From contig NZ_KZ304967.1 in the NCBI RefSeq assembly GCF_002723615.1, positions 1 to 62,706 of the forward strand: a stretch of DNA of 62,706 nucleotides, written 5' to 3'. The stretch comes from Limimaricola cinnabarinus. GTDB lineage: Bacteria > Pseudomonadota > Alphaproteobacteria > Rhodobacterales > Rhodobacteraceae. The notes beneath the pieces are model-generated. The model saw only the letters and a program-made list of their open reading frames with translations. It searched no databases and was not told where the DNA came from. The position numbers were made by a program, and so were the translations under genes. This document shows, piece after piece, positions 1-62,706 of this stretch; position 1 is the stretch's first letter; each line of letters begins with the position of its first letter.

Positions 1-13
1 CTCGGGGGGCGTG

Positions 14-382
14 ATGAACCCCGAAACCATAGCCGCCGCATACCCTGACCTGTTCCCCCGCCGGGTCCAGCGCGCCCACATGGCGCTGCTTACTTGGGCA
101 GAGGGGGCGAACCCCGACCGATGGCCGACCCCGCCTGATGTGTGCCGGTTCGCCCGGCTCTACGGGGTGCCCCGCGCCACCTTGGGCGCGCTCGTGGGGA
201 TGCTCTCCATGCGCCACGACAGCCAGACCCGCGAGACGTGGGTGGACGCTGTGCGCAACCCGGAGGACGCCCCGCCGCACCTGATCCAGCGCCACTCCCG
301 GGACGTGATCCGGGCCTTCGGCTGGTTCTGCGCAACCACGGACCTCGGATGGCTCCGCCTCCCAAGGTGCAGTATTCATTGA
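14..382 (+). CDS. Hypothetical protein, possibly 5'-partial or 3'-truncated
   Basis: I do not recognise this 122-residue protein. Codon use is strongly G/C-ending, as expected for a real gene here, until about position 360, where composition suddenly becomes A/T-rich and the frame stops. The C-terminus may therefore be a junction artefact of the low-GC insert that follows. The frame is open to the left edge, so the true start may be outside the window. The ATG at 14 is preceded by a G-rich stretch, and a GTG directly before it is an alternative. The stretch RFARLYGVPRATLGALVGML (residues about 47-66) could be helix-turn-helix-like, but this is weak. It is probably cargo of the integrated element. 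Confidence 0.45.
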   Translation: MNPETIAAAYPDLFPRRVQRAHMALLTWAEGANPDRWPTPPDVCRFARLYGVPRATLGALVGMLSMRHDSQTRETWVDAVRNPEDAPPHLIQRHSRDVIRAFGWFCATTDLGWLRLPRCSIH

Positions 383-408
383 TATCAGTTGGAAAAGATG
401 AACCTAAA

Positions 409-576
409 ATGACTGAACAACGCGAGAGAACCTTCTCAGAGCATCCAACCAAGGAAATGATTAAGGTCGGAGTTTCCGCACTCCGCCGAAATCTCTTTGG
501 CCAACCTATCGAGCAAATCGTCGAAGAATTGCTGCCAGATGTGATGCAATATCACGAAGCTTGGGAAAACGATTGA
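409..576 (+). CDS. Small hypothetical protein (55 aa) in the low-GC insert
   Basis: An unrecognised 55-residue, charged, probably soluble protein that begins MTEQRERTFSEHPTKEM. The frame is open much further upstream, but only in a different compositional context. I chose the ATG at 409 because base composition changes just before it and a GGAAAAG-like ribosome site lies about 11 nt upstream. Its 3' end overlaps the end of the convergent gene to the right by 25 nt. Codon use is much more A/T-ending than the backbone, which supports transfer. Function unknown; the coding call is moderate. Confidence 0.45.
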   Translation: MTEQRERTFSEHPTKEMIKVGVSALRRNLFGQPIEQIVEELLPDVMQYHEAWEND

Positions 577-1175
577 AACGCACGCCAAATTAGCCCCTTA
601 TGGTACTTAATCATGGCTACACAAGCAGTTGGTGCCAAGGGGTGAATGGTGCGACCTAAGTGCTGCGTTGGAGGGTCAAATGAATCGCCAAAGCGGTCGT
701 CAGTCACAGTAAGTAATTTTGCGGTCGACGGCACTATGGTAAGACGCTTTTCAGGTATTTGACTTAAATCCAGCGCATCTGCTTCGATCTTCACGTCACC
801 AATGCGCACACGGCTTGTTGTCTTCGATCTGATCACATCTCCCCGCTCTAGGCGGCCGAACGCTCTTCCAGGCACGTGTTCGATCGTTCGTTGGAGCCCG
901 TGCTGCTCGACATTCCTTGCCTGATGGAGCCACTGTAGTAGCGGATCCTCTTTCCGCATTTTCCTTTCAGAACCCCAAAAAGATTTAGTTCTCTGGTCTG
1001 CCATAGCTCCATTCTTGATTTTCTCGAAAACCTTTGCGCTGTAATCAAGGAAGGCTGACCAGTTGGATCGGTATTCATCGAAGCTTTTGGCAACAAGCAT
1101 TCTCTCGTAGGCAAGTGATGCCGCGTCATTTGCATCATTGGCTTGGCTGATGGCCTTGCGCTGAATTGGCGTCAT
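552..1175 (-). CDS. Hypothetical protein, 207 aa, low-GC insert
   Basis: A soluble 207-residue protein without obvious signal peptide or membrane segment. The N-terminal half looks helical. It contains the stretch QWLHQARNVEQHG (residues about 81-93), reminiscent of the helical RN-x-x-x-H signature of HEPN-type proteins, but this is only a resemblance and the C-terminal half is unrecognised. Codons are far more A/T-rich than in neighbouring backbone genes. The ATG at 1175 is preceded by a weak GAG site. The 3' end overlaps the convergent 55-residue gene. It is likely acquired cargo; a defence or toxin role would be speculation. Confidence 0.6.
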   Translation of the reverse strand: MTPIQRKAISQANDANDAASLAYERMLVAKSFDEYRSNWSAFLDYSAKVFEKIKNGAMADQRTKSFWGSERKMRKEDPLLQWLHQARNVEQHGLQRTIEHVPGRAFGRLERGDVIRSKTTSRVRIGDVKIEADALDLSQIPEKRLTIVPSTAKLLTVTDDRFGDSFDPPTQHLGRTIHPLAPTACVAMIKYHKGLIWRAFQSFSQAS

Positions 1176-1376
1176 GTTTATCTCAGCTGAGTTCGCAACA
1201 ACTCGCCTTATATCATTAAATCAGCTCTCTGCCAGCCGCGAGATGCGACGTAACCACCAGTAACGGCCACCGAACCCCGAAACGGACCGTCCAGAGGGTG
1301 GCGCTCCAGGTGACCGGAAGCGCCTTGCCCTGTGGGACGCGCCGGATGGGTCCGGCGTGACCTTTTCGGGGTGGTG

Positions 1377-1739
1377 TCAGGATGCGCGCTTTTGCTCGAA
1401 CGCCTCAATGACGTTGCGCGCATGGACGGCGGCGTGCTTGACGACTTCAAGCACCTCTGCCGCCGCGCGTTCCTCCGGCTCGGAATACTCCATAGACAGT
1501 TCCTCCGCCCACTTGGCGACGGCACCCAAGATGACCGGGTACAAATGCTGGTCACGCGGCGACACAACGAGACCTACCTCCACCTCTCGTGCGATCAACG
1601 CCCCGAAATGGCGCATCAGGCTCTGAAGTCCGAGGCAGTCAAGTTCCCATTCGGTGGAAAGCTGTTGGAGGTCCCACATCTGCTTGCGGATGGCCGCGCG
1701 GTCCTCAGCCGTGAGCTTGTTGTATTCAATATCGTCCAT
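1377..1739 (-). CDS. Hypothetical protein, 120 aa
   Basis: An unrecognised acidic, helix-rich protein starting MDDIEYNKLTAEDRAAIRKQ. I chose the ATG at 1739 over an upstream in-frame start (1817) because a strong AAGGAG ribosome site lies 8 nt before it and the upstream extension (Pro/Ala/Trp-rich) looks non-coding. No catalytic motif, signal peptide or membrane helix is visible. It diverges from the XRE regulator across a 359-nt gap. The position suggests element cargo; no function is assigned. Confidence 0.6.
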   Translation of the reverse strand: MDDIEYNKLTAEDRAAIRKQMWDLQQLSTEWELDCLGLQSLMRHFGALIAREVEVGLVVSPRDQHLYPVILGAVAKWAEELSMEYSEPEERAAAEVLEVVKHAAVHARNVIEAFEQKRAS

Positions 1740-2098
1740 TCCATTCACTCCTTGGTTCGGAGCGCTGGCAGACGGATCGGGCCACGCGGGCGCACAGACA
1801 GCCGACAGCCAGCGCAACCGGGGTTGCGATCAGGCAGGTCGGCGGGATCACGTCTCTTTGGGCGGAACCACTTACGAAACCGGACATGCTAACCCAGCTT
1901 CGCCAACAGCAAGCGTATTGGAGCACTACCTCCCCTTTGCGTCAATCACGATTTGTAGTTGCCTTTGGGCCCAGATTGCGCAACACCGCAGCGGCACAGA
2001 GGATAATCCTGTCTGGATCAAAAAATTAACCTTGGTGGTTGACAGATTAAGCCTGCGACCGCATATTGCTAAAGACCCACCCGTGAGGAGCCACGACC
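1740..2098. other. Intergenic region upstream of the XRE regulator
   Basis: This gap is A/T-rich towards its right end and holds the ribosome site of the leftward gene, the promoter and operator-like repeat annotated separately, and a GAGGAG ribosome site before the XRE start. I see no additional gene in it. Confidence 0.5.
2026..2067 (+). promoter_or_regulatory. Predicted sigma70 promoter with overlapping inverted repeat (candidate operator)
   Basis: A perfect -35 TTGACA (2039-2044) is followed after 17 bp by CATATT (2062-2067), four of six matches to the -10 consensus. An imperfect inverted repeat TTAACC-ttggt-GGTTGA (2026-2042) overlaps the -35 box. That is a natural place for the downstream XRE protein to repress its own promoter; autoregulation is inferred. 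Confidence 0.5.
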
Positions 2099-2455
2099 AT
2101 GACCACAGAAATTGGAAAGGAGCTGCGGAAACTGCGAATTGATGAGGACGAGCGTCTGCTTGACATGTCGCAGCGCCTTGAAAGGTCCTCTGCTTTCATT
2201 TCCGCCGTTGAGCGCGGTACAAAAAGCCCGCCCTCGGGCTTTGAAGAAATTGTTATCAAAGCCTACCGTCTTGCCGGGGAGGCTGCCGATGTGATGCGCC
2301 GGGCAGCCGACCGATCTCGGAAAGCCTTCACCATTGAGGCGGATAGCCCACTGGCCCGCGACACTGCCGGGCTAATGGCACGACGCATGGACAGCCTGTC
2401 CGACGACGAACTCAAGAGCATCTTCCAAATCCTCAACAAGAAGGACGCCAAATGA
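2099..2455 (+). CDS. XRE-family helix-turn-helix regulator, partner of ImmA-like protease
   Basis: A 118-residue protein with an N-terminal Cro/C1-type helix-turn-helix (residues about 6-60: GKELRKLRIDEDERLLDMSQ, then SAFISAVERGTKSPPSGFEE). The C-terminal tail is charged and probably helical. The stop overlaps the start of the next gene (ATGA), so the two are translationally coupled. XRE/ImmA pairs are known from ICEBs1 and many prophages, where the protease cleaves the repressor to trigger the element; others act as toxin-antitoxin-like pairs. The promoter in front carries an inverted repeat suited to autoregulation. DNA binding is firmly suggested; the target is inferred. Confidence 0.8.
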   Translation: MTTEIGKELRKLRIDEDERLLDMSQRLERSSAFISAVERGTKSPPSGFEEIVIKAYRLAGEAADVMRRAADRSRKAFTIEADSPLARDTAGLMARRMDSLSDDELKSIFQILNKKDAK

Positions 2456-2991
2456 GTAGTACGGACGATTACAAGGTGCCGCCCCTGAGCTGGCCTGCCA
2501 TCGGCAGCAGGGCTGACAGCTTTCGCCAACAATTCGGGCTACACGCCTTTCCCGAGGTCCCCGTAATCGAGCTGATCGAACAGGTCCTTGACCTCCAGCT
2601 CAACCTAGTACGTTTCGACGTGGGATCACACCACGAGATGGGACGTGCCGAAGGGTACACCTGCCCCACCGGAAAGTTCATCATGCTGCGCGAGGACGTG
2701 TACGAAAAGGCTTGTGCCGGGGAAGGACGGGCACGCTTCACAGCCGCGCATGAGCTCGGGCACTGGCACCTACATACGAATGTGCCACTCGCCCGGGCGA
2801 AACGAGGCGACGGCACTAAGCCGTATTGCCTTGCGGAACCCCAGGCGAACCAGTTTGCCGCCCAGTTCCTGATGCCTCAGAGCTTCATCTACGCCTCAGA
2901 TCGGGAACAAGACCTTGTAGAACGGTTCGGCGTCTCTTGGGACGCCGCCCACCACCGCCTCCGTTACCTTCGAAAGAATGGGAGGCTTTAA
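2452..2991 (+). CDS. ImmA/IrrE-family metallo-endopeptidase
   Basis: A 179-residue zinc protease of the ImmA/IrrE (COG2856) family. The HEXXH zinc motif HELGH is at residues 100-104 in the context TAAHELGHWHLH. The downstream helix AEPQANQFAAQFLMP (about 128-142), with its conserved glutamate, is the usual third-ligand region of this family. There is no signal peptide or membrane segment, so it acts in the cytoplasm. It overlaps the XRE gene by 4 nt and is expected to cleave or antagonise that repressor, as ImmA does ImmR. The same family includes IrrE/DdrO-type stress switches, so a damage-response role is an alternative. Confidence 0.85.
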   Translation: MSSTDDYKVPPLSWPAIGSRADSFRQQFGLHAFPEVPVIELIEQVLDLQLNLVRFDVGSHHEMGRAEGYTCPTGKFIMLREDVYEKACAGEGRARFTAAHELGHWHLHTNVPLARAKRGDGTKPYCLAEPQANQFAAQFLMPQSFIYASDREQDLVERFGVSWDAAHHRLRYLRKNGRL

Positions 2992-3161
2992 CGCAAGAAG
3001 GCTCAGGTTGGCGCCCGAGCCTCCAAGTGAAATTCTGAATCGTGCATCAGGGGCTTGACGATGCAGAGCCTCCCGAAAACGCAAATCAGCTTCCGTTGCA
3101 AGGGCCGATATAGCGCTTTTCGGGTCAAATGGCAAGATACGCCCCGAAGGAGAACGAGGGA

Positions 3162-3299
3162 ATGGCTAAGAAGCACACACCTCCTCCGCCGGGTTATCGG
3201 TACGTGTTCCGCCCGTGGCGCACGTGTCCGAAGACCGGGCAGCGCCTCTACGCGAAAGCGTTTGGCCTGCGCGCCTGGCCGATCTTGGTTCCTGAGTGA
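3162..3299 (+). CDS. Small conserved-looking protein with Y-V-F-x-P-W and RAWPI motifs (45 aa)
   Basis: A 45-residue basic protein (MAKKHTPPPPGYRYVFRPWR, then C-P-K-T-G and YAKAFGLRAWPILVP). A good AAGGAGA ribosome site lies 8 nt before the ATG. From memory, similarly short proteins with the pattern Y-x-Y-V/I-F-x-P-W ... A-W-P-I occur in many alphaproteobacterial genomes, often near mobile regions; I cannot verify this here. No known function. It is followed by a G/C-rich hairpin. Confidence 0.6.
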   Translation: MAKKHTPPPPGYRYVFRPWRTCPKTGQRLYAKAFGLRAWPILVPE

Positions 3300-3326
3300 G
3301 CCCGGGTTGACGCGATAGAAATTTGG

Positions 3327-3352
3327 AGCGGGCGGTGGAAACATCGCCCGCT
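3327..3352 (+). terminator. Hairpin after the 45-aa gene (weak terminator)
   Basis: An eight-base-pair perfect stem AGCGGGCG / CGCCCGCT with a 10-nt loop lies 27 nt after the stop codon. Only a short pyrimidine-rich stretch follows, without a clear T-run, so termination is plausible but not certain. Confidence 0.4.
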
Positions 3353-3385
3353 TCGGCCTTTCTGGGCGACGGTTCGCAGCCCAGA

Positions 3386-3402
3386 GGAACACGGTTCGCG
3401 CA
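3386..3402 (+). repeat. 17-bp direct repeat, copy 1 (flanks tRNA-Arg)
   Basis: GGAACACGGTTCGCGCA occurs here and again, identically, at 3532-3548 on the other side of tRNA-Arg. The second copy covers the predicted -35 region of the tRNA promoter, so this copy looks like a duplicated piece of tRNA-flanking sequence produced during integration or rearrangement. Confidence 0.7.
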
Positions 3403-3431
3403 CAAAACATCGAGTTAAATCAAGAAGAAGA

Positions 3432-3508
3432 TGGTGACCCCGGCAGGACTTGAACCTGCAACCTATCCCTTAGGAGGGGATTGCTCTATCCAGTTGAGCC
3501 ACGGGGCC
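3432..3508 (-). tRNA. tRNA-Arg (anticodon CCU)
   Basis: Read on the minus strand this is a full 77-nt cloverleaf ending in an encoded CCA. The acceptor stem GGCCCCG pairs with CGGGGTC (one G-U pair). The anticodon stem ATCCC/GGGAT encloses loop CTCCTAA, giving anticodon CCU, which reads AGG. The T arm GCAGG-TTCAAGT-CCTGC is canonical. A partial second copy lies upstream at 3607-3646, and the anticodon stem differs between them. This copy therefore probably belongs to the integrated element and replaces the interrupted resident gene. Confidence 0.95.
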
Positions 3509-3519
3509 TAATTTTCACC

Positions 3520-3549
3520 TTCATACGGTTCGGAACACGGTTCGCGCAA
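3520..3549 (-). promoter_or_regulatory. Possible promoter of tRNA-Arg
   Basis: On the minus strand TTGCGC (3549-3544) and TATGAA (3525-3520) are separated by 18 bp and lie just upstream of the tRNA 5' end. The match is moderate. The 17-bp repeat copy at 3532-3548 overlaps it. Confidence 0.35.
3532..3548 (+). repeat. 17-bp direct repeat, copy 2
   Basis: Identical to the sequence at 3386-3402. The two copies bracket the intact tRNA-Arg at 24-30 nt distance on each side. Confidence 0.7.
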
Positions 3550-3606
3550 GGCTGCCTTTTTCCTAAGCGTATGTCTCTCCATCTTCTTTCGGCCCCGGAC
3601 CCTCCG

Positions 3607-3646
3607 CTTAGGAGGGGGCTGCTCTATCCAGTTGAGCCACGGAGCC
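3607..3646 (-). pseudogene. 5' half of a second tRNA-Arg(CCU); probable attachment site
   Basis: On the minus strand this 40-nt stretch matches the 5' half of the intact tRNA-Arg (nucleotides 1-40) at 37 of 40 positions, from the acceptor strand GGCTCCG through the D arm and up to the anticodon loop CCTCCTAAG, where similarity stops abruptly. The missing 3' half is not within reach. This is the pattern expected when a site-specific recombinase inserts an element at the anticodon loop. It cannot fold as a tRNA by itself. Confidence 0.75.
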
Positions 3647-3812
3647 GCGTCCCTTCTCCATGCCCCGCTTTGCCCGGCCCGTCAACGCCCGACCCCTTGC
3701 CACCCTGCCCCTCGAAGCCCCGGCCCGCGAGGCCCATCCCTCAACGCCGCTTGGACAAGCCGGGCGGCGCGGCCTATAGCTCGGGCATGCCTGACATTCG
3801 CGGACACCACCC
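3647..3812. other. Intergenic region before the LacI-type gene
   Basis: Together with the spacer at 3509-3606 this forms the gene-free gap between tRNA-Arg and the LacI-type gene. It is G/C-rich and Pro-codon-like in several frames. I see no convincing ORF, hairpin or strong promoter in it. It presumably holds the original promoter of the interrupted tRNA-Arg (leftward) and that of the LacI-family gene. Confidence 0.3.
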
Positions 3813-4838
3813 ATGACCATACCCCCCCGCCGCCCCCTGACCCTGCGCGATGTCTCCGAAGCGTCCGGGGTCAGCGAGATGACCGTGAGCCGGGTGCTGC
3901 GCAACAAGGGCGATGTGAGCGAGGCCACCCGCGCCAAGGTGCGCGCCGCGGCCAAGAAGCTCGGCTACGTGCCCAACCGCATCGCCGGTTCGCTGGCCTC
4001 GAGCCGGGTGAACCTCGTGGCGGTGATCATCCCCTCCCTGGGCAACATGGTATTCCCCGAGGTGCTCTCGGGCATTTCCGAGACGCTGGCGGGCACCGGG
4101 CTGCAGCCGGTGTTCGGCGTCACCGATTATCGGCCCGACACCGAGGAGCGGGTGCTGTTCGAGATGCTGTCATGGCGCCCTTCGGGGGTGATCATCGCCG
4201 GGCTCGAGCACAACGAGGCGAGCCGGGCTATGCTGATGCGCGCCGAGATCCCGGTGGTCGAGATCATGGACAGCGACGGCGCGCCGATCGACGCCTGCGT
4301 CGGCATCAGCCACCGCCGGGCCGGGCGCGAGATGGCCGAGGCGATCCTGCGCGAGGGCTATCGCCGGATCGGCTTTCTCGGCACCAAGATGCCGGCCGAC
4401 CACCGGGCGCGCAAACGCTTCGAGGGCTTCACCCGCCACCTCGCCCGCGCCGGTGTCGAGATCGCGGATCAGGAGTTCTATTCGGGCGGCTCGGCGCTCA
4501 AGAAGGGGCGCGAGATGACCGAGGCGATCCTGTCGCGCACGCCCGATCTCGATTTTCTCTACTACTCCAACGACATGATCGCCGCGGGCGGGCTGCTGTG
4601 GCTGCTCGAACGGGGGATCGACATCCCCGGGCAGATCGGGATCGCCGGGTTCAACGGGGTCGAGCTTCTCGACGGGCTGCCCTGCCAGCTTGCCACGATG
4701 GATGCCTGTCGCCGCGAGATCGGCCGCGAGGCGGCACGGATCATCGCCGCGCGCTGCGCCAACCCGGCCGAGGGCGGCGGCGAGCGGGTCGAGCTGACGC
4801 CGCTGATCGCGCGGGGCGACACGCTGCAGCGCAGCTGA
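3813..4838 (+). CDS. LacI-family transcriptional regulator (GntR-gluconate-like)
   Basis: A 341-residue repressor. The N-terminal LacI helix-turn-helix (residues about 9-60) reads LTLRDVSEASGVSEMTVSRV followed by the hinge-helix region KLGYVPNRIAGSLAS. The remainder is a periplasmic-binding-protein-like effector domain (about 65-335). The length and the NLVAVIIPSLGNMVFPEV start of the effector domain resemble regulators of gluconate or sugar-acid catabolism (GntR of the LacI family). No sugar genes adjoin it, so ligand and regulon are unknown. It is the first backbone gene after the tRNA-Arg junction. Confidence 0.88.
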   Translation: MTIPPRRPLTLRDVSEASGVSEMTVSRVLRNKGDVSEATRAKVRAAAKKLGYVPNRIAGSLASSRVNLVAVIIPSLGNMVFPEVLSGISETLAGTGLQPVFGVTDYRPDTEERVLFEMLSWRPSGVIIAGLEHNEASRAMLMRAEIPVVEIMDSDGAPIDACVGISHRRAGREMAEAILREGYRRIGFLGTKMPADHRARKRFEGFTRHLARAGVEIADQEFYSGGSALKKGREMTEAILSRTPDLDFLYYSNDMIAAGGLLWLLERGIDIPGQIGIAGFNGVELLDGLPCQLATMDACRREIGREAARIIAARCANPAEGGGERVELTPLIARGDTLQRS

Positions 4839-4982
4839 ACCGGCCGCTCCGGGCGGGGTGTACGGGATCGGACATGGCGCGCATCGGGCCGATCCGGGCT
4901 TCGCAGCGAGGCGATTCTACCTTAGCCTGTTATCCACAGGTCACATTGGGGAATGCGACCTCGGGACGAGGGAGATGCAGGC

Positions 4983-5987
4983 TTGACCAAGATGCCGCTG
5001 CACCTGACGCCGCAGGAAGTCGACACGTTCATTGGCTTTCTGGATGACGGCTTTTGCATTTGCGAGATCATCACCGATGCCGAGGGGCGTCCGGTCGATT
5101 ACCGATTCCTCCAGATGAACCCGCAATTCGAGGAAATGACCGGCCTGCATGGCGCGCGCGGGCGCACCGCGCTCGAAATGGTGCCGGATCTGGAGCATGT
5201 CTGGATCGAGACCTATGGCCGGATCGCCCTCGAGGGGCAATCGCAGCGGTTTCAGCAATCCTCCGAGGCGATGGGCCGGCATTTCGACGTCTACGCCGCC
5301 CCGATCGAGCCTTATGGCCGCTTTGCCATCCAGTTTCGCGACATCACCGAGACCACGCGCGTCGAGGCCGAGCGCGAGGCGGCGCTGGCCGAGGCGCAGC
5401 ACCTGCTGGCCGAGCTCAATCACCGCGTGATGAACAGCCTCGGCACCATTTCCTCGATCATCGCGATGGAATCGCGCGCCCGCGAAGAGGGCGAGGGTCG
5501 CCAGGCGCTGCGGCGCATCCATGCGCGAGTGCAGGCCGTCGCCAATCTCTATCGCAGGCTGAACGCCTCCGGCTCGACCGACAGCGTCTGCACGCGCGAT
5601 TACCTCGACCAGATCACCGATGGTCTCGCCGCATCGATCGGGCGCGAGGACATCCGCATCGAGGCGCGGATCACGCCGATGCGGCTGTCGACCCGGATCG
5701 CGGTGCCGCTGGGTCTCATCGTCAACGAGCTTGTCACCAACAGCCTGAAATACGCCTTCGGCCCGGATGCGCCCGGCACCGTGACGGTGACGCTCGATCA
5801 TGACGAGACGGGCGGGCTGCGGCTCGAGGTGCGCGATGACGGCCACGGGCTCGATCCGCAGCCGCGCAGCGACAGCGGCATCGGGCAGAAGCTGGTCCGG
5901 GCCTTCGCCACGCAGCTCGGCGGTGATCCGGTGATCGAGAGCGGCCCCGGCGGGACGGTGGTGAGCCTGCGCTTTCCGAACGTCTAG
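4983..5987 (+). CDS. PAS domain sensor histidine kinase, HWE/HisKA_2 type
   Basis: A soluble kinase of about 334 residues with no membrane segment. A PAS domain (about 12-120) is followed by a short coiled-coil-like linker, a phosphoacceptor helix with His147 in ELNHRVMNSLGTISSI, and an ATPase domain with the N-box IVNELVTNSLKYAF (about 246-259) and a DDGHGL G-box. ELNHRV and VNELVTNS are hallmarks of the HisKA_2/HWE class, common in alphaproteobacterial light, redox and general-stress signalling. The start is uncertain: I favour TTG 4983 behind GGGAG, but ATG 4992 and ATG 4953 are alternatives. No response regulator adjoins it. Confidence 0.85.
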   Translation: MTKMPLHLTPQEVDTFIGFLDDGFCICEIITDAEGRPVDYRFLQMNPQFEEMTGLHGARGRTALEMVPDLEHVWIETYGRIALEGQSQRFQQSSEAMGRHFDVYAAPIEPYGRFAIQFRDITETTRVEAEREAALAEAQHLLAELNHRVMNSLGTISSIIAMESRAREEGEGRQALRRIHARVQAVANLYRRLNASGSTDSVCTRDYLDQITDGLAASIGREDIRIEARITPMRLSTRIAVPLGLIVNELVTNSLKYAFGPDAPGTVTVTLDHDETGGLRLEVRDDGHGLDPQPRSDSGIGQKLVRAFATQLGGDPVIESGPGGTVVSLRFPNV

Positions 5988-6126
5988 AGCGCGTCTCTGC
6001 GCCCTCGCCCCGGGCTTGCGCCATGACGCGGCACCGCCATGCCGAGGCAGGCGGCGCGGTCATGTCGCGGTTGGGGAAGGCATGCGCTCCCGCCCCGTCC
6101 GCGATCGATGATCCTGGAGTGATCAG

Positions 6127-6202
6127 TGGTGAGCCGTGCAGGATTCGAACCTGCGACCCACTGATTAAAAGTCAGTTGCTCTACCAACTGAGCTAACGGC
6201 CC
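6127..6202 (-). tRNA. tRNA-Lys (anticodon UUU)
   Basis: A 76-nt cloverleaf with encoded CCA on the minus strand. The acceptor GGGCCGT pairs with ACGGCTC (one G-U), the anticodon stem ACTGA/TCAGT encloses CTTTTAA (anticodon UUU), and the T arm GCAGG-TTCGAAT-CCTGC is standard. A strong promoter lies directly upstream. Confidence 0.97.
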
Positions 6203-6212
6203 ACTGGGCGGC

Positions 6213-6241
6213 TATCTACGGTTAGCGGCGGGGGGGGTCAA
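6213..6241 (-). promoter_or_regulatory. Promoter of tRNA-Lys
   Basis: Minus-strand TTGACC (6241-6236), a 17-bp spacer beginning with a C-run, and TAGATA (6218-6213), 11 bp before the tRNA. The architecture closely matches that of the tRNA-Leu promoter at 46927-46955. Confidence 0.7.
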
Positions 6242-6297
6242 CCGCAAATTTACTCTTTTTCTGGATAAACTTCGCGGGCTTTGCTATTGGCCCCGCC

Positions 6298-7116
6298 ATG
6301 CAGGACAACAGCCCCCTCCCCGGCCTGCCGTTCATGAAGATGCACGGCCTCGGCAATGATTTCGTCGTCATCGACGCGCGCCGCGAGCTGCCCGCGATGA
6401 CGCCCGATCTCGCGCGCGCCATCGCCGACCGGCATCGCGGCGTCGGCTTCGATCAGCTGGCGGTGATCCATGCGGGTGAGGGGGCCGATCTGCACCTCGT
6501 CTTCTGGAATGCCGACGGCTCGACCTCGGCCGCCTGCGGCAACGCCACGCGCTGCATCGCGGCCTGGGAGATGGCGCGCACCGGCAAGCCCGCGCTCGAC
6601 ATCACCACCGAGCGCGGCCGCCTTGCCGCGCGCGATGCGGGCGAGGGGCTGGTGGCGGTCAACATGGGCCAGCCGCAGACCCGCTGGGACGAGATCCCGC
6701 TGGCGCGCGAGATGGACACGCTGGAGCTGCCGATCGAGGGCGCGCCCACCGCCACCGGCATGGGCAACCCGCATTGCAGCTTCTTCGTCGACGATGCCGA
6801 GGCCGTCGATCTCGACGCCTTCGGCCCCGCGCATGAGCATCACCCGCTCTACCCCGAACGCACCAATGTGCAGGTGGCGCAGATCACCGGCCCCGACCGG
6901 ATCCGCATGCGGGTCTGGGAGCGCGGGGCGGGGCTGACGCTGGCCTCGGGCTCCTCGTCCTGCGCCGTGGCCGTCGCCGCCGCGCGGCGCGGGCTCACCT
7001 CGCGCGCCGTCACCATCGATCTCGATGGCGGCACGCTTCACATCGACTGGCGCGAGGACGGGGTCTGGATGACCGGGCCCGTCGCGCATGTCTTCGACGG
7101 AGTCTGGAGGCTCTGA
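6298..7116 (+). CDS. dapF: Diaminopimelate epimerase
   Basis: Converts LL- to meso-diaminopimelate for lysine and peptidoglycan synthesis in the cytoplasm. The 272-residue length is normal. The start [14 protein letters not shown] (about 13-26) is diagnostic. The two catalytic cysteines are Cys80 in AACGNATRC and Cys222 in [12 protein letters not shown]. The second motif departs from the common C-G-T/S-G-A-C-A form (SSS in place of G-A), but the cysteine and glycine are kept. The stop overlaps the mtaB start by 1 nt, so the two are coupled. Confidence 0.95.
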
Positions 7117-8387
7117 TGGATCGCCCCGAATCGAACAAGGCCCCGATTTTTGCCACGATGGGCTGCCGGCTCAACGCCTACGAGACCGAGGCGATGAAGG
7201 ATCTCGCCGCGCGGGCGGGCGTCGAGGACGCGGTGGTGGTGAACACCTGCGCCGTCACCGCCGAGGCGGTGCGCAAGGCGGGACAGGAGATCCGCCGCCT
7301 GCGGCGCGAGAACCCGACCGCGAAGATCATCGTGACGGGATGCGCCGCGCAGACCGAGCCCGAGCGGTTCTCGGAGATGGCCGAGGTCGACATGGTGATC
7401 GGCAACACCGAGAAGATGCAGCCCGAGACGTGGAAGGGCATGGCGCCCGACTTGATCGGCGCGACCGAGCCCGTGCAGGTCGACGACATCATGTCCGTCA
7501 CCGAGACCGCGGGCCACCTGATCGACGGCTTCGGCAGCCGCAGCCGCGCCTATGTGCAGGTGCAGAACGGCTGCGATCACCGCTGTACCTTCTGCATCAT
7601 CCCTTACGGCCGGGGCAATTCGCGCTCGGTGCCCGCGGGCGTCGTGGTCGAGCAGATCAGGCGGCTGGTGGATCGCGGCTACGAAGAGGTGGTGCTGACC
7701 GGCGTCGACCTGACCTCGTGGGGGGCCGACCTGCCCGCCGCCCCGCGGCTAGGCGATCTGGTGATGCGCATCCTCAAGCTCATCCCCGACCTGCCCCGCC
7801 TGCGCATCTCCTCGATCGATTCGATCGAGGTGGACGAAAACCTGATGCAGGCCATCGCCACCGAGCCGCGCCTGATGCCGCATCTGCATCTGAGCCTGCA
7901 GCATGGCGACGACCTGATCCTCAAGCGGATGAAGCGCCGCCATCTGCGCGACGACGCCATCGCCTTCGCGCAGGAGGCGCGCCGCCTGCGGCCCGACATG
8001 ACCTTCGGCGCCGACATCATCGCGGGCTTTCCGACCGAAACCGAGGCGATGTTCGACAATTCGCTGAAGCTGGTCGAGGAGTGCGGGCTGACATGGCTGC
8101 ATGTCTTTCCCTACTCGCCCCGCCCCGGCACCCCGGCGGCAAGGATGCCGCAGGTGAACGGGCGCGACATCAAGGCGCGCGCCGCAAGGCTGCGGGCGGC
8201 GGGCGAGGCTGCGGCGCAGGCGCATCTCGCGGCGCAGGTGGGGCGCGGCCACCGCGTGCTGATGGAAAGCCCCCGCATGGGCCGGACCGAGCATTTCGCC
8301 GAGGTGGATTTCGCCGCCGACCAGCCCGAGGGGCGGATCGTCGAGGCCATGATCACCGGCGTGTCGGGCGCGCGGCTGATCGCCTGA
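7116..8387 (+). CDS. mtaB: tRNA threonylcarbamoyladenosine methylthiotransferase MtaB
   Basis: A radical-SAM enzyme that adds a methylthio group to t6A37 of ANN-decoding tRNAs. The 423-residue protein has the N-terminal methylthiotransferase domain with Cys17 (ATMGCRLNAYE), Cys45 (VVNTCAV) and Cys76 (TGCAAQ) for the auxiliary cluster, then the radical-SAM motif CDHRCTFC (153-160), and a short C-terminal TRAM-like tail. The G-C-R/K-L-N-x-Y-E start separates MtaB from MiaB and RimO. It is translated by overlap from dapF, a pairing common in Rhodobacterales. Confidence 0.93.
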   Translation: MDRPESNKAPIFATMGCRLNAYETEAMKDLAARAGVEDAVVVNTCAVTAEAVRKAGQEIRRLRRENPTAKIIVTGCAAQTEPERFSEMAEVDMVIGNTEKMQPETWKGMAPDLIGATEPVQVDDIMSVTETAGHLIDGFGSRSRAYVQVQNGCDHRCTFCIIPYGRGNSRSVPAGVVVEQIRRLVDRGYEEVVLTGVDLTSWGADLPAAPRLGDLVMRILKLIPDLPRLRISSIDSIEVDENLMQAIATEPRLMPHLHLSLQHGDDLILKRMKRRHLRDDAIAFAQEARRLRPDMTFGADIIAGFPTETEAMFDNSLKLVEECGLTWLHVFPYSPRPGTPAARMPQVNGRDIKARAARLRAAGEAAAQAHLAAQVGRGHRVLMESPRMGRTEHFAEVDFAADQPEGRIVEAMITGVSGARLIA

Positions 8388-8398
8388 GCGCGCCTTTC

Positions 8399-8491
8399 GG
8401 TTCATCTTTCTTCAAATACGCATGGCACCCCATAACGACCCGCGCGCGGCTTGCAGGCCGGGCGCCATGCGTATTTCAGGAAAGATGAACC
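8399..8491. repeat. Dispersed repeat, inverted pair (locus A)
   Basis: Two arms, 8399-8426 and 8464-8491, are inverted complements of each other over 28 bp with two mismatches, separated by 37 bp. In the forward sense each contains TGCGTATTT-N3-GAAAGATGAA. They could form a long hairpin between mtaB and the GST-like gene. The same unit recurs at four other intergenic loci. Confidence 0.85.
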
Positions 8492-8559
8492 GGGGGAGAC
8501 GCCCTTGTGCGAGGCGGATGGCGCTGCTTGACTGCGCGAAGCCAGCCGGAGCGTTCCAC

Positions 8560-9168
8560 ATGAAACTTCTCACCTCCCCCGCCTCGCCCTTTGCCCGCAA
8601 GGTCCGCATCGTGCTGCACGAGACCGGGCAGGCCGATGCGGTCACCGAGATCGCCGCCGCGACCGATCCGTTCGGCGACCCGGTCGACGTGATCCATGCC
8701 AACCCCCTGGGCAAGATCCCGGCGCTGGTGCGCGATGATGGCCCCGCGCTCTATGACAGCCGCGTCATCACCCGCTATCTCGATGCGCGCGCGGGCGGGC
8801 GGCTCTATCCCGAGACCCGGATCTGGGAGGTGCTGACGCTCGAGGCCACCGCCGACGGGATCATGGATGCGGCCTTGGCGATGGTGCTGGAGCTGCGCCT
8901 GCGCGCCGAGGGCGAGCGTTCGCCCAGATGGATCGAGGGGCAATGGCGTAAGGTCGAGCGCGGGCTCGACGCGATCGAGGATCGCTGGATCAGCCATCTG
9001 GGCGGGCAGCTCGACATGGGCCAGATCGCCGTGGCCTGCGCGCTCGGCTATCTCGACCTGCGCCACGGCACGCGCGACTGGCGCGCGGGGCGGCCGCAGC
9101 TCTCCGCATGGGCCGACCGATTTGCCGCGCGCGACAGCATGATCGCCACCGCGCCGCCCGCCGGCTGA
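8560..9168 (+). CDS. Glutathione S-transferase family protein
   Basis: A 202-residue protein with an N-terminal thioredoxin-like GST domain (about 1-75: KLLTSPASPFARKVRIVLHE, then NPLGKIPALV and the glutathione-binding turn LYDSRVI) and an all-helical C-terminal domain. The ATG at 8560 matches the usual GST start; the frame extends upstream through the repeat, which is unlikely to be translated. Substrate is unknown; stress detoxification or a ligand-binding role are both possible. It converges on the outer-membrane barrel gene with a 4-bp gap. Confidence 0.88.
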   Translation: MKLLTSPASPFARKVRIVLHETGQADAVTEIAAATDPFGDPVDVIHANPLGKIPALVRDDGPALYDSRVITRYLDARAGGRLYPETRIWEVLTLEATADGIMDAALAMVLELRLRAEGERSPRWIEGQWRKVERGLDAIEDRWISHLGGQLDMGQIAVACALGYLDLRHGTRDWRAGRPQLSAWADRFAARDSMIATAPPAG

Positions 9169-9172
9169 GGGT

Positions 9173-9820
9173 TCAGAAGTTGAAGCTGACGCCGAGGTTG
9201 AGCGCGTTGGTGACGATGTCCGACTCAAGCGTGCCGCCGCCGACCAGATCGGCCTCGTTCTGCGAATAGGTGCCCTTGTATTCGCCGAAGACCGAAACGC
9301 TGTCGGTCACCTCGTAGCTCGCCCCGGCCATCAGCGCCACCGCCGGTCCGGTCAGCTGGTATTCATCGGTGCGCCCCAGCCCGTCATCATACTCGACCCG
9401 CGGCACCGCGACGCCCAGGCCGCCGCCGACATAGGGCGTCAGCCCGTAGGCGGCATCGGGGAAGCGGCGATAGGCGTTCAGCGTCAGGATGTTCAGCCCG
9501 TCGGTGAACTCCAGCGTGTCGAGCCCCTCATCGGCGAGGGTCCCGTCGTCGGCATAGACCTTGGTGTGGTTGAAATCGAGGCCGAAGCCGAGATCGTCGC
9601 CGCGCCACCAGGTCGCGCGCAGGCCGTAATGCGGCGGCGCGTCAAAGGAGTTGCCCTCCCAGCCGGCGGTGAAGTCGCGATCGCTTGCCGTGCCGGGCCG
9701 GTCGACCGTGACATTCGAATGCGGTGCCTCCTGCACGCCGCCATAGAAACTCAGCTCGACCTCGGCCTGGCCGAAGGCGGGAACGAAGATCAGGAGCAGC
9801 GGTGCGACAAGGCGGAACAT
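9173..9820 (-). CDS. Outer-membrane beta-barrel protein (LpxQ/OmpA-like barrel)
   Basis: A 215-residue secreted protein. The signal peptide is residues 1-19 (MFRLVAPLLLIFVPAFGQA). The mature part has alternating amphipathic strands, Gly/aromatic girdles and a C-terminal SFNF phenylalanine, as in eight-stranded porin-like barrels. Motifs such as FTAGWEGNSFD and YGLRATWWR resemble proteins annotated as lipid A oxidase (LpxQ) in Rhizobium and Rhodobacterales. I cannot show enzymatic activity from sequence, so a generic outer-membrane barrel is the safe call. Confidence 0.8.
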   Translation of the reverse strand: MFRLVAPLLLIFVPAFGQAEVELSFYGGVQEAPHSNVTVDRPGTASDRDFTAGWEGNSFDAPPHYGLRATWWRGDDLGFGLDFNHTKVYADDGTLADEGLDTLEFTDGLNILTLNAYRRFPDAAYGLTPYVGGGLGVAVPRVEYDDGLGRTDEYQLTGPAVALMAGASYEVTDSVSVFGEYKGTYSQNEADLVGGGTLESDIVTNALNLGVSFNF

Positions 9821-10143
9821 CGGGTACGGGCTTTCGAGCAGATAGTGGCGGAGGGCGCAGGCAGGCTGGGCCCATTATCACCCGATATCTGGGCGTTGAA
9901 GAGTCGAACTCCAAGCTCACGGAAATTCAATTCGGCGTTGTCGCATTCGCGCAACGCGGCGCGCCGCCTCGCCCCCTTGTCGGCACGGGTTTCGCATCCT
10001 ACGTGCCTCCGGCTGCGCGCTATTGTCCGCTGGACGGGCGCGGGATTGATGGCTAAACAGCGCCAAAACGCCAAGCGGGTCACGGCCCGCGGTCTTTTGC
10101 CGTCCGGGCGACGCCGCCCCAGCCATACCGGAGATCACCCCCC
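9821..10143. other. Upstream region of petABC and of the barrel gene
   Basis: A 323-nt divergent region that should contain the petABC promoter and the barrel-gene promoter. Its middle (around 9880-9935) is more A/T-rich. No consensus promoter stands out by eye, and there is no plausible extra gene. A GGAGA ribosome site lies 10 nt before the petA GTG. Confidence 0.4.
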
Positions 10144-10704
10144 GTGTCACACGCAGACGATCATCAGGGCACCCGCCGCGATTTTCTCTACTATGCCACC
10201 GCAGGGGCGGGGGCCGTCGTGGCCGGCGCCGCCGTCTGGCCGCTGGTCAACCAGATGAACCCCTCGGCCGACGTCCTGGCGCTGGCCTCGATCCGGGTCG
10301 ACGTCTCCGGCGTCCAGCCGGGCACCCAGCTCACCGTGCTGTGGCAGGGCAAGCCGGTCTTCATCCGCTCGCGCACCGAGGCCGAGATCGCCGCCGCGCG
10401 CGAGGTCGACGTCGAGACGCTGCCCGACCCGGTGGCGCAGAACGAGAACCTCGCCGGCGCCGCGCTCGCCACCGACGAGAACCGCGCGCTCGACGAGACC
10501 GGCACATGGCTCGTGCAGATGGGCATCTGCACCCATCTGGGCTGCGTGCCCCTGGGCGAGCAGGGTGATTTCGGCGGCTGGTTCTGCCCCTGCCACGGCT
10601 CGCATTACGACACGGCGGGCCGCATCCGCAAAGGCCCCGCGCCGCGCAACCTGCCCATCCCCGTCGCCGAATTCGTCGACGAGACGACCATCAAGCTCGG
10701 CTGA
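10144..10704 (+). CDS. petA: Ubiquinol-cytochrome c reductase Rieske iron-sulfur subunit
   Basis: The Rieske protein of the cytochrome bc1 complex, which carries electrons from ubiquinol to cytochrome c1. It has 186 residues and starts at GTG. The twin-arginine segment [16 protein letters not shown] (10-25) acts as an uncleaved Tat signal and membrane anchor. The [2Fe-2S] ligands are Cys129 and His131 (CTHLGC) and Cys148 and His151 (CPCHGS), with Cys134/Cys150 as the expected disulfide. It is first in petABC, 11 nt before petB. The gene is also called fbcF. Confidence 0.97.
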
Positions 10705-10715
10705 GGAGACCTCTG

Positions 10716-12059
10716 ATGTCCGGTATTCCGCACGATCATTACGAACCCAAGACAGGCGGCGAGCGCTGGCTCAACAACCGCCTGCCGGTCCTCGGCCTGC
10801 TCTATGACACGCTGATGATCCCGACGCCCAAGAACCTCAACTGGATGTGGATCTGGGGCATCGTCCTGACCTTCACCCTGGCGCTGCAGATCGTCACCGG
10901 CATCGTGCTGGTGATGCATTACACGCCGCATGTCGACCTGGCCTTCGCCAGCGTCGAGAAGATCATGCGCGACGTGAATGGCGGCTTCATGCTGCGCTAC
11001 CTGCACGCCAACGGCGCCTCGCTGTTCTTCGTCGCGGTCTATGCGCACATCTTCCGCAGCCTCTACTACGGCAACTACAAGTCGCCGCGCGAGGTGACCT
11101 GGATCATCGGCATCCTGATGTACCTGCTGATGATGGGCACCGCCTTCATGGGCTACGTGCTGCCCTGGGGCCAGATGTCGTTCCACGGCACCGCCGTGAT
11201 CACCGGCCTGTTCGGCGCCATCCCCTTCGTCGGCGAAGCGATCCAGACCTGGCTGCTGGGCGCCTCGGCCGTGGGCCAGCCCGCGCTCAACCGCTTCTTC
11301 TCGCTGCATTACCTGATGCCCTTCATCCTGGCGGGCCTGACCATCGTCCACATCTGGGCCTTCCACTCGACCGGCAACAACAACCCCACCGGGGTCGAGG
11401 TGCGCCGCGGCTCGAAGGAAGAGGCCAAGCGCGACACCCTGCCCTTCTGGCCCTACTTCGTGATGAAGGACCTCTTCGCGCTGGCGATCGTGCTGATGAT
11501 CTTCTTCGCCATCGTCGGCTTCATGCCCAACTATCTCGGCCACCCCGACAACTACATCGAGGCGAACCCGCTGGCGACGCCCGCGCACATCGTGCCCGAA
11601 TGGTACTTCCTGCCCTTCTACGCGATCCTGCGCGCCTTCACCGCCGATGTCTGGGTCGTGATGTTCGCCAACTGGATCAGCTTCGGCATCATCGACGCGA
11701 AGTTCTTCGGCGTGATCGCCATGTTCGGCGCCATCGCGGTGATCGCGCTCGCGCCGTGGCTCGACACCTCCTCGGTGCGCTCGGGCCGGTATCGCCCGAT
11801 GTTCAAGTGGTGGTTCGCGCTGCTGGTCGTCGATTTCTTCGTGCTGATGTGGGGCGGCGCGATGCCCGCCGAAGGGATCTATCCCTACATCTCGCTGATC
11901 GGCGCGGCCTACTGGTTCGGCTACTTCCTGGTGATCCTGCCGCTGCTGGGCGTGATCGAGAAGCCGCTGCCGATGCCGGCGACGATCGAGGACGACTTCA
12001 ACGCCCATTACGACCCCAAGACCGGCGGCACCCATACCGTCGTCAAGCCGGCCGAGTGA
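10716..12059 (+). CDS. petB: Cytochrome b of the bc1 complex
   Basis: The 447-residue membrane subunit with eight transmembrane helices that binds hemes bL and bH and both quinone sites. Recognisable parts are the helix with [20 protein letters not shown], the [13 protein letters not shown] segment of the Qo site, and the PEWYF motif ([18 protein letters not shown]). A GAGGAGA ribosome site precedes the ATG. Its length is typical of Rhodobacter-type cytochrome b with a C-terminal extension. It is co-transcribed with petA and petC. Confidence 0.97.
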
Positions 12060-12073
12060 GAAAGGCAAGACAC

Positions 12074-12919
12074 ATGCTGAGAACCGTCACGCTTGCCGCC
12101 GTCGCGGCGATGGGCCTCGCCGGCACCGCCATGGCCGCCGAATCCGAGACCCTCATCACGGATTACGACTTCCCCTACGAGGGTCCCTTCGGGGCCTTCG
12201 ACCAGATGCAGCTGCAGCGCGGCCTGCAGGTCTACACCGAGGTCTGCGCCGCCTGCCACGGGCTGCAATACGTCTCCTACCGCAACCTGCATGACGAGGG
12301 CGGCCCCGGCCTGCCCGAGGATCAGGTCCGCGCCTATGCCGCGCAGTTCGAGACCTTCGACGAAGATCTCGACGATTACCGCCCGGCCACCCCGGCGGAC
12401 AAGTTCCCGCAAAGCGCGCTGCCCGAAGCGCCCGACCTGTCGCTGATGGCCAAGTCGCGCGCGGGCTTTCATGGCCCCTATGGCTCGGGCCTCAACCAGC
12501 TCTTCAAGGGCATGGGCGGGCCGGAATACATCGCCTCGCTGCTGACCGGCTACGAAGAGGCGCCGGCCTGCGCGCCCGAGGACTTCCCGGGCTACTACAA
12601 CGTCGCCTTCGGCGCCGGCGGCTATCCCGAGCAGTGCATCGACGAGGACGGCCACCACATGGCGCCCGGCTCCTGGATCGCCATGCCGCCGCCGCTTCTG
12701 GGCGACGACGTGGTCTATGAGGACGGCCACCCGGCCACCATCGAGGAAGAGGCCAAGGACGTCACCGCCTTCATGATGTGGACCGCCGAGCCCAAGATGA
12801 TGGCCCGCAAGCAGGCCGGCTTCACCGGCGTGCTGTTCCTCGGCCTGCTCGCCGTGCTGCTCTACCTCACCAACAAGCGGATCTGGCACCGCGCCAAATA
12901 CGGCCCGCGCGACGAGTGA
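12074..12919 (+). CDS. petC: Cytochrome c1 of the bc1 complex
   Basis: A 281-residue periplasmic c-type cytochrome with a cleavable signal peptide (1-22, ending GTAMAA) and one C-terminal membrane anchor (about 250-270). Heme is attached at CAACH (58-62), and Met204 in IAMPPPL is the probable sixth ligand. Cys166 and Cys188 match the extra disulfide loop described for Rhodobacter cytochrome c1. It is the last gene of petABC and is followed by a clear terminator. Confidence 0.96.
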
Positions 12920-12941
12920 TCGTCAGGGCTTGATCCCGAGA

Positions 12942-12970
12942 GGGGCGCTCCGAAAGGGGCGCCCCTTTTT
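12942..12970 (+). terminator. Rho-independent terminator of petABC
   Basis: Perfect 7-bp stem GGGGCGC / GCGCCCC (12942-12948 with 12959-12965), a 10-nt loop and a TTTTT run, 22 nt after the petC stop. Confidence 0.85.
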
Positions 12971-13003
12971 CGTGGGTGGCACCTTCGCCGGGGCCGGGGG
13001 ATT

Positions 13004-13085
13004 TGCGTATTTGGAGAAAGATGAACGAGGGCGTCGCGGCACCATGGCTGGCGCACCGCCCCATTCATCTTTCCTGAAATACGCA
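13004..13085. repeat. Dispersed repeat, inverted pair (locus B)
   Basis: Arms at 13004-13026 (forward) and 13064-13085 (reverse) carry the unit TGCGTATTT-N3-GAAAGATGAA. They sit between convergent petC and thiQ. Read in reverse, the right-hand arm continues to match the 8464 copy, giving 29 identical bases. Confidence 0.85.
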
Positions 13086-13126
13086 TGGCGCCCCGTCGCG
13101 GCCATCCCGCCGCCCGCAGTGATGCC

Positions 13127-13822
13127 TCAACGCCCGAGGTAGGCCCTGAGCGCGGGGGGCGGATCGGCCAGCAGCGGCGCGGCGGGCGCGGGCGGCTCGG
13201 CGCGGCCCGCATCGACCAGCACGATGTCGCTGGCGATGCGCGCGGCATCCTCGGGGTCGTGGCTCACCATCAGGAGCGTGCGCCCCTCCCCCGCCAGCAC
13301 CGCGCGCGCCAGATCGAGCATCTCCATCCGAAGCCCCGGCCCCAAGGCGGCGAAGGGCTCGTCGAGAAGCACCAGCGGGCGGTCCATCAGCAGCACGCGG
13401 GCCAGCGCCGCGCGGCTTTGCTGCCCGCCCGACAGCGCGGCGGGCCTGCGCGCTTCCATGCCCCGCAGCCCGACCCGCTCCAGCACCTGCGCGATTCGCG
13501 TCCGCCTGTCCGCATCGAGCCGCCCCTTCGGGTCGATCCCGAGCGCGAGATTGCGCTCGATGCTCAGATGCGGAAACAGGTTGTTGTCCTGAAACAGGAT
13601 CGAGATCGGCCTTTGCGCGGGCCTCAGAGCGGTCAGCTCGCGCCCGTCCCACGACACCCGCCCGGCATCGGGCGCGAGAAACCCCGCGATCGCGGCGAGC
13701 AGCGTCGACTTGCCGCCGCCAGATGGCCCCATCACCGCGCAGACCGCGCCGTCGGGCAGGACCCAGTCCGCCGCAAGCGCGAAATCGCCCTGCCGGATCT
13801 CCAGCTTCTCAAGCCGCAGCAT
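13127..13822 (-). CDS. thiQ: Thiamine ABC transporter ATP-binding protein
   Basis: The ATPase of the thiamine/TPP importer ThiBPQ. It has 231 residues, with Walker A GPSGGGKST (32-40), the ABC signature LSGGQQ (130-135), Walker B VLLDEP (151-156) and the switch histidine in SHDPEDAARIA. Start ATG 13822 begins MLRLEKLEIRQGDF, as usual for ThiQ. It overlaps the end of thiP by 14 nt. Assignment to thiamine rests on the operon and its riboswitch. Confidence 0.93.
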   Translation of the reverse strand: MLRLEKLEIRQGDFALAADWVLPDGAVCAVMGPSGGGKSTLLAAIAGFLAPDAGRVSWDGRELTALRPAQRPISILFQDNNLFPHLSIERNLALGIDPKGRLDADRRTRIAQVLERVGLRGMEARRPAALSGGQQSRAALARVLLMDRPLVLLDEPFAALGPGLRMEMLDLARAVLAGEGRTLLMVSHDPEDAARIASDIVLVDAGRAEPPAPAAPLLADPPPALRAYLGR

Positions 13823-15311
13823 CGACCCGCCCTCCCCTGTCGAAGATCCAGAACAGCGCAAGGCTGATCGCCAGCAACACCAGCGCCACGCCTGCCGCCT
13901 GCTCCATCCGGTAGGCCGACATCAGCCGCACCATCAGAAGCGGCAACGTCGCCTGCCCGTCCCCCGCGAACAGCGCGATCACGCCCAGATCGCCCATCGA
14001 CAGCGCCGCCGTCAGCCCGGCGGCAAAGCCCAAGGGGCGGCGGATGCGCGGCAGGATCAGCCAGCGCAGCCGCGCCAGCCCGTGCAGCCCGAGGCTGTCG
14101 GCCAACCGTCCATGCCCGGCCTCAGCCTGCGCCACGGCGGGCGCGATCACCCGCGCCGCAAAGGGCAACGCCATCACCGCATTGACCAGCATGGTCACGA
14201 GAAGCGCGACCTCGCGCGGCGAAACCAGCGGGTGCAGCAGCACGAAAAGCCCCGTGCCCATCACCAGCCCCGAAGCGGCGAGCGGCAGCAGCATCGACAG
14301 CCGCGCCAGCGCCCCGCCCCTGAGCGCGAGGGCCAGCGCCATCGCCAGCGTCAGCGCCGTCGCCCCCAGCGCCACGGCGACCGACCGCGCCGCCGCGGGC
14401 CAGAGCCCGCCCGGCAGATCCGCCAGCCCCGGCAGACCGCGCGCCAGAATCATCGCCAGAGGCGCCATGAGAAACAGCGCGGCCAGCGTCACCGAAAGCG
14501 CATCGAGCATGCGCCCGCCCGGCGCATGATGCTCGACCACCCGGTCGAGCCCCGCGCCGAGCGCCTCGGGCGCGCCCGCCGCGCGCAGCCCCAGCGCCGC
14601 CGCCGCGCAAAGTGCGAACTGCACCACCGCCAGCATCGCCGCGCGCCCGAGATCGAAATCGAACCGCACGGCCTGGTAGATCGCCAGTTCCACCGTCGTC
14701 GCCCTGGGTCCGCCGCCCAGCGTCAGCGCCACGGCAAAGCTCGTGAGGCAGATGAGAAAGATCACCGCGAAGGCACCCGGTGCCACGGCGCGCAGCATCG
14801 GTCCCTCCAGAAGCCGTCCGACCGGCGCGCCGAGAGAGGCGGCAAGACGGAACCGCTCCGCCGGGATCGACAGCCAGCCCTGCAAAATCAGCCGCACCGC
14901 CAGTGGCAGGTTGAAGAACACATGCGCCAGCACCACCCCGTGCCAGCCATAGACCGACACCGGCCCGAGCCCCGCGAGGCCCAGCGCGTCGTTGAGTATG
15001 CCGCCGCGCCCGAACACGCCGATGAGCCCGATCACCGCGACGATCACCGGCAGGATGAAGGGCGCGCCCAGCAGCGTCACCAGCGCCGCGCGGCCCGGAA
15101 ACCTTTGCCGCGCCAGCGCGCGGGCAACCGGTATGGCCAGAACGACCGACACCAGCGCCGAGAGCGCGGCCTGCCAGATCGTGAATCGGATCGCGGCCCA
15201 ATCGGCGGGGCCGAGGCGCAGCGCGAAGCCCGCGCGCCAGGCGACCGCGCCCAGCGTGCCCAGCGTCAGCGCCAGCACCAGCCCGGCGGCGATGCCGCCG
15301 GGCCACCGCAT
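13809..15311 (-). CDS. thiP: Thiamine ABC transporter permease
   Basis: A 500-residue inner-membrane permease with about twelve predicted helices arranged as two tandem binding-protein-dependent transport domains, the fused architecture typical of ThiP. It begins with the hydrophobic helix IAAGLVLALTLGTLGAVAW. The chosen ATG lies 8 nt after the thiB stop. It passes thiamine or its phosphates delivered by ThiB, driven by ThiQ. Confidence 0.92.
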   Translation of the reverse strand: MRWPGGIAAGLVLALTLGTLGAVAWRAGFALRLGPADWAAIRFTIWQAALSALVSVVLAIPVARALARQRFPGRAALVTLLGAPFILPVIVAVIGLIGVFGRGGILNDALGLAGLGPVSVYGWHGVVLAHVFFNLPLAVRLILQGWLSIPAERFRLAASLGAPVGRLLEGPMLRAVAPGAFAVIFLICLTSFAVALTLGGGPRATTVELAIYQAVRFDFDLGRAAMLAVVQFALCAAAALGLRAAGAPEALGAGLDRVVEHHAPGGRMLDALSVTLAALFLMAPLAMILARGLPGLADLPGGLWPAAARSVAVALGATALTLAMALALALRGGALARLSMLLPLAASGLVMGTGLFVLLHPLVSPREVALLVTMLVNAVMALPFAARVIAPAVAQAEAGHGRLADSLGLHGLARLRWLILPRIRRPLGFAAGLTAALSMGDLGVIALFAGDGQATLPLLMVRLMSAYRMEQAAGVALVLLAISLALFWIFDRGGRVDAAA

Positions 15312-15319
15312 CCCGCGCG

Positions 15320-16306
15320 TTATCGCGACAGCCCCTGCCGCCACGCCTCGACCGCATCCTCGCGCCGCGCATCGGCCTCGTCCTCGGCCAGCCAGATCGC
15401 ATTCTTGGGCAGGGCGATCGACTGGAAGCCTTCGGGCCATTCGGCCTTGGGCAGCGCCGAGGGGTAGGACCAGTTCGAGGTCGGGATCAGCGACTGGAAT
15501 TCGGGGCTGACCACGAACTGCATGAACTGCGCGGCAAGCTCGGGCTCTTCCGCCCCTTTGAGCTGCGCGGCCAGCTCGATCGTCATGTAATGCCCCTCAT
15601 CGAAGATCGCCGCCGACACCGTGTCGTCCTCTTCGGCGATCGCGTGGTAGGCGGGCGATGTGGTGTAGCTCAGCACCATGTCGACCTCGCCCTCGGTGAA
15701 GAGGCCGTAGGATTCCGACCAGCCGGGCGTGACGGTGGTAATCTTGGGGGCGAGCGCGGCCCATTTCTCCTCGGCCTCCTCGCCAAAGACCTCATCGGCC
15801 CAGAGCGCCAGCGACAGGCCCGAGACCGAGCTGCGCGGGTCCTGGATGGCGATGCGCAGATCGTCGGGGGCCTCGACCAGCGCCTCGAAGCTCGACGGCA
15901 CCTCCTCCAGCGCCTCGTTGTCATAGACGAAGGCAAGATAGGACCAGTCGAAGGGCAAAAAGACCTCGTCCTGCCAGTCGATCGGCAGGGTCAGCGCGGC
16001 GGTGTCGACGCCGTGGGGTGCAAAAAGCCCGGTTTCGCGCGCCTGCTTCATCTCGGTCGAATCAAAGCCGATGGCGACATCGGCCTGCGCGCGCGCGCCT
16101 TCGAGCTTGAGCCGCGGCAGCAGGTCGCCGGTCTGGTAATCGATGCTGCAGTCGCACTGCGCCTCGAAGGCTTCCCTGATCGCGGGGCCGGGGCCCCATT
16201 CGGAGGCGAAGTAGTCGGGGGCGTAGATAGTGAGGGTCTTGTCCTGCGCGATGGCCGGCGTGGCCAGAAGCGCGAGGGCGAGACCCGCATGCAGGCGATA
16301 TGTCAT
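15320..16306 (-). CDS. thiB: Thiamine-binding periplasmic protein
   Basis: A 328-residue solute-binding protein with a signal peptide ([20 protein letters not shown]). The mature part starts with [20 protein letters not shown], followed by the [27 protein letters not shown] region typical of TbpA/ThiB, and W/Y residues for thiamine stacking. The gene is first in thiBPQ and lies directly behind a TPP aptamer. Start ATG 16306 has a GGAGG ribosome site 6 nt upstream, which is itself part of the regulatory hairpin. Confidence 0.94.
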
Positions 16307-16309
16307 GGT

Positions 16310-16342
16310 CGTCCTCCAAGCGGGCGAAGAGCAAGGAGGACG
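16310..16342 (-). promoter_or_regulatory. Shine-Dalgarno-sequestering hairpin of the TPP riboswitch
   Basis: On the minus strand CGTCCTCC (16342-16335) is perfectly complementary to GGAGGACG (16317-16310), which contains the thiB ribosome site. A further GC/GC pair extends the stem inside. This is the expected expression platform of a translational thiamine riboswitch; how it alternates with the aptamer is inferred. Confidence 0.75.
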
Positions 16343-16350
16343 CATGTCCC

Positions 16351-16434
16351 GAAACCTTCCCTCCGCCGGTGTGATCCGGTTCAGGTTCAACGGGTCCGCG
16401 CGATGCGCATCTCAGCCAGTGGCCCCCCGAGGTG
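16351..16434 (-). ncRNA. TPP (THI-element) riboswitch aptamer
   Basis: The minus strand carries the conserved thiamine-pyrophosphate aptamer elements in order: TCGGGGGGCC, GGCTGAGATGCG (core CTGAGA), GGACCCGTTGAACCTGA, ACCGGATCACACCGGCG and GAGGGAAGGT. The ends can pair as P1 (ACCT with AGGT). It lies 45 nt before the thiB start. Binding of TPP should expose the anti-Shine-Dalgarno strand and switch off translation of the transporter. Confidence 0.95.
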
Positions 16435-16532
16435 GGGCGGACACTACGCCATCGCGCGCCATGCGCAAGCCCCCCGCCCTTTCCCCCGCACCCGCCCCGC
16501 GCTACACCGGCCCCGCCACAAGGAGAGCGCCC

Positions 16533-17633
16533 ATGTCCCTCAACAGCTTCGGCCACCTGTTCCGCGTCACCACATGGGGCGAAAGCCACGGGCCCGCGCT
16601 CGGCGCCACGGTCGATGGCTGCCCGCCGGGGGTGGAGATCACCGAAAAAGCGCTGCAGGTCTGGCTCGACAAGCGGCGGCCCGGACAGAACAAGCACACC
16701 ACGCAAAGACGCGAGCCCGACACGGTGGAGATCCTGTCGGGGGTGTTCGAGGGCCGCTCCACCGGCACGCCGATCCAGCTGATGATCCGCAACACCGACC
16801 AGCGCTCCAAGGATTACGGCGACATCGCCGAGACCTTCCGCCCCGGCCATGCCGACATCGCCTATCACCTGAAATACGGGCTGCGCGATTATCGCGGCGG
16901 CGGGCGTTCCAGCGCGCGCGAGACTGCCGCAAGGGTCGCGGCGGGGGGCGTGGCGCGCGCGGCGCTCGCGGCGCTTCTGCCCGAGCTGAAGATCACCGGC
17001 TACATGGTGCAGATGGGCGAGAAGCGGATCGACCGCGCGCGGCTCGACATGACCGAGATCGAGCGTAACGATTTCTGGTGCCCCGACGCCGCGGCAGCGG
17101 CCGAATGGTCCGATTATCTCGATGCGCTCAGGAAGGATCACAACTCCGTCGGCGCGATGATCGAGGTCACCGCCTCGGGCGTGCCCGCGGGCTTGGGCGC
17201 GCCGGTCTATGGCAAGCTCGACACCGATCTGGCGGCGGCGATGATGTCGATCAACGCGGTGAAGGGCGTCGAGATCGGCGAAGGCATGGCCGCCGCCGCG
17301 CTTACCGGGCGCGACAATGCCGACGAGATCTTCATGGGGCCGAACGGCCCCGAATACGGCTCGAACCATGCGGGCGGCGTCTTGGGCGGGATCAGTTCGG
17401 GGCAGGATTTGGTGCTGCGCTTCGCGGTGAAGCCCACCTCCTCGATCCTGTCGCCCCGCCGCTCGATCAAGCTCGACGGCAGCGCCACCGAGGTCGTCAC
17501 CAAAGGCCGCCACGATCCTTGCGTCGGCATCCGCGCGGTTCCGGTGGCCGAGGCGATGATGGCCTGCGTGCTGCTCGACCATTACCTGCTCGATCGCGGC
17601 CAGACCGGCGGGCATCGCGGCACCATCGGCTGA
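16533..17633 (+). CDS. aroC: Chorismate synthase
   Basis: Last step of the shikimate pathway: 5-enolpyruvylshikimate-3-phosphate to chorismate, needing reduced FMN. It has 366 residues, normal for the family. The signatures are [19 protein letters not shown] near the N-terminus, [19 protein letters not shown], and the C-terminal [23 protein letters not shown] 16533 has AGGAGA 6 nt upstream. It diverges from thiBPQ and ends in a shared terminator with the convergent EamA/PRC gene. Confidence 0.97.
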
Positions 17634-17650
17634 AGGCCCCGTGGGGCACG

Positions 17651-17682
17651 AAAAAGGCCGCCGGGGTCTTCCCGGCGGCCTT
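17651..17682. terminator. Bidirectional terminator between aroC and the EamA/PRC gene
   Basis: A 12-bp perfect stem AAGGCCGCCGGG / CCCGGCGGCCTT with a 5-nt loop, preceded by an A-run. It can terminate the leftward transcript efficiently and the rightward one less so. Confidence 0.8.
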
Positions 17683-17702
17683 CGTCCGGCGCAGCAGGCG
17701 CA

Positions 17703-18059
17703 TCAGATCCAGTAATACGGCGCGCCGTAATGGGTATAGGCGGCCTCTTCCCAGCGCCGGTCCTCGTACCAGCGCTCGGGCCGCTCGGGCGCGCCCTTGA
17801 GCTGTTCTTCGGTGATGTCGGTGCGGTAGCCGTTGAGCCCGGTGTCATATTCGAGCTTGGCCCAGGGGATCGGGTGATGCTCCTCGCCCATGCCGAGGAA
17901 ACCGCCGAAGCCCATCACCGCATAGGTGATCTTGCCCGATTTCTTGTCGATCACGAGATGGTCGATATGGCCGATCTTCTCGCCGCCCGCGCCGTAGACC
18001 TCGGTGCCGTTGACCCGGTCGGACGAGATCGTGGAATGGCTGTCGCTGTAGTCGAACAT
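17703..18059 (-). CDS. PRC-barrel domain protein, alternative internal start of the fused frame
   Basis: A 118-residue protein beginning MFDYSDSHSTISSDRVNGTE with the PRC-barrel core NGTEVYGAGGEKIGHIDHLV and VIDKKSGKITYAVMGFGGFL. This is a stand-alone family common in Rhizobiales and Rhodobacterales, implicated in RNA metabolism or stress but with no firm function. A strong AGGAGG ribosome site lies 6 nt before the ATG at 18059. That argues that this start is used even though the upstream EamA frame runs into it. Confidence 0.65.
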   Translation of the reverse strand: MFDYSDSHSTISSDRVNGTEVYGAGGEKIGHIDHLVIDKKSGKITYAVMGFGGFLGMGEEHHPIPWAKLEYDTGLNGYRTDITEEQLKGAPERPERWYEDRRWEEAAYTHYGAPYYWI

Positions 18060-19007
18060 GATGTCCTCCTGTGCTGTCTCGGAGGTAAAACCGACAGCCC
18101 CGCCCGGCTGTTCCGCCGCTGCGCGGGCTGCGCCGGTTTCCGCCGAGCGGCGGCGCGCCAGCTGCACCGCGAGAATGCCCGCCGCCACCACCGCCACGCC
18201 CAGCGCGTCCGTGGCCCCCAGCGCCTCGCCCAGAAGCACGGCGGCGATCACGACGCCGAAGACCGGGTTCAGGAAATGGAAGGTCGCCGCCTTGACCGCG
18301 CCGATCCGCTCGACCAGCACGAACCACACCAGCGTCGCCAGCACGCCCGGCACCAGAACGGTATAGGTAAAGGCCACGACGAGCGGCCAGGACCAGTCGA
18401 CCGACCATGTCTCGAGCGCCAGCGCCGGCGGCAGCAGCGCCGCCGCGCCCACGAGCATCTGCAGCCCCACCACCATCATCAGGTTGCCGCCCGAGGCCGC
18501 GCCGCGCACCGCCAGCGTCGCCGTGGCCAGCGCCAGCGCCGCCACCGCGCAAAGCGCCACCGCCAGAAGATCGAGCCCGCCCGCCATGCGCCCGCCCATG
18601 ATGATCGCCACGCCCGCAAAGCCCGCGACAAGGCCCAGCGCGGCGAGGGGCGGCAGCCGGTCGCGCAGGAAGGCCCAGCCGATCAGCGCCACCAGAAGCG
18701 GCATGGTCGAGGCGATGATCGAGGCGACCGAGGCGCCGATCCACTGCATCGCCACGAAGTTGAGCCCCAGATAGAGCGCGTTCTGGCACAGTCCGAAGAT
18801 CACCACCCCGCGCCACTGGCCACGGCTGAGCCGCGCGGTCTGGCGCAGCGCCAGAGCGATGCCGATGGCGATGATGCCCGAGGCGAGAAAGCGCAGCGTC
18901 AGCGCGGTCAGCGGCGGGGCATAGGCCACGACGACCCGCGCCGAGGTGAAGGCCGAGGACCACATCAGCGCAAAGGCGAGCCCGAGCCCGAGTGACCTGA
19001 TATCCAT
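17703..19007 (-). CDS. EamA/DMT-family transporter reading in frame into a PRC-barrel domain
   Basis: A 434-residue frame. Residues about 1-290 are a drug/metabolite exporter with ten hydrophobic helices in two EamA repeats, ending around GILAVQLARRRS. A short Ala/Glu-rich linker follows without any stop codon, and residues about 317-434 form a PRC-barrel protein. ATG 19007 has GGAGG 6 nt upstream. Either the original stop was lost, giving a membrane-tethered PRC domain, or the two halves are translated separately; the internal AGGAGG before the PRC ATG supports some independent initiation. Substrate unknown. Confidence 0.75.
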   Translation of the reverse strand: MDIRSLGLGLAFALMWSSAFTSARVVVAYAPPLTALTLRFLASGIIAIGIALALRQTARLSRGQWRGVVIFGLCQNALYLGLNFVAMQWIGASVASIIASTMPLLVALIGWAFLRDRLPPLAALGLVAGFAGVAIIMGGRMAGGLDLLAVALCAVAALALATATLAVRGAASGGNLMMVVGLQMLVGAAALLPPALALETWSVDWSWPLVVAFTYTVLVPGVLATLVWFVLVERIGAVKAATFHFLNPVFGVVIAAVLLGEALGATDALGVAVVAAGILAVQLARRRSAETGAARAAAEQPGGAVGFTSETAQEDIMFDYSDSHSTISSDRVNGTEVYGAGGEKIGHIDHLVIDKKSGKITYAVMGFGGFLGMGEEHHPIPWAKLEYDTGLNGYRTDITEEQLKGAPERPERWYEDRRWEEAAYTHYGAPYYWI

Positions 19008-19043
19008 GCAAGACCTCCGCTGCGCTGGGCGGGAGCCGAAACC

Positions 19044-19073
19044 GAAAAGGGCCGCCCCCGGGGGCGACCCTTT
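19044..19073 (-). terminator. Rho-independent terminator of the HU-like gene
   Basis: On the minus strand AGGGTCGCCCCC pairs with GGGGGCGGCCCT (one mismatch/G-T) and is followed by TTTT, 43 nt after the HU-like stop. Confidence 0.65.
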
Positions 19074-19115
19074 CCTCAAATCCTCCGAACCGCAAGACCG
19101 CGGCCCGAGACGGCG

Positions 19116-19406
19116 TCACTCCTCGTTGACGCTGTCCTTGAGCGCCTTGGCGATGGTCATCTTGACCACCTTGTCGGCGTCCTTCTTGATCTGCTCGCCG
19201 GTGGCCGGGTTGCGGACCATGCGCTCGGGGCGCTCGCGACAGTAGATCTTGCCGACATTCGGCAGGGTCACGGCGCCGCCCTGCGACACTTCGCGGGTGA
19301 TGATGGCGACCAGCGCGTCGAGATGGGCGCCGGCGGTCTTCTTGTCGCCGCCGGTCTCGTCGGCGATGGCGCTGACGAGCTGCGCCTTGGTCATCGGTTT
19401 GGCCAT
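19116..19406 (-). CDS. HU-family DNA-binding protein
   Basis: A 96-residue nucleoid protein. The helical N-terminus (KPMTKAQLVSAIADETGGDK) is followed by the dimer core and the beta-arm with the RNPATGEQI signature (about 68-76), the HU/IHF hallmark. Start ATG 19406 has AAGGAG 7 nt upstream; an extended frame beyond it is not protein-like. The arm region departs from textbook HU (VGKIYCRERPERMVRNP), so it is an HU variant rather than IHF. It binds and bends DNA with little sequence preference. Confidence 0.9.
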   Translation of the reverse strand: MAKPMTKAQLVSAIADETGGDKKTAGAHLDALVAIITREVSQGGAVTLPNVGKIYCRERPERMVRNPATGEQIKKDADKVVKMTIAKALKDSVNEE

Positions 19407-19538
19407 TCCAGGTCTCCTTGCCACAGCCCGCTTTGGGCTTGTCCTTGCACCGCTTGGCGCGGCGTGTTGCCTAGACCCACAATGAAACAAGCGTCATTGC
19501 AAGCAAAAACCGCTGTTTCCTTACGGTATCGGCGGGTT

Positions 19539-21014
19539 TCACAGGAAGGCCGTCTCTTCGAAGCTACGCAGCTTGCGGCTGTGGATACGCTCCAGCGGCA
19601 TCTCGCGCAGCCGCTCCATCGCCCGGATCCCGATCATCAGGTGACGCGCCACCTGCGTCTTGTAGAAATCCGACGCCATGCCCGGCAGCTTCAGCTCGCC
19701 ATGCAGCGGCTTGTCGGAGACGCATAGAAGCGTGCCGTAGGGCACCCGGAAGCGAAAGCCGTTGGCGGCGATGGTCGCGCTTTCCATGTCGAGCGCCACC
19801 GCGCGCGACTGGCTGAGCCGCTGCACCGGGCCCGACTGGTCGCGCAGCTCCCAGTTGCGGTTGTCGATGGTCGCCACGGTGCCGGTGCGCATGATCCGCT
19901 TGAGCTCGAAGCCTTCGAGCGCGGTGACCTGCGCCACCGCATCCTCGAGCGCGATCTGGATCTCGGCCAGCGCCGGGATCGGCACCCAGACCGGCAGGTC
20001 GTCGTCGAGCACGTGATCCTCGCGCAGATAGCCATGCGCGAGGACGAAATCCCCGAGCCGCTGCGAATTGCGCAGACCGGCGCAGTGCCCGACCATCAGC
20101 CAGGCATGCGGGCGCAGCACCGCGATGTGGTCGGTCGCGGTCTTGGCGTTCGACGGGCCGACGCCGATATTGACCAGCGTGATCCCCTGCCCGTTCTCCC
20201 GCTTGAGGTGATAGGTCGGCATCTGCGGCATCTTGGCGGGGATGTGCATCGCGCCTTCGGGGTCGGTGATCACCTGGTTGTTCGGCCCGACGAAGGCGGT
20301 GTAGCCGCTTTCGGGATCGGCCAGCACGTGGCGGGCATAGGCCTCGAATTCCTCCACGTAGAACTGGTAGTTGGTGAACAGCACGTGGTTCTGGAAATGG
20401 GTCGGATCGGTCGCGGTGTAATGCGCGAGCCGGGCCAGCGAATAATCGATCCGCTGCGCCGTGAAGGGCGCGAGCGGCATCGCCCCGTCCGGGTAGGTGA
20501 AGCCGTTGCCATTGACGATGTCGTCATGCGTGGTCGAAAGATCCGGCACGTCGAACACGTCGCGCAGGTGGAACTCCATCGCCCCGTCCTGCGGCACCGT
20601 CACGCTCGCGTCGTTGGCCACGGCGAAATGCACCGGCATCGGCGTCTCCGACGCGCCGATCACCACCGGCACGCCGTGGTTCTCGATCAGAAGCCGCATC
20701 TGCTGCTTGAGATAATTGCCGAACAGGCGCGGCCGCGTCACCGTCGTCGCATAGGTGCCCGGTCCCGCCACATGGCCAAAGCTCAGCCGGCTGTCGGCCA
20801 GAGCGAAGGTCGCGGTGGAAAAGCGGATCTCGGGATAGAAGGCGCGGTAGCGCGTCTCGGGCACGCCGCCGCCCAGCGTCTCGGTGAACTTCTCGCACAA
20901 GAAGCGCGTGGCGGTGTCGTAGATCTCGCGCAGCCGCGCCAGCGCCGCCTCTGGGTCGGTGAAGGCCTCGGCGGCGGGGGTGTGGGGCGTCTGGATCTTC
21001 AGCGTCTTCTCCAT
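19539..21014 (-). CDS. amn: AMP nucleosidase
   Basis: Hydrolyses AMP to adenine and ribose 5-phosphate. The 491-residue length matches Amn. The N-terminal Amn-specific domain is followed by a purine-phosphorylase-like domain (from about residue 270) with VNIGVGPSNAKTATDHIAVL, the GHCAGLRNSQRLGDFVLAHG segment and DMESATIAANGFRFRVPYG. Its ATG lies 5 nt after the ade stop, so both are in one operon: adenine released here is deaminated to hypoxanthine by Ade. Confidence 0.95.
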   Translation of the reverse strand: MEKTLKIQTPHTPAAEAFTDPEAALARLREIYDTATRFLCEKFTETLGGGVPETRYRAFYPEIRFSTATFALADSRLSFGHVAGPGTYATTVTRPRLFGNYLKQQMRLLIENHGVPVVIGASETPMPVHFAVANDASVTVPQDGAMEFHLRDVFDVPDLSTTHDDIVNGNGFTYPDGAMPLAPFTAQRIDYSLARLAHYTATDPTHFQNHVLFTNYQFYVEEFEAYARHVLADPESGYTAFVGPNNQVITDPEGAMHIPAKMPQMPTYHLKRENGQGITLVNIGVGPSNAKTATDHIAVLRPHAWLMVGHCAGLRNSQRLGDFVLAHGYLREDHVLDDDLPVWVPIPALAEIQIALEDAVAQVTALEGFELKRIMRTGTVATIDNRNWELRDQSGPVQRLSQSRAVALDMESATIAANGFRFRVPYGTLLCVSDKPLHGELKLPGMASDFYKTQVARHLMIGIRAMERLREMPLERIHSRKLRSFEETAFL

Positions 21015-21019
21015 CTGGT

Positions 21020-22819
21020 TCAGTCCTGTCCTTCGAATGGTCCCGTGATCTCGAAGCGGGTGACATCCACCAGCCCCAGATCCGATATGCGCAGCTCGGG
21101 GATCACCACGAGCGCGAGCAGCGAATGTTGCATGTAGGCGTTGTTGAGACGGCAGCCAGCCTCGCGCATCGCGTCGCCCATGGCCTGCGCCGCGGCCGCC
21201 ACCTCGCGCGCCGGCGCGTCCGACATCAGCCCCGCGATCGGCAGCCGCACCAGCGCGCGCTCCTCGCCGTCGCGCCAGACCGTGACCCCGCCGCCGACCC
21301 GGCCCAGCCGGTTGGCGGCGCGCGCCATCATCTCGGCATCCGTGCCGACCACGATCATGTGGTGGCTGTCATGCGCGACGGTGGAGGCGATCGCCATGCG
21401 CCCCTCATAGCCGAAGCCCTCGACGAAGCCGTTGGTCACGCCGCCCGTGCCGCGATGCCGCTCGACCAGAGCGATCCGCGCCACGGGCCCCTCGGGCATG
21501 ACCGCGCCGCCCTGTATGGGAAGCTCGCGGATCAGCGCCCGCGTCGGCGCCTGGTTCTCGACCACGCCGATCACGCGGGCGCGCACCGTGCTCGCCCCCT
21601 CGGGGGCTTCGACCTGGAAATCATCCGCCACCAGCTCCTTGCCGAGACGCACCGTGTCGCGCGCCTTCAGGGGCCAGTCGTAATGCGGACATGTGACACG
21701 CAGATCACCGTTTTCGGCCACCAGCACACCGCGCGCGAAGACCTGCTCGATCGGCAGGCTCTTCAGGTCCGAGGTCAGGATCACGTCGGCCCGCCGGCCC
21801 GGCGCGATGCTTCCCAGCTCGCGCTCCATGCCGAAATGCGTGGCGGTGTTGATCGTCGCCATCTGCAACGCCACCAGCGGGTCGCAGCCGCAGTCGATCG
21901 CGTGGCGCACCACCCGGTCCATGTGGCCGTCATCGACCAGCGTGCCGGAGTGGCAGTCATCGGTGCACAGCACGAAGTTGCGCGGGTCGAGCCCCTTTTC
22001 GGTGACGGCGGTGATCTGGCTCTCCACGTCGTACCACGCCGAGCCCAGCCGCAGCATGGAGCGCATGCCCTGCCGCACCCGGTCGATCGCGTCGCTCTCG
22101 CGCGTGCCCTCGTGGTCGTCGGCCGGGCCGCCAGCGACATAGGCATGGAACGGCGCGCCGCGATCGGGGCTGGCGTAATGCCCGCCCACGGTCTTGCCCG
22201 CGCGCATGGTCGCGGCGATCTCCGACAGCATCTTCGGATCGCCCGCCACCACGCCGGGGTAGTTCATCATCTCGCCCAGGCCCACGATGCCGGGCCATGA
22301 CATCGCCTCGGCCACGTCCTCGGGAGAAATCTCGTGGCCCGTCGTCTCCAGCCCCGGCGCCGAGGGCGCGCAGCTGGGCATCTGGGTGAAGATGTTGACG
22401 GGCTGCATCAGCGCCTCGTCATGCATCATCCTGACGCCTTCGAGCCCAAGCACGTTGGCGATCTCGTGCGGGTCGGTGAACATGGTCGTGGTGCCGTGCG
22501 GGATCACGGCGGCGGCGAATTCCGCGGGCGTCAGCATGCCGCTTTCGATATGCATATGCGCGTCGATCAGGCCGGGGATCAGGTAGCGGCCATCCGCTTC
22601 GACCACCTGCGTCCCCTCGCCGATGCAATGCCCGGCATCGGGGCCGACATAGGCAAAGCGGCCCTCGGCCACCGCCACCTCCCAGCCGTCGAGGATTTCG
22701 CGGCTCTGCACGTTCACCAGACGCCCGCCGCGGATCACGAGATCGGCGGCTTCGCGGCCAGCGGCCACGGCGACGAGACGGGGGGCAACCTCGGCCCAGG
22801 GTTTGACGACATGTTCCAT
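21020..22819 (-). CDS. ade: Adenine deaminase
   Basis: Deaminates adenine to hypoxanthine (amidohydrolase superfamily, Ade/YfiN type). The 599-residue protein has the amidohydrolase metal motif DAHMHIESGMLTP (about 86-98), further ligands in TDPHEIANVLG and CTDDCHSG, and the C-terminal Ade domain with HDSHHMIVVG. There is no signal peptide. It is the first gene of ade-amn. Upstream, on the divergent side, lies a single copy of the dispersed repeat. Confidence 0.95.
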   Translation of the reverse strand: MEHVVKPWAEVAPRLVAVAAGREAADLVIRGGRLVNVQSREILDGWEVAVAEGRFAYVGPDAGHCIGEGTQVVEADGRYLIPGLIDAHMHIESGMLTPAEFAAAVIPHGTTTMFTDPHEIANVLGLEGVRMMHDEALMQPVNIFTQMPSCAPSAPGLETTGHEISPEDVAEAMSWPGIVGLGEMMNYPGVVAGDPKMLSEIAATMRAGKTVGGHYASPDRGAPFHAYVAGGPADDHEGTRESDAIDRVRQGMRSMLRLGSAWYDVESQITAVTEKGLDPRNFVLCTDDCHSGTLVDDGHMDRVVRHAIDCGCDPLVALQMATINTATHFGMERELGSIAPGRRADVILTSDLKSLPIEQVFARGVLVAENGDLRVTCPHYDWPLKARDTVRLGKELVADDFQVEAPEGASTVRARVIGVVENQAPTRALIRELPIQGGAVMPEGPVARIALVERHRGTGGVTNGFVEGFGYEGRMAIASTVAHDSHHMIVVGTDAEMMARAANRLGRVGGGVTVWRDGEERALVRLPIAGLMSDAPAREVAAAAQAMGDAMREAGCRLNNAYMQHSLLALVVIPELRISDLGLVDVTRFEITGPFEGQD

Positions 22820-22912
22820 CTTCGGATTTCATACCAACCGGCGGGCCGCCGCAACCCCGCCGGATGCGTGACGCGAGAGGCCCCGGCGCCGCGCAGGCCG
22901 AAACCGGGGGCA

Positions 22913-22936
22913 TGCGTATTTGCGGAAAGATGAACC
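22913..22936 (+). repeat. Dispersed repeat, single copy (locus C)
   Basis: TGCGTATTTGCGGAAAGATG and four further bases match the repeat unit found elsewhere in the window. It lies in the divergent ade/topoisomerase gap. I see no inverted partner nearby. Confidence 0.8.
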
Positions 22937-23014
22937 ATGGGCGCGCGAGAGCGTGATCGCCGCGCGCGGAACGCCCCTCCCGCAAGGCGCGTTGCGCGGT
23001 CGAGGAGACCCGCC

Positions 23015-23995
23015 ATGCCGCCCCCCGCCAAGCTCGTCTACTACCCCGATTCCGAGCCCGGCATCCGCCGCCGCCGCTGCGGGCGCGGCTTCGCCTATAC
23101 CGCGCCCGACGGCACCACCATCGCACGCGGGGCCGAGCGCCGCCGCATCGAGGCGCTCGCCGTGCCGCCCGCCTATGACAATGTCTGGATCTGCCCCAAG
23201 CCGCATGGCCATCTGCAGGCCACCGGCCATGACGACCGCGCGCGCAAGCAGTATCGCTACCATCCCGACTGGCGCGCCTGGCGCGAGGCGCACAAGTTCG
23301 ACCACCTCGCCGCCTTCGGCGAAGCCCTGCCCGCCATCCGCCGCCGCATCCGCCGCGACCTGTCGGGAGAGGCGGGCGAATTGGACTTCGCCATCGCCGC
23401 CGTGCTGGCGCTGATCGACCGGGTGTCGATCCGGGTGGGCAACCCCGAATACGCCGCCGAGAACCGCACCTATGGCGCGACCACCCTGACGGGGCGGCAT
23501 ATCCGCCTCGATGGCGGCGAGATGCGGCTGCGCTACACTGCCAAGGGCAACAAGCGGGTGGACCGCAAGCTGAAGGACAAGTCGCTGATGAAGGTGCTGG
23601 GGGAACTGCACGACCTGCCGGGCAGGGAGTTGATCGGCTGGATCGACGAGGACGGCACGCCGCGCTCGGTCTCCTCGGGGCAGGTCAACGCCCGGCTGGC
23701 GGAGATCACCGGCTCCGAGCACGTCACCGCCAAGACCTTCCGCACATGGGCGGGCTCCGAGGCGGCGCTGGCCTGCGCGATCCGCGAGGAGACGCTGACC
23801 ATCAAGGGCATGAGCGAGGCCGCCGCCGAGCGGCTGCACAACACGCCGACCATCGCGCGCAACAGCTACATCCACCCCAAGGTGATCGCGCTGCACGAGG
23901 CGGAGGCGGAGGACCGCGCCGCATTGCTCGAAGACCTGCCCGAAACCGCCGGGCTGCGGCAGGCCGAACGCGCGCTCTTGAGGCTGCTGTCATGA
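23015..23995 (+). CDS. DNA topoisomerase IB (poxvirus-like)
   Basis: A 326-residue type IB topoisomerase that relaxes supercoils through a 3'-phosphotyrosine intermediate. The N-terminal domain contains VPPAYDNVWICP and GHLQATGHDDRARKQYRYHP. The catalytic domain contains RVGNPEYAAENRTYGATTL, KGNKRVDRKLKD and, near the C-terminus, the nucleophile tyrosine in RNSYIHPKV. Start ATG 23015 (MPPPAKLVYY) has GAGGAGA upstream; the frame's 26-residue upstream extension is Arg-rich and unlikely. It is coupled by overlap to the DUF1810 gene. Confidence 0.94.
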   Translation: MPPPAKLVYYPDSEPGIRRRRCGRGFAYTAPDGTTIARGAERRRIEALAVPPAYDNVWICPKPHGHLQATGHDDRARKQYRYHPDWRAWREAHKFDHLAAFGEALPAIRRRIRRDLSGEAGELDFAIAAVLALIDRVSIRVGNPEYAAENRTYGATTLTGRHIRLDGGEMRLRYTAKGNKRVDRKLKDKSLMKVLGELHDLPGRELIGWIDEDGTPRSVSSGQVNARLAEITGSEHVTAKTFRTWAGSEAALACAIREETLTIKGMSEAAAERLHNTPTIARNSYIHPKVIALHEAEAEDRAALLEDLPETAGLRQAERALLRLLS

Positions 23996-24402
23996 GCCTC
24001 GATCGCTTCGTCGAGGCGCAGAAGGGCAGCTATGCCACCGCCCTGTCGGAGATCGAGGCCGGGCAGAAGCGCAGCCACTGGATGTGGTATGTCTGGCCGC
24101 AGATCCGGGGCCTCGGCCATTCGCCGATGGCGCAGCATTACGGCATCGCCGATGCCGAGGAGGCGCGCGCCTATCTCGCCCACCCGGTGCTGGGGCCGCG
24201 CCTCGTGGAGATCAGCCGCGCCATGCTCGCCCACAAGGGCCGCGCGCCCGAGGACATCCTCGGCGGCATCGATGCGCTGAAGCTGCGCAGTTCCGCCACG
24301 CTCTTCGCCGCCCAGCCCGGCGCCGATCCGGTCTTCGGCGAGATCCTCGACGCCTTCTATGACGGCCCCGACGACCGGACCCTCGCCCTGCTGGACCGCT
24401 AG
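23992..24402 (+). CDS. DUF1810 family protein
   Basis: A 136-residue soluble protein with the DUF1810 pattern: LDRFVEAQKGSYATALSEIE, then KRSHWMWYVWPQIRGLG and the YGIADAEEARAYL segment. The family (calpastatin-like by some annotations) has no established function. Its ATG overlaps the topoisomerase stop (ATGA), so both are translationally coupled. Confidence 0.9.
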   Translation: MSLDRFVEAQKGSYATALSEIEAGQKRSHWMWYVWPQIRGLGHSPMAQHYGIADAEEARAYLAHPVLGPRLVEISRAMLAHKGRAPEDILGGIDALKLRSSATLFAAQPGADPVFGEILDAFYDGPDDRTLALLDR

Positions 24403-24426
24403 CGCCGCATCGGGCACATATCCCGC

Positions 24427-25275
24427 ATGAAAACGCTTCTCTCCTTCGGCCACGGCTATTCCGCCCGCGCCCTCGCCCGCCTCCTGCCCGACGACTGGCG
24501 CGTCATCGGCACGACACGCTCGGCCGACAAGGCCGAGGCTTTGCGCAAGGCGGGCGTCGAGCCCGCGATCTGGCCCGGCAGCGACCTGACACCCGCGCTC
24601 GACACGGCCACGCATCTGCTCGTCTCCGCCGCGCCCGATGCCGAGGGCGACCCGGTGCTGCGCGAATGGCAGGATGCCATCGCCGCGCGCGCGGGACGCT
24701 TCGCATGGGTGGGCTACCTCTCGACCACCGGGGTCTATGGCGACCGAAACGGCGACTGGGTCGACGAGGAGAGCGATCTGCGCCCGGCGACCAAGCGCGG
24801 CCGCGCGCGGGTCGAGGCCGAGGCGGCATGGCGCGCCATTCCCGGTCTGCCGCTGCACGTCTTCCGCCTCGCGGGGATCTACGGCCCCGGGCGCGGCCCG
24901 TTCGAGAAGGTGCGCCAGGGCACGGCCCGGCGCATCGTCAAGCAGGGGCAGGTCTTCAGCCGCATCCATGTCGAGGACATCGCGCAGGTGCTCAAGGCAA
25001 GCATCGACCGCCCGAACCCCGGCGCGACCTACAACCTGTGCGATGACGACCCGGCCCCGCCGCAGGACGTCATCGCCCATGCCGCCGAGCTTCTGCGCCT
25101 GCCGGTGCCGCCTGAGGTGGCCTTCGATGAGGCCGAGATGACGCCGATGGCGCGCAGCTTCTACGCCGAGTCGAAGAAGGTCCGGAACGACCGGATCAAG
25201 GACGAACTGGGGGTGCGGCTCATCCACCCCGATTACCGCTCGGGGCTGGCCGCGCTTTTGAAGGACGAGCGCTAG
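24427..25275 (+). CDS. SDR-family NAD(P)-dependent epimerase/dehydratase-like protein (YeeZ-like)
   Basis: A 282-residue atypical extended short-chain dehydrogenase. A Rossmann start, [18 protein letters not shown], provides the glycine-rich nucleotide site. [18 protein letters not shown] holds the conserved STTGVYG stretch, and [17 protein letters not shown] is typical of the YeeZ/NDUFA9-like group. The reaction is unknown. Its TAG stop shares CTAG with the TAG of convergent dxs. Confidence 0.87.
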
Positions 25276-27212
25276 GCGCGCTTGCCCATCACCTCGACAC
25301 CCAGCACCGAGAGCACCTTTTCCTCGATATGCCGGGCCGAAAGCCGCGCCGTCTCGTACATGTCCGCCGGGCTCGCCTGGTCGATGAAGATGTCGGGCAG
25401 CACCATGGAGCGGAACTTCAGCCCATGGTCGAACACGCCTTCATCCGAGAGAAGCTGCGCCACGTGGCTGCCAAAGCCGCCCACGGCCCCTTCCTCGAGG
25501 GTGATCAGCGCCTCGTGATCCGCCGCCAGCTTCAGGATCATCTCCCGGTCAAGCGGCTTGGCGAAACGGGCATCCGCGATGGTGGGCGTGATGCCGCGCG
25601 CAGACAGCGCCTCGGCGGCCTTCACCGCCTCCGACAGCCGCGTGCCGAAGGACAGGAGCGCGACGCGGCTGCCCTCCTGCACGATGCGCCCCTTGCCGAT
25701 CTCCAAGGGCTGCGCCTCGGGCGGGATCTCGACGCCCACGCCCTCGCCGCGCGGAAAGCGGAAAGCGATCGGGCCTTCGTCATGCGCGGCTGCCGTGACC
25801 ACCATGCGCGCAAGCTCCGCCTCGTCGGCGGCGGCCATCACCACCATGCCCGGCAGGTTGGCCATGAAGCCCACGTCGAACGACCCGGCATGGGTCGCGC
25901 CATCCGCGCCCACGAGGCCCGCCCGGTCGATGGCGAAGCGCACCGGCAGGCGCTGGATCGCCACGTCATGCACCACCTGGTCGTAGCCGCGCTGCAGGAA
26001 GGTCGAATAGATCGCGCAGAAGGGCTTCATGCCGCCCGCCGCGAGGCCCGCGGCAAAGGTCACCGCGTGCTGCTCGGCGATGCCCACGTCGAAGCAGCGG
26101 CTGGCATAGCGGTCCATGAACCGCGCAAGCCCCGTGCCATCGGGCATCGCCGCCGTCACGGCGACGATCTTGTCGTCCTTTTCCGCAGCCTTGATCAGGC
26201 TTTCGGAAAACACCGAAGTGTAGGAGGGCGCATTGCTCTTGGCCTTGGACTGCTTGCCCGAAACCACGTCGAACTTGGCCGTCGCGTGGCCCTTGTCGGA
26301 GGCTTCCTCGGCAGGGCCGTAGCCCTTGCCCTTGCGAGTGATCGCATGGATCAGCACCGGCCCGTCGGCGCGCGCCTTGACGGTGCGCAGCACCGAGAGC
26401 ATCTGCTCCATGTCGTGCCCGTCGATCGGGCCGATATATGAAAAGCCCAGCTCCTCGAACAGCGTGCCGCCGATGGTCATGTGCTTGAACACGTCCTTCG
26501 CGCGCTTCGCCCCCTCCTGGAAGGGCGGCGGCAGGAAGGACACCGCGCCCTTGGCGAGCGCCTTGAACTCCTGAAACGGCGCGCCGGCATAGAGCCGCGA
26601 AAGATAGGACGACATCGCGCCCACGGGCGGCGCGATCGACATCTCGTTGTCGTTGAGAATGACGATCAGCCGCTTGCCGAGATGGCCCGCATTGTTCATC
26701 GCCTCATAGGCCATGCCCGCGCTCATCGCGCCATCGCCGATCACCGCGATGCAATCGCCGACGCTTTCGCCCTCAAGGCCCCGCCCGCCGAGATCGCGCG
26801 CCACAGACAGGCCCAGCGCCGCCGAGATCGAGGTCGAGCTATGCGCCGCGCCGAACGGGTCGTAGGGTGACTCAGATCGCTTGGTGAAGCCCGACAGCCC
26901 GTCCTTCTGGCGCAGGGTGCGGATGCGGTCGCGCCGCCCGGTCAGGATCTTGTGCGGATAGGACTGGTGGCTGACGTCCCAGATCACGCGGTCGCGCGGC
27001 GTGTCGAACACCGCGTGCAGCGCCACGGTCATCTCGACCACGCCCAAGCCGGCGCCAAGATGCCCGCCGGTCTCGCTCACCGCCGAGATCGTCTCGGCGC
27101 GCAGCTCGTCGGCAAGCCGCCTGAGCTCGGCATCGCTCAGCCGCTTCATGTCGGCAGGGATCTTCACCCGGTCAAGCACGGGGGTGACGGGGCGGTTCGG
27201 CGTCTGGGTCAT
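25272..27212 (-). CDS. dxs: 1-deoxy-D-xylulose-5-phosphate synthase
   Basis: First step of the MEP isoprenoid pathway: pyruvate plus glyceraldehyde 3-phosphate to DXP, using thiamine diphosphate and Mg. It has 646 residues. The N-terminal domain contains [36 protein letters not shown] and the TPP motif [16 protein letters not shown]. The pyrimidine-binding domain contains [18 protein letters not shown] and [15 protein letters not shown]. It lies 17 nt downstream of ispA in the same operon and depends on TPP, as does the riboswitch-controlled thiamine importer. Confidence 0.97.
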
Positions 27213-27229
27213 GGCGAGCCCCCTGATGT

Positions 27230-28096
27230 TCAGTTGTCGCGCGCGATAACGAAGCGGGCAGTCTCGCGCAAGGTTGCCGCGCCTGCGCCATAGGGCGCGA
27301 GCGCGTCGCAGGCGGCTTCGACCAGCTCGCGCGCGCGGGTTTTCGCCGCATCGAGCCCGAGCAGCGACACGAAGGTCGCCTTGCCCGCACCCGCATCCTT
27401 GCCAACCGCCTTGCCCATCGTCTTCGCGTCCCCCTCCACGTCGAGGATGTCGTCCGCGATCTGAAAGGCAAGGCCAAGTGCTGTAGCGTAATGCCCCAGG
27501 GGCCGCGCATCCGCCCCCGCCATCACCGCCCCCGCCTCGGCGGACCAGCGGATCAGCGCCCCGGTCTTGCCCTGCTGCAGCTCGGTGATCTGGTCGAGGT
27601 CGAGCGGCCTGTCGGCGCTTTCGGCCATGATGTCGCGCGCCTGACCGCCGACCATGCCGGCGATGCCGCCCGCACGCGCGAGCGCGAGGCACAGATCGGC
27701 GCGGTGCGGCCCGACGGCCGGATCGGCGCAAAGCTCGAAGGCGAGGCTTTGCAGCGCGTCGCCCGCGAGGATCGCGGTGGCCTCGTCCCATGCGACATGC
27801 ACGGTGGGCTGCCCGCGGCGCAGGTCGTCGTCATCCATGGCGGGCAGGTCGTCATGCACCAGCGAATAGGCGTGCAGCGCCTCGATCCCCGCGGCGGGCA
27901 GAAGCGCCGCCTCGCGCGTCACGCCGTGCAGCCGCGCGCCTTCGAGCACGAGAAAACCGCGCAGCCCCTTGCCGCCCACCACCGCGTGCTCCATCGCGCG
28001 CGCCACCGGCAGGTCGTGGCCTGCGAGCCGCGCGCGCAGCACATCTTGCGTCTCGCGCCCGGCCTGCGCCAGCGCGGCGCGGAACGCCTCAGCCAT
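27230..28096 (-). CDS. ispA: Polyprenyl synthetase, farnesyl diphosphate synthase type
   Basis: Condenses IPP with DMAPP/GPP to farnesyl diphosphate. The 288-residue protein has the first aspartate-rich motif [14 protein letters not shown], preceded by HAYSLVH, and the second motif FQIADDILD. The insertion between the Asp residues of the first motif is typical of bacterial short-chain (FPP) synthases. It overlaps xseB by 8 nt and precedes dxs, the usual alphaproteobacterial xseB-ispA-dxs order. Confidence 0.95.
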
Positions 28097-28331
28097 CGAG
28101 CGGCGCGGTGCCCTGCGCCTGCCCGTCGGGGGCTTGGGTGATCTTGGCGACCTTTTCCTCGGCTTCGGCGAGCTGCTTCTCGCAGCGCGCCTTCAGCTCG
28201 GCGCCGCGCTGGTAGAGCGCGATGGACTGGTCGAGCGCGACATCGCCGCGCTCCAGCTTGGCCACGACCTGCTCCAGCTCCTTGATCGCCGCCTCGAAGC
28301 TCATCTCGTTCACGGGTGTCGCGTCGCTCAT
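28089..28331 (-). CDS. xseB: Exodeoxyribonuclease VII small subunit
   Basis: An 80-residue helical protein with the XseB pattern SFEAAIKELEQVVAKLERGD, LDQSIALYQRGAELKARCEK. It combines with XseA (not in this window) to degrade single-stranded DNA. Its ATG overlaps the stop of the HDAC-like gene (ATGA), and its end overlaps the ispA start. Confidence 0.95.
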   Translation of the reverse strand: MSDATPVNEMSFEAAIKELEQVVAKLERGDVALDQSIALYQRGAELKARCEKQLAEAEEKVAKITQAPDGQAQGTAPLDG

Positions 28332-29254
28332 CGTCCGCGTTCCTCCAATATCCTGACATGGGCGGCCACGCAGGCGCCCAGCGCCTCGAGGTCATAGCCG
28401 CCTTCGAGCGCGGAGACCACGCGCCTTGCGCAAAGATCCTCGGCCAGATCGCAGATCCGCGCGGTGACTTTGGCGAAATCCCCGGTCTCCAGCATCAGCC
28501 CGGCCAGCGGATCGGCGCGATGCGCGTCGAACCCGGCGGAGACGAGAATCAGCTCGGGCCCATGCGCCACGACCCGCGGAAACACCTTTTCCTCCAGCGC
28601 CGCCAGCAGCCCCGCCCCGTCGGTCCCTGCCCGCAGCGCCACGTTGACCACCGTGTCATGCGGGCCGGTGTCCGAGGGATCGCCCGTGCCCGGGTAAAGC
28701 GGCATCTCGTGGGTCGAGCAGAACAGGATGCGCGGATCGTCCTCGACGAGATCCTGCGTGCCATTGCCGTGATGCACGTCGAAATCGATGATCGCCACGC
28801 GGCTCAGCCCGTGATGGTCGAGCGCGTGCTTCGCCGCCGCCGCCACATTGCCCAGAAGGCAGAACCCCATCGCCGTCTCACGCTCGGCGTGATGGCCCGG
28901 CGGGCGCGTGGCGCAGAAGGCGTTGGCCGCTTCGCCCGACAACACGAGATCCACCGCCCGGATCGCGGCACCCGCGCCGCGCCATGCAGCCCCGAGGCTG
29001 CCGGGCGAAAGCCAGGTGTCGGCGTCGAGCTGATGCGTGCCCTGTTCGGGCAGATCCCGGCGCAGCGCGTCGAGATACGATCCGGGATGCACGCGCAGGA
29101 GGTCCGCCTCGGCCGCGAGGGGCGCCTTGACGCGCATGAGGTCGAACGCCTCGAGCGCGCCGAGCACCGCGTCGAGCCGGGCCACCTGCTCGGGATGGCC
29201 GGGGGGCGTCGCGTGGTCGAAGCCGTCGGGATGGGTGAGAAGCGCCGTGGTCAT
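28328..29254 (-). CDS. Histone deacetylase/acetylpolyamine amidohydrolase family protein
   Basis: A 308-residue class II HDAC-like zinc hydrolase. The metal and catalytic segments are ATRPPGHHAE, the zinc ligands in DFDVHHGNGTQD, and [14 protein letters not shown]. The natural substrate in bacteria is usually unknown; acetylated polyamines or lysines are candidates. I chose ATG 29254 (MTTALLTHPDG), which gives the family's standard N-terminus. It is first in a coupled cluster with xseB, ispA and dxs, an arrangement conserved in many alphaproteobacteria. Confidence 0.92.
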   Translation of the reverse strand: MTTALLTHPDGFDHATPPGHPEQVARLDAVLGALEAFDLMRVKAPLAAEADLLRVHPGSYLDALRRDLPEQGTHQLDADTWLSPGSLGAAWRGAGAAIRAVDLVLSGEAANAFCATRPPGHHAERETAMGFCLLGNVAAAAKHALDHHGLSRVAIIDFDVHHGNGTQDLVEDDPRILFCSTHEMPLYPGTGDPSDTGPHDTVVNVALRAGTDGAGLLAALEEKVFPRVVAHGPELILVSAGFDAHRADPLAGLMLETGDFAKVTARICDLAEDLCARRVVSALEGGYDLEALGACVAAHVRILEERGR

Positions 29255-29332
29255 GACCGGCAGGCAAGCCCAGATCGGCGGCATGTGCAAGCGCCGGGAG
29301 GATCACCCGTCTCGCGGGTGGCCCATGGCGAT

Positions 29333-29395
29333 TGCGTATTTGGAGAAAGATGAAAGGGCATGCGCTCCCCTGGTTCATCTTTCTCCAAATACGCA
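29333..29395. repeat. Dispersed repeat, inverted pair (locus D)
   Basis: Arms 29333-29354 and 29374-29395 are perfect 22-bp inverted copies of TGCGTATTTGGAGAAAGATG plus AA, separated by 19 bp. They lie between petR and the HDAC-like gene and can form a very stable hairpin. Confidence 0.9.
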
Positions 29396-29407
29396 AATCC
29401 CGCCGGT

Positions 29408-30109
29408 TCAGTCGGGCGTCAGCATGTAACCTTCGCCGCGCACCGTCTGCAGGTAGCGCGGCTGGCGCGGATCGGTCTCGAACTTGCGCCGCAGCCGGGT
29501 GATCTGCACGTCGACCGCGCGCTCCTGGCTCTGGCCGTCGCCGCGGCCCAGCTCCTCGACCAGCTGCGCACGGCTCACCGCCTCGCCCGGCTGGGCGGCG
29601 AAGATCCGCATCAGCTGCGATTCGGTCGCGGTCAGCCGGATCCGGGTCTCGCCCTCCCACATCTCGCCGCGCGCCACGTCGTAGCGCACCGGGCCGAGCT
29701 CCAGCGTCGCCGCGGGTTCGGGCACGGCCTCGGGCGCGGGCTGGCGGCGCAGCACGGCGTTGATCCTCAGGAGCAGCTCCTTGGGATCGAAGGGTTTGGC
29801 GAGGTAGTCGTCGGCCCCGGCCTCGAGCCCCATGATCCGGTCGCCGGTCTCGCCCCGCGCGGTCAGAAGCAGGATCGGCACCGGCAGCGTCGCGCGCAAG
29901 GAGCGGCACAGCGAGATGCCGTCCTCGCCGGGCATCATCACGTCCATCACAATGAGATCGAAATCGAGCCCCGAGAGCAGCCGGCGCGCATGGCCCGCAT
30001 CGCGCGCGCCGGTGACCAGATAGCCGTGTCGCGCGAGAAACTTCTGCAGCAGGCTGCGCAGCCGCGCGTCGTCGTCGACCACCAGCAGATGCGCGAGATC
30101 GGTGCTCAT
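29408..30109 (-). CDS. petR: OmpR-family response regulator PetR
   Basis: A 233-residue DNA-binding response regulator. The receiver domain has acidic Asp12-14, phosphoacceptor Asp56 (LIVMDVMMPGEDG) and Lys105 (LAKPF). The C-terminal winged helix (about 140-230) contains the RLRRKFETDP and YLQTVRGEGYML segments. It is coupled to a MarR-type gene. This MarR/OmpR arrangement matches petP-petR of Rhodobacter capsulatus, found there upstream of the bc1 operon and reported as required for growth. Here petABC is about 17 kb away. Orthology is inferred from gene order and length. Confidence 0.85.
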   Translation of the reverse strand: MSTDLAHLLVVDDDARLRSLLQKFLARHGYLVTGARDAGHARRLLSGLDFDLIVMDVMMPGEDGISLCRSLRATLPVPILLLTARGETGDRIMGLEAGADDYLAKPFDPKELLLRINAVLRRQPAPEAVPEPAATLELGPVRYDVARGEMWEGETRIRLTATESQLMRIFAAQPGEAVSRAQLVEELGRGDGQSQERAVDVQITRLRRKFETDPRQPRYLQTVRGEGYMLTPD

Positions 30110-30615
30110 CAGCCGCCCCTTCCGGCCAGCGCCTCGTATTGGCGGCGGCTGTCGTCGTCCATCATCGCCTCGAGCACCTGCCGAAACCCCGCCACCGCGA
30201 CCGGCCCGGCGGTGCGGTAGGCGGCGCGCATCCGCTCGCGCTGGGCGTTCGACAGCTCGCGTTCGAGCGCCGCGCCCTCCTCGGTCAGGTGCAGGTGCCG
30301 CTCGCGCCGGTCGCGCCGCCCCACCCGCACCTCGACCAGCCCCGCCGCGATCAGCGCGCGCAGCACCCGGTTGAGCGACTGCTTGGTGACGCCCAGAAGC
30401 GCCATCAGGTTCGACACGGTGGTGCCGGGAGAGCGGTGGATGAAATGGATCGCCCGGTGATGCGCCCGCCCCATGTCGCGGCTTTCGAGGATGCGGTCGG
30501 GGTCGGCAGTAAAGCCGCGATAGGCGAAGAACATCGCCTCGATGCCCTTCCTGAGCTGCTCGTCCGTCAGGAAGAGGAGACCCGATCCCCCCTGCGGCGC
30601 CGGTGCCTCGGCCAT
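30109..30615 (-). CDS. petP: MarR-family regulator PetP
   Basis: A 168-residue winged-helix protein. The central segment TVSNLMALLGVTKQSLNRVL is the recognition helix-turn-helix, and RRDRRERHLHLTEEG the beta-wing, of MarR proteins. Its stop overlaps the petR start by 1 nt. It starts at the divergent region shared with ilvE, which contains a 15-bp interrupted palindrome that may be its operator or that of another regulator. The petP name rests on linkage with petR. Confidence 0.83.
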   Translation of the reverse strand: MAEAPAPQGGSGLLFLTDEQLRKGIEAMFFAYRGFTADPDRILESRDMGRAHHRAIHFIHRSPGTTVSNLMALLGVTKQSLNRVLRALIAAGLVEVRVGRRDRRERHLHLTEEGAALERELSNAQRERMRAAYRTAGPVAVAGFRQVLEAMMDDDSRRQYEALAGRGG

Positions 30616-30658
30616 GCGCTGTCATCTCCCTTGGTCGCTCGACTTCGGGACACAATAA

Positions 30659-30697
30659 GTCAGCCTTGTTGACATTCCAAGGGCGAAGCACTAGCGA
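30659..30697 (+). promoter_or_regulatory. ilvE promoter with overlapping palindromic operator
   Basis: TTGACA (30669-30674), 17-bp spacer, TAGCGA (30692-30697). The -35 box is overlapped by the interrupted palindrome GTCAGC-CTT-GTTGAC (30659-30673). The same GTCARC-N3-GYTGAC pattern occurs once more in the window, upstream of gltD at 44789-44803. Confidence 0.6.
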
Positions 30698-30770
30698 TCT
30701 GCCCCATGAGGCGCAATTTTCGGTCTCGCAGGCCTGCGCCAGCCCCAACATCTTGACAGGGAGGCACGCC

Positions 30771-31640
30771 ATGTCCGGTGGCTATGACGATCGCGACGGA
30801 AAGATCTGGCTCGATGGCCAGCTTGTGGAATGGCGCGGCGCGCAGGTGCATATCCTGACCCATGCGCTGCACTACGCCTCCTCGGTGTTCGAGGGCGAGC
30901 GCTGCTATGGCGGCAAGATCTTCAAGGGCGTCGAGCATTCCGAGCGGCTGCGCAGATCGGCCGAGCTTCTCGATTTCGAGATCCCCTATTCGGTCGAGGA
31001 GATCGAGGCCGCGAAATACGCGGTGCTCGAGGCCAATGGCTGGTCCGACGCCTATGTGCGGGCGCTGGCCTGGCGCGGCGCGGGTCCCGACATGGGCGTG
31101 GCTTCCTTGCGCAACCCCGTGCGCCTTGCCGTCGCGGCTTGGGAATGGGGCAGCTATTACGGCGACGCCAAGATGAAGGGCGCCAAGCTCGACATCGCCA
31201 AGTGGAAGCGCCCCTCCCCCGAGACCGCGCCGAGCCAGGCCAAGGCCGCCGGCCTCTACATGATCTGCACCATGTCCAAGCACGCCGCCGAGGCCAAGGG
31301 CTGCTCGGACGCGCTGATGTTCGACTATCGCGGCTACGTGGCCGAGGCGACCGGCGCCAACATGTTCTTCGTCAAGGATGGCGAGGTGCACACGCCGCTC
31401 GCGGATTGCTTCCTCAACGGCATCACCCGCCAGACCGTGATCGCGATGCTGAAGGACAAGGGCGTCACCGTGCATGAGCGCCACATCATGCCCGAGGAGC
31501 TCGAAGGCTTCGAGCAGTGCTGGCTCACCGGCACGGCGGCCGAGGTGACCCCGGTGGGGCAGATCGGCGATTACAACTTCGAGGTCGGCGCGCTGACCCG
31601 CGACGTGGCCGAGAGCTACGAGAAGCTCGTGCGCGCCTGA
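30771..31640 (+). CDS. ilvE: Branched-chain amino acid aminotransferase
   Basis: A fold-type IV PLP enzyme transferring the amino group between glutamate and branched-chain 2-oxo acids. The 289-residue protein starts behind AGGGAGG. The key segments are LTHALHYASSVFEGERCY, the PLP lysine Lys158 in SQAKAAGLYM, EATGANMFFVKDGEV and the C-terminal GITRQTVIAML. It shares a promoter region with petP and depends on glutamate, made by gltBD elsewhere in the window. Confidence 0.93.
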   Translation: MSGGYDDRDGKIWLDGQLVEWRGAQVHILTHALHYASSVFEGERCYGGKIFKGVEHSERLRRSAELLDFEIPYSVEEIEAAKYAVLEANGWSDAYVRALAWRGAGPDMGVASLRNPVRLAVAAWEWGSYYGDAKMKGAKLDIAKWKRPSPETAPSQAKAAGLYMICTMSKHAAEAKGCSDALMFDYRGYVAEATGANMFFVKDGEVHTPLADCFLNGITRQTVIAMLKDKGVTVHERHIMPEELEGFEQCWLTGTAAEVTPVGQIGDYNFEVGALTRDVAESYEKLVRA

Positions 31641-31727
31641 CCCTGCCGCGCGGCCCGCATCGCCGGGCCGCGCTTTCCGGCGGGGCGCATCGCCTTACCT
31701 CTCCGCGGACAAACCGCAGGAGACCCC

Positions 31728-32573
31728 ATGGACGACGCCCCGCATCGCGACCCCGAACATGCCGACCACGTGCGCAACGAGGCCGAGGCCGATGCCGTCA
31801 ACGAGGCGAGCCATCTCAGCGCCCGGCTCGTCTATCATGTCGTGCTGCGCGAGGGCGAGGAGGAGCTGAAGCGGCCCCTCGCGGCGCTCGCATGGGCCGG
31901 CCTCGCGGCGGGGCTGATGATCTCGGTCTCGGTGATGGGCAAGGCGGTGCTCGCGGCGCATCTGCCGGACGCGCCCTGGACGACCTATGTCACCGCCTTC
32001 GGCTACAGCTTCGGCTTTCTGCTGGTGATCCTGAGCCGGATGCAGCTCTTCACCGAGGACACCATCACCACCGTGCTGCCGCTGCTGACCCATCGCGACG
32101 CCGCGACGCTGTGGCGGGTGGCGCGGCTCTGGGGGCTGGTGCTGGGGGCCAATGTCGCGGGCGCCTTCCTGGCGGCGGCCTTCTTCGTTCACAGCCCCGC
32201 CCTGTCGGCCGAGGCGGCGACGGCGATGGGCGATCTCAGCCTCAAGGCCACGTCGGGCGGCGCATGGGAAAACTTCTGGCGCGCGATTCCCGCGGGCGTG
32301 CTGATCGCGGCGCTGGTCTGGATGATCTCCTCGGGCGATCACGAGTATTTCTTCGTCATCACCGCCTTCACATGGCTGATCGCGGCGGGCGGCTTCCAGC
32401 ACGTGATCGCGGGCTCGGTCGAGATGGCGCATGTGGCGCTGTCTGGTGCGGAGGACCTGCCCGCGCTGCTGGCGCGCTGGTTCCTGCCGGTGCTGGCGGG
32501 CAACGTGGTCGGCGGCACGGCGATCTTCACCCTTGCCGCCTGGGGCCAGGTCCGCCAGGAGGTGGAACGCTAG
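31728..32573 (+). CDS. Formate/nitrite transporter (FNT) family channel
   Basis: A 281-residue inner-membrane protein with six hydrophobic segments and an acidic N-terminal extension. The FNT-like parts are AALAWAGLAAGLMISVSVMG, ILSRMQLFTEDTITTVLPLL and the GGFQHVIAGSVEMAH segment with its central histidine. The family passes small monovalent anions such as formate, nitrite or hydrosulfide; this subgroup (YfdC-like) is uncharacterised. Its stop shares CTAG with the convergent EamA gene. Confidence 0.85.
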   Translation: MDDAPHRDPEHADHVRNEAEADAVNEASHLSARLVYHVVLREGEEELKRPLAALAWAGLAAGLMISVSVMGKAVLAAHLPDAPWTTYVTAFGYSFGFLLVILSRMQLFTEDTITTVLPLLTHRDAATLWRVARLWGLVLGANVAGAFLAAAFFVHSPALSAEAATAMGDLSLKATSGGAWENFWRAIPAGVLIAALVWMISSGDHEYFFVITAFTWLIAAGGFQHVIAGSVEMAHVALSGAEDLPALLARWFLPVLAGNVVGGTAIFTLAAWGQVRQEVER

Positions 32574-33532
32574 CCGTTCGGGCTCATCGCGCGGCGGCCC
32601 CGGCCGCGCTCCAGCCCGAGCTTGCGCTCGCGCCAGATGATGGCGATGCCCGCCGCCACGATGATCGCGGCGCCCGCCAGCATCGTCCAGGTCGGCACCT
32701 CGTCGAAGAGGAAATATCCCACGCCCAGCGCCAGCAGCATCGAGGCGTATTCGAAGGGCGCGATGAGCGAGGCGTCGGCGTAGCGGTAGCTCGATGTCAG
32801 AAAGATCTGCCCCACCCCGCCCAGAAGCCCCGCCAGCACCAGCAGCGCGAAGGGGCCGGGGCCGGGCAGCACCCAGCCGAAGGGCAGGGTCATGAGCGCC
32901 AGCACGCTCGCGGTGGTCGAGAACCAGAAGACGATCGCCGCCGTGCCCTCGGTCCGGGTGAGCTTGCGCACGAAGACCTGCGCCAGCGCCGCGCAGAGCG
33001 CGCCGCCCAGCGCCACCACCGCGCCCAGCGTCTCGGCCATGCTGAGCGGATCGGAGGTCACCGAGAGCCGCGGCGACATGACGATCAGAACGCCGGCCAG
33101 CCCCGCCCCCACCGCCGTGAGCCGAAACAGCCGCACCTCCTCGCCCAGAAACATCGCGGCCAGCACCACCACCATCAAGGGCGCGGCGTAGCCGATCGCG
33201 GTCACCTCGGGGAACGGCAGCAGCCCCAGCGCGGTGAAGCCGAGCCCCATCGCCGCCGTGCCGACGAGGCCGCGCCACAGATGACCCATCGGGTTCGGGG
33301 TCTCGAGCCCGTGGCGCAGCTCGCCGCGCCAGAGCAGCCAGGCGATGATCACCGGCAATGCGAAGAAGGAGCGAAAGAAGACCGCCTCGCCGGGCGGGAC
33401 CACGTCCGAGGTGGCCTTGATGATCGCCGCCATGGCGACGAAGACGCAGACCGAGGCGACCTTGAAGCCGATGCCGCGCATCGGCTGTTGCGGCGGCGCG
33501 GCGGGAGAGGTGGCGGTGGCAGGGCGGGGCAT
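32570..33532 (-). CDS. EamA/DMT-family permease
   Basis: A 320-residue exporter with about ten transmembrane helices in two EamA halves. It begins at KVASVCVFVAMAAIIKATSD, and FFRSFFALPVIIAWLLWRGE is typical of the RhaT/S-adenosylmethionine-carrier-like DMT group common in Rhodobacterales. The substrate cannot be inferred. The C-terminus is basic and cytoplasmic. Confidence 0.87.
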   Translation of the reverse strand: MPRPATATSPAAPPQQPMRGIGFKVASVCVFVAMAAIIKATSDVVPPGEAVFFRSFFALPVIIAWLLWRGELRHGLETPNPMGHLWRGLVGTAAMGLGFTALGLLPFPEVTAIGYAAPLMVVVLAAMFLGEEVRLFRLTAVGAGLAGVLIVMSPRLSVTSDPLSMAETLGAVVALGGALCAALAQVFVRKLTRTEGTAAIVFWFSTTASVLALMTLPFGWVLPGPGPFALLVLAGLLGGVGQIFLTSSYRYADASLIAPFEYASMLLALGVGYFLFDEVPTWTMLAGAAIIVAAGIAIIWRERKLGLERGRGRRAMSPNG

Positions 33533-33633
33533 GACGGATCCTTTCGCGCCGACCCTAGCCGGCTTCGCGGCGGGGGCAAGCGGCGCCCGGCCCGCGCGCG
33601 CTGCCCTGCCTGCAATCCGTCATGCAATGGTGT

Positions 33634-33655
33634 CGGGCCCCGCCCCCGGGGCCCG
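33634..33655 (-). terminator. Strong hairpin after the 61-aa gene
   Basis: A 9-bp perfect stem CGGGCCCCG / CGGGGCCCG with a CCCC loop, directly after the stop of the small gene. No T-run follows on the minus strand, so it may stall rather than fully terminate transcription. Confidence 0.45.
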
Positions 33656-33661
33656 GTGGTC

Positions 33662-33847
33662 TCAGGCTTCGCGACCGCGCTCGATCCGAAGGAACTCGCG
33701 CATCCGCGCCGCGCCGCGGGCGCCGAGGCTGCGGGCATGCAGCCCCCTCACCGCCGCGTGCGGGGTCTCCTCGCGCTCGAGCCGCATGTATTCGCGGGCC
33801 CTGATCTCGCTGCGGTCCTTGGGCTTGTCGATCACGTGCTTGGTCAT
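33662..33847 (-). CDS. Small basic hypothetical protein (61 aa)
   Basis: A soluble, strongly charged protein (MTKHVIDKPKDRSEIRAREY; RMREFLRIERGREA near the C-terminus) with predicted helices. A good GGAGG ribosome site lies 8 nt before the ATG. It stands alone and is followed by a 9-bp hairpin. I do not recognise the family; codon use and ribosome site support it as real. Confidence 0.65.
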   Translation of the reverse strand: MTKHVIDKPKDRSEIRAREYMRLEREETPHAAVRGLHARSLGARGAARMREFLRIERGREA

Positions 33848-33972
33848 CGATATGTCCTCCGTTGGGGATATCGCGGGTCTGCACCCTAGCGAACCGATGC
33901 GATTCGGTCTGCTGTTTTCCCCCTGCCCCCCGGATCTGCGCCAATCGCCGCCCGAGAGGCAGGCCTTGGCGC

Positions 33973-35190
33973 CTACTCCTTGGGCGACATGCGCATGATC
34001 GCGCCCGCTTCGCTATCGATCAGGAACAGCACCGAGCCGTCATCGGCGATCTCCACGTCGCGCACCCGGCCATTGCCGCCGACGAGCGCCTCCTCACCGA
34101 CCACGAGGCCCTCCTCGTTGATATCGAGCCGCACCACCTCTCCGGGGACGAGCGAGGCGATGACCAGATCGCCCTCCCAGCCCTCGAAGGCGTCGCCCTC
34201 GTAGAAGGCCATGCCGCCCGGCGCGATCACCGGATCCCAGTAATAGACCGGCTCCTTCATGCCTTCGGCGCGCGGCTCGCCGATACCCACCGGCTCGCCG
34301 TCATAGCGGAGGCCGTAGCTCACCTTGGGCCAGCCATAATTCGCGCCCGGCTCGGGGCGGTTCAGCTCGTCGCCGCCCGCGGGGCCATGCTCGATGGTCC
34401 AGTAATCGCCGGTGGAGGGCTGGATCGCCGCGCCCTGGATGTTGCGGTGGCCATAGGACCAGATCGCATCCTCGCCTTCCTGCCCGACAAAGGGGTTGTC
34501 CTCGGGCACCGAGCCGTCGGGGTTGAGCCGTACCACCACGCCGTAGGTGTTGGTGATGTCCTGCGCCATCTCGCGGTATTCGTCGGTGAAATGCTCGCCC
34601 GTGGTGATGAAGACGTGGCCTTCGCCGTCGAAGGTGATGCGCGAGCCGTAATGCATCGGCGCGTTTGCGGGCGGGCCCTGCACGAAGATGTCCTCGACCC
34701 CTTCGAGCGCGCTCATGTCCTCGGTGAGCGTGCCGCGCGCGGCGGCGGTGGCGACACCGCCGTCGACCGGCTTGGCATAGGTGAAATAGACCATGCGGTC
34801 GGAGCCGAAATCGGGCGAAAGCGTCACGTCCAGAAGCCCGCCCTGCTCGCGCGCGTCGATCTCGGGCAGGCCGGTGATCGGCTCGCCCACCTCTCCTTCG
34901 GCGGAGACATGGCGCAGGCGGCCGGGCCGCTCGGTCACGAGATAGCCGCCCTCGGGCAGCGGCGCGAGGCCCCAGGGCCGCTCCAGCCCGTCGGCAAAGG
35001 TTTCGACGGCGACCTCGGTCGCCTCCATCTTGGGGGCGTTGGCCTGTTCGGGGAAGGCGGGTTCGTAATCGGCATTGGCCGGGCCGCGATCGACCGGCTG
35101 CTTGACGCCGCCGTGATCGGCATCGGCGAGGGCGAGGCCGGGGGCCAGCGCGGCGATGGCGGCGATGACAAAAGGCGATTTGGCTTGCAT
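33973..35190 (-). CDS. PQQ-dependent aldose sugar dehydrogenase (YliI/Asd-like), periplasmic
   Basis: A 405-residue secreted protein. The signal peptide is residues 1-22 (MQAKSPFVIAAIAALAPGLA). The mature part is a six-bladed beta-propeller of the soluble glucose/sorbosone dehydrogenase family: GLERPWGLAPLPEGGYLVTE, REQGGLLDVTLSPDFG, the IWSYGHRNIQG motif and EHGPAGGDELNRPEPGANYG. These segments build the PQQ and calcium site. It is expected to oxidise aldoses in the periplasm. It lies 19 nt downstream of queG. Confidence 0.9.
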   Translation of the reverse strand: MQAKSPFVIAAIAALAPGLALADADHGGVKQPVDRGPANADYEPAFPEQANAPKMEATEVAVETFADGLERPWGLAPLPEGGYLVTERPGRLRHVSAEGEVGEPITGLPEIDAREQGGLLDVTLSPDFGSDRMVYFTYAKPVDGGVATAAARGTLTEDMSALEGVEDIFVQGPPANAPMHYGSRITFDGEGHVFITTGEHFTDEYREMAQDITNTYGVVVRLNPDGSVPEDNPFVGQEGEDAIWSYGHRNIQGAAIQPSTGDYWTIEHGPAGGDELNRPEPGANYGWPKVSYGLRYDGEPVGIGEPRAEGMKEPVYYWDPVIAPGGMAFYEGDAFEGWEGDLVIASLVPGEVVRLDINEEGLVVGEEALVGGNGRVRDVEIADDGSVLFLIDSEAGAIMRMSPKE

Positions 35191-35209
35191 GTCGGTCTCC
35201 CTGAGCTTG

Positions 35210-36274
35210 TCAGGGCACCGAGCTAGCCCCGTTGGCTGCCGCTTCCAGCCGCCTCACGGCCCATTGACCGGCTTCGGCCAATGTCGGATCGGGCTCGGCG
35301 GCAAGGTTTCGCGCCGTGGGCAGCAGGCCGGGGTCGCCGGAATTGCCGATGGCATAGGCGACGTTGCGCAAGAACCGGTCACGCCCGATCCGCTTGATCG
35401 GGCTGCCCGAGAACATCTCGCGGAAACTTGCATCGTCGAGCTTCGCCAGCTCGGCCAGGGGCGGCGCATCGACCTTGCCGAAATAGCGCATCTCGGTCGC
35501 TTCCTGGGCGAACTTGTTCCAAGGACAGATCGCGAGGCAATCGTCGCAGCCATAGATGCGGTTGCCCAAGGCTTCGCGGAATTCCTCCGGCACCGGCCCC
35601 TTGTGCTCAATGGTGAGGTAGGAGATGCAGCGCCGCGCATCGAGCTGGAAGGGTGCGGGAAAGGCGCCCGTCGGGCAGATGTCGAGGCAGCGCGTGCAGG
35701 AGCCGCATTTCTCGCGCGCGGGCGCGTCCACCGGCAGCTCCACGGTGGTAAAGATCGCGCCCAAGAACACCCAGTTGCCCACCGTCCGGCCCAGAAGATT
35801 GGTGTGCTTGCCCTGCCAGCCCAGCCCCGCGGCCTGCGCCAACGGCTTTTCCATCACCGGGGCGGTGTCGACGAAGACCTTGATCTCTTCCTCGGGGCAC
35901 TGCTCCAGCAGCCAGCGCCCGACCCGTTTCAGCCGTTTCTTGACAAGATCGTGGTAGTCTCGGCCATGGGCATAGACGCTGATCGCGGCGCGATCGGGAT
36001 GCTCCAGCACGTCGAGCGGATCATGGCGCGGGGTGTAGGCCTCGGCCAGCATGATGACGGAGCGCGCCTTTGGCCAGAGCGCGGCCGGGTCGCCGCGCCA
36101 GTGCATGCGCTCCTCCATCCAGCCCATCTGGCCGTGGCGGCCTTCCTCGACATAGGTGGCGAGCCGGGCGGCGGCCTCGGGGATGGCATCGGGACGGCAG
36201 ATTCCCATCTCGGCGAATCCCTCGCCGAGCGCGGCCTCGCGCAGCCGGGTCTTGAGCGCCGCCCCCTGGTTCAT
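35210..36274 (-). CDS. queG: Epoxyqueuosine reductase
   Basis: The last step of queuosine synthesis, reducing epoxyqueuosine in tRNA with cobalamin and two [4Fe-4S] clusters. It has 354 residues. The cluster motifs [16 protein letters not shown] and [14 protein letters not shown] lie in the middle, with RHDPL and [12 protein letters not shown] of the cobalamin domain before them. The annotated ATG ([11 protein letters not shown]) lies inside a copy of the dispersed repeat; other candidate starts (Leu or Met codons) are a few residues in. Either way the repeat abuts the gene's start. Confidence 0.94.
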
Positions 36275-36291
36275 CTTTCACCAAATACGCA
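36270..36291 (-). repeat. Dispersed repeat, single copy (locus E), overlapping queG start
   Basis: On the minus strand TGCGTATTTGGTGAAAGATG plus AA matches the family consensus. The ATG within it is the apparent queG start. No inverted partner is visible. Confidence 0.8.
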
Positions 36292-36320
36292 TTCGGGCCG
36301 CCTGCCCCAAGCGCTCCGTC

Positions 36321-37007
36321 TCAGAAATCGAGATCGGCGTAATGGGCGGGCTGCGGAAAGCCCGGCAGCTGGTCGGCCAGAAGCGAGCGGAAGGCGGGGC
36401 GCGACTTGATCTTGGCGTACCAGTCCTTGACCGTCTCGGAGCGGTTCCAGTCCACGTCCGAGATGTAATCGAGGCAGGACAGATGCGCCGCGGCGGCGAA
36501 GTCGGCGAGGCTGAGCTCGTTGCCCGCGAGCCAGCGGCGCTGATCCAGCAGCCAAGCCATGTAGTCGAGGTGATACTTGATCGCCCGCGCCCCGGCCTTG
36601 ACGTTGGAGCTGTCGGGATAGCCGCCGCCCATGACCTTCTTGAACACCCGCTCGCCCAAAAGCTTCGAGGTCACCTCGCGGTGGAACTTGTCGTCGAACC
36701 AGCCGACGAGGCGGCGCACCTCGAATCGCGCCTCGGGCGATTGCGGCAGAAGCGGCGGATCGGGCTGCACCTCTTCGAGATATTCGCAGATCGCGCTGCT
36801 TTCCGACATGAGCCGGTTGCCGAGCTTCAGGATCGGCACCTTGCCCGCCGGGTTGCGGCGCAGGAACTCGGTGTCCTGCTCCCAGTATCTCTCTTCCACC
36901 AGCTCGACCTCGATCCGTTTTTCGGCGAGGGAGAGCCGCACCTTGCGCGAGAACGGCGAAAGCGGGAAGTGATAGAGGCGTTGCGTGGCGGGACGGGTGT
37001 TCTGCAT
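36321..37007 (-). CDS. Glutathione S-transferase family protein
   Basis: A 228-residue cytosolic GST. The N-terminal thioredoxin fold has YHFPLSPFSRKVRLSLAEKR, NPAGKVPILKLG and the SESSAICEYLE glutathione-binding turn. The helical C-terminal domain contains GNELSLADFAAAAHLSCLDY, the hydrophobic-core motif of the superfamily. I took ATG 37007 (MQNTRPATQRLY); an earlier in-frame start adds six residues. Substrate unknown. Confidence 0.9.
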   Translation of the reverse strand: MQNTRPATQRLYHFPLSPFSRKVRLSLAEKRIEVELVEERYWEQDTEFLRRNPAGKVPILKLGNRLMSESSAICEYLEEVQPDPPLLPQSPEARFEVRRLVGWFDDKFHREVTSKLLGERVFKKVMGGGYPDSSNVKAGARAIKYHLDYMAWLLDQRRWLAGNELSLADFAAAAHLSCLDYISDVDWNRSETVKDWYAKIKSRPAFRSLLADQLPGFPQPAHYADLDF

Positions 37008-37055
37008 GGCCCCTGTCTGCCGCAACTGACGCGCCGCTTCAATCCCGTGCGCGCA

Positions 37056-37829
37056 TCACTCGAAGCAGTCGTCGCGCCCGTCGCGGCGGATGGTGGCGGC
37101 GCCGTCGCGGATCTGCCCGGCGCGCCTTTGCACGAAATCCGAAGGATCGGCGGCCGAGCGCCCCTTGGGGTCGGGCAGGATCGCGGCGAGACGGGCGGCC
37201 TGCACATCCGTCAGATCGGCGGCGGCAACGCCGAAGTAATGCGGCGCGGCGCGGCCCACGCCGAACACGCCCTCGTCGAACTCGGCGACGTTGAGATAGA
37301 CCTCCAGGATGCGCCGCTTGGTCCAGACCGCCTCGACCGCGGGCGTCATCGCCGCTTCCAGCGCCTTTCTCGGCCAGCTGCGCCCCTGCCAGAGATAGAC
37401 GTTCTTGACGGTCTGCTGGCTGATGGTCGAAGCGCCGCGATTGCCGCCCTGGGCCATGGCGGCACGGATCGCCTTGAGGTCGAGCCCCCAATGCAGGCAG
37501 AAATTGGCGTCCTCGGCGGCGACGGCGGCGCGGGCCATCACCGGGGCGATCTCCTCCATCGGCACCCAGTCATGGGCGATCTCGTCCAGCCGCGCGCGCT
37601 CGGAGAGCATGTAGGGGGTGATCGGCGGGTTCACGGTCGAGAACAAAAGGATCAGCGCGCCGATGAGACCGACAAGCGCGAAGGCCGCCCATAGCAGGCC
37701 CCGCACGACCAGCCGCCCCGGCGCGCGCGGGCGGGTTTCGGCGGGCTTGGCAGGCTTGGCGGCGGCCTTTCCCTTGCGGTTGCGCCTGGCCGCGGGGCCG
37801 GTCTTGGAGGTGTTCACGGGCTTGGCCAT
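37056..37829 (-). CDS. mtgA: Monofunctional peptidoglycan glycosyltransferase
   Basis: Polymerises lipid II into glycan strands without a transpeptidase domain. The 257-residue protein has a basic cytoplasmic tail, one membrane helix (GLLWAAFALVGLIGALILLF, about 44-63) and a GT51 domain. The catalytic glutamate is in AAVAAEDANFCLHWGLD, with GASTISQQTVKN and KRRILEVYLNVAEFDEGVFG downstream. The final cysteine-containing tail is unusual but short. It stands alone, next to the gltB terminator. Confidence 0.94.
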   Translation of the reverse strand: MAKPVNTSKTGPAARRNRKGKAAAKPAKPAETRPRAPGRLVVRGLLWAAFALVGLIGALILLFSTVNPPITPYMLSERARLDEIAHDWVPMEEIAPVMARAAVAAEDANFCLHWGLDLKAIRAAMAQGGNRGASTISQQTVKNVYLWQGRSWPRKALEAAMTPAVEAVWTKRRILEVYLNVAEFDEGVFGVGRAAPHYFGVAAADLTDVQAARLAAILPDPKGRSAADPSDFVQRRAGQIRDGAATIRRDGRDDCFE

Positions 37830-37882
37830 GCCGCCATAGACCGCGCCCGCCGGGGGTGGGTCAAGCCGAACATGGCGGCGCG

Positions 37883-37913
37883 AAAAAGGGCCGGTGCGTC
37901 ACCGCACCGGCCC
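37883..37913 (-). terminator. Rho-independent terminator of the glt operon
   Basis: On the minus strand an 11-bp perfect stem GGGCCGGTGCG / CGCACCGGCCC with a GTGA loop is followed by TTTTT, 24 nt after the gltB stop. Confidence 0.92.
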
Positions 37914-37937
37914 CTTCGTTCCTCGTGTCCGATCCGA

Positions 37938-42486
<4,549 letters not shown>

Positions 42487-42500
<14 letters not shown>

Positions 42501-43206
42501 GGAAGATCTCCTTGGCGGGGGTTGCGGGGGCCTTGGACATGGTCGCGCCGCAGCCGTGTTTGGGGTGGGACGAGAGGAAGCCCGGCTCGTCCGGGAAGAT
42601 GAATTCGACCGGGCTGTCATCGGAGGTGAAGCTGCCCTCGGGGCCGGTCACCTCGCTGGTGCCCGACAGAAAGATCCGCCGGGCGCGGTCGATGAACTCG
42701 GTGCCGCGGCTGACCCAGAGCACCTCGCCCTCCGCATCGGTGGCGCGCACCTCGTAATCGGTGCGCTCCAGCTCGACGCCGTCGATGGTCTCGGTCTCGC
42801 CGGTCAGCACGTCGAAGCCGACATAGCGGGTCTCGCCGGCCTGGTCCGACAGGGTGGTGAAATCGAAGCTGTCGGCGCCGGTCTGCGCCAGCTCGGTGAA
42901 GGAGGCCGGATCGGCGGGATCGGGGGCCAGCGCCTCGCGCCGGTCGGCGCGCGGATAGACGCTCTCGATCCACTGGGTCTCGTGGTCGATCGCGCCGAAA
43001 TAGCTCACCCCGTCGCGGTCGAGATCGACCCGGCGGCGCCAGCCCTCGGGATCGGCCTCGCAGGTGAAGTGGTGCGAGACGCTGCAATTGGCGGTCTGCA
43101 CCGTCATCGTGGCGGTGCAGCCCTCGGGCAGCGTCACCTGCCGCGGGGCCTGGGCCATCGCGGTCGCGGGCAGGGCGCATAGCAGCAGGGCAAGAGGCGT
43201 CTTCAT
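42487..43206 (-). CDS. Secreted hypothetical protein encoded between gltD and gltB
   Basis: A 239-residue protein with a signal peptide (MKTPLALLLCALPATAMA) and no membrane helix afterwards, so probably periplasmic. Cysteines in LPEGCTATMTVQTANCSVSH and FTCEAD could form disulfides. It shows no known catalytic motif. It lies 80 nt after gltD, and its last 14 nt overlap the gltB start, so it is bound into the glutamate synthase operon. From memory, unnamed secreted proteins occupy this place in other Rhodobacterales, but I cannot verify this here. Why a periplasmic protein is coupled to a cytoplasmic enzyme is unknown. Confidence 0.8.
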
Positions 43207-43286
43207 GGCTGTCTCCGTGATCGGAACCAAAGGGCGGAGCCGATGCGCGCCGGATCGGGGCCGGGGCGCATCGGCGCGGCGCGGGC

Positions 43287-44726
43287 TTACTCGGCGGCGA
43301 CGCCCGCGCTGGCGGACTGGTCGAGATAGTTGACGATCGCGCTGGCGCTGTCGCGCCCGTCGCGGATCGCCCAGACGACGAGCGAGGCGCCGCGCACGAT
43401 GTCGCCCACCGCAAAGACGCCGTCGAGCGAGGTGGCGCCGGTGCCGAACTCGGCCCGCACCGTGCCCCAGCGGGTCACTTCCAGCCCCTCGACGCCCCAC
43501 AGCGTCGGCAGGTCCTCGGGCTCGAAGCCGAGCGCCTTGACGACGAGATCGGCCTCTTCGAGGTAATCCGCGCCCTCGATCTTCTCGGGCATGCGGCGGC
43601 CCGTGGCGTCGGGCGTGCCGAGCCGCATCCTGTGGACATGGACGCCGGTGACGCCGTTCGCGTCGCATTCGAAGCCCTTGGGGGCCGAAAGCCAGACCAG
43701 CTCCACGCCCTCCTCTTCCGCGTTCGCCACCTCGCGCTGCGAGCCGGGCATGTTGGCCCGGTCGCGGCGGTAGAGGCACTTCACGCTTGTCGCGCCCTGC
43801 CGGATCGCGGTGCGCACGCAGTCCATCGCCGTGTCGCCGCCGCCGATCACGACGACCTTCTTGCCGGCCGCGTTCAGCTCGCCGCTGTCATATTCGGGCA
43901 CGTCGTCGCCGAAATTCTTGCGGTTCGAGGCGGTGAGGTAGTCGATCGCGCGGATCACGCCGCCATGATCGCTGTCGGGCAGGTCGCGCGACTTGTAGAC
44001 GCCGGTGGCGATCAGCACCGCGTCGTGCTTGCCGCGGATCGCGTCGAAGGAGATGTCCTCGCCGACCTTGCAGTTCAGCACGAACTCGACGCCCGAGTCC
44101 TCGAACTGCCTCGTGCGGCGGTCGACGACCTCCTTCTCGAGCTTGAAGCCCGGAATCCCGTAGGTCATCAGCCCGCCGACGCGGTCGTAGCGGTCATAGA
44201 CCGTGACCTGCACGCCGGCGCGGCGCAGGTAGTCGGCGGCGGCGAGCCCGCCGGGGCCCGCGCCGATGATGCCGACGCTCTCGGGGCGCTCGCGGGCGGG
44301 GAGGATCGGCTTGACCCAGCCCTCCTCCCAGGCGGTGTCGGTGATGTATTTCTCGACCGAGCCGATGGTGACGGTGCCGTGGCCCGACTGCTCGATCACG
44401 CAGTTGCCTTCGCAAAGCCGGTCCTGCGGGCAGATGCGGCCGCAGATCTCGGGGAAGGTATTGGTCGCCTGGGAGACCTCATAGGCCTCCTGCAGGCGGC
44501 CTTCGGCGGTCAGGCGCAGCCAGTCGGGGATATTGTTGTGCAGCGGGCAATGGGTCTGGCAATAGGGCACGCCGCACTGGCTGCAGCGGCTCGACTGCTC
44601 GGCCGCCTTGTCGCGGGCGAACTCGGCGTAGATCTCCTGGAAATCCTCGCGCCGCGCTGTGGCCAGACGCTTTTCCGGCATGTCGCGCGGCACCGACACG
44701 AATTTCAGCATCTTGTTTTCGGCCAT
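43287..44726 (-). CDS. gltD: Glutamate synthase small subunit
   Basis: A 479-residue flavoprotein passing NADPH electrons to GltB. The N-terminal cysteine clusters SRCSQCGVPYCQTHCPLHNN and CGRICPQDRLCEGNCVIEQ hold [4Fe-4S] centres. Two Rossmann motifs follow: VGIIGAGPGGLAAADYLRRA for FAD and KVVVIGGGDTAMDCVRTAIR for NADPH. It starts behind GGGAGAGA and is preceded by a 15-bp palindrome also found at ilvE. Confidence 0.97.
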   Translation of the reverse strand: MAENKMLKFVSVPRDMPEKRLATARREDFQEIYAEFARDKAAEQSSRCSQCGVPYCQTHCPLHNNIPDWLRLTAEGRLQEAYEVSQATNTFPEICGRICPQDRLCEGNCVIEQSGHGTVTIGSVEKYITDTAWEEGWVKPILPARERPESVGIIGAGPGGLAAADYLRRAGVQVTVYDRYDRVGGLMTYGIPGFKLEKEVVDRRTRQFEDSGVEFVLNCKVGEDISFDAIRGKHDAVLIATGVYKSRDLPDSDHGGVIRAIDYLTASNRKNFGDDVPEYDSGELNAAGKKVVVIGGGDTAMDCVRTAIRQGATSVKCLYRRDRANMPGSQREVANAEEEGVELVWLSAPKGFECDANGVTGVHVHRMRLGTPDATGRRMPEKIEGADYLEEADLVVKALGFEPEDLPTLWGVEGLEVTRWGTVRAEFGTGATSLDGVFAVGDIVRGASLVVWAIRDGRDSASAIVNYLDQSASAGVAAE

Positions 44727-44788
44727 GGCTGGTCTCTCCCTCTGGCTGGGCTTGCCGTGGGGATAGCCAAAGCCCGGCCGGATGAAAA

Positions 44789-44803
44789 GTCAGCATGGTT
44801 GAC
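44789..44803 (-). promoter_or_regulatory. Operator-like interrupted palindrome upstream of gltD
   Basis: GTCAAC-CAT-GCTGAC on the minus strand, 63 nt before the gltD start. It has the same arms as GTCAAC-AAG-GCTGAC in the ilvE/petP region (reverse complement of 30659-30673), and a shared TT follows. Identical arms at two amino-acid loci suggest one regulator. Confidence 0.5.
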
Positions 44804-44885
44804 CTATTTGACGCTTTCTGGAGCAAGGGGCGAAAAACATCCGCTTTGCACCGCAAAACAAGGTCAGTACTTGTTACCCATTGGC

Positions 44886-45692
44886 CTATCCTACGAGATA
44901 AAGCCCGGCCAGCGCGGCAAGACCGACCGCGATTCGCCACCAGCCGAACAGCGCGTAGCCATGCTTCGAGACGTAGCCGAGCAGCCATTTGACCACGATC
45001 ACGGCGGTGACGAAGGCCATGGCGAAACCGATGGCGATCTCGTTGAGCGCGCTCCAGTCGAGCACGTCGCGGTTCTGGAACAGGTCATAGGCCACGGCCC
45101 CGGCCATGGTCGGCATCGACAGGAAGAAGGAGAACTCCGCCGCCGCGCGCTTGCTCACCCCCATCAGCAGCCCGCCGACGATGGTCGCGCCCGAGCGCGA
45201 CACCCCCGGCACCATCGCCAGCACCTGAAAGAAGCCGATCGCCAGCGCCGTGCGCACCGGCAGCCGCATCGCGTCCTCGTGGCGGGTGCGCAGCGCCATG
45301 CGGTCGACGAAAAGCAGCACGATGCCGCCCAGCACCAGCATGACGGCGATCAGGGCGGGCGTCTCGAACAGCACCGTCTTGATGATGTCATGCGCCAGCA
45401 CGCCGATCACCGCCGCCGGAAGAAAGGCGATCAGCACCGCGGCGATGAAGCGCCGCGCGGCCGGGTCGTGCGGCGCGTCGCGCAGCACGCGCCACAGCTG
45501 CCCGAAATAGAGCGTCAGCAACGCCAGCACCGCGCCGAGCTGGATCACCACCTCGAAGGTCTTGCCGGCGCTTTCGAAGCCCAGGAAATGCCCCGCGAGC
45601 AGCAGATGGCCGGTCGAGGAAACCGGAATGAACTCCGTCAGCCCCTCCAGCAGGCCGAGCAGGAGCGGCAGGAGAATCGTCTCTCCGGTCAT
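44886..45692 (-). CDS. uppP: Undecaprenyl-diphosphatase
   Basis: Recycles the lipid carrier undecaprenyl diphosphate for peptidoglycan and glycan export; overexpression gives bacitracin resistance (BacA family). The 268-residue protein has about eight membrane helices. The two catalytic boxes are [18 protein letters not shown] (about 15-32) and [19 protein letters not shown]. It starts 18 nt after the NDUFA9-like gene and precedes gltD by 159 nt. Confidence 0.96.
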
Positions 45693-45710
45693 GGCAATGG
45701 GTATCCCGTA

Positions 45711-46694
45711 TCAGTGGCGGCGCAGGTTGCGCGCGGATTCCTTGATCGCCAGATACTGCCCCGAGGGGCGGAAACGCCACAGGTAGTCGGGCAGAACCGC
45801 CTCCATCGCGATGGGGCTGATGTCCAGATCGGCGAAACCTTTCGCGCCCGTGCCCACGACGTTGTCGCTTTGCAGATTGGCGACCTGGTCGGCGGTGATC
45901 GGCGCGCGCACCAGCCCGAGGCTGAGCGCCTGCACCAGCCCGCCGATGCCGGCCATCAGCCGGCCGACCCCGAAGGGCAGCCCGATCACGAGACGGCGGC
46001 GGCGGATCATCCGCAGCATCTGCACGATCAGCTCGCGGAACGTATGCGTGTCCGGCCCGCCCAGCTCGTAAGTGCCGGGGGCGGCCTTGCCGGTGGCGGC
46101 CAGCTCGGCGGCATGGGCGACGTCGTCGACATGCACCGGCTGGAACTTCGCGTTCGCGCCGACCACCGGGATCACCGGCGAGACCTGCGCCATGGAGGCG
46201 AAGCGGTTGAAGAACGCGTCCTCGGCGCCGAACAGGATCGAGGGGCGCAGGATCACCGCGTCGGGCATGTGCCGCAGCACGCCCGCCTCGCCCGCCGCCT
46301 TGGAGCGGGCATATTCGCTCGGGCTCTCCTCATCCGCGCCGATCGCGGAGACATGCACCATGCGCGCCACGCCCTCTTCGGCGGCAAGACGGGCGATCCG
46401 CTCGGGCCCCTCTTCCTGCACCGCGTGAAAGGTGTTGCGCCCCTTCTCGGCCAGCACGCCCACGCAGTTGACCACCGCATCGGCACCGATCAGCGCCGCG
46501 CGCACGCTGTCATCGTCGCGGATGTTGCAGAAGATCGGCTCGACCTGCCCCACCACGCCGTAGGTCCGCACGAAGAGCGCCTCTTCGGGACGGCGGCAGG
46601 CGACGCGCACGCGCCAGCCCTGATGCGCCAGCCGGCGCGAGATATAGCGCCCGAGGAAGCCCGATCCGCCAAAGATGGTCACAAGTCCGGTCAT
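45711..46694 (-). CDS. NDUFA9-like (complex I-associated) NAD(P)-binding SDR protein
   Basis: A 327-residue atypical short-chain dehydrogenase. TIFGGSGFLGRYISRRLAHQ is the G-x-x-G-x-x-G nucleotide site. VNCVGVLAEKGRNTFHAVQ, RMVHVSAIGADEESPSEYAR and ILRPSILFGAEDAFFNRFA are typical of the NDUFA9/39-kDa group found in alphaproteobacteria and mitochondria. ATG 46694 is used; the frame extends upstream through a repeat-rich, non-protein-like stretch. It is probably co-transcribed with uppP. A direct role in bacterial complex I is inferred only from the family. Confidence 0.9.
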   Translation of the reverse strand: MTGLVTIFGGSGFLGRYISRRLAHQGWRVRVACRRPEEALFVRTYGVVGQVEPIFCNIRDDDSVRAALIGADAVVNCVGVLAEKGRNTFHAVQEEGPERIARLAAEEGVARMVHVSAIGADEESPSEYARSKAAGEAGVLRHMPDAVILRPSILFGAEDAFFNRFASMAQVSPVIPVVGANAKFQPVHVDDVAHAAELAATGKAAPGTYELGGPDTHTFRELIVQMLRMIRRRRLVIGLPFGVGRLMAGIGGLVQALSLGLVRAPITADQVANLQSDNVVGTGAKGFADLDISPIAMEAVLPDYLWRFRPSGQYLAIKESARNLRRH

Positions 46695-46782
46695 CGGCCC
46701 CGCCCTGATAAGGTGAATTGACGCCTCGCGGTTTACCCGCCGGGGCGGATGCGGACAAGCGCCGATCCGGGCCCCTGGTTTC

Positions 46783-46815
46783 GCGGGGGTTTTGCGGGGG
46801 TTTTGCGGGGATTTC
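46783..46815 (+). repeat. Three tandem 11-bp units (GCGGGGGTTTT)
   Basis: Two perfect units GCGGGGGTTTT followed by a diverged third (GCGGGGATTTC) lie in the 277-nt divergent region between the NDUFA9-like gene and tRNA-Leu. The rest of that gap is very G/C-rich and, apart from the tRNA promoter, seems empty. The repeat could be a slippage product or affect promoter spacing. Confidence 0.7.
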
Positions 46816-46926
46816 GCGAGCGTGTCGCGCGCCCCACCCCCGCCGCGGGTTTCGGGCCGCTCTTGGCCGCGCGCCGCCCCCGCCCGGCTTGCCGCTGCGG
46901 CAGCGCGGATTTCGAGAGATTTCTCG

Positions 46927-46955
46927 TTGACACCCCCCGGCGCTTTCCGTAGATC
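46927..46955 (+). promoter_or_regulatory. Promoter of tRNA-Leu
   Basis: TTGACA (46927-46932), a 17-bp spacer that starts with a C-run, and TAGATC (46950-46955), 17 nt before the tRNA. It is close to the tRNA-Lys promoter in sequence and spacing. Confidence 0.75.
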
Positions 46956-46971
46956 GCCCCTCACACGACCT

Positions 46972-47058
<87 letters not shown>

Positions 47059-47089
47059 TCCCTCCTCGTAGTTCAACAGCGAGGACATC

Positions 47090-47701
47090 GTGGCAAACCA
47101 TCTTTACCAGCACGACCTGCCCGACGGCCTCGATCTCGGCCCCTCCGTGGCGATCGATTGCGAGACCATGGGGCTCAACCCGGCGCGCGACCGGCTGTGC
47201 CTGGTGCAGATGTCGTCGGGCGACGGCGAATGCCACATGGTGCAGGTCCATCGCGGCCAGACCGAAGCGCCCAACCTCGTGCGCCTGCTCGAAGATCCGC
47301 AGGTGCTCAAGCTGTTCCATTTCGGCCGATTCGACATCGCGGCGCTGCAGAACGCCTTCGGCGCGCGCACCGCGCCGGTCTATTGCACCAAGATCGCCTC
47401 GAAGATGGTGCGCACCTATACCGACCGGCACGGGCTGCGGCAGCTCTTGCAGGAGCTGGTCGGGGTCGACATCTCCAAGCAGCAGCAGCAATCCGACTGG
47501 GGCGCCGAGGATCTGAGCCCCGCCCAGCTCGATTACGCCGCCTCGGACGTGCTGCACCTGCACAAGCTGCGCGCGGCGCTCGATGCGCGGCTGGCGCGCG
47601 AGGGGCGCAGCGAGCTGGCCCAGGCCTGCTTCGATTTCCTGCCCACCCGCGCGGCGCTCGATCTGGCAGGATGGCCCGATGCCGACATCTTCTCGCACTG
47701 A
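47090..47701 (+). CDS. Ribonuclease D-like 3'-5' exonuclease
   Basis: A 203-residue DEDD-family exonuclease lacking the HRDC domains of full RNase D. The catalytic motifs are VAIDCETMGLNP (about 20-31), HFGRFDIAAL and the Y-x-x-x-D motif in LDYAASDVLHLHKL. It starts with GTG behind GAGG. Its TGA ends 1 nt before the kdsD-like ATG at 47703. It likely trims structured RNAs such as tRNA precursors, fitting its place after tRNA-Leu. Confidence 0.9.
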   Translation: MANHLYQHDLPDGLDLGPSVAIDCETMGLNPARDRLCLVQMSSGDGECHMVQVHRGQTEAPNLVRLLEDPQVLKLFHFGRFDIAALQNAFGARTAPVYCTKIASKMVRTYTDRHGLRQLLQELVGVDISKQQQQSDWGAEDLSPAQLDYAASDVLHLHKLRAALDARLAREGRSELAQACFDFLPTRAALDLAGWPDADIFSH

Positions 47702-47702
47702 C

Positions 47703-48683
47703 ATGGCCGGGACATCGCAGCGCCCCGACGACATCGAGATCGCCCGGCAGGTGATCGCGGAGGAGGCCGCGGGCCTCGCCGCCCTGTCGCGCGGGCTCGA
47801 TGGCGGCTTCACCGCCGCGCTCGACGCGATCCGCGCCGCCCCTGGCCGGGTGATCGTCTCGGGCATGGGCAAATCGGGGCATGTCGCGCGCAAGATCGCC
47901 GCCACACTCGCCTCGACCGGCACCCCCGCCTCCTTCGTGCATCCGGCCGAAGCGAGCCATGGCGATCTCGGGATGATCTCGCGCGGCGACGTGGTTCTGG
48001 TGCTGTCGAATTCGGGCGAAACGCCGGAGCTGGCCGATCTCGTCGCCCATACGCGGCGATTCGGCATCCCGCTGATCGGCGTCGCGGCGCGGCGCGAGAG
48101 CACGCTGATGAAGCAGGCCGACATCGCCGTCATGCTGCCCGCCCAGCCCGAGGCCTGCGGCATCGGCGTGGTGCCCACCACCTCGACCACCATGACGCTG
48201 GCGCTGGGCGACGCGATCGCCATCGCGCTGATGCGCGGGCGCGGCTTCACGGCGGAGGATTTCCGCGCCTTCCACCCGGGCGGCAAGCTCGGCGCGCGGC
48301 TGGCGCGGGTGCGCGACCTGATGCACGGGCCGGCCGAGCTGCCGCTGGTCGCGCGCGACGCGCCGATGGCCGACACGCTCCTTGCGATCACCGGCGCAGG
48401 CTTCGGCGTGGTCGGGGTCACCGATGCGGATGGCGGCCTTGCGGGGATCGTCACCGATGGCGACCTGCGCCGCCACATGGAGGGGCTTCTCGATCACGTG
48501 GCGGGCGAGGTGATGACGCCCGCGCCGCGCACGATCCGCCCCGACGCGCTCGCCGCCGAGGCATTGGCGCAGATGAACGCGCGCAAGATCACCTGCCTCT
48601 TCGTCGTCGATGACGAGGACGCCGACCGCCGCCCCTTGGGCATCCTGCACATCCATGACTGCCTGCGCGCCGGCGTCGCCTGA
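47703..48683 (+). CDS. kdsD: Arabinose-5-phosphate isomerase (KpsF/GutQ/KdsD family)
   Basis: Interconverts ribulose 5-phosphate and arabinose 5-phosphate, the first step towards Kdo. The 326-residue protein has an SIS sugar isomerase domain (about 30-165: GRVIVSGMGKSGHVARKIAA, FVHPAEASHGDLGMI, LSNSGETPELADL) followed by two CBS domains (about 200-320). An in-frame ATG at 47679 would overlap the upstream gene. It leads the lptCAB cluster, as in many proteobacteria. Confidence 0.92.
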   Translation: MAGTSQRPDDIEIARQVIAEEAAGLAALSRGLDGGFTAALDAIRAAPGRVIVSGMGKSGHVARKIAATLASTGTPASFVHPAEASHGDLGMISRGDVVLVLSNSGETPELADLVAHTRRFGIPLIGVAARRESTLMKQADIAVMLPAQPEACGIGVVPTTSTTMTLALGDAIAIALMRGRGFTAEDFRAFHPGGKLGARLARVRDLMHGPAELPLVARDAPMADTLLAITGAGFGVVGVTDADGGLAGIVTDGDLRRHMEGLLDHVAGEVMTPAPRTIRPDALAAEALAQMNARKITCLFVVDDEDADRRPLGILHIHDCLRAGVA

Positions 48684-49289
48684 ATGCACGCGCGCGACAA
48701 CGCCTATTCGCGCTTCATCGGCCGCGCCAAGGTGCTTTTGCCGCTGGTCGGGCTGGTGCTGCTCTCGACGCTGTTTTTGATCGCGCGCAGCCCGCAGGGC
48801 ACCGGCGAGATCCCCTTTGCCGAGATCGAGGCGATCGCCCGCGAGCAGAGGGTCAGCGCGCCGCGATTCGCCGGCACCGCCGAGAACGGCGCCTCGATCG
48901 CGCTCGAGGCGGCGACGGTGCGGCCCGCCGCGCAGGGGCTTTACGAGATCGAGACCCCGACAGGGGTGATCGAAAGCCCCGAGGGCGCGCGGATCGAGAT
49001 GCGCGCCGCCACCGGCAAGATCGATGCGCAGGCGCGGCAGCTGCGGCTCGAAGGGCCGGTCACGGTCGTCTCCTCGCTGGGCTACCGCGCCGAGACGCCG
49101 ACGCTCACCGCCGATCTGGGCAGCGGCGGCGTGGTCTCCTCGGGCGAGATCGAGGTCGATGGCCCCTTCGGCCGGTTCAGCGCCGGCGGGATGCGCAGCG
49201 AGATGCCCGACGGCGAAGCGCCGCGCATGGTGTTCTCGAATGGCGTGCGGCTGCTATATGATCCCGCAAGCCAAGGAGAGAGCCGATGA
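48684..49289 (+). CDS. lptC: LPS export periplasmic protein LptC
   Basis: Bitopic component of the Lpt bridge that takes LPS from LptBFG and hands it to LptA. The 201-residue protein has one N-terminal membrane helix (AKVLLPLVGLVLLSTLFLIA, about 15-34) and a periplasmic beta-jellyroll rich in short strands. Its ATG directly follows the kdsD stop, and its stop overlaps lptA. Sequence conservation is low in this family; position supports the call. Confidence 0.9.
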   Translation: MHARDNAYSRFIGRAKVLLPLVGLVLLSTLFLIARSPQGTGEIPFAEIEAIAREQRVSAPRFAGTAENGASIALEAATVRPAAQGLYEIETPTGVIESPEGARIEMRAATGKIDAQARQLRLEGPVTVVSSLGYRAETPTLTADLGSGGVVSSGEIEVDGPFGRFSAGGMRSEMPDGEAPRMVFSNGVRLLYDPASQGESR

Positions 49290-49783
49290 TCCGCACCACC
49301 GCCCTTGCCATCATTCGTGCCGCCGTCATGGCCGGCCTGCTGCTGCCCGGCCTTGCCGCCGCGCAGACCCAGATGGCGCTGGGCGGGCTCACCGCCGACC
49401 CCGACGCGCCGGTGGAGATCACCGCCGAGAGCCTCGGCGTCGATCAGGCCACGGGCCGCGCCACCTTCGAGGGCGAGGTGCTGATCGGCCAGGGCGAGAT
49501 GAAGATCTCCGCCGACAAGGTCGAGGTGATCTATAACGACGCCACGGGCGAGATCGCCCGGCTCGAGGCGCAGGGCGGCGTCACCTTCGTCACCGCCACC
49601 GAGGCCGCCGAGGCGCAGGCCGCGGTCTACGACATCTCGGGCGGCACGCTGCTGCTCACCGGCGACGTGCTGCTGACCCAAGGGCGCACCGCGCTGTCCT
49701 CGCAGCGCATGGAGGTCGACCTCGCCGCCGGCACCGCACAGCTCACCGGCGGCGTGCGCAGCGTCATCGAGCCCGCGCAGTGA
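49286..49783 (+). CDS. lptA: LPS transport protein LptA
   Basis: The periplasmic beta-jellyroll bridge protein of LPS export. It has 165 residues: signal peptide (about 1-27, ending GLAAA) followed by the OstA-like repeats PVEITAESLGVDQATGRATF, EGEVLIGQGEMKISADKVEV and LLTGDVLLTQGRTALSSQRM. It overlaps lptC and lptB by 4 nt on each side. Confidence 0.93.
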   Translation: MIRTTALAIIRAAVMAGLLLPGLAAAQTQMALGGLTADPDAPVEITAESLGVDQATGRATFEGEVLIGQGEMKISADKVEVIYNDATGEIARLEAQGGVTFVTATEAAEAQAAVYDISGGTLLLTGDVLLTQGRTALSSQRMEVDLAAGTAQLTGGVRSVIEPAQ

Positions 49784-50556
49784 GCGACAGGGCAATGAGC
49801 GACAGGGCCTCTCTCGATCTCACGCCCGGCTCGGGCGGGCTGCGCGTCACCGGGCTGCGCAAGAGCTACCGCAAGCGCCCGGTGATCCGCGACGTGTCGC
49901 TGCATCTCGACCGCGGCGAGGTGGTGGCGCTCCTGGGCCCCAACGGCTCGGGCAAGACCACCTGTTTCTATTCCATCGCCGGCCTCGTGAGCCCCGAGGG
50001 CGGTCAGGTGACGATCGACGGGCGCGACGCGACGCTTCTGCCGATGTATCGCCGCGCCCGGCTCGGCATCGGTTACCTGCCGCAGGAGATGTCGGTGTTT
50101 CGCGGCCTCAATGTCGAGGACAACATCCTCGCCGTGCTGGAGATCGCCGAGCCCGACCGCACCTCGCGGCGCGAGCGGCTGGAAGAGCTGCTGTCGGATT
50201 TCTCGATCGCCCATCTGCGCCGCGCGCCGGCGCTGGCGCTTTCGGGCGGCGAGCGGCGCCGGGTCGAGATCGCCCGCTGCCTCGCCGCCAACCCGCGCTA
50301 CGTGCTGCTCGACGAGCCCTTCGCAGGCGTCGATCCGATCGCCGTGGGCGACATCCGCGATCTCGTCGCGGCGCTCAAGACGCGGGGGCTGGGCGTGCTG
50401 ATCACCGATCACAACGTGCGCGAGACGCTCGGCATCGTCGACCGCGCCTACATCCTGCATGACGGCCACGTGCTGATGTCGGGCACCACCGAGGAGGTGG
50501 TGCGCGACGAGAACGTGCGCCGCGTCTATCTCGGCCAGGGCTTCCGCATCGGCTGA
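49780..50556 (+). CDS. lptB: LPS export ABC transporter ATP-binding protein LptB
   Basis: The ATPase that powers LPS extraction by LptFG. It has 258 residues: Walker A LLGPNGSGKTTCF, Q-loop YLPQEMSVFRGLNVEDNI, signature LALSGGERRRVEIAR, Walker B VLLDEPFAGVDP and the switch histidine in ITDHNVRETL. The GTG start overlaps lptA. A 15-nt in-frame duplication offers a second start (ATG 49795), giving MSDRAMSDRA. Confidence 0.96.
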   Translation: MSDRAMSDRASLDLTPGSGGLRVTGLRKSYRKRPVIRDVSLHLDRGEVVALLGPNGSGKTTCFYSIAGLVSPEGGQVTIDGRDATLLPMYRRARLGIGYLPQEMSVFRGLNVEDNILAVLEIAEPDRTSRRERLEELLSDFSIAHLRRAPALALSGGERRRVEIARCLAANPRYVLLDEPFAGVDPIAVGDIRDLVAALKTRGLGVLITDHNVRETLGIVDRAYILHDGHVLMSGTTEEVVRDENVRRVYLGQGFRIG

Positions 50557-50807
50557 TCGCGCCGCGCCGCCGCCGCAACGGCGCGACAACGGCGGCGTTG
50601 ACAAGCGGGGGGACGATCGGGCGAGATGGGACTCGATGACGCAGACCGCCCATTCTCTTCCACGGTACCGGACAGCTCCGGCAAGACGGGCCGGGCCGCC
50701 GCCGGAGCGGTGCGAGGCTGCCCATCCCCACCCCCCGTCGGCCCGGACGCGCCGCAGGCCACGCGCCTGCGCCGCCGCGCCGCGCCGCGTCCTTGAAGGA
50801 GACGTCC

Positions 50808-51383
50808 ATGCGCTACCAGATCACCGGCAAGCAGATCGAGATCGGCGAGGCGCTGCAGACCCATGTGCAGACCGAACTGGGCAGCACGGTGGGCAAGTAT
50901 GCCGGCCGCCCGACCGATGCCAACGTGGTGTTCTCTCGCTCGGGCCACGAGCATGTCTGCGAGGCCGTGGTGCATTTGTCGACCGGGCTCACCGCCCAGG
51001 CCACGGGGCGCGCCAACGAGATCTATGCCGCCTTCGAGACCTGCTGCGAAAAGATGGACAAGCAGCTCAGGCGCTACAAGCGCCGGCTGAAGGACCACCA
51101 CAAGGCGCGCACGAACCCGGTTGAACAATCCCTCGCGGGCTCCTATATCCTCGCCGCGTCAGGAGACAACGAAGAGACCGAGCAGGACAGCCTCGCCCCG
51201 ATGATCGTCGCCGAGATGGAATCGAAGATTCCCGAGCTTTCGGTGGGTGAGGCGGTGATGCAACTTGAGCTGGCGGATGCGCCGGTGCTGGTGTTCCGCA
51301 ACGAGAAGCATAGTGGGATCAACGTCGTCTACAAACGCGACGACGGCAATTTCGGGTGGATCGACCCGCGCAACATCGGCTAG
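50808..51383 (+). CDS. hpf: Ribosome hibernation promoting factor, long form
   Basis: Stalls and dimerises ribosomes in starved cells. The 191-residue protein has an N-terminal YfiA/HPF domain (about 1-105: RYQITGKQIEIGEALQTHVQ, VVFSRSGHEH), a linker, and the C-terminal dimerisation domain (about 130-190: LSVGEAVMQLELADAPVLVF, GNFGWIDPRNIG). GAAGGAGA precedes the ATG. In many proteobacteria rpoN sits between lptB and hpf; here a 251-nt gap without a gene replaces it. Confidence 0.95.
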   Translation: MRYQITGKQIEIGEALQTHVQTELGSTVGKYAGRPTDANVVFSRSGHEHVCEAVVHLSTGLTAQATGRANEIYAAFETCCEKMDKQLRRYKRRLKDHHKARTNPVEQSLAGSYILAASGDNEETEQDSLAPMIVAEMESKIPELSVGEAVMQLELADAPVLVFRNEKHSGINVVYKRDDGNFGWIDPRNIG

Positions 51384-51438
51384 GAGAGCGCCAGATCCCG
51401 GCTCTCCGAGCCCGCCTCGCAGACAGGGAACCCCCCAA

Positions 51439-51903
51439 ATGCAGATTTCCGAGATCCTTCCGGTGGACGGCGTGAAGATGCTGTCCTCGACCAGCTCCAA
51501 GAAACGCCTGTTCCAGGACCTGGGGGATCTGGCCGAAAGCTGCTACGGGCTCACCCCGGCGCGGGTGGTCGAGGCCCTGCTCGAACGCGAAGGGCTCGGC
51601 CCCACCGGCGTCGGCCACGGCGTCGCCCTGCCGCATGCGCGGCTCGAAGGGGTCGAGCGGGTGCGCGGCCTGTTCATCCGTCTCGAGAAGCCGCTCGAAT
51701 TCGATTCGATCGACCGTCAGCCGGTGGATCTCGTCTTCTGCCTGCTCGCCCCCGGCGGCAGCGGCGTCGAGCATCTCAAGGCGCTGGCGCTGGTGTCGCG
51801 CACGCTGCGCGACGCCGCGACCTGCCAGAAGCTGCGCGCCAATGCCGATGCGGGCACGCTCCACGCGATCCTGACCGAAGGCCCGGCGATCCAGGCGGCC
51901 TGA
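51439..51903 (+). CDS. ptsN: PTS IIA-like nitrogen regulatory protein
   Basis: A 154-residue EIIA-Ntr protein, phosphorylated on the active histidine in GVGHGVALPHARLEGVERV. It regulates nitrogen, carbon and potassium functions by phospho-state rather than transport. The context hpf-ptsN is conserved in alphaproteobacteria. A hairpin overlaps its stop codon and lies against the convergent sulfotransferase gene. Confidence 0.95.
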   Translation: MQISEILPVDGVKMLSSTSSKKRLFQDLGDLAESCYGLTPARVVEALLEREGLGPTGVGHGVALPHARLEGVERVRGLFIRLEKPLEFDSIDRQPVDLVFCLLAPGGSGVEHLKALALVSRTLRDAATCQKLRANADAGTLHAILTEGPAIQAA

Positions 51904-51912
51904 GCGCCGCCT
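51893..51912. terminator. Hairpin at the ptsN/sulfotransferase junction
   Basis: A 7-bp stem AGGCGGC / GCCGCCT with a 6-nt loop spans the ptsN stop codon and touches the stop of the convergent gene. Without a T-run it is at best a weak terminator. Confidence 0.35.
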
Positions 51913-53342
51913 CAGCCCGCGCCATTCGCGGTTGCGCGCCAATCCCCGAAGCCGAATCGCGCATAGTCGCGGGCATAGATGGCGCGCACCGCCGCCTCGA
52001 TCCGCGCGTCATAGATGGCGTCGAGCGCCGCCTCATGCGGCTCCGGCGCGGGTGCCCATGGCAGCGGCGTCAGCCCCGCGCGCTCGGCCAGGGCAGGCAG
52101 CTCATGCGCCAGATCCGTCTCGCGCAGGATCGCGTCGGGGCATTCGAACTCGGCGATGCCCTGCAACAGCGCCCGCTGGCTGGCCCAGGCGGCATCGACG
52201 CGAATCGCCGTCTGGCCGCCGAGATTGGCCTTCACGAAGGCGATGAAGGCCATGAAGGCGGCGCGGTGGCGCGCCGGGTCCGGGTCGGGGCCATTGGCCT
52301 CGGCCGAGATCGGCAACTCGTGGCGCTGGCGCAGCGTCTCGCGGATCTGCACGAAGCTGCCCGGCCCGCGCGCGAGGATGCGCTCGCAGAAGGCGGCGTG
52401 CAGCCGCGCCACCGGGTGGCGCAGCACCGCGAAGCTGCGATGGCCGGGATGCGCCGCCTGCCATTCGCGCAGCGTCTTCTGGGTGAACCCCTCCAGCACC
52501 GGCGCGCCGTCGAGCGCCCCGAGCCAGTCGCGCAGCGCCGCCTCCGGCCCCGATTTCAGCGGCAGGCAGAGCAGCCCGGCGCGCGCGGGCGCGAGATAGC
52601 TCGGCACCATCGGCCCGCGCCGCGGCTCGAAATTGGGGGTGCGGCCAAGATCGAAGCGGTCGATCCGCGCCAGCGCGGCGCGCATCTCGTCGAAATTCTC
52701 GACCTTCTCGGACAGGCTCTCGGGGTTCTGCTTCTTGAGCTTGCGGTCGAGCGCCGCGAGCCGCGCCTCGACGCCGAGCCACGCGGCCAGCCCGTTGAGC
52801 ACGTCGAGATCCTGCAGATCCTCGTAATCGAGGTAGAATGCCGTCTGCCCACCGCGCTGCAGCGCCCCCATGATGCGCAGCTGCGCCTGTTGCAGCCGGG
52901 CCAGGTGCCGCTCGAAGCCGGTGGCGTCGAAGGCGATGCGCTCGGCGCGCTGGTGGCGCGCATCGGTGAGCTTCCACTGCCCCGTCGCCGCGGCGATGCG
53001 GTGGCTGACATAGGAATCGGCGGGGTTGCGGGTCAGCACGATCTTGGCGATGCGCGGCTCGGCCATGAGCGGCTCGAACAGGCGCGGGTCGTGATCGCCG
53101 AAATAGCGAAACCCGTTGAGCCCCGGCGCGGCGCGCAGCCGCTCCAGCAGATCCAGCGGTGCTGCGTCGCGTTCGGCGCGCGTCACGCCGAGAATCGGCG
53201 CGTCCTTGGGCGTGCCGATGAAATGCGGGTTGAACGCCTCGCCATGGCAGCGCACCCCCTCCAGCGCGTTGAGGTTGCTTTCGAGGAAGTTCGAGCCGGT
53301 GCGCATTTCTGCAAGCACCACGAAGCTGTCGAAATCAGGCAT
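51912..53342 (-). CDS. Sulfotransferase-like protein with two sulfotransferase-related modules
   Basis: A 476-residue soluble protein. The first module (about 1-235) has the PAPS 5'-phosphosulfate loop FVVLAEMRTGSNFLESNL and the 3'-phosphate motif KIVLTRNPADSYVSH, resembling NodH/Stf0-type enzymes. A second module (about 245-470) shows LLCLPLKSGPEAALRDWL, which lacks a clear phosphosulfate loop, and FAVLRHPVARLHAAFCERIL like a 3'-phosphate motif. It is the last gene of the glycan operon, overlapping the GT14 gene by 8 nt. It likely sulfates the polysaccharide made by its neighbours; the acceptor is unknown. Confidence 0.82.
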   Translation of the reverse strand: MPDFDSFVVLAEMRTGSNFLESNLNALEGVRCHGEAFNPHFIGTPKDAPILGVTRAERDAAPLDLLERLRAAPGLNGFRYFGDHDPRLFEPLMAEPRIAKIVLTRNPADSYVSHRIAAATGQWKLTDARHQRAERIAFDATGFERHLARLQQAQLRIMGALQRGGQTAFYLDYEDLQDLDVLNGLAAWLGVEARLAALDRKLKKQNPESLSEKVENFDEMRAALARIDRFDLGRTPNFEPRRGPMVPSYLAPARAGLLCLPLKSGPEAALRDWLGALDGAPVLEGFTQKTLREWQAAHPGHRSFAVLRHPVARLHAAFCERILARGPGSFVQIRETLRQRHELPISAEANGPDPDPARHRAAFMAFIAFVKANLGGQTAIRVDAAWASQRALLQGIAEFECPDAILRETDLAHELPALAERAGLTPLPWAPAPEPHEAALDAIYDARIEAAVRAIYARDYARFGFGDWRATANGAG

Positions 53343-55041
53343 GGGGGCGGCTCACCAGATAGGGTTTGGGCGCGGCGCGGCGCGGGCGGGGGTTCGGGTC
53401 GGCGGGGATGTCGCCGGTGAGATAAGGGTGCATGCCCTGGTTGCGCATTTCCTGCAGGAAACGCCCGAACCCGTCGAGCGGCAGGCGCGCGGGCGGCGTG
53501 GGCAGCGGCCCCGCCTGCCCCGGCGCGATATCGGCCAGCATCTGCGCCAGCGCCTCCTCGGGCGCTTCGAGAAACTCGGCCAGCGTCCAGATCCTTATCC
53601 GCGCCTTGGCATGGGGCGAGCGCAGCGCGCCCAGATGGTCGGCCTCGGCCTCTTGCAGCCGTGCGGCCACGTCGCGCAGATCGGCCACGGTGCGGCCCGA
53701 GCGAAACAGCGGCACCGCCCAGGCCCCCGAGATGACGCCGATCCGCGCATTGGGGTCCTTGGCGATGTCCCAGCTGACATGCTGGCTGTCACGCGGGCCG
53801 AACTGGAACACCTGCCGCGCGCCGCGGCCGTTCCAGATCAGGTTGGTCAGGAAGCGCCGGGCGTCGTGGTCGCGCAAGGCCGCATGGTTCGACATCGCCC
53901 CGCGCCACAGCGCGGCCCCGCCCTCGAATTCGGCCCCCTCGGGCGCGAAGAGATGGCCATGCACGGTGGCGCCGCTGGCGGCGGCGAACCAGGCTTCGAA
54001 CCCCTCGTGAAGCTCGGCAAAGCCTTCGAGCACGCCGTAGGGCGCGGCGGTGAAGCCGTTTTCCCAGCCCTCGTTGGGCAGGCGGCTTTGCATGTAGAGC
54101 CCGGCGCGCCCGCGCACCCGCCGCTCGGTCGCGGCGGCAAAGACCCGGTCGATCCGCGCCGGCGCGGGCTCCGCGTCCTGCGCCGGATGCCCGCCCGCCG
54201 CCATCTGCGCATAGATCGCCTGCGCCCGCGGCCAGATCTTGCGCGCCACGAAGCAGTCCGAGCGGCGCAGCAAGGCGAGGTGATCGTCGTAGAACAGGTG
54301 CGGCTTGCCCTGGAAATCGAACTTGGCCATGGTCAGCGACCGGCTCTCGATCCGGTTCGACCAGCGCCGCGCGAGGCTCTGGAAATAGCTTTCATCGGGA
54401 ATCCAGACGCGCCTGAAATAGCGGTCGAGCGCGGGGCGCTGCGGGTCCGACAGGATCGCCTCCAGCGTCGCGCGCCTCAGGCACCACCATTGCGAGCCCA
54501 TATGCGGCACGAGCCCCTCGGGCAGGCGCCGCCGCATGCCGAGCCGCCGCTGCAGCGCGACATAGCGGTCGAAGGCCCAGCGCTGGCGCTTCCAGGAAAA
54601 GGGAAAGCGCAGGGTGAAACGCTCCTCCGACAGCCCGCCCACGGTCCATGGCACGTCGGCGACGCAGGCGCTTTCGATGAAATCGGTGTCGCGCCGGGCA
54701 GCGAGATAGGCTTTCAGCTCGGAGACGGGGCGCAGCGGCACGCAGGAGCCCGAGGCGAGATAGACATGCTCGACCTCATCGAAGCGGTCGAGCATCATCC
54801 GCGCGCCCGCCTGCGTCGCCGCGACGATGCCCCAGCCGCCCCATTCGCAGCGGTGCCGCTCGCAAAACAGTACCCGGTCGGAGATGTCGTCGAAGCCCGC
54901 GCGAAACCGTTCGAACCGCGCGCGGCGCATGGCGCTGTCGACATGCACCACCACCGGGCAGCCCGAGCCCGCCCAGTGCCGGATCACCTCCGTCGCGCGG
55001 CCCAGCGCGTTGTGCACGAGGATCACGACGCCGAGGCTCAT
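53335..55041 (-). CDS. GT14-like glycosyltransferase with C-terminal DUF5928-type domain
   Basis: A 568-residue cytoplasmic protein. Residues about 1-270 resemble the core-2/I-branching beta-1,6-GlcNAc-transferase (GT14) fold: LGVVILVHNALGRATEVIRH, VYLASGSCVPLRPVSELKAY, FIESACVADVPWTVGG and PHMGSQWWCLRRATLEAIL. Residues about 290-568 form a second, Trp-rich domain seen in Rhodobacterales proteins and, to my memory, annotated DUF5928. It has no signal peptide. It overlaps both neighbours, and its probable role is branching or decorating a surface glycan. Confidence 0.82.
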   Translation of the reverse strand: MSLGVVILVHNALGRATEVIRHWAGSGCPVVVHVDSAMRRARFERFRAGFDDISDRVLFCERHRCEWGGWGIVAATQAGARMMLDRFDEVEHVYLASGSCVPLRPVSELKAYLAARRDTDFIESACVADVPWTVGGLSEERFTLRFPFSWKRQRWAFDRYVALQRRLGMRRRLPEGLVPHMGSQWWCLRRATLEAILSDPQRPALDRYFRRVWIPDESYFQSLARRWSNRIESRSLTMAKFDFQGKPHLFYDDHLALLRRSDCFVARKIWPRAQAIYAQMAAGGHPAQDAEPAPARIDRVFAAATERRVRGRAGLYMQSRLPNEGWENGFTAAPYGVLEGFAELHEGFEAWFAAASGATVHGHLFAPEGAEFEGGAALWRGAMSNHAALRDHDARRFLTNLIWNGRGARQVFQFGPRDSQHVSWDIAKDPNARIGVISGAWAVPLFRSGRTVADLRDVAARLQEAEADHLGALRSPHAKARIRIWTLAEFLEAPEEALAQMLADIAPGQAGPLPTPPARLPLDGFGRFLQEMRNQGMHPYLTGDIPADPNPRPRRAAPKPYLVSRPHA

Positions 55042-56069
55042 GCCCAGTTGCCCCGGGACATCAGCCCCAGCACCTCCAATTGCCGCCAGTTGATGTATCT
55101 TTCGCTCCATCGGCACCACAATTCGGGCTCCGCCTCCAGACCGGCGGCATAGGCCTTGTATTCGGCGCTTGCGGCGTAATGTTGACGCCGCTGCAGCTCT
55201 TCGCGGGCCTTGTCCGAGAAGCTGTCGAGAAACTTGGTGTGCAGCAGCAGGCCGGAGGTCTTCTCGCCCCCCCATTCGTCATAGACGAAGTTGAGCCCGC
55301 GCGGCAGCAGCATGTGGGTCGAGCTGACATAGGTGTAGCGGCGGTCCCATTTGACCAGCGGGATCTTGTTGAGCGCGGGCGCGCGCCAGGGCGCGTCGGC
55401 AAAGAACATCCGCGCCCGCGGCCCGCCCTGGATCCACAGATTGCCGTAGCGGTGATTGCGCGAGATGCTGTAATTGCCCGGATCGAACCAGCAGGCGATC
55501 TCGAGCGGATCGCCGCCCGGCGCGAAGGGCTGCGCGCCGATCGGCCCCTTGGGGTAGAGATCGAGCAGCATCGCGCCGAAGCTGCGGATCGAGGAGGCGT
55601 CGAGCCAGTCGGTCAGCGCCTTCAGGGGCCGGGTGTCGCAAAACGGATAGACCAGCAGCTCGTCGGGATCGACGGTCAGGCACCAATGGCCATGGCCATG
55701 CCGCCGCAGCAGCCAGTTCATCCAGTCCATGCCGAAGCGCGCGCGCTTGTAGCTCGCCTCGCTGCGCCACAGCGACACGTCGGGCTGCTCGGCCAGAAGC
55801 TCCGCCCCGCCATCATCGCTGCCATTGTCGACCACGAGGAAATGCGCGACGCCCATCTCGCGGTAATGGGCGAGGAAATGCGGCAGCCGGGCGGCCTCGT
55901 TGCGCAGCGTGGTGAAGACGAGGATATCGGCCGGGCGCAGCCGCGCCGTGCGATCGACGACGCAGCCCAGCTCGCGCCGCTTGCGCAGCGCCCGCAGCCG
56001 CCACCGCTTGCGTTGCAGCCTGAGCCGGTATGTCTGCCAAGCCTTCAAGCGTGCTTTCCCCCCGGCCAT
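55038..56069 (-). CDS. Glycosyltransferase family 2 protein (GT92/Glyco_tranf_2_4-like)
   Basis: A 343-residue protein with a basic N-terminus (KARLKAWQTYRLRLQRKRWR). The GT-A core follows: DILVFTTLRNEAARLPHFLA, AHFLVVDNGSDDGGAELLAE, and the metal-binding HWCLTVDPDELLVYPF. RNEAARLPHFL and DPDELLVYP are typical of the Glyco_tranf_2_4 group. ATG 56069 overlaps the stop of the GT4 gene; the stop overlaps the GT14 gene. Donor and acceptor are unknown. Confidence 0.87.
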   Translation of the reverse strand: MAGGKARLKAWQTYRLRLQRKRWRLRALRKRRELGCVVDRTARLRPADILVFTTLRNEAARLPHFLAHYREMGVAHFLVVDNGSDDGGAELLAEQPDVSLWRSEASYKRARFGMDWMNWLLRRHGHGHWCLTVDPDELLVYPFCDTRPLKALTDWLDASSIRSFGAMLLDLYPKGPIGAQPFAPGGDPLEIACWFDPGNYSISRNHRYGNLWIQGGPRARMFFADAPWRAPALNKIPLVKWDRRYTYVSSTHMLLPRGLNFVYDEWGGEKTSGLLLHTKFLDSFSDKAREELQRRQHYAASAEYKAYAAGLEAEPELWCRWSERYINWRQLEVLGLMSRGNWA

Positions 56070-57256
56070 CAGAGCCCGTCGAGCGCGCGCTCGACATGCG
56101 CCGCCCAGCCGGGCGGTGCGATGCGCGGCGGCGGCAGGCGGGGCGGCGCGGCATGCGCCCGGATCGCCCTTTCCCACTGGTAGCGATCGGCCGGATCGCA
56201 GTAAACGGCATGATCTCCAAGGAGTTCGCGGCAGATGGCAAGATCGCCACAGATCACCGGGCAGCCCAGCGCCAGCGCCTCCAGAGGCGGCAGGCCGTAG
56301 CCCTCGGCCAGCGAGGGAAACAGCAGCGCCCGCGCCCGCGCCAGAAGCATCGCGATCGCCGCATCCGAAAGCCCCGGCATCTCGGTCACCCCCGCCACGC
56401 CCCGGTCGAGCCGATCAAAGACCTCCCGGTTGTTCCAGCCGCGCGCGCCGCAGATCAGCAGCCGCGGCGCTTCCGGTTCGAGCCGCTCCCAGACATCGAG
56501 CAGCAGCGCGTGGTTCTTGCGCGGCTCGATCGTGCCGAGCGCCACCATGTAGGGGATCGACGGATCGAAGCCGGGCGGCAGCGCCGCCGTCTCGGGCCGG
56601 GCCGGCGTCACGCCGAGCGGCGCCACCACGATCCGCGGCACCCGCCCGCGCTCTGCCAGCCGGGCGGCGATGGCGCGCGCGGTGGTCTGCGCCGTGGCGA
56701 TGACGCGGTCGGCATGGCGCGCCACCACGTCGAGCTTCGCCGAGAAGGTCTCGACCGTGCCGGGCCGTGCCATTGCCGGCAGATCGAGCGGAATGGTGTC
56801 GTGCACGAGCACCGCGATGCGCGCGCCCGCCGCCCGGACCGCGCGCATCACCCGGTCATCGAGATTGGCATGGCCGGTATTGAGATAGAGCGCGCCCGCG
56901 GGCAGGTGGCGGCGCAGCAGCGCGGCGAGCCCGGGCCGCGCCGCGCGCGCCACCGCGATGTTCCGCATCAGCCCCTGCGCCGCGCGGCGCGGCGGGTCGA
57001 GCCTGCGAAACAGGGAGGCGACCGGGCCGGGGCGGCCCCAGTCATCGGCATCCGAGGCGGCGGCGAAACGCGCCAGCCCGGCCCGGTCGAGCAGCACGAA
57101 GCCCACCGGGCTGCGCGCCAGGCCGAAGACCGGCCGCGGATCGGCAAGGCAGGCGTCGAGCCAGGCCCGTTCGACCCGGTCGACCCCCGTGCGGGTGCGC
57201 CCGGCGCGGCTGGCAAGCCGCGTCAGATCGAGCAGCAGCGCGCCGGGCGGGGCCAA
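56069..57256 (-). CDS. Glycosyltransferase family 4 (GT-B fold)
   Basis: About 395 residues. The C-terminal GT-B half has YMVALGTIEPRKNHALLLDV and the donor-binding FPSLAEGYGLPPLEALALGC with the E-x7-E pattern. The N-terminal half contains LLLDLTRLASRAGRTRTGVD and VLVHDTIPLDLP. No ATG lies at the natural start; I chose TTG 57256, 4 nt after the galU stop, because earlier starts would lie inside galU. It is coupled to galU upstream and GT2 downstream. Confidence 0.83.
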   Translation of the reverse strand: MAPPGALLLDLTRLASRAGRTRTGVDRVERAWLDACLADPRPVFGLARSPVGFVLLDRAGLARFAAASDADDWGRPGPVASLFRRLDPPRRAAQGLMRNIAVARAARPGLAALLRRHLPAGALYLNTGHANLDDRVMRAVRAAGARIAVLVHDTIPLDLPAMARPGTVETFSAKLDVVARHADRVIATAQTTARAIAARLAERGRVPRIVVAPLGVTPARPETAALPPGFDPSIPYMVALGTIEPRKNHALLLDVWERLEPEAPRLLICGARGWNNREVFDRLDRGVAGVTEMPGLSDAAIAMLLARARALLFPSLAEGYGLPPLEALALGCPVICGDLAICRELLGDHAVYCDPADRYQWERAIRAHAAPPRLPPPRIAPPGWAAHVERALDGL

Positions 57257-57260
57257 GCCC

Positions 57261-58154
57261 TTACTGGGCGGCGTTGCGGACCGCGACCATCTCCTGAAGA
57301 TACTGGCCGAACTCGTCGCGCAGCTCCTCGCGGGCAAGGCCGAAGGCCACGGTCGCCTGCAGGAAGCCCGCCTTGGAGCCGCAATCGTAGCGCTCGCCCG
57401 AGAAACGGTAGCCATGCACGCCGCGCGGGCCGGCGATCTCCTTGGCGATCGCATCGGTGAGCTGGATCTCGCCGCCAGCGCCCTTCTCGCCCGAATCGAG
57501 ATGCCGCATCACCTCGGGCGACAGGATGTAGCGACCGATCACCGCGAGGTTCGAAGGCGCGTCGGCGGGCTCCGGCTTCTCGACCATGCCGCGCACCTTC
57601 ATCGCGTCGCCATGGCCCGGCTCGACATCGAGCACGCCGTAGGATTTGGTGCGCTCGTTGGGCACCTCCATCGCCGCGACCATGCAGCCCCCCGTTTCGC
57701 GATGCGCCTCGACCATCTGCTGCAGGCAGGGCTTTTCGGCGGCGATCACGTCGTCGGGCAGGATCACGGCGAAGGGCTCGTCGCCGATCAGGTGGCGCGC
57801 GCACCAGACCGCGTGGCCGAGGCCCAGCGCCTGGTGCTGGCGGATATAGGCGATCGCGCCCGAGGGCATGTAGGTCGATTTCAGCGTTTCGAGCAGCTTG
57901 TGCTTGCCGTCCTCCTCAAGCCGGCTTTCCAGCTCGGGGGCGTGGTCGAAATAATCCTCGAGCGCCGATTTGCCGCGCGCGGTGACGAAGATGAATTCCT
58001 CGATCCCGGCGGCGCGCGCCTCGTCGATCGCGTATTGGATCAGGGGCTTGTCGACCAGTGTCATGATTTCCTTGGGCACCGACTTGGTTGCCGGAAGGAA
58101 ACGCGTTCCAAGCCCAGCCACGGGAAATACGGCCTTGGTCACACGTTTCGTCAT
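57261..58154 (-). CDS. galU: UTP-glucose-1-phosphate uridylyltransferase
   Basis: Makes UDP-glucose for polysaccharides and glycolipids. The 297-residue protein has the nucleotidyltransferase start AVFPVAGLGTRFLPATKSVP and KEIMTLVDKPLIQYAIDEA, then IRQHQALGLGHAVWCARHLI with the DDV acidic site and VEKPEP. An AAGGA ribosome site precedes the ATG. It is the first gene of the coupled galU-GT4-GT2-GT14-sulfotransferase run. Confidence 0.96.
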   Translation of the reverse strand: MTKRVTKAVFPVAGLGTRFLPATKSVPKEIMTLVDKPLIQYAIDEARAAGIEEFIFVTARGKSALEDYFDHAPELESRLEEDGKHKLLETLKSTYMPSGAIAYIRQHQALGLGHAVWCARHLIGDEPFAVILPDDVIAAEKPCLQQMVEAHRETGGCMVAAMEVPNERTKSYGVLDVEPGHGDAMKVRGMVEKPEPADAPSNLAVIGRYILSPEVMRHLDSGEKGAGGEIQLTDAIAKEIAGPRGVHGYRFSGERYDCGSKAGFLQATVAFGLAREELRDEFGQYLQEMVAVRNAAQ

Positions 58155-58221
58155 ATGTCAGGATCCTTCGGTTCATGCGCCGGCAAGCCGGGCGCGTAAA
58201 ATGCATTCGCATACTATGTTC

Positions 58222-58236
58222 GGAACACAGTGTTCC
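58222..58236. promoter_or_regulatory. Perfect 15-bp palindrome upstream of galU (candidate operator)
   Basis: GGAACAC-A-GTGTTCC, two perfect 7-bp arms around one base, lies 68 nt before the galU start in a locally A/T-rich stretch (58200-58245) that probably contains the promoter. With a 1-nt centre and no T-run it is unlikely to be a terminator and is better read as a protein-binding site. Confidence 0.5.
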
Positions 58237-58286
58237 TTAAACAACCCGGAAACACCATGGCGGTTTCATCGCAGTTTGCCGCAGCT

Positions 58287-59546
58287 TCACGACGGTGATG
58301 TTTCGGCAATTCCCGCGCCCGCCGGATCGCGCTGCGGCCGCTGGCGCGCCTCCTCGAACGCCGCGCGTTCGGCGAATCGCCAGTAGCGAAAGGCCGGATC
58401 GCCCGGCAGGGCGGGGCCGAACAGCCCGCCCGACTGCACCCAGACGCCGCGCCGATCGAATCGCAGCCGATGCCGGCGCGCATCGGGCCACAGCACCAGC
58501 AGCGTGACCACATGGCCGCGCGCGGCAAGCTGTGCCGCCTCGGCCATCTGCGCGCGCGCCGTGAGCGGCCGCGCCGAAAGCCAGACCGCGGGGGCCGTGG
58601 GCGGCTCATCATGCAATGGCGCAAAGCCAGGGGGCGGCTCGTCCAGCGGCGCCAGCCGCGGCAGGGGCCTCAGCCGTCCCTCCGACACCCCCGCCTCGAA
58701 GCCGGCCATCAGCCGCCCCACATCGCCCGGCGCGATCCGGCCCCAGAACATATGGGCCAGAAGGCGCTGCCGCTGCGCCGCGCGCTCGGCCTCGATCCGG
58801 GCATTGCCGTCGAGCCGCGCGCCGTGGCGGCGCAGGAACACGGCGAGGCTGGCGCCGATCTCGGCCAGCTCGCGCGGCACCCGGTCATGGCGGCGGCGCG
58901 GGCTGGCGAGATAGCCGTGATGCACCTGGGCTTGCGGCACGATGGCGGTGCGCGCGCCCTGCGCGGCCAGCCGCAGGTTGAGATCGGTCTCGTCGAGATA
59001 GAAGCGGTAGGCCGGATCGAAACCGCCCATCGCGGTGAGCACGCCGCGGCGCACCGCCATGTTGGTGCCCTCGGTCTTGATGCCACGCCCCAGCCTGCCG
59101 CGCAGCACCACCGGCGCGTCATCCTCGAGCGCCAGCTCGCGGCAGCTGCCATCGGCGAAGGCCGCGCGCGCGCGCCATTGCCAGCCCAGATGCCCCGGCC
59201 CGCGCACGAAGCCGCCCGCCGCCGCCACCGTCTCGTCCTCAAAGGGCGCGGTGAGCGCGGCGAGCCAGCCCGGCTCGGGCAGGGCGTCGTCGTCGAGGAA
59301 TACGATCACCTCGCCCGCCGCCGCTTCGATGCCGATATTGCGCGCAAGGCCGATATTGGCCTCCTCGCAGCGCCGGATGCGGATCCGGTCGCCCCATGGG
59401 GCCAGCGCCGCCTCGCCTTCGGCATCGGTGACGACCACCACCTCGAAATTGGCATGGCGGCTTTGCGCCAGCGCCGTCAGGCACAGCCCGAGCGCGCCGG
59501 GGCGGTCGCGGCTGACGATGACGACGCTGGCGCGGATCGGCGTCAC
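58287..59546 (-). CDS. Glycosyltransferase family 2 protein
   Basis: A 419-residue protein. The GT-A start is IRASVVIVSRDRPGALGLCL, followed by RNIGIEAAAGEVIVFLDDDA with the DDD metal site, PEPGWLAALTAPFED and FYLDETDLNLRLAAQGARTA, typical of GT2 rhamnosyl-like transferases. The C-terminal 130 residues are an unrecognised extension. The GTG start overlaps the kdsB stop (GTGA). It could act in LPS core or glycan assembly. Confidence 0.87.
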   Translation of the reverse strand: MTPIRASVVIVSRDRPGALGLCLTALAQSRHANFEVVVVTDAEGEAALAPWGDRIRIRRCEEANIGLARNIGIEAAAGEVIVFLDDDALPEPGWLAALTAPFEDETVAAAGGFVRGPGHLGWQWRARAAFADGSCRELALEDDAPVVLRGRLGRGIKTEGTNMAVRRGVLTAMGGFDPAYRFYLDETDLNLRLAAQGARTAIVPQAQVHHGYLASPRRRHDRVPRELAEIGASLAVFLRRHGARLDGNARIEAERAAQRQRLLAHMFWGRIAPGDVGRLMAGFEAGVSEGRLRPLPRLAPLDEPPPGFAPLHDEPPTAPAVWLSARPLTARAQMAEAAQLAARGHVVTLLVLWPDARRHRLRFDRRGVWVQSGGLFGPALPGDPAFRYWRFAERAAFEEARQRPQRDPAGAGIAETSPS

Positions 59547-60346
59547 GCCACCTGCATCTCGGCCAGCATCGCCTCGATGCGCGGCACGTCCGAAGGATTG
59601 TTCAGCTCCCAGAACTGCCGCCCGCGCGCCTCGACCTCGACGCAGAGCACAGGCACCCGGCGTTCGAGAAACCTGAGCTGCTCCAGCCCCTCCAGCGTCT
59701 CCAACGGCCCCTGCGGCCAGCGGCCGTAAGCCGCCAGCGCCGAGGGGCGGTAGGCATAGACGCCGACATGGTGGAACACCGGCGTGCCCTCCTCCGCGCC
59801 GTAATCGTCGCGCCCGGTATAGGGGATCACCTCCTTGGAGAAGTAGAGCGCGGTGTTGTCGGCGCCGAAGACGGCGGTGGTGCCGCCCACCCGACCCGCG
59901 CGCCGATCCTCGCGGAAGCCCGCGAGCGCCGCGGCGTCGGCGCGCAGCACCGGGGTCGCCACCTCGGCCACCGGGTGATCGCGCAGATCCTCGATCAGCC
60001 GCTCGACGAACCAGGGCGGCGTCAGCGGCGCGTCGCCTTGCAGGTTCACCACGATCTCGAAACCGCCGCCCAGGGCATCGAAGGCCTCGGCGCAGCGCTC
60101 GGTGCCGTTGCGGCAGGCCTCGGAGGTCATCACCACCTCCGCACCGAAGCCCGCCGCATGGTCGCGGATGCGCTCGTCATCGGTGGCCACGACGACGCGG
60201 GGGTTGCCCGAGACCTCGCGCGCCGCCTCCCATGAGCGGCGCACGAGGCTGCGCGCCTCGCCCGTCGCACCCTTCAGCTCGACCAGCGGCTTGCCCGGAT
60301 AGCGCGACGAGGCGTAGCGGGCGGGAATGACGATGAGGACCGACAT
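59543..60346 (-). CDS. kdsB: 3-deoxy-manno-octulosonate cytidylyltransferase
   Basis: Activates Kdo as CMP-Kdo for the inner LPS core. The 267-residue protein contains IPARYASSRYPGKPL (7-21), VVVATDDERI, SEACRNGTERCAEAF and the VNLQGDAPLTPP active-site segment. The ATG overlaps the cysQ stop by 1 nt. It works in the same pathway as kdsD at 47703. Confidence 0.95.
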   Translation of the reverse strand: MSVLIVIPARYASSRYPGKPLVELKGATGEARSLVRRSWEAAREVSGNPRVVVATDDERIRDHAAGFGAEVVMTSEACRNGTERCAEAFDALGGGFEIVVNLQGDAPLTPPWFVERLIEDLRDHPVAEVATPVLRADAAALAGFREDRRAGRVGGTTAVFGADNTALYFSKEVIPYTGRDDYGAEEGTPVFHHVGVYAYRPSALAAYGRWPQGPLETLEGLEQLRFLERRVPVLCVEVEARGRQFWELNNPSDVPRIEAMLAEMQVA

Positions 60347-61140
60347 CAGGGCTTCGCCAGCTCCACGCCCGGCGCATAGGCGATGAAGAAGGGGTTCTCG
60401 AAGCCCGGCTTGCCATAGCCCAGAACGCTGTGATCGTCGAAGCGCACGACCTTGCCGCCCGCGCCCGCCAGCACCGCGTGGCCGGCGGCGGTGTCCCACT
60501 CCATGGTGCGCCCGAGGCGCGGGTAGATGTCGGCCTCGCCCGTCGCCACGAGGCAGAACTTGAGCGAGGAGCCCGCGCTCTTCATGTCCTCGACCTCGTA
60601 TTTGCCGATATAGTCGTCGGTGGCGGCGTCGCGGTGGCTCTTGGAGGCGACGACGCGCAGCGCGGCACCGGGGGTCGAGACCTTGATCGGCGCGGTGGCG
60701 CCGGGGGTTTTCGCGTCGAAGGGGCCCTGCTCCTCGACCGATTGCCCATCGGCATCGGTGTAGAACAGGCGGCCCTTGGCGGGGGCGTAAACGACGCCGC
60801 GGGTCGGCTGGCCGTCCTCGACCAGCGCGATGTTGACGGTGAAATCGCCGCGCCGCTGCACGAACTCCTTGGTGCCGTCGAGCGGGTCGACGATCAGGAA
60901 GGTCGAGACGGACTGGCCGTGGCTGTCGGCCTGTTCCTCGGTGACGAGCGGCATCTCGGGGAAGGCCGCGCGCAGCCCGTCCGAGATCAGCGCGTCTGCG
61001 GCCTCGTCGGCGGCGGTGACGGGGCTGTCATCGCCCTTGGCGCGCACCTCGAAATCGGGGCCGTCATAGATCTCCATGATCTTCTCGCCCGCCTCGATGG
61101 CAAGGGTGCGCATCACCTGCGTCAGCCTGTCGAAATCCAT
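60346..61140 (-). CDS. cysQ: 3'(2'),5'-bisphosphate nucleotidase CysQ
   Basis: A 264-residue Mg-dependent phosphatase of the inositol-monophosphatase superfamily that hydrolyses 3'-phosphoadenosine 5'-phosphate (PAP). The motifs are VTEEQAD, the metal loop DPLDGTKEFVQRRGDFTVNI and EWDTAAGHAVLAGAGG. I took ATG 61140; a TTG two codons earlier is possible. PAP is the by-product of PAPS-dependent sulfotransfer, which suits the sulfotransferase-like gene downstream in the region. Confidence 0.93.
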   Translation of the reverse strand: MDFDRLTQVMRTLAIEAGEKIMEIYDGPDFEVRAKGDDSPVTAADEAADALISDGLRAAFPEMPLVTEEQADSHGQSVSTFLIVDPLDGTKEFVQRRGDFTVNIALVEDGQPTRGVVYAPAKGRLFYTDADGQSVEEQGPFDAKTPGATAPIKVSTPGAALRVVASKSHRDAATDDYIGKYEVEDMKSAGSSLKFCLVATGEADIYPRLGRTMEWDTAAGHAVLAGAGGKVVRFDDHSVLGYGKPGFENPFFIAYAPGVELAKP

Positions 61141-61287
61141 ATGCAATCGTTCCCTTGACCGTGTGCCGCCCCGAAATCGCCACCCGCTTCATGCGATGTT
61201 GATGGATCGGGGCGCTATCCTTATGGTATTCCCTCCGGGGATCGGCAAGAAATTCGTCGCCTCCGGGCGAGCGCAGAGCGAGGTCAG

Positions 61288-62109
61288 ATGTTCCAAGGCG
61301 AGCGCCCCCGCGGCACAGGACGCCGTGCCGCCGGCATGGCCGAGCTGATCTATCACTCCACCGTGCGCGAGATCCGCAAGAGCCACCGCAACGCGCTGGC
61401 CGGGCTGGCGATGAACATCGCGCAGACGGTGATCTTCGTGCTGGCCTTCTACATGATGTTCGCGCTGATCGGCGCGCGCGGCGCGGGCCTCAGGGGCGAT
61501 TTCCTGCTCTACCTGATGTCGGGCATCTTCCTGTTTCTTACCCATACCAAGGCCGTGGCCGCGGTGGTCAAGGCCGACGGGCCCGCCTCCTCGATGATGA
61601 AGCACGCGCCGCTCAACACCGCCGTGACCATTTCGGCCGCGGCGCTGGGATCGCTCTACATCCAGGTGCTGTCGCTTCTCGTCGTGCTGTTCTTCTACCA
61701 CGTGCTGGTGACGCCGGTGGTGATCGAGGACCCGGTGGGCGCGATGGCGATGCTGCTGGTGTCGTGGTTCTCGGGCGTCGGCGTCGGCATGATCTTCATG
61801 GCGATCAAGCCCTGGCTGCCCGAATTCACGCAGATCGGCGTCTCGGTCTATTCGCGCACCAACATGATCGCCTCCGGCAAGATGTTCGTCGCCAACACCC
61901 TGCCGGGCTACATGCTCGCCGTGTTCGACTGGAACCCCTTGTTTCACGCGATCGACCAGGCGCGGGGCTACATCTTTCTCAACTACACGCCGCATTTCAC
62001 CTCGGCGCTCTACCCGCTGTGGGTCGGGCTGGCGCTGGTGGCGATCGGCATGATGGCCGAATTCTTCACCCGCCGCCGCGCTTCGGTCAGCTGGGGGGCG
62101 GGACGATGA
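61288..62109 (+). CDS. ABC transporter permease, polysaccharide/capsule export type
   Basis: A 273-residue inner-membrane permease with six hydrophobic segments in the ABC-2 (KpsM/Wzm-like) arrangement: MNIAQTVIFVLAFYMMFALI, DFLLYLMSGIFLFLTHTKAV, MLLVSWFSGVGVGMIFMAI and AAFRVSP-like C-terminal helices are spaced as in capsule exporters. Its stop overlaps the next gene. The matching ATPase is not in the window and may be just beyond it. The cargo is probably a surface polysaccharide. Confidence 0.82.
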   Translation: MFQGERPRGTGRRAAGMAELIYHSTVREIRKSHRNALAGLAMNIAQTVIFVLAFYMMFALIGARGAGLRGDFLLYLMSGIFLFLTHTKAVAAVVKADGPASSMMKHAPLNTAVTISAAALGSLYIQVLSLLVVLFFYHVLVTPVVIEDPVGAMAMLLVSWFSGVGVGMIFMAIKPWLPEFTQIGVSVYSRTNMIASGKMFVANTLPGYMLAVFDWNPLFHAIDQARGYIFLNYTPHFTSALYPLWVGLALVAIGMMAEFFTRRRASVSWGAGR

Positions 62110-62706
62110 GGGCGCTGGCGCTGGCGCTGCTTCTCTGGGCCGCCGCCGCCCCGGCCTCGGCCACGGTGGATGCCTGGCCCGCCCTGTTCGACGTGGCGCG
62201 GGTCGCGGCGGATGATGCGCTCAACATCCGCTCCGGGCCGGGCACGGGCCACGAGATCCTCGGCACGCTGGCGCCGGATGCGCGGGGCGTCGAGGTGATC
62301 GAGACATCGCGCGACGGGCGCTGGGGCCGCGTCAATGCCGGCGAAGGCACCGGCTGGGTGGCGCTCGCCTTTCTCGACCGCCGCCCCGGCCAGTGGAGCG
62401 GCGCGATCCCGCCCCTCGCCGCCTGCTTCGGAACGGAGCCGTTCTGGCAGCTTAAGACCGGCGATGCGTGGCGCATGGAGACGCCGGAGGGTTTGGTGTT
62501 CGACACCCCCGCCCCCGCCCTCGTCGGCAGCCCCTCGCATCGCGGCCATTTCGCCGGGGCGGTGACGACCGAGGACACGGGCTGGACCCTGACGGTGCTC
62601 AACCGCGCCTGCTCGGACGGCATGTCGTCGCGCCGCTACGGCTTCGAGGCGCTGCTGGTGCGCATGGCTCCCGAAACGCGGCTCTGGTCGGGCTGCTGCA
62701 CGCTGG
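62106..62706 (+). CDS. Secreted SH3 domain protein (3'-partial)
   Basis: At least 200 residues; the window ends before the stop. The signal peptide is about residues 1-19 (MRALALALLLWAAAAPASA). A bacterial SH3 domain follows (about 30-95: ALNIRSGPGTGHEILGTLAP, GRWGRVNAGEGTGWVALAFL). The remainder contains AACFGTEPFWQLKTGD and SCDG-like cysteine pairs of the COG3650 type. It is probably periplasmic and binds the cell wall. It is coupled by ATGA to the permease. Confidence 0.8.
   Translation, partial: MRALALALLLWAAAAPASATVDAWPALFDVARVAADDALNIRSGPGTGHEILGTLAPDARGVEVIETSRDGRWGRVNAGEGTGWVALAFLDRRPGQWSGAIPPLAACFGTEPFWQLKTGDAWRMETPEGLVFDTPAPALVGSPSHRGHFAGAVTTEDTGWTLTVLNRACSDGMSSRRYGFEALLVRMAPETRLWSGCCTL

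What the first reader, a model, noticed from the sequence alone, without database searches (positions are those of the whole stretch)
3386..3646. tRNA-Arg(CCU) with an adjacent 5'-half copy: an element that appears to bring its own complete tRNA
An intact tRNA-Arg(CCU) lies 98 nt from a 40-nt 5' half of another tRNA-Arg(CCU) (37/40 identical) that stops exactly in the anticodon loop at CCTCCTAAG. Most tRNA-targeting elements supply only the 3' part needed to restore the gene. Here the resident gene seems split at the anticodon loop, while a full replacement with a different anticodon stem is present on the element side.
Basis: partly seen in the sequence, partly recalled or inferred. Interest (0 to 1): 0.7.

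Follow-up and report, generated by a model that had tools for sequence, protein, structure and literature searches.

The report
Mobile islands that replace split tRNA
A small mobile DNA island has cut the host's only gene for one arginine tRNA in two and, right beside the cut, brings a complete spare copy; related islands in other bacteria do the same, and the spare matches the cut gene in every case where both cut pieces could be read.

Summary
A 40-nt 5' half of tRNA-Arg(CCU) (3607-3646, minus) lies 98 nt from an intact tRNA-Arg(CCU) (3432-3508, minus). The missing 3' half is on another contig (C10:7317 on), beside a tyrosine integrase. All 7 same-genus genomes examined have one unbroken tRNA there. 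Of 47 tRNA genes in this genome, the island copy is the only Arg-CCU.

It is not a one-off. The integrase family leads to 20 genomes (this one included) with a split tRNA-Arg, an arm-type repeat pair at fixed distance, then a whole tRNA-Arg 86-113 nt from the core. Where both halves could be read, split and carried anticodon agree (18 of 18). In 24 of 24 genomes bearing the module, the carried gene is the only complete tRNA found for its anticodon. Three genomes keep it although no core island genes were detected nearby.

The logic is tRNA-dependent lysogeny, known in actinobacteriophages. New here: small phage-satellite-like islands (integrase, VapE-type primase, TerS-like protein, often restriction-modification cargo), the tRNA fixed beside attP, target and carried tRNA changing together at least twice, and apparent domestication. 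No experiment was done.

The parts
3607..3646 (-). displaced 5' half of the resident tRNA-Arg(CCU), ending in the core CCTCCTAAG (3607-3615) = attachment junction on this side
   Evidence: host flank continuous with the intact gene of 7 relatives
3432..3508 (-). complete carried tRNA-Arg(CCU); the only Arg-CCU gene among 47 tRNA genes of this genome
3525..3545 (-). pair of arm-type repeats GCGAACCGTGTTCCGAACCGT between core and carried tRNA (integrase binding inferred, not tested)
3386..3401 (+). further arm-like repeat GGAACACGGTTCGCGC on the far side of the carried tRNA (such repeats counted here in this element and G416, one in G429, none in the other 17 of 20)
1..3606 (.). part of the island on this contig (about 58% GC against about 68% for the host part); the rest is C10:1-7316, another contig
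2..382 (+). conserved island gene F04 (found in 9 of 13 elements compared; no Pfam or PHROG match for the member scanned from G418); the contig break falls between it and gene F09 on C10
2099..2991 (+). cargo: HTH protein (2099-2455, below Pfam's cut-off) and Peptidase_M78/IrrE-like protein (2452-2991)
552..1175 (-). island ORF, 207 aa, no Pfam match
1377..1817 (-). island ORF, 146 aa, family F13 shared with one other element
3647..4838 (+). host flank with a LacI-type regulator gene (3813-4838; name from reading the sequence, not from a family search), continuous with the empty site in relatives

Best explanation
The window holds one end of a roughly 10.9-kb integrative island. Its tyrosine integrase recombined attP with the anticodon loop of the resident tRNA-Arg(CCU) gene, using a core of only about 9 bp. 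The resident gene was therefore cut in two and not rebuilt at either junction. The island compensates with a complete tRNA-Arg(CCU) placed just behind the arm-type repeats of its attachment site, on the same strand as the cut gene. Shown from sequence: the split, the empty site, the integrase, the sole-copy status and the conservation of the module. Inferred: that the carried tRNA is expressed and charged, that loss of the resident gene would otherwise be harmful, and that the island is or was mobile. Read-through from the resident tRNA promoter is my preferred, untested, source of transcription. The same module occurs across an integrase family in which target and carried tRNA change together, which is what selection for gene replacement predicts.
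For: 3' half next to the integrase gene on C10 (Phage_integrase and Arm-DNA-bind_3). Empty site in 7 of 7 same-genus genomes. Arg-CCU occurs once among 47 tRNA genes, and that one is carried. Module found in 17 of 22 genomes reached by the integrase scan, plus this genome, G300 and G325. Split and carried anticodon agree in 17 of 17 script-rejoined cases plus this genome read by hand. The carried gene is the only complete match for its anticodon in 24 of 24 module-bearing genomes by pattern, and in 21 of these the other Arg isoacceptor (UCU or CCU) is found whole elsewhere. Independent motif scan: 9 of 394 family genomes hit, reversed control 0, and 9 of 9 hits are followed by a complete tRNA-Arg. 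CCU-targeting elements are not one clade (AU p = 0.014, group named after a first tree was seen). Core-to-arm distance is gap-free in all 20 aligned elements, core-to-tRNA 86-113 nt.
Against: No expression, circular form or excision was tested. No promoter-like or terminator-like site was found at 3300-3900, so the transcription source is open. For CCU the need is not proved, since tRNA-Arg(UCU) might read AGG by wobble (general knowledge). The anticodon lies inside the crossover core, so in other genomes the identity of the split gene is read from a stretch that either partner could have supplied; in G422 the two junctions differ by one core base. C10 and C17 are separate contigs: their adjacency rests on matched halves and gene order in relatives; in 7 more of the 20 genomes module and integrase also lie on different contigs. 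Five of 22 genomes did not show the module: G420, G423 and G427 have no complete UCU gene by the pattern, G434 has a half plus whole tRNA without the arm motif, and G437 has a whole tRNA-Arg(UCU) with neither half nor arm motif before it, with its integrase contig cut by N: unresolved, possibly a counter-example. Of 9 motif hits, 2 lack a matching half upstream: G343 has no recognisable tRNA half, and the half in G385 has the loop CTTTTAA, though it aligns better to Arg-UCU genes than to tRNA-Lys.
Confidence: 0.9

Rival explanations
1. Ordinary tRNA-targeting island: element DNA restores the gene at one junction, and the half copy is the displaced fragment.
For: This is the usual case; Islander counts 3760 islands with a displaced 3' fragment and 159 with a 5' fragment (passages of PMC4383910).
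Against: Neither junction carries a restored gene: the 5' half runs into CGGAGGGTCCGG..., and the 3' half is preceded by element DNA. Upstream host flank belongs to the half, not to the whole tRNA.
Confidence: 0.02
2. The half is a chance partial duplication or a decayed pseudogene with no mobile element involved.
For: tRNA fragments are common in genomes (general knowledge).
Against: Complementary 3' half beside an integrase, lower-GC island, empty site in 7 of 7 relatives, same arrangement in 20 genomes.
Confidence: 0.02
3. The carried tRNA serves another purpose, such as codon supply or resistance to host tRNA-cutting defences, and its match to the target is incidental.
For: Phage tRNAs have been proposed to do both (abstract starts seen in the listing).
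Against: ARAGORN shows one tRNA beside the half, of the target's anticodon (18 of 18 readable), it is the only copy found in 24 of 24 module-bearing genomes, and it is fixed behind attP.
Confidence: 0.06
4. The island is a degenerate prophage rather than a phage satellite; the tRNA replacement came with an ancestral full phage.
For: TerS-like protein and phage-type integrase; three of 12 measured elements (5.8-6.2 kb) look degraded; S. meliloti prophages that split tRNA-Leu and carry a replacement exist (PMC11476347).
Against: The nine larger elements keep 10.7-14.3 kb and the same integrase-end gene order. The best of 7 matching records among 50,697 phage records has 27% identity over 90% of the query; the viral contig scan, which finds close relatives only, gave none.
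Confidence: 0.25

Closest known systems
tRNA-dependent lysogeny of actinobacteriophages (Guerrero-Bustamante and Hatfull, mBio 2024, PMC10865867; abstract, passages, sections 10 and 11 read)
   Same: Tyrosine integrase with arm-binding domain; core of about 8-17 bp in a host tRNA; gene not rebuilt; [quoted passage not shown]
   Different: There: temperate phages of Actinobacteria, requirement proved by mutants. The prototype's tRNA overlaps gene 37 and its upstream region was shown to be a promoter. Here: small satellite-like islands, in records named mainly as Alphaproteobacteria, tRNA fixed 86-113 nt from the core behind the arm sites, target and carried tRNA changed together, apparent remnants. 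Nothing proved by experiment.
Sinorhizobium meliloti prophages in tRNA-Leu(UAG) (PMC11476347; section 7 and passages read)
   Same: Alphaproteobacteria; two prophages integrated in the central part of a tRNA gene and carry a functionally similar tRNA.
   Different: Described as intact prophages similar to a Mesorhizobium phage, another tRNA; no family-wide module described in what I read.
Phage-inducible chromosomal islands (PICI) and other small satellites
   Same: Size, integrase, HTH/excisionase-like gene, primase-helicase, TerS-like protein, defence cargo (features of PICIs recalled).
   Different: Helper dependence not tested; many members hold a serine-resolvase-type gene; I recall no PICI with this tRNA module, and did not search the PICI literature beyond the listings.
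Tycheposons (recalled; seen only through passages of PMC10872708)
   Same: tRNA at one border and a tyrosine recombinase.
   Different: In the passages read they are 4-200 kb cargo transposons; no split resident tRNA with whole replacement is described there.

Membership tests
tRNA-dependent lysogeny / integration | tyrosine integrase with N-terminal arm-binding domain | tested here: met
   PF00589 and PF13356 in L037:5931-7151
tRNA-dependent lysogeny / integration | short attP/attB core inside a host tRNA | tested here: met
   9-nt core CCTCCTAAG shared by both junctions
tRNA-dependent lysogeny / integration | host tRNA not reconstructed at attL or attR | tested here: met
   ARAGORN finds no tRNA in C10:1-20000, which holds the 3' half, and at the other end only the carried gene
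tRNA-dependent lysogeny / integration | element encodes tRNA of the disrupted isotype | tested here: met
   anticodon CCU in both; 18 of 18 readable across the family
tRNA-dependent lysogeny / integration | disrupted host tRNA is essential and the element tRNA is required for stable lysogeny | not testable with these tools
   sole-copy status only
tRNA-dependent lysogeny / integration | element is a temperate phage | tested here: inconclusive
   no close phage relative; ORFs scanned show a TerS-like protein but no capsid or tail match (not every ORF was scanned)
phage-inducible chromosomal island (PICI) | small island with integrase, excisionase/regulator, primase-replication gene, terS (definition recalled) | tested here: met
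   TerS assignment weak (E 1e-6 to 1e-15) and its family present in 9 of 13 elements compared
phage-inducible chromosomal island (PICI) | induced and packaged by a helper phage | not testable with these tools
   none
canonical tRNA-restoring island | functional tRNA regenerated at one junction from element sequence | tested here: not met

The most novel reading that the evidence does not exclude
These islands are gene-replacement devices: integration overwrites the host's single tRNA-Arg gene with the island's copy, the carried tRNA is exchanged whenever the integrase changes target, and when the island decays the tRNA stays behind, so that in some bacteria the only gene decoding AGA is now of mobile-element origin.
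Probability: 0.6. Interest if true: 0.75.

Novelty: new variant of a known kind. Interest (0 to 1): 0.62.

Why it matters
It carries tRNA-dependent integration from actinobacteriophages to a family of small islands found mainly in Alphaproteobacteria. It also gives a natural series (UCU and CCU targets, intact elements, apparent remnants) in which to ask how an element keeps target and replacement gene matched and how a host comes to depend on a foreign copy of a core translation gene. Island finders that expect a restored tRNA would probably misplace the end of such islands (inference). The published question of how widespread this is outside actinobacteriophages gets a partial answer.

Tried and rejected
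Phage DNA search with window 1-3700: the 20 of 243 records listed match only the tRNA stretch. Integrase search of viral contigs gave no relative; phages and plasmids gave only distant integrases. Promoter/terminator scan of 3300-3900 found nothing; a promoter straddling the arm sites (TTGCGA...TATCA) fits many rows by eye but not the two Sphingomonad rows, so I do not claim it. The idea that the carried tRNA lies between two groups of arm sites holds for this element and G416 (one repeat in G429) but for none of the other 17, so I say 'behind the arm sites'. The idea that all CCU-targeting elements descend from one switch is rejected at AU p = 0.014, but I named the group after seeing a first tree, which weakens the test; the trio plus G422 as one clade is not rejected, and the fewest changes on the tree are 2. 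G434 (Latescibacterota MAG) was dropped from the counts because its split-plus-whole tRNA lacks the arm motif and does not lie at the junction of its integrase. G435's halves did not fold as one tRNA after rejoining and are not counted as a match. Paper searches for island-borne replacement tRNAs listed no description of this family that I recognised; most papers were seen as listings only.

Full report
OBSERVATION. The intact tRNA-Arg(CCU) is at window 3432-3508 on the minus strand. The half copy at 3607-3646, same strand, matches its first 40 nt at 93%, i.e. 37 of 40, and ends in the anticodon-loop core CCTCCTAAG. The window is the whole of contig C17 (62,706 bases) of a 3.8-Mb, 67-contig genome, so the island runs off the contig end at window position 1. 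GC is about 58% in window 1-3000 and about 68% in the host part.

THE OTHER HALF. A pattern search of the same genome found two places with core plus 3' part: the carried tRNA, and C10:7317-7354. There the 3' half reads CCTCCTAAGGGGCAGGTTGCAGGTTCGAATCCTGCCGGAGTCGCCA and is followed by host DNA. On its other side lies a tyrosine integrase gene, C10:5931-7151 minus (PF00589 and PF13356). The acceptor strands of the two halves pair with each other. In 7 of 7 same-genus genomes (G001-G007) one unbroken tRNA-Arg(CCU) occupies the site, and the host DNA beyond each half aligns to the two sides of that one gene. So the resident gene was split in its anticodon loop.

ONLY COPY. Of 47 tRNA genes found by the Rfam model and typed with ARAGORN from fetched stretches and the window, Arg-CCU occurs once: the carried gene. 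It is 1 nt from the resident gene of G004, G006 and G007 (nearest-neighbour list).

FAMILY. A scan of genome contigs (one genome for each of 84,980 species) with the integrase returned 22 loci, 60-97% identical. Twenty of the 22 titles name Alphaproteobacteria, 9 of them Rhodobacterales (ranks partly recalled); the other two are MAGs labelled Thioalkalivibrio and Latescibacterota; 16 of 22 are MAGs. A search of 394 family genomes gave 10 matches, 6 of them close including the window's own. Of 385 genomes of the class only the window's own and G500 matched, and G500 repeats L066. Searching the 22 genomes for split-plus-whole tRNA and reading the hits shows the module (half, arm repeats, whole tRNA) in 17 of 22: G416, 417, 418, 419, 421, 422, 424, 425, 426, 428, 429, 430, 431, 432, 433, 435, 436. 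Adding this genome, G300 and G325 gives 20. In 12 of the 20 the module and the integrase are on one contig; in the other 8, this genome included, they are on different contigs and are tied by fitting halves. Among the five without the module, G420, G423 and G427 showed no complete UCU gene by the pattern (and at the integrase of G427 I recognised no 3' half). G434 has a half plus a whole tRNA-Arg(UCU) but no arm motif, and not at its integrase. G437 has a whole tRNA-Arg(UCU) without half or arms while its integrase contig is cut by N: unresolved. Fifteen of the 20 target UCU, five target CCU (this genome, G416, G417, G422, G424).

MATCHING. Rejoining the two halves in a script gave a tRNA-Arg recognised by ARAGORN in 17 of the 21 elements tried, and its anticodon equals that of the carried tRNA in 17 of 17. 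The four not resolved were this genome and G300 (locus orientation), G434 (no 3' half) and G435 (no fold); this genome was then read by hand and also matches. The anticodon sits in the recombination core, so by itself this reading could reflect attP; but a pattern for complete tRNA-Arg(UCU/CCU) found exactly one gene of the carried anticodon in 24 of 24 module-bearing genomes, each time the carried one, and in 21 of 24 one whole gene of the other anticodon elsewhere. What is missing is thus the isoacceptor that was split. A diverged second copy could escape this pattern, and some genomes are incomplete.

TARGET SWITCHES. On the integrase tree the CCU-targeting elements are not together: holding all five as one clade is rejected (AU p = 0.014; group named after a first tree was seen), though the trio G000/G416/G417 plus G422 as a clade is not; the fewest changes are 2. 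The carried CCU tRNAs of the trio differ from that of G422 at 21-22 of 77 positions. The trio's is 1-2 nt from resident CCU genes of the window's genus, while G422's nearest relative in a pool of 54 tRNA-Arg sequences is a carried UCU tRNA (8 differences). So target and carried tRNA changed together at least twice, perhaps by different routes (inference).

GEOMETRY. In 20 aligned elements the stretch from core to the arm-type pair (consensus GCGAACCGTTTTCCGAACCG) is gap-free; the carried tRNA follows 86-113 nt from the core, same strand. Two to three such repeats also lie on the integrase side in 17 of 18 elements scored; G428 scored 0 and has the variant AAACCG. That these are integrase arm sites is inferred from position and repetition.

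INDEPENDENT TEST. A scan of 394 family genomes for the arm pair alone (not chosen by tRNA) hit 9, with 0 hits for the reversed control. All 9 are followed by a complete tRNA-Arg, and 7 are preceded by a 5' half with the same anticodon loop. In G385 the half reads CTTTTAA; it aligns better to rejoined Arg-UCU genes (best score 33) than to the two tRNA-Lys genes on hand (24 and 16), so a decayed UCU half is more likely than a tRNA-Lys target. In G343 no half is recognisable.

REMNANTS. Four of the 9 were new. G101 (CCU) carries island core genes up to its contig end. G135, G385 and G343 show none of the island core genes in the 10.5-20 kb fetched (only one cargo match, in G135), no 3' half found nearby, and no integrase match at E <= 1e-40. 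In all three the tRNA behind the arm motif is the only complete tRNA-Arg(UCU) found. I read these as decayed islands whose tRNA has been kept. Fragmented assembly is a possible other reason, less likely for G135 (a 296-kb contig) and G385 (a 100-kb contig).

ISLAND CONTENT. Ten elements with both ends on one contig measure 5,785-14,279 bp, and G325 and G300 are about 12.8 and 11.9 kb (set by hand from the integrase position). The three short ones (G430, G431, G435; 5.8-6.2 kb) have shortened primase frames (252-436 aa against 769-843) and G435 a broken integrase frame, so they may be degraded. Integrase, HTH_17 protein and VapE-domain primase/helicase come first in the 13 elements compared, with gaps in G435 and one ORF masked in G436. 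In most larger ones there follow a resolvase (7 of 13), a TerS-like protein (9 of 13) and families F07, F05, F09/F16 and F04 without Pfam or PHROG match in the members scanned, then cargo, then the tRNA. Of 10 cargo proteins that I picked from 7 elements, 7 match restriction or modification families in PADLOC, from 6 of the 7. Here the cargo includes an HTH and a Peptidase_M78 protein. In this genome the contig break falls between F09 (C10:3-254) and F04 (window 2-382), which are neighbours in relatives, so the island is about 3.6 + 7.3 = 10.9 kb if nothing is missing at the break.

LITERATURE. tRNA-dependent lysogeny (PMC10865867; abstract, passages, sections 10 and 11) defines the logic and asks how prevalent it is outside actinobacteriophages; it cites the Lactobacillus prophage Lj965. 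S. meliloti prophages in tRNA-Leu(UAG) are a second precedent in Alphaproteobacteria (PMC11476347, section 7 and passages). Of 18 papers naming tRNA-dependent lysogeny (listing), no title concerns satellites; I read sections of two of them.

VERDICT. Real, well supported and best filed as working like tRNA-dependent lysogeny. Membership in that phenomenon is met on every sequence feature tested; the experimental requirement and the phage status of the carrier are open. New are the satellite-like carrier, the fixed module, coupled target and tRNA changes, and apparent domestication.

Noticed in passing
L184 (G135), L183 (G385), L182 (G343): Arm motif plus intact tRNA-Arg(UCU) without detected island core genes: likely remnants whose tRNA is now the only UCU gene found in the host.
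   Followed up: partly
L130 / L102 (G434), about 4260-4452 of the contig: A split 5' half plus whole tRNA-Arg(UCU), 108 nt core to tRNA, but without the arm motif; the family integrase on this contig abuts a complete tRNA-Pro instead. Possibly a second, independent element type using the same trick.
   Followed up: no
L064 upstream of 313 and L103 (G422): The 3' half reads CTACTAAG while the 5' half reads CTCCTAAG: one base of the core differs between the two junctions, which may mark the crossover region.
   Followed up: no
L183 4886-4925 (G385): 5' half with loop CTTTTAA upstream of a carried Arg-UCU: probably a decayed UCU half (aligns better to Arg-UCU than to tRNA-Lys).
   Followed up: partly
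L095 (G437:C68) and L071: Whole tRNA-Arg(UCU) with neither half nor arm motif in a genome that holds the family integrase on a contig cut by N: mixed population, broken assembly or a real exception.
   Followed up: no
L121, L123, L084, L068, L080, L082: Restriction-modification genes sit in the cargo slot near the carried tRNA in these six elements.
   Followed up: partly
window 2099-2991: HTH protein and Peptidase_M78 (IrrE-like) protein as overlapping gene pair in the island cargo.
   Followed up: no
L117 (G420:C129), 5' half near base 363-406: Another split tRNA-Arg 5' half with a CCU loop and without the arm motif, presumably a different element in the same kind of tRNA.
   Followed up: no
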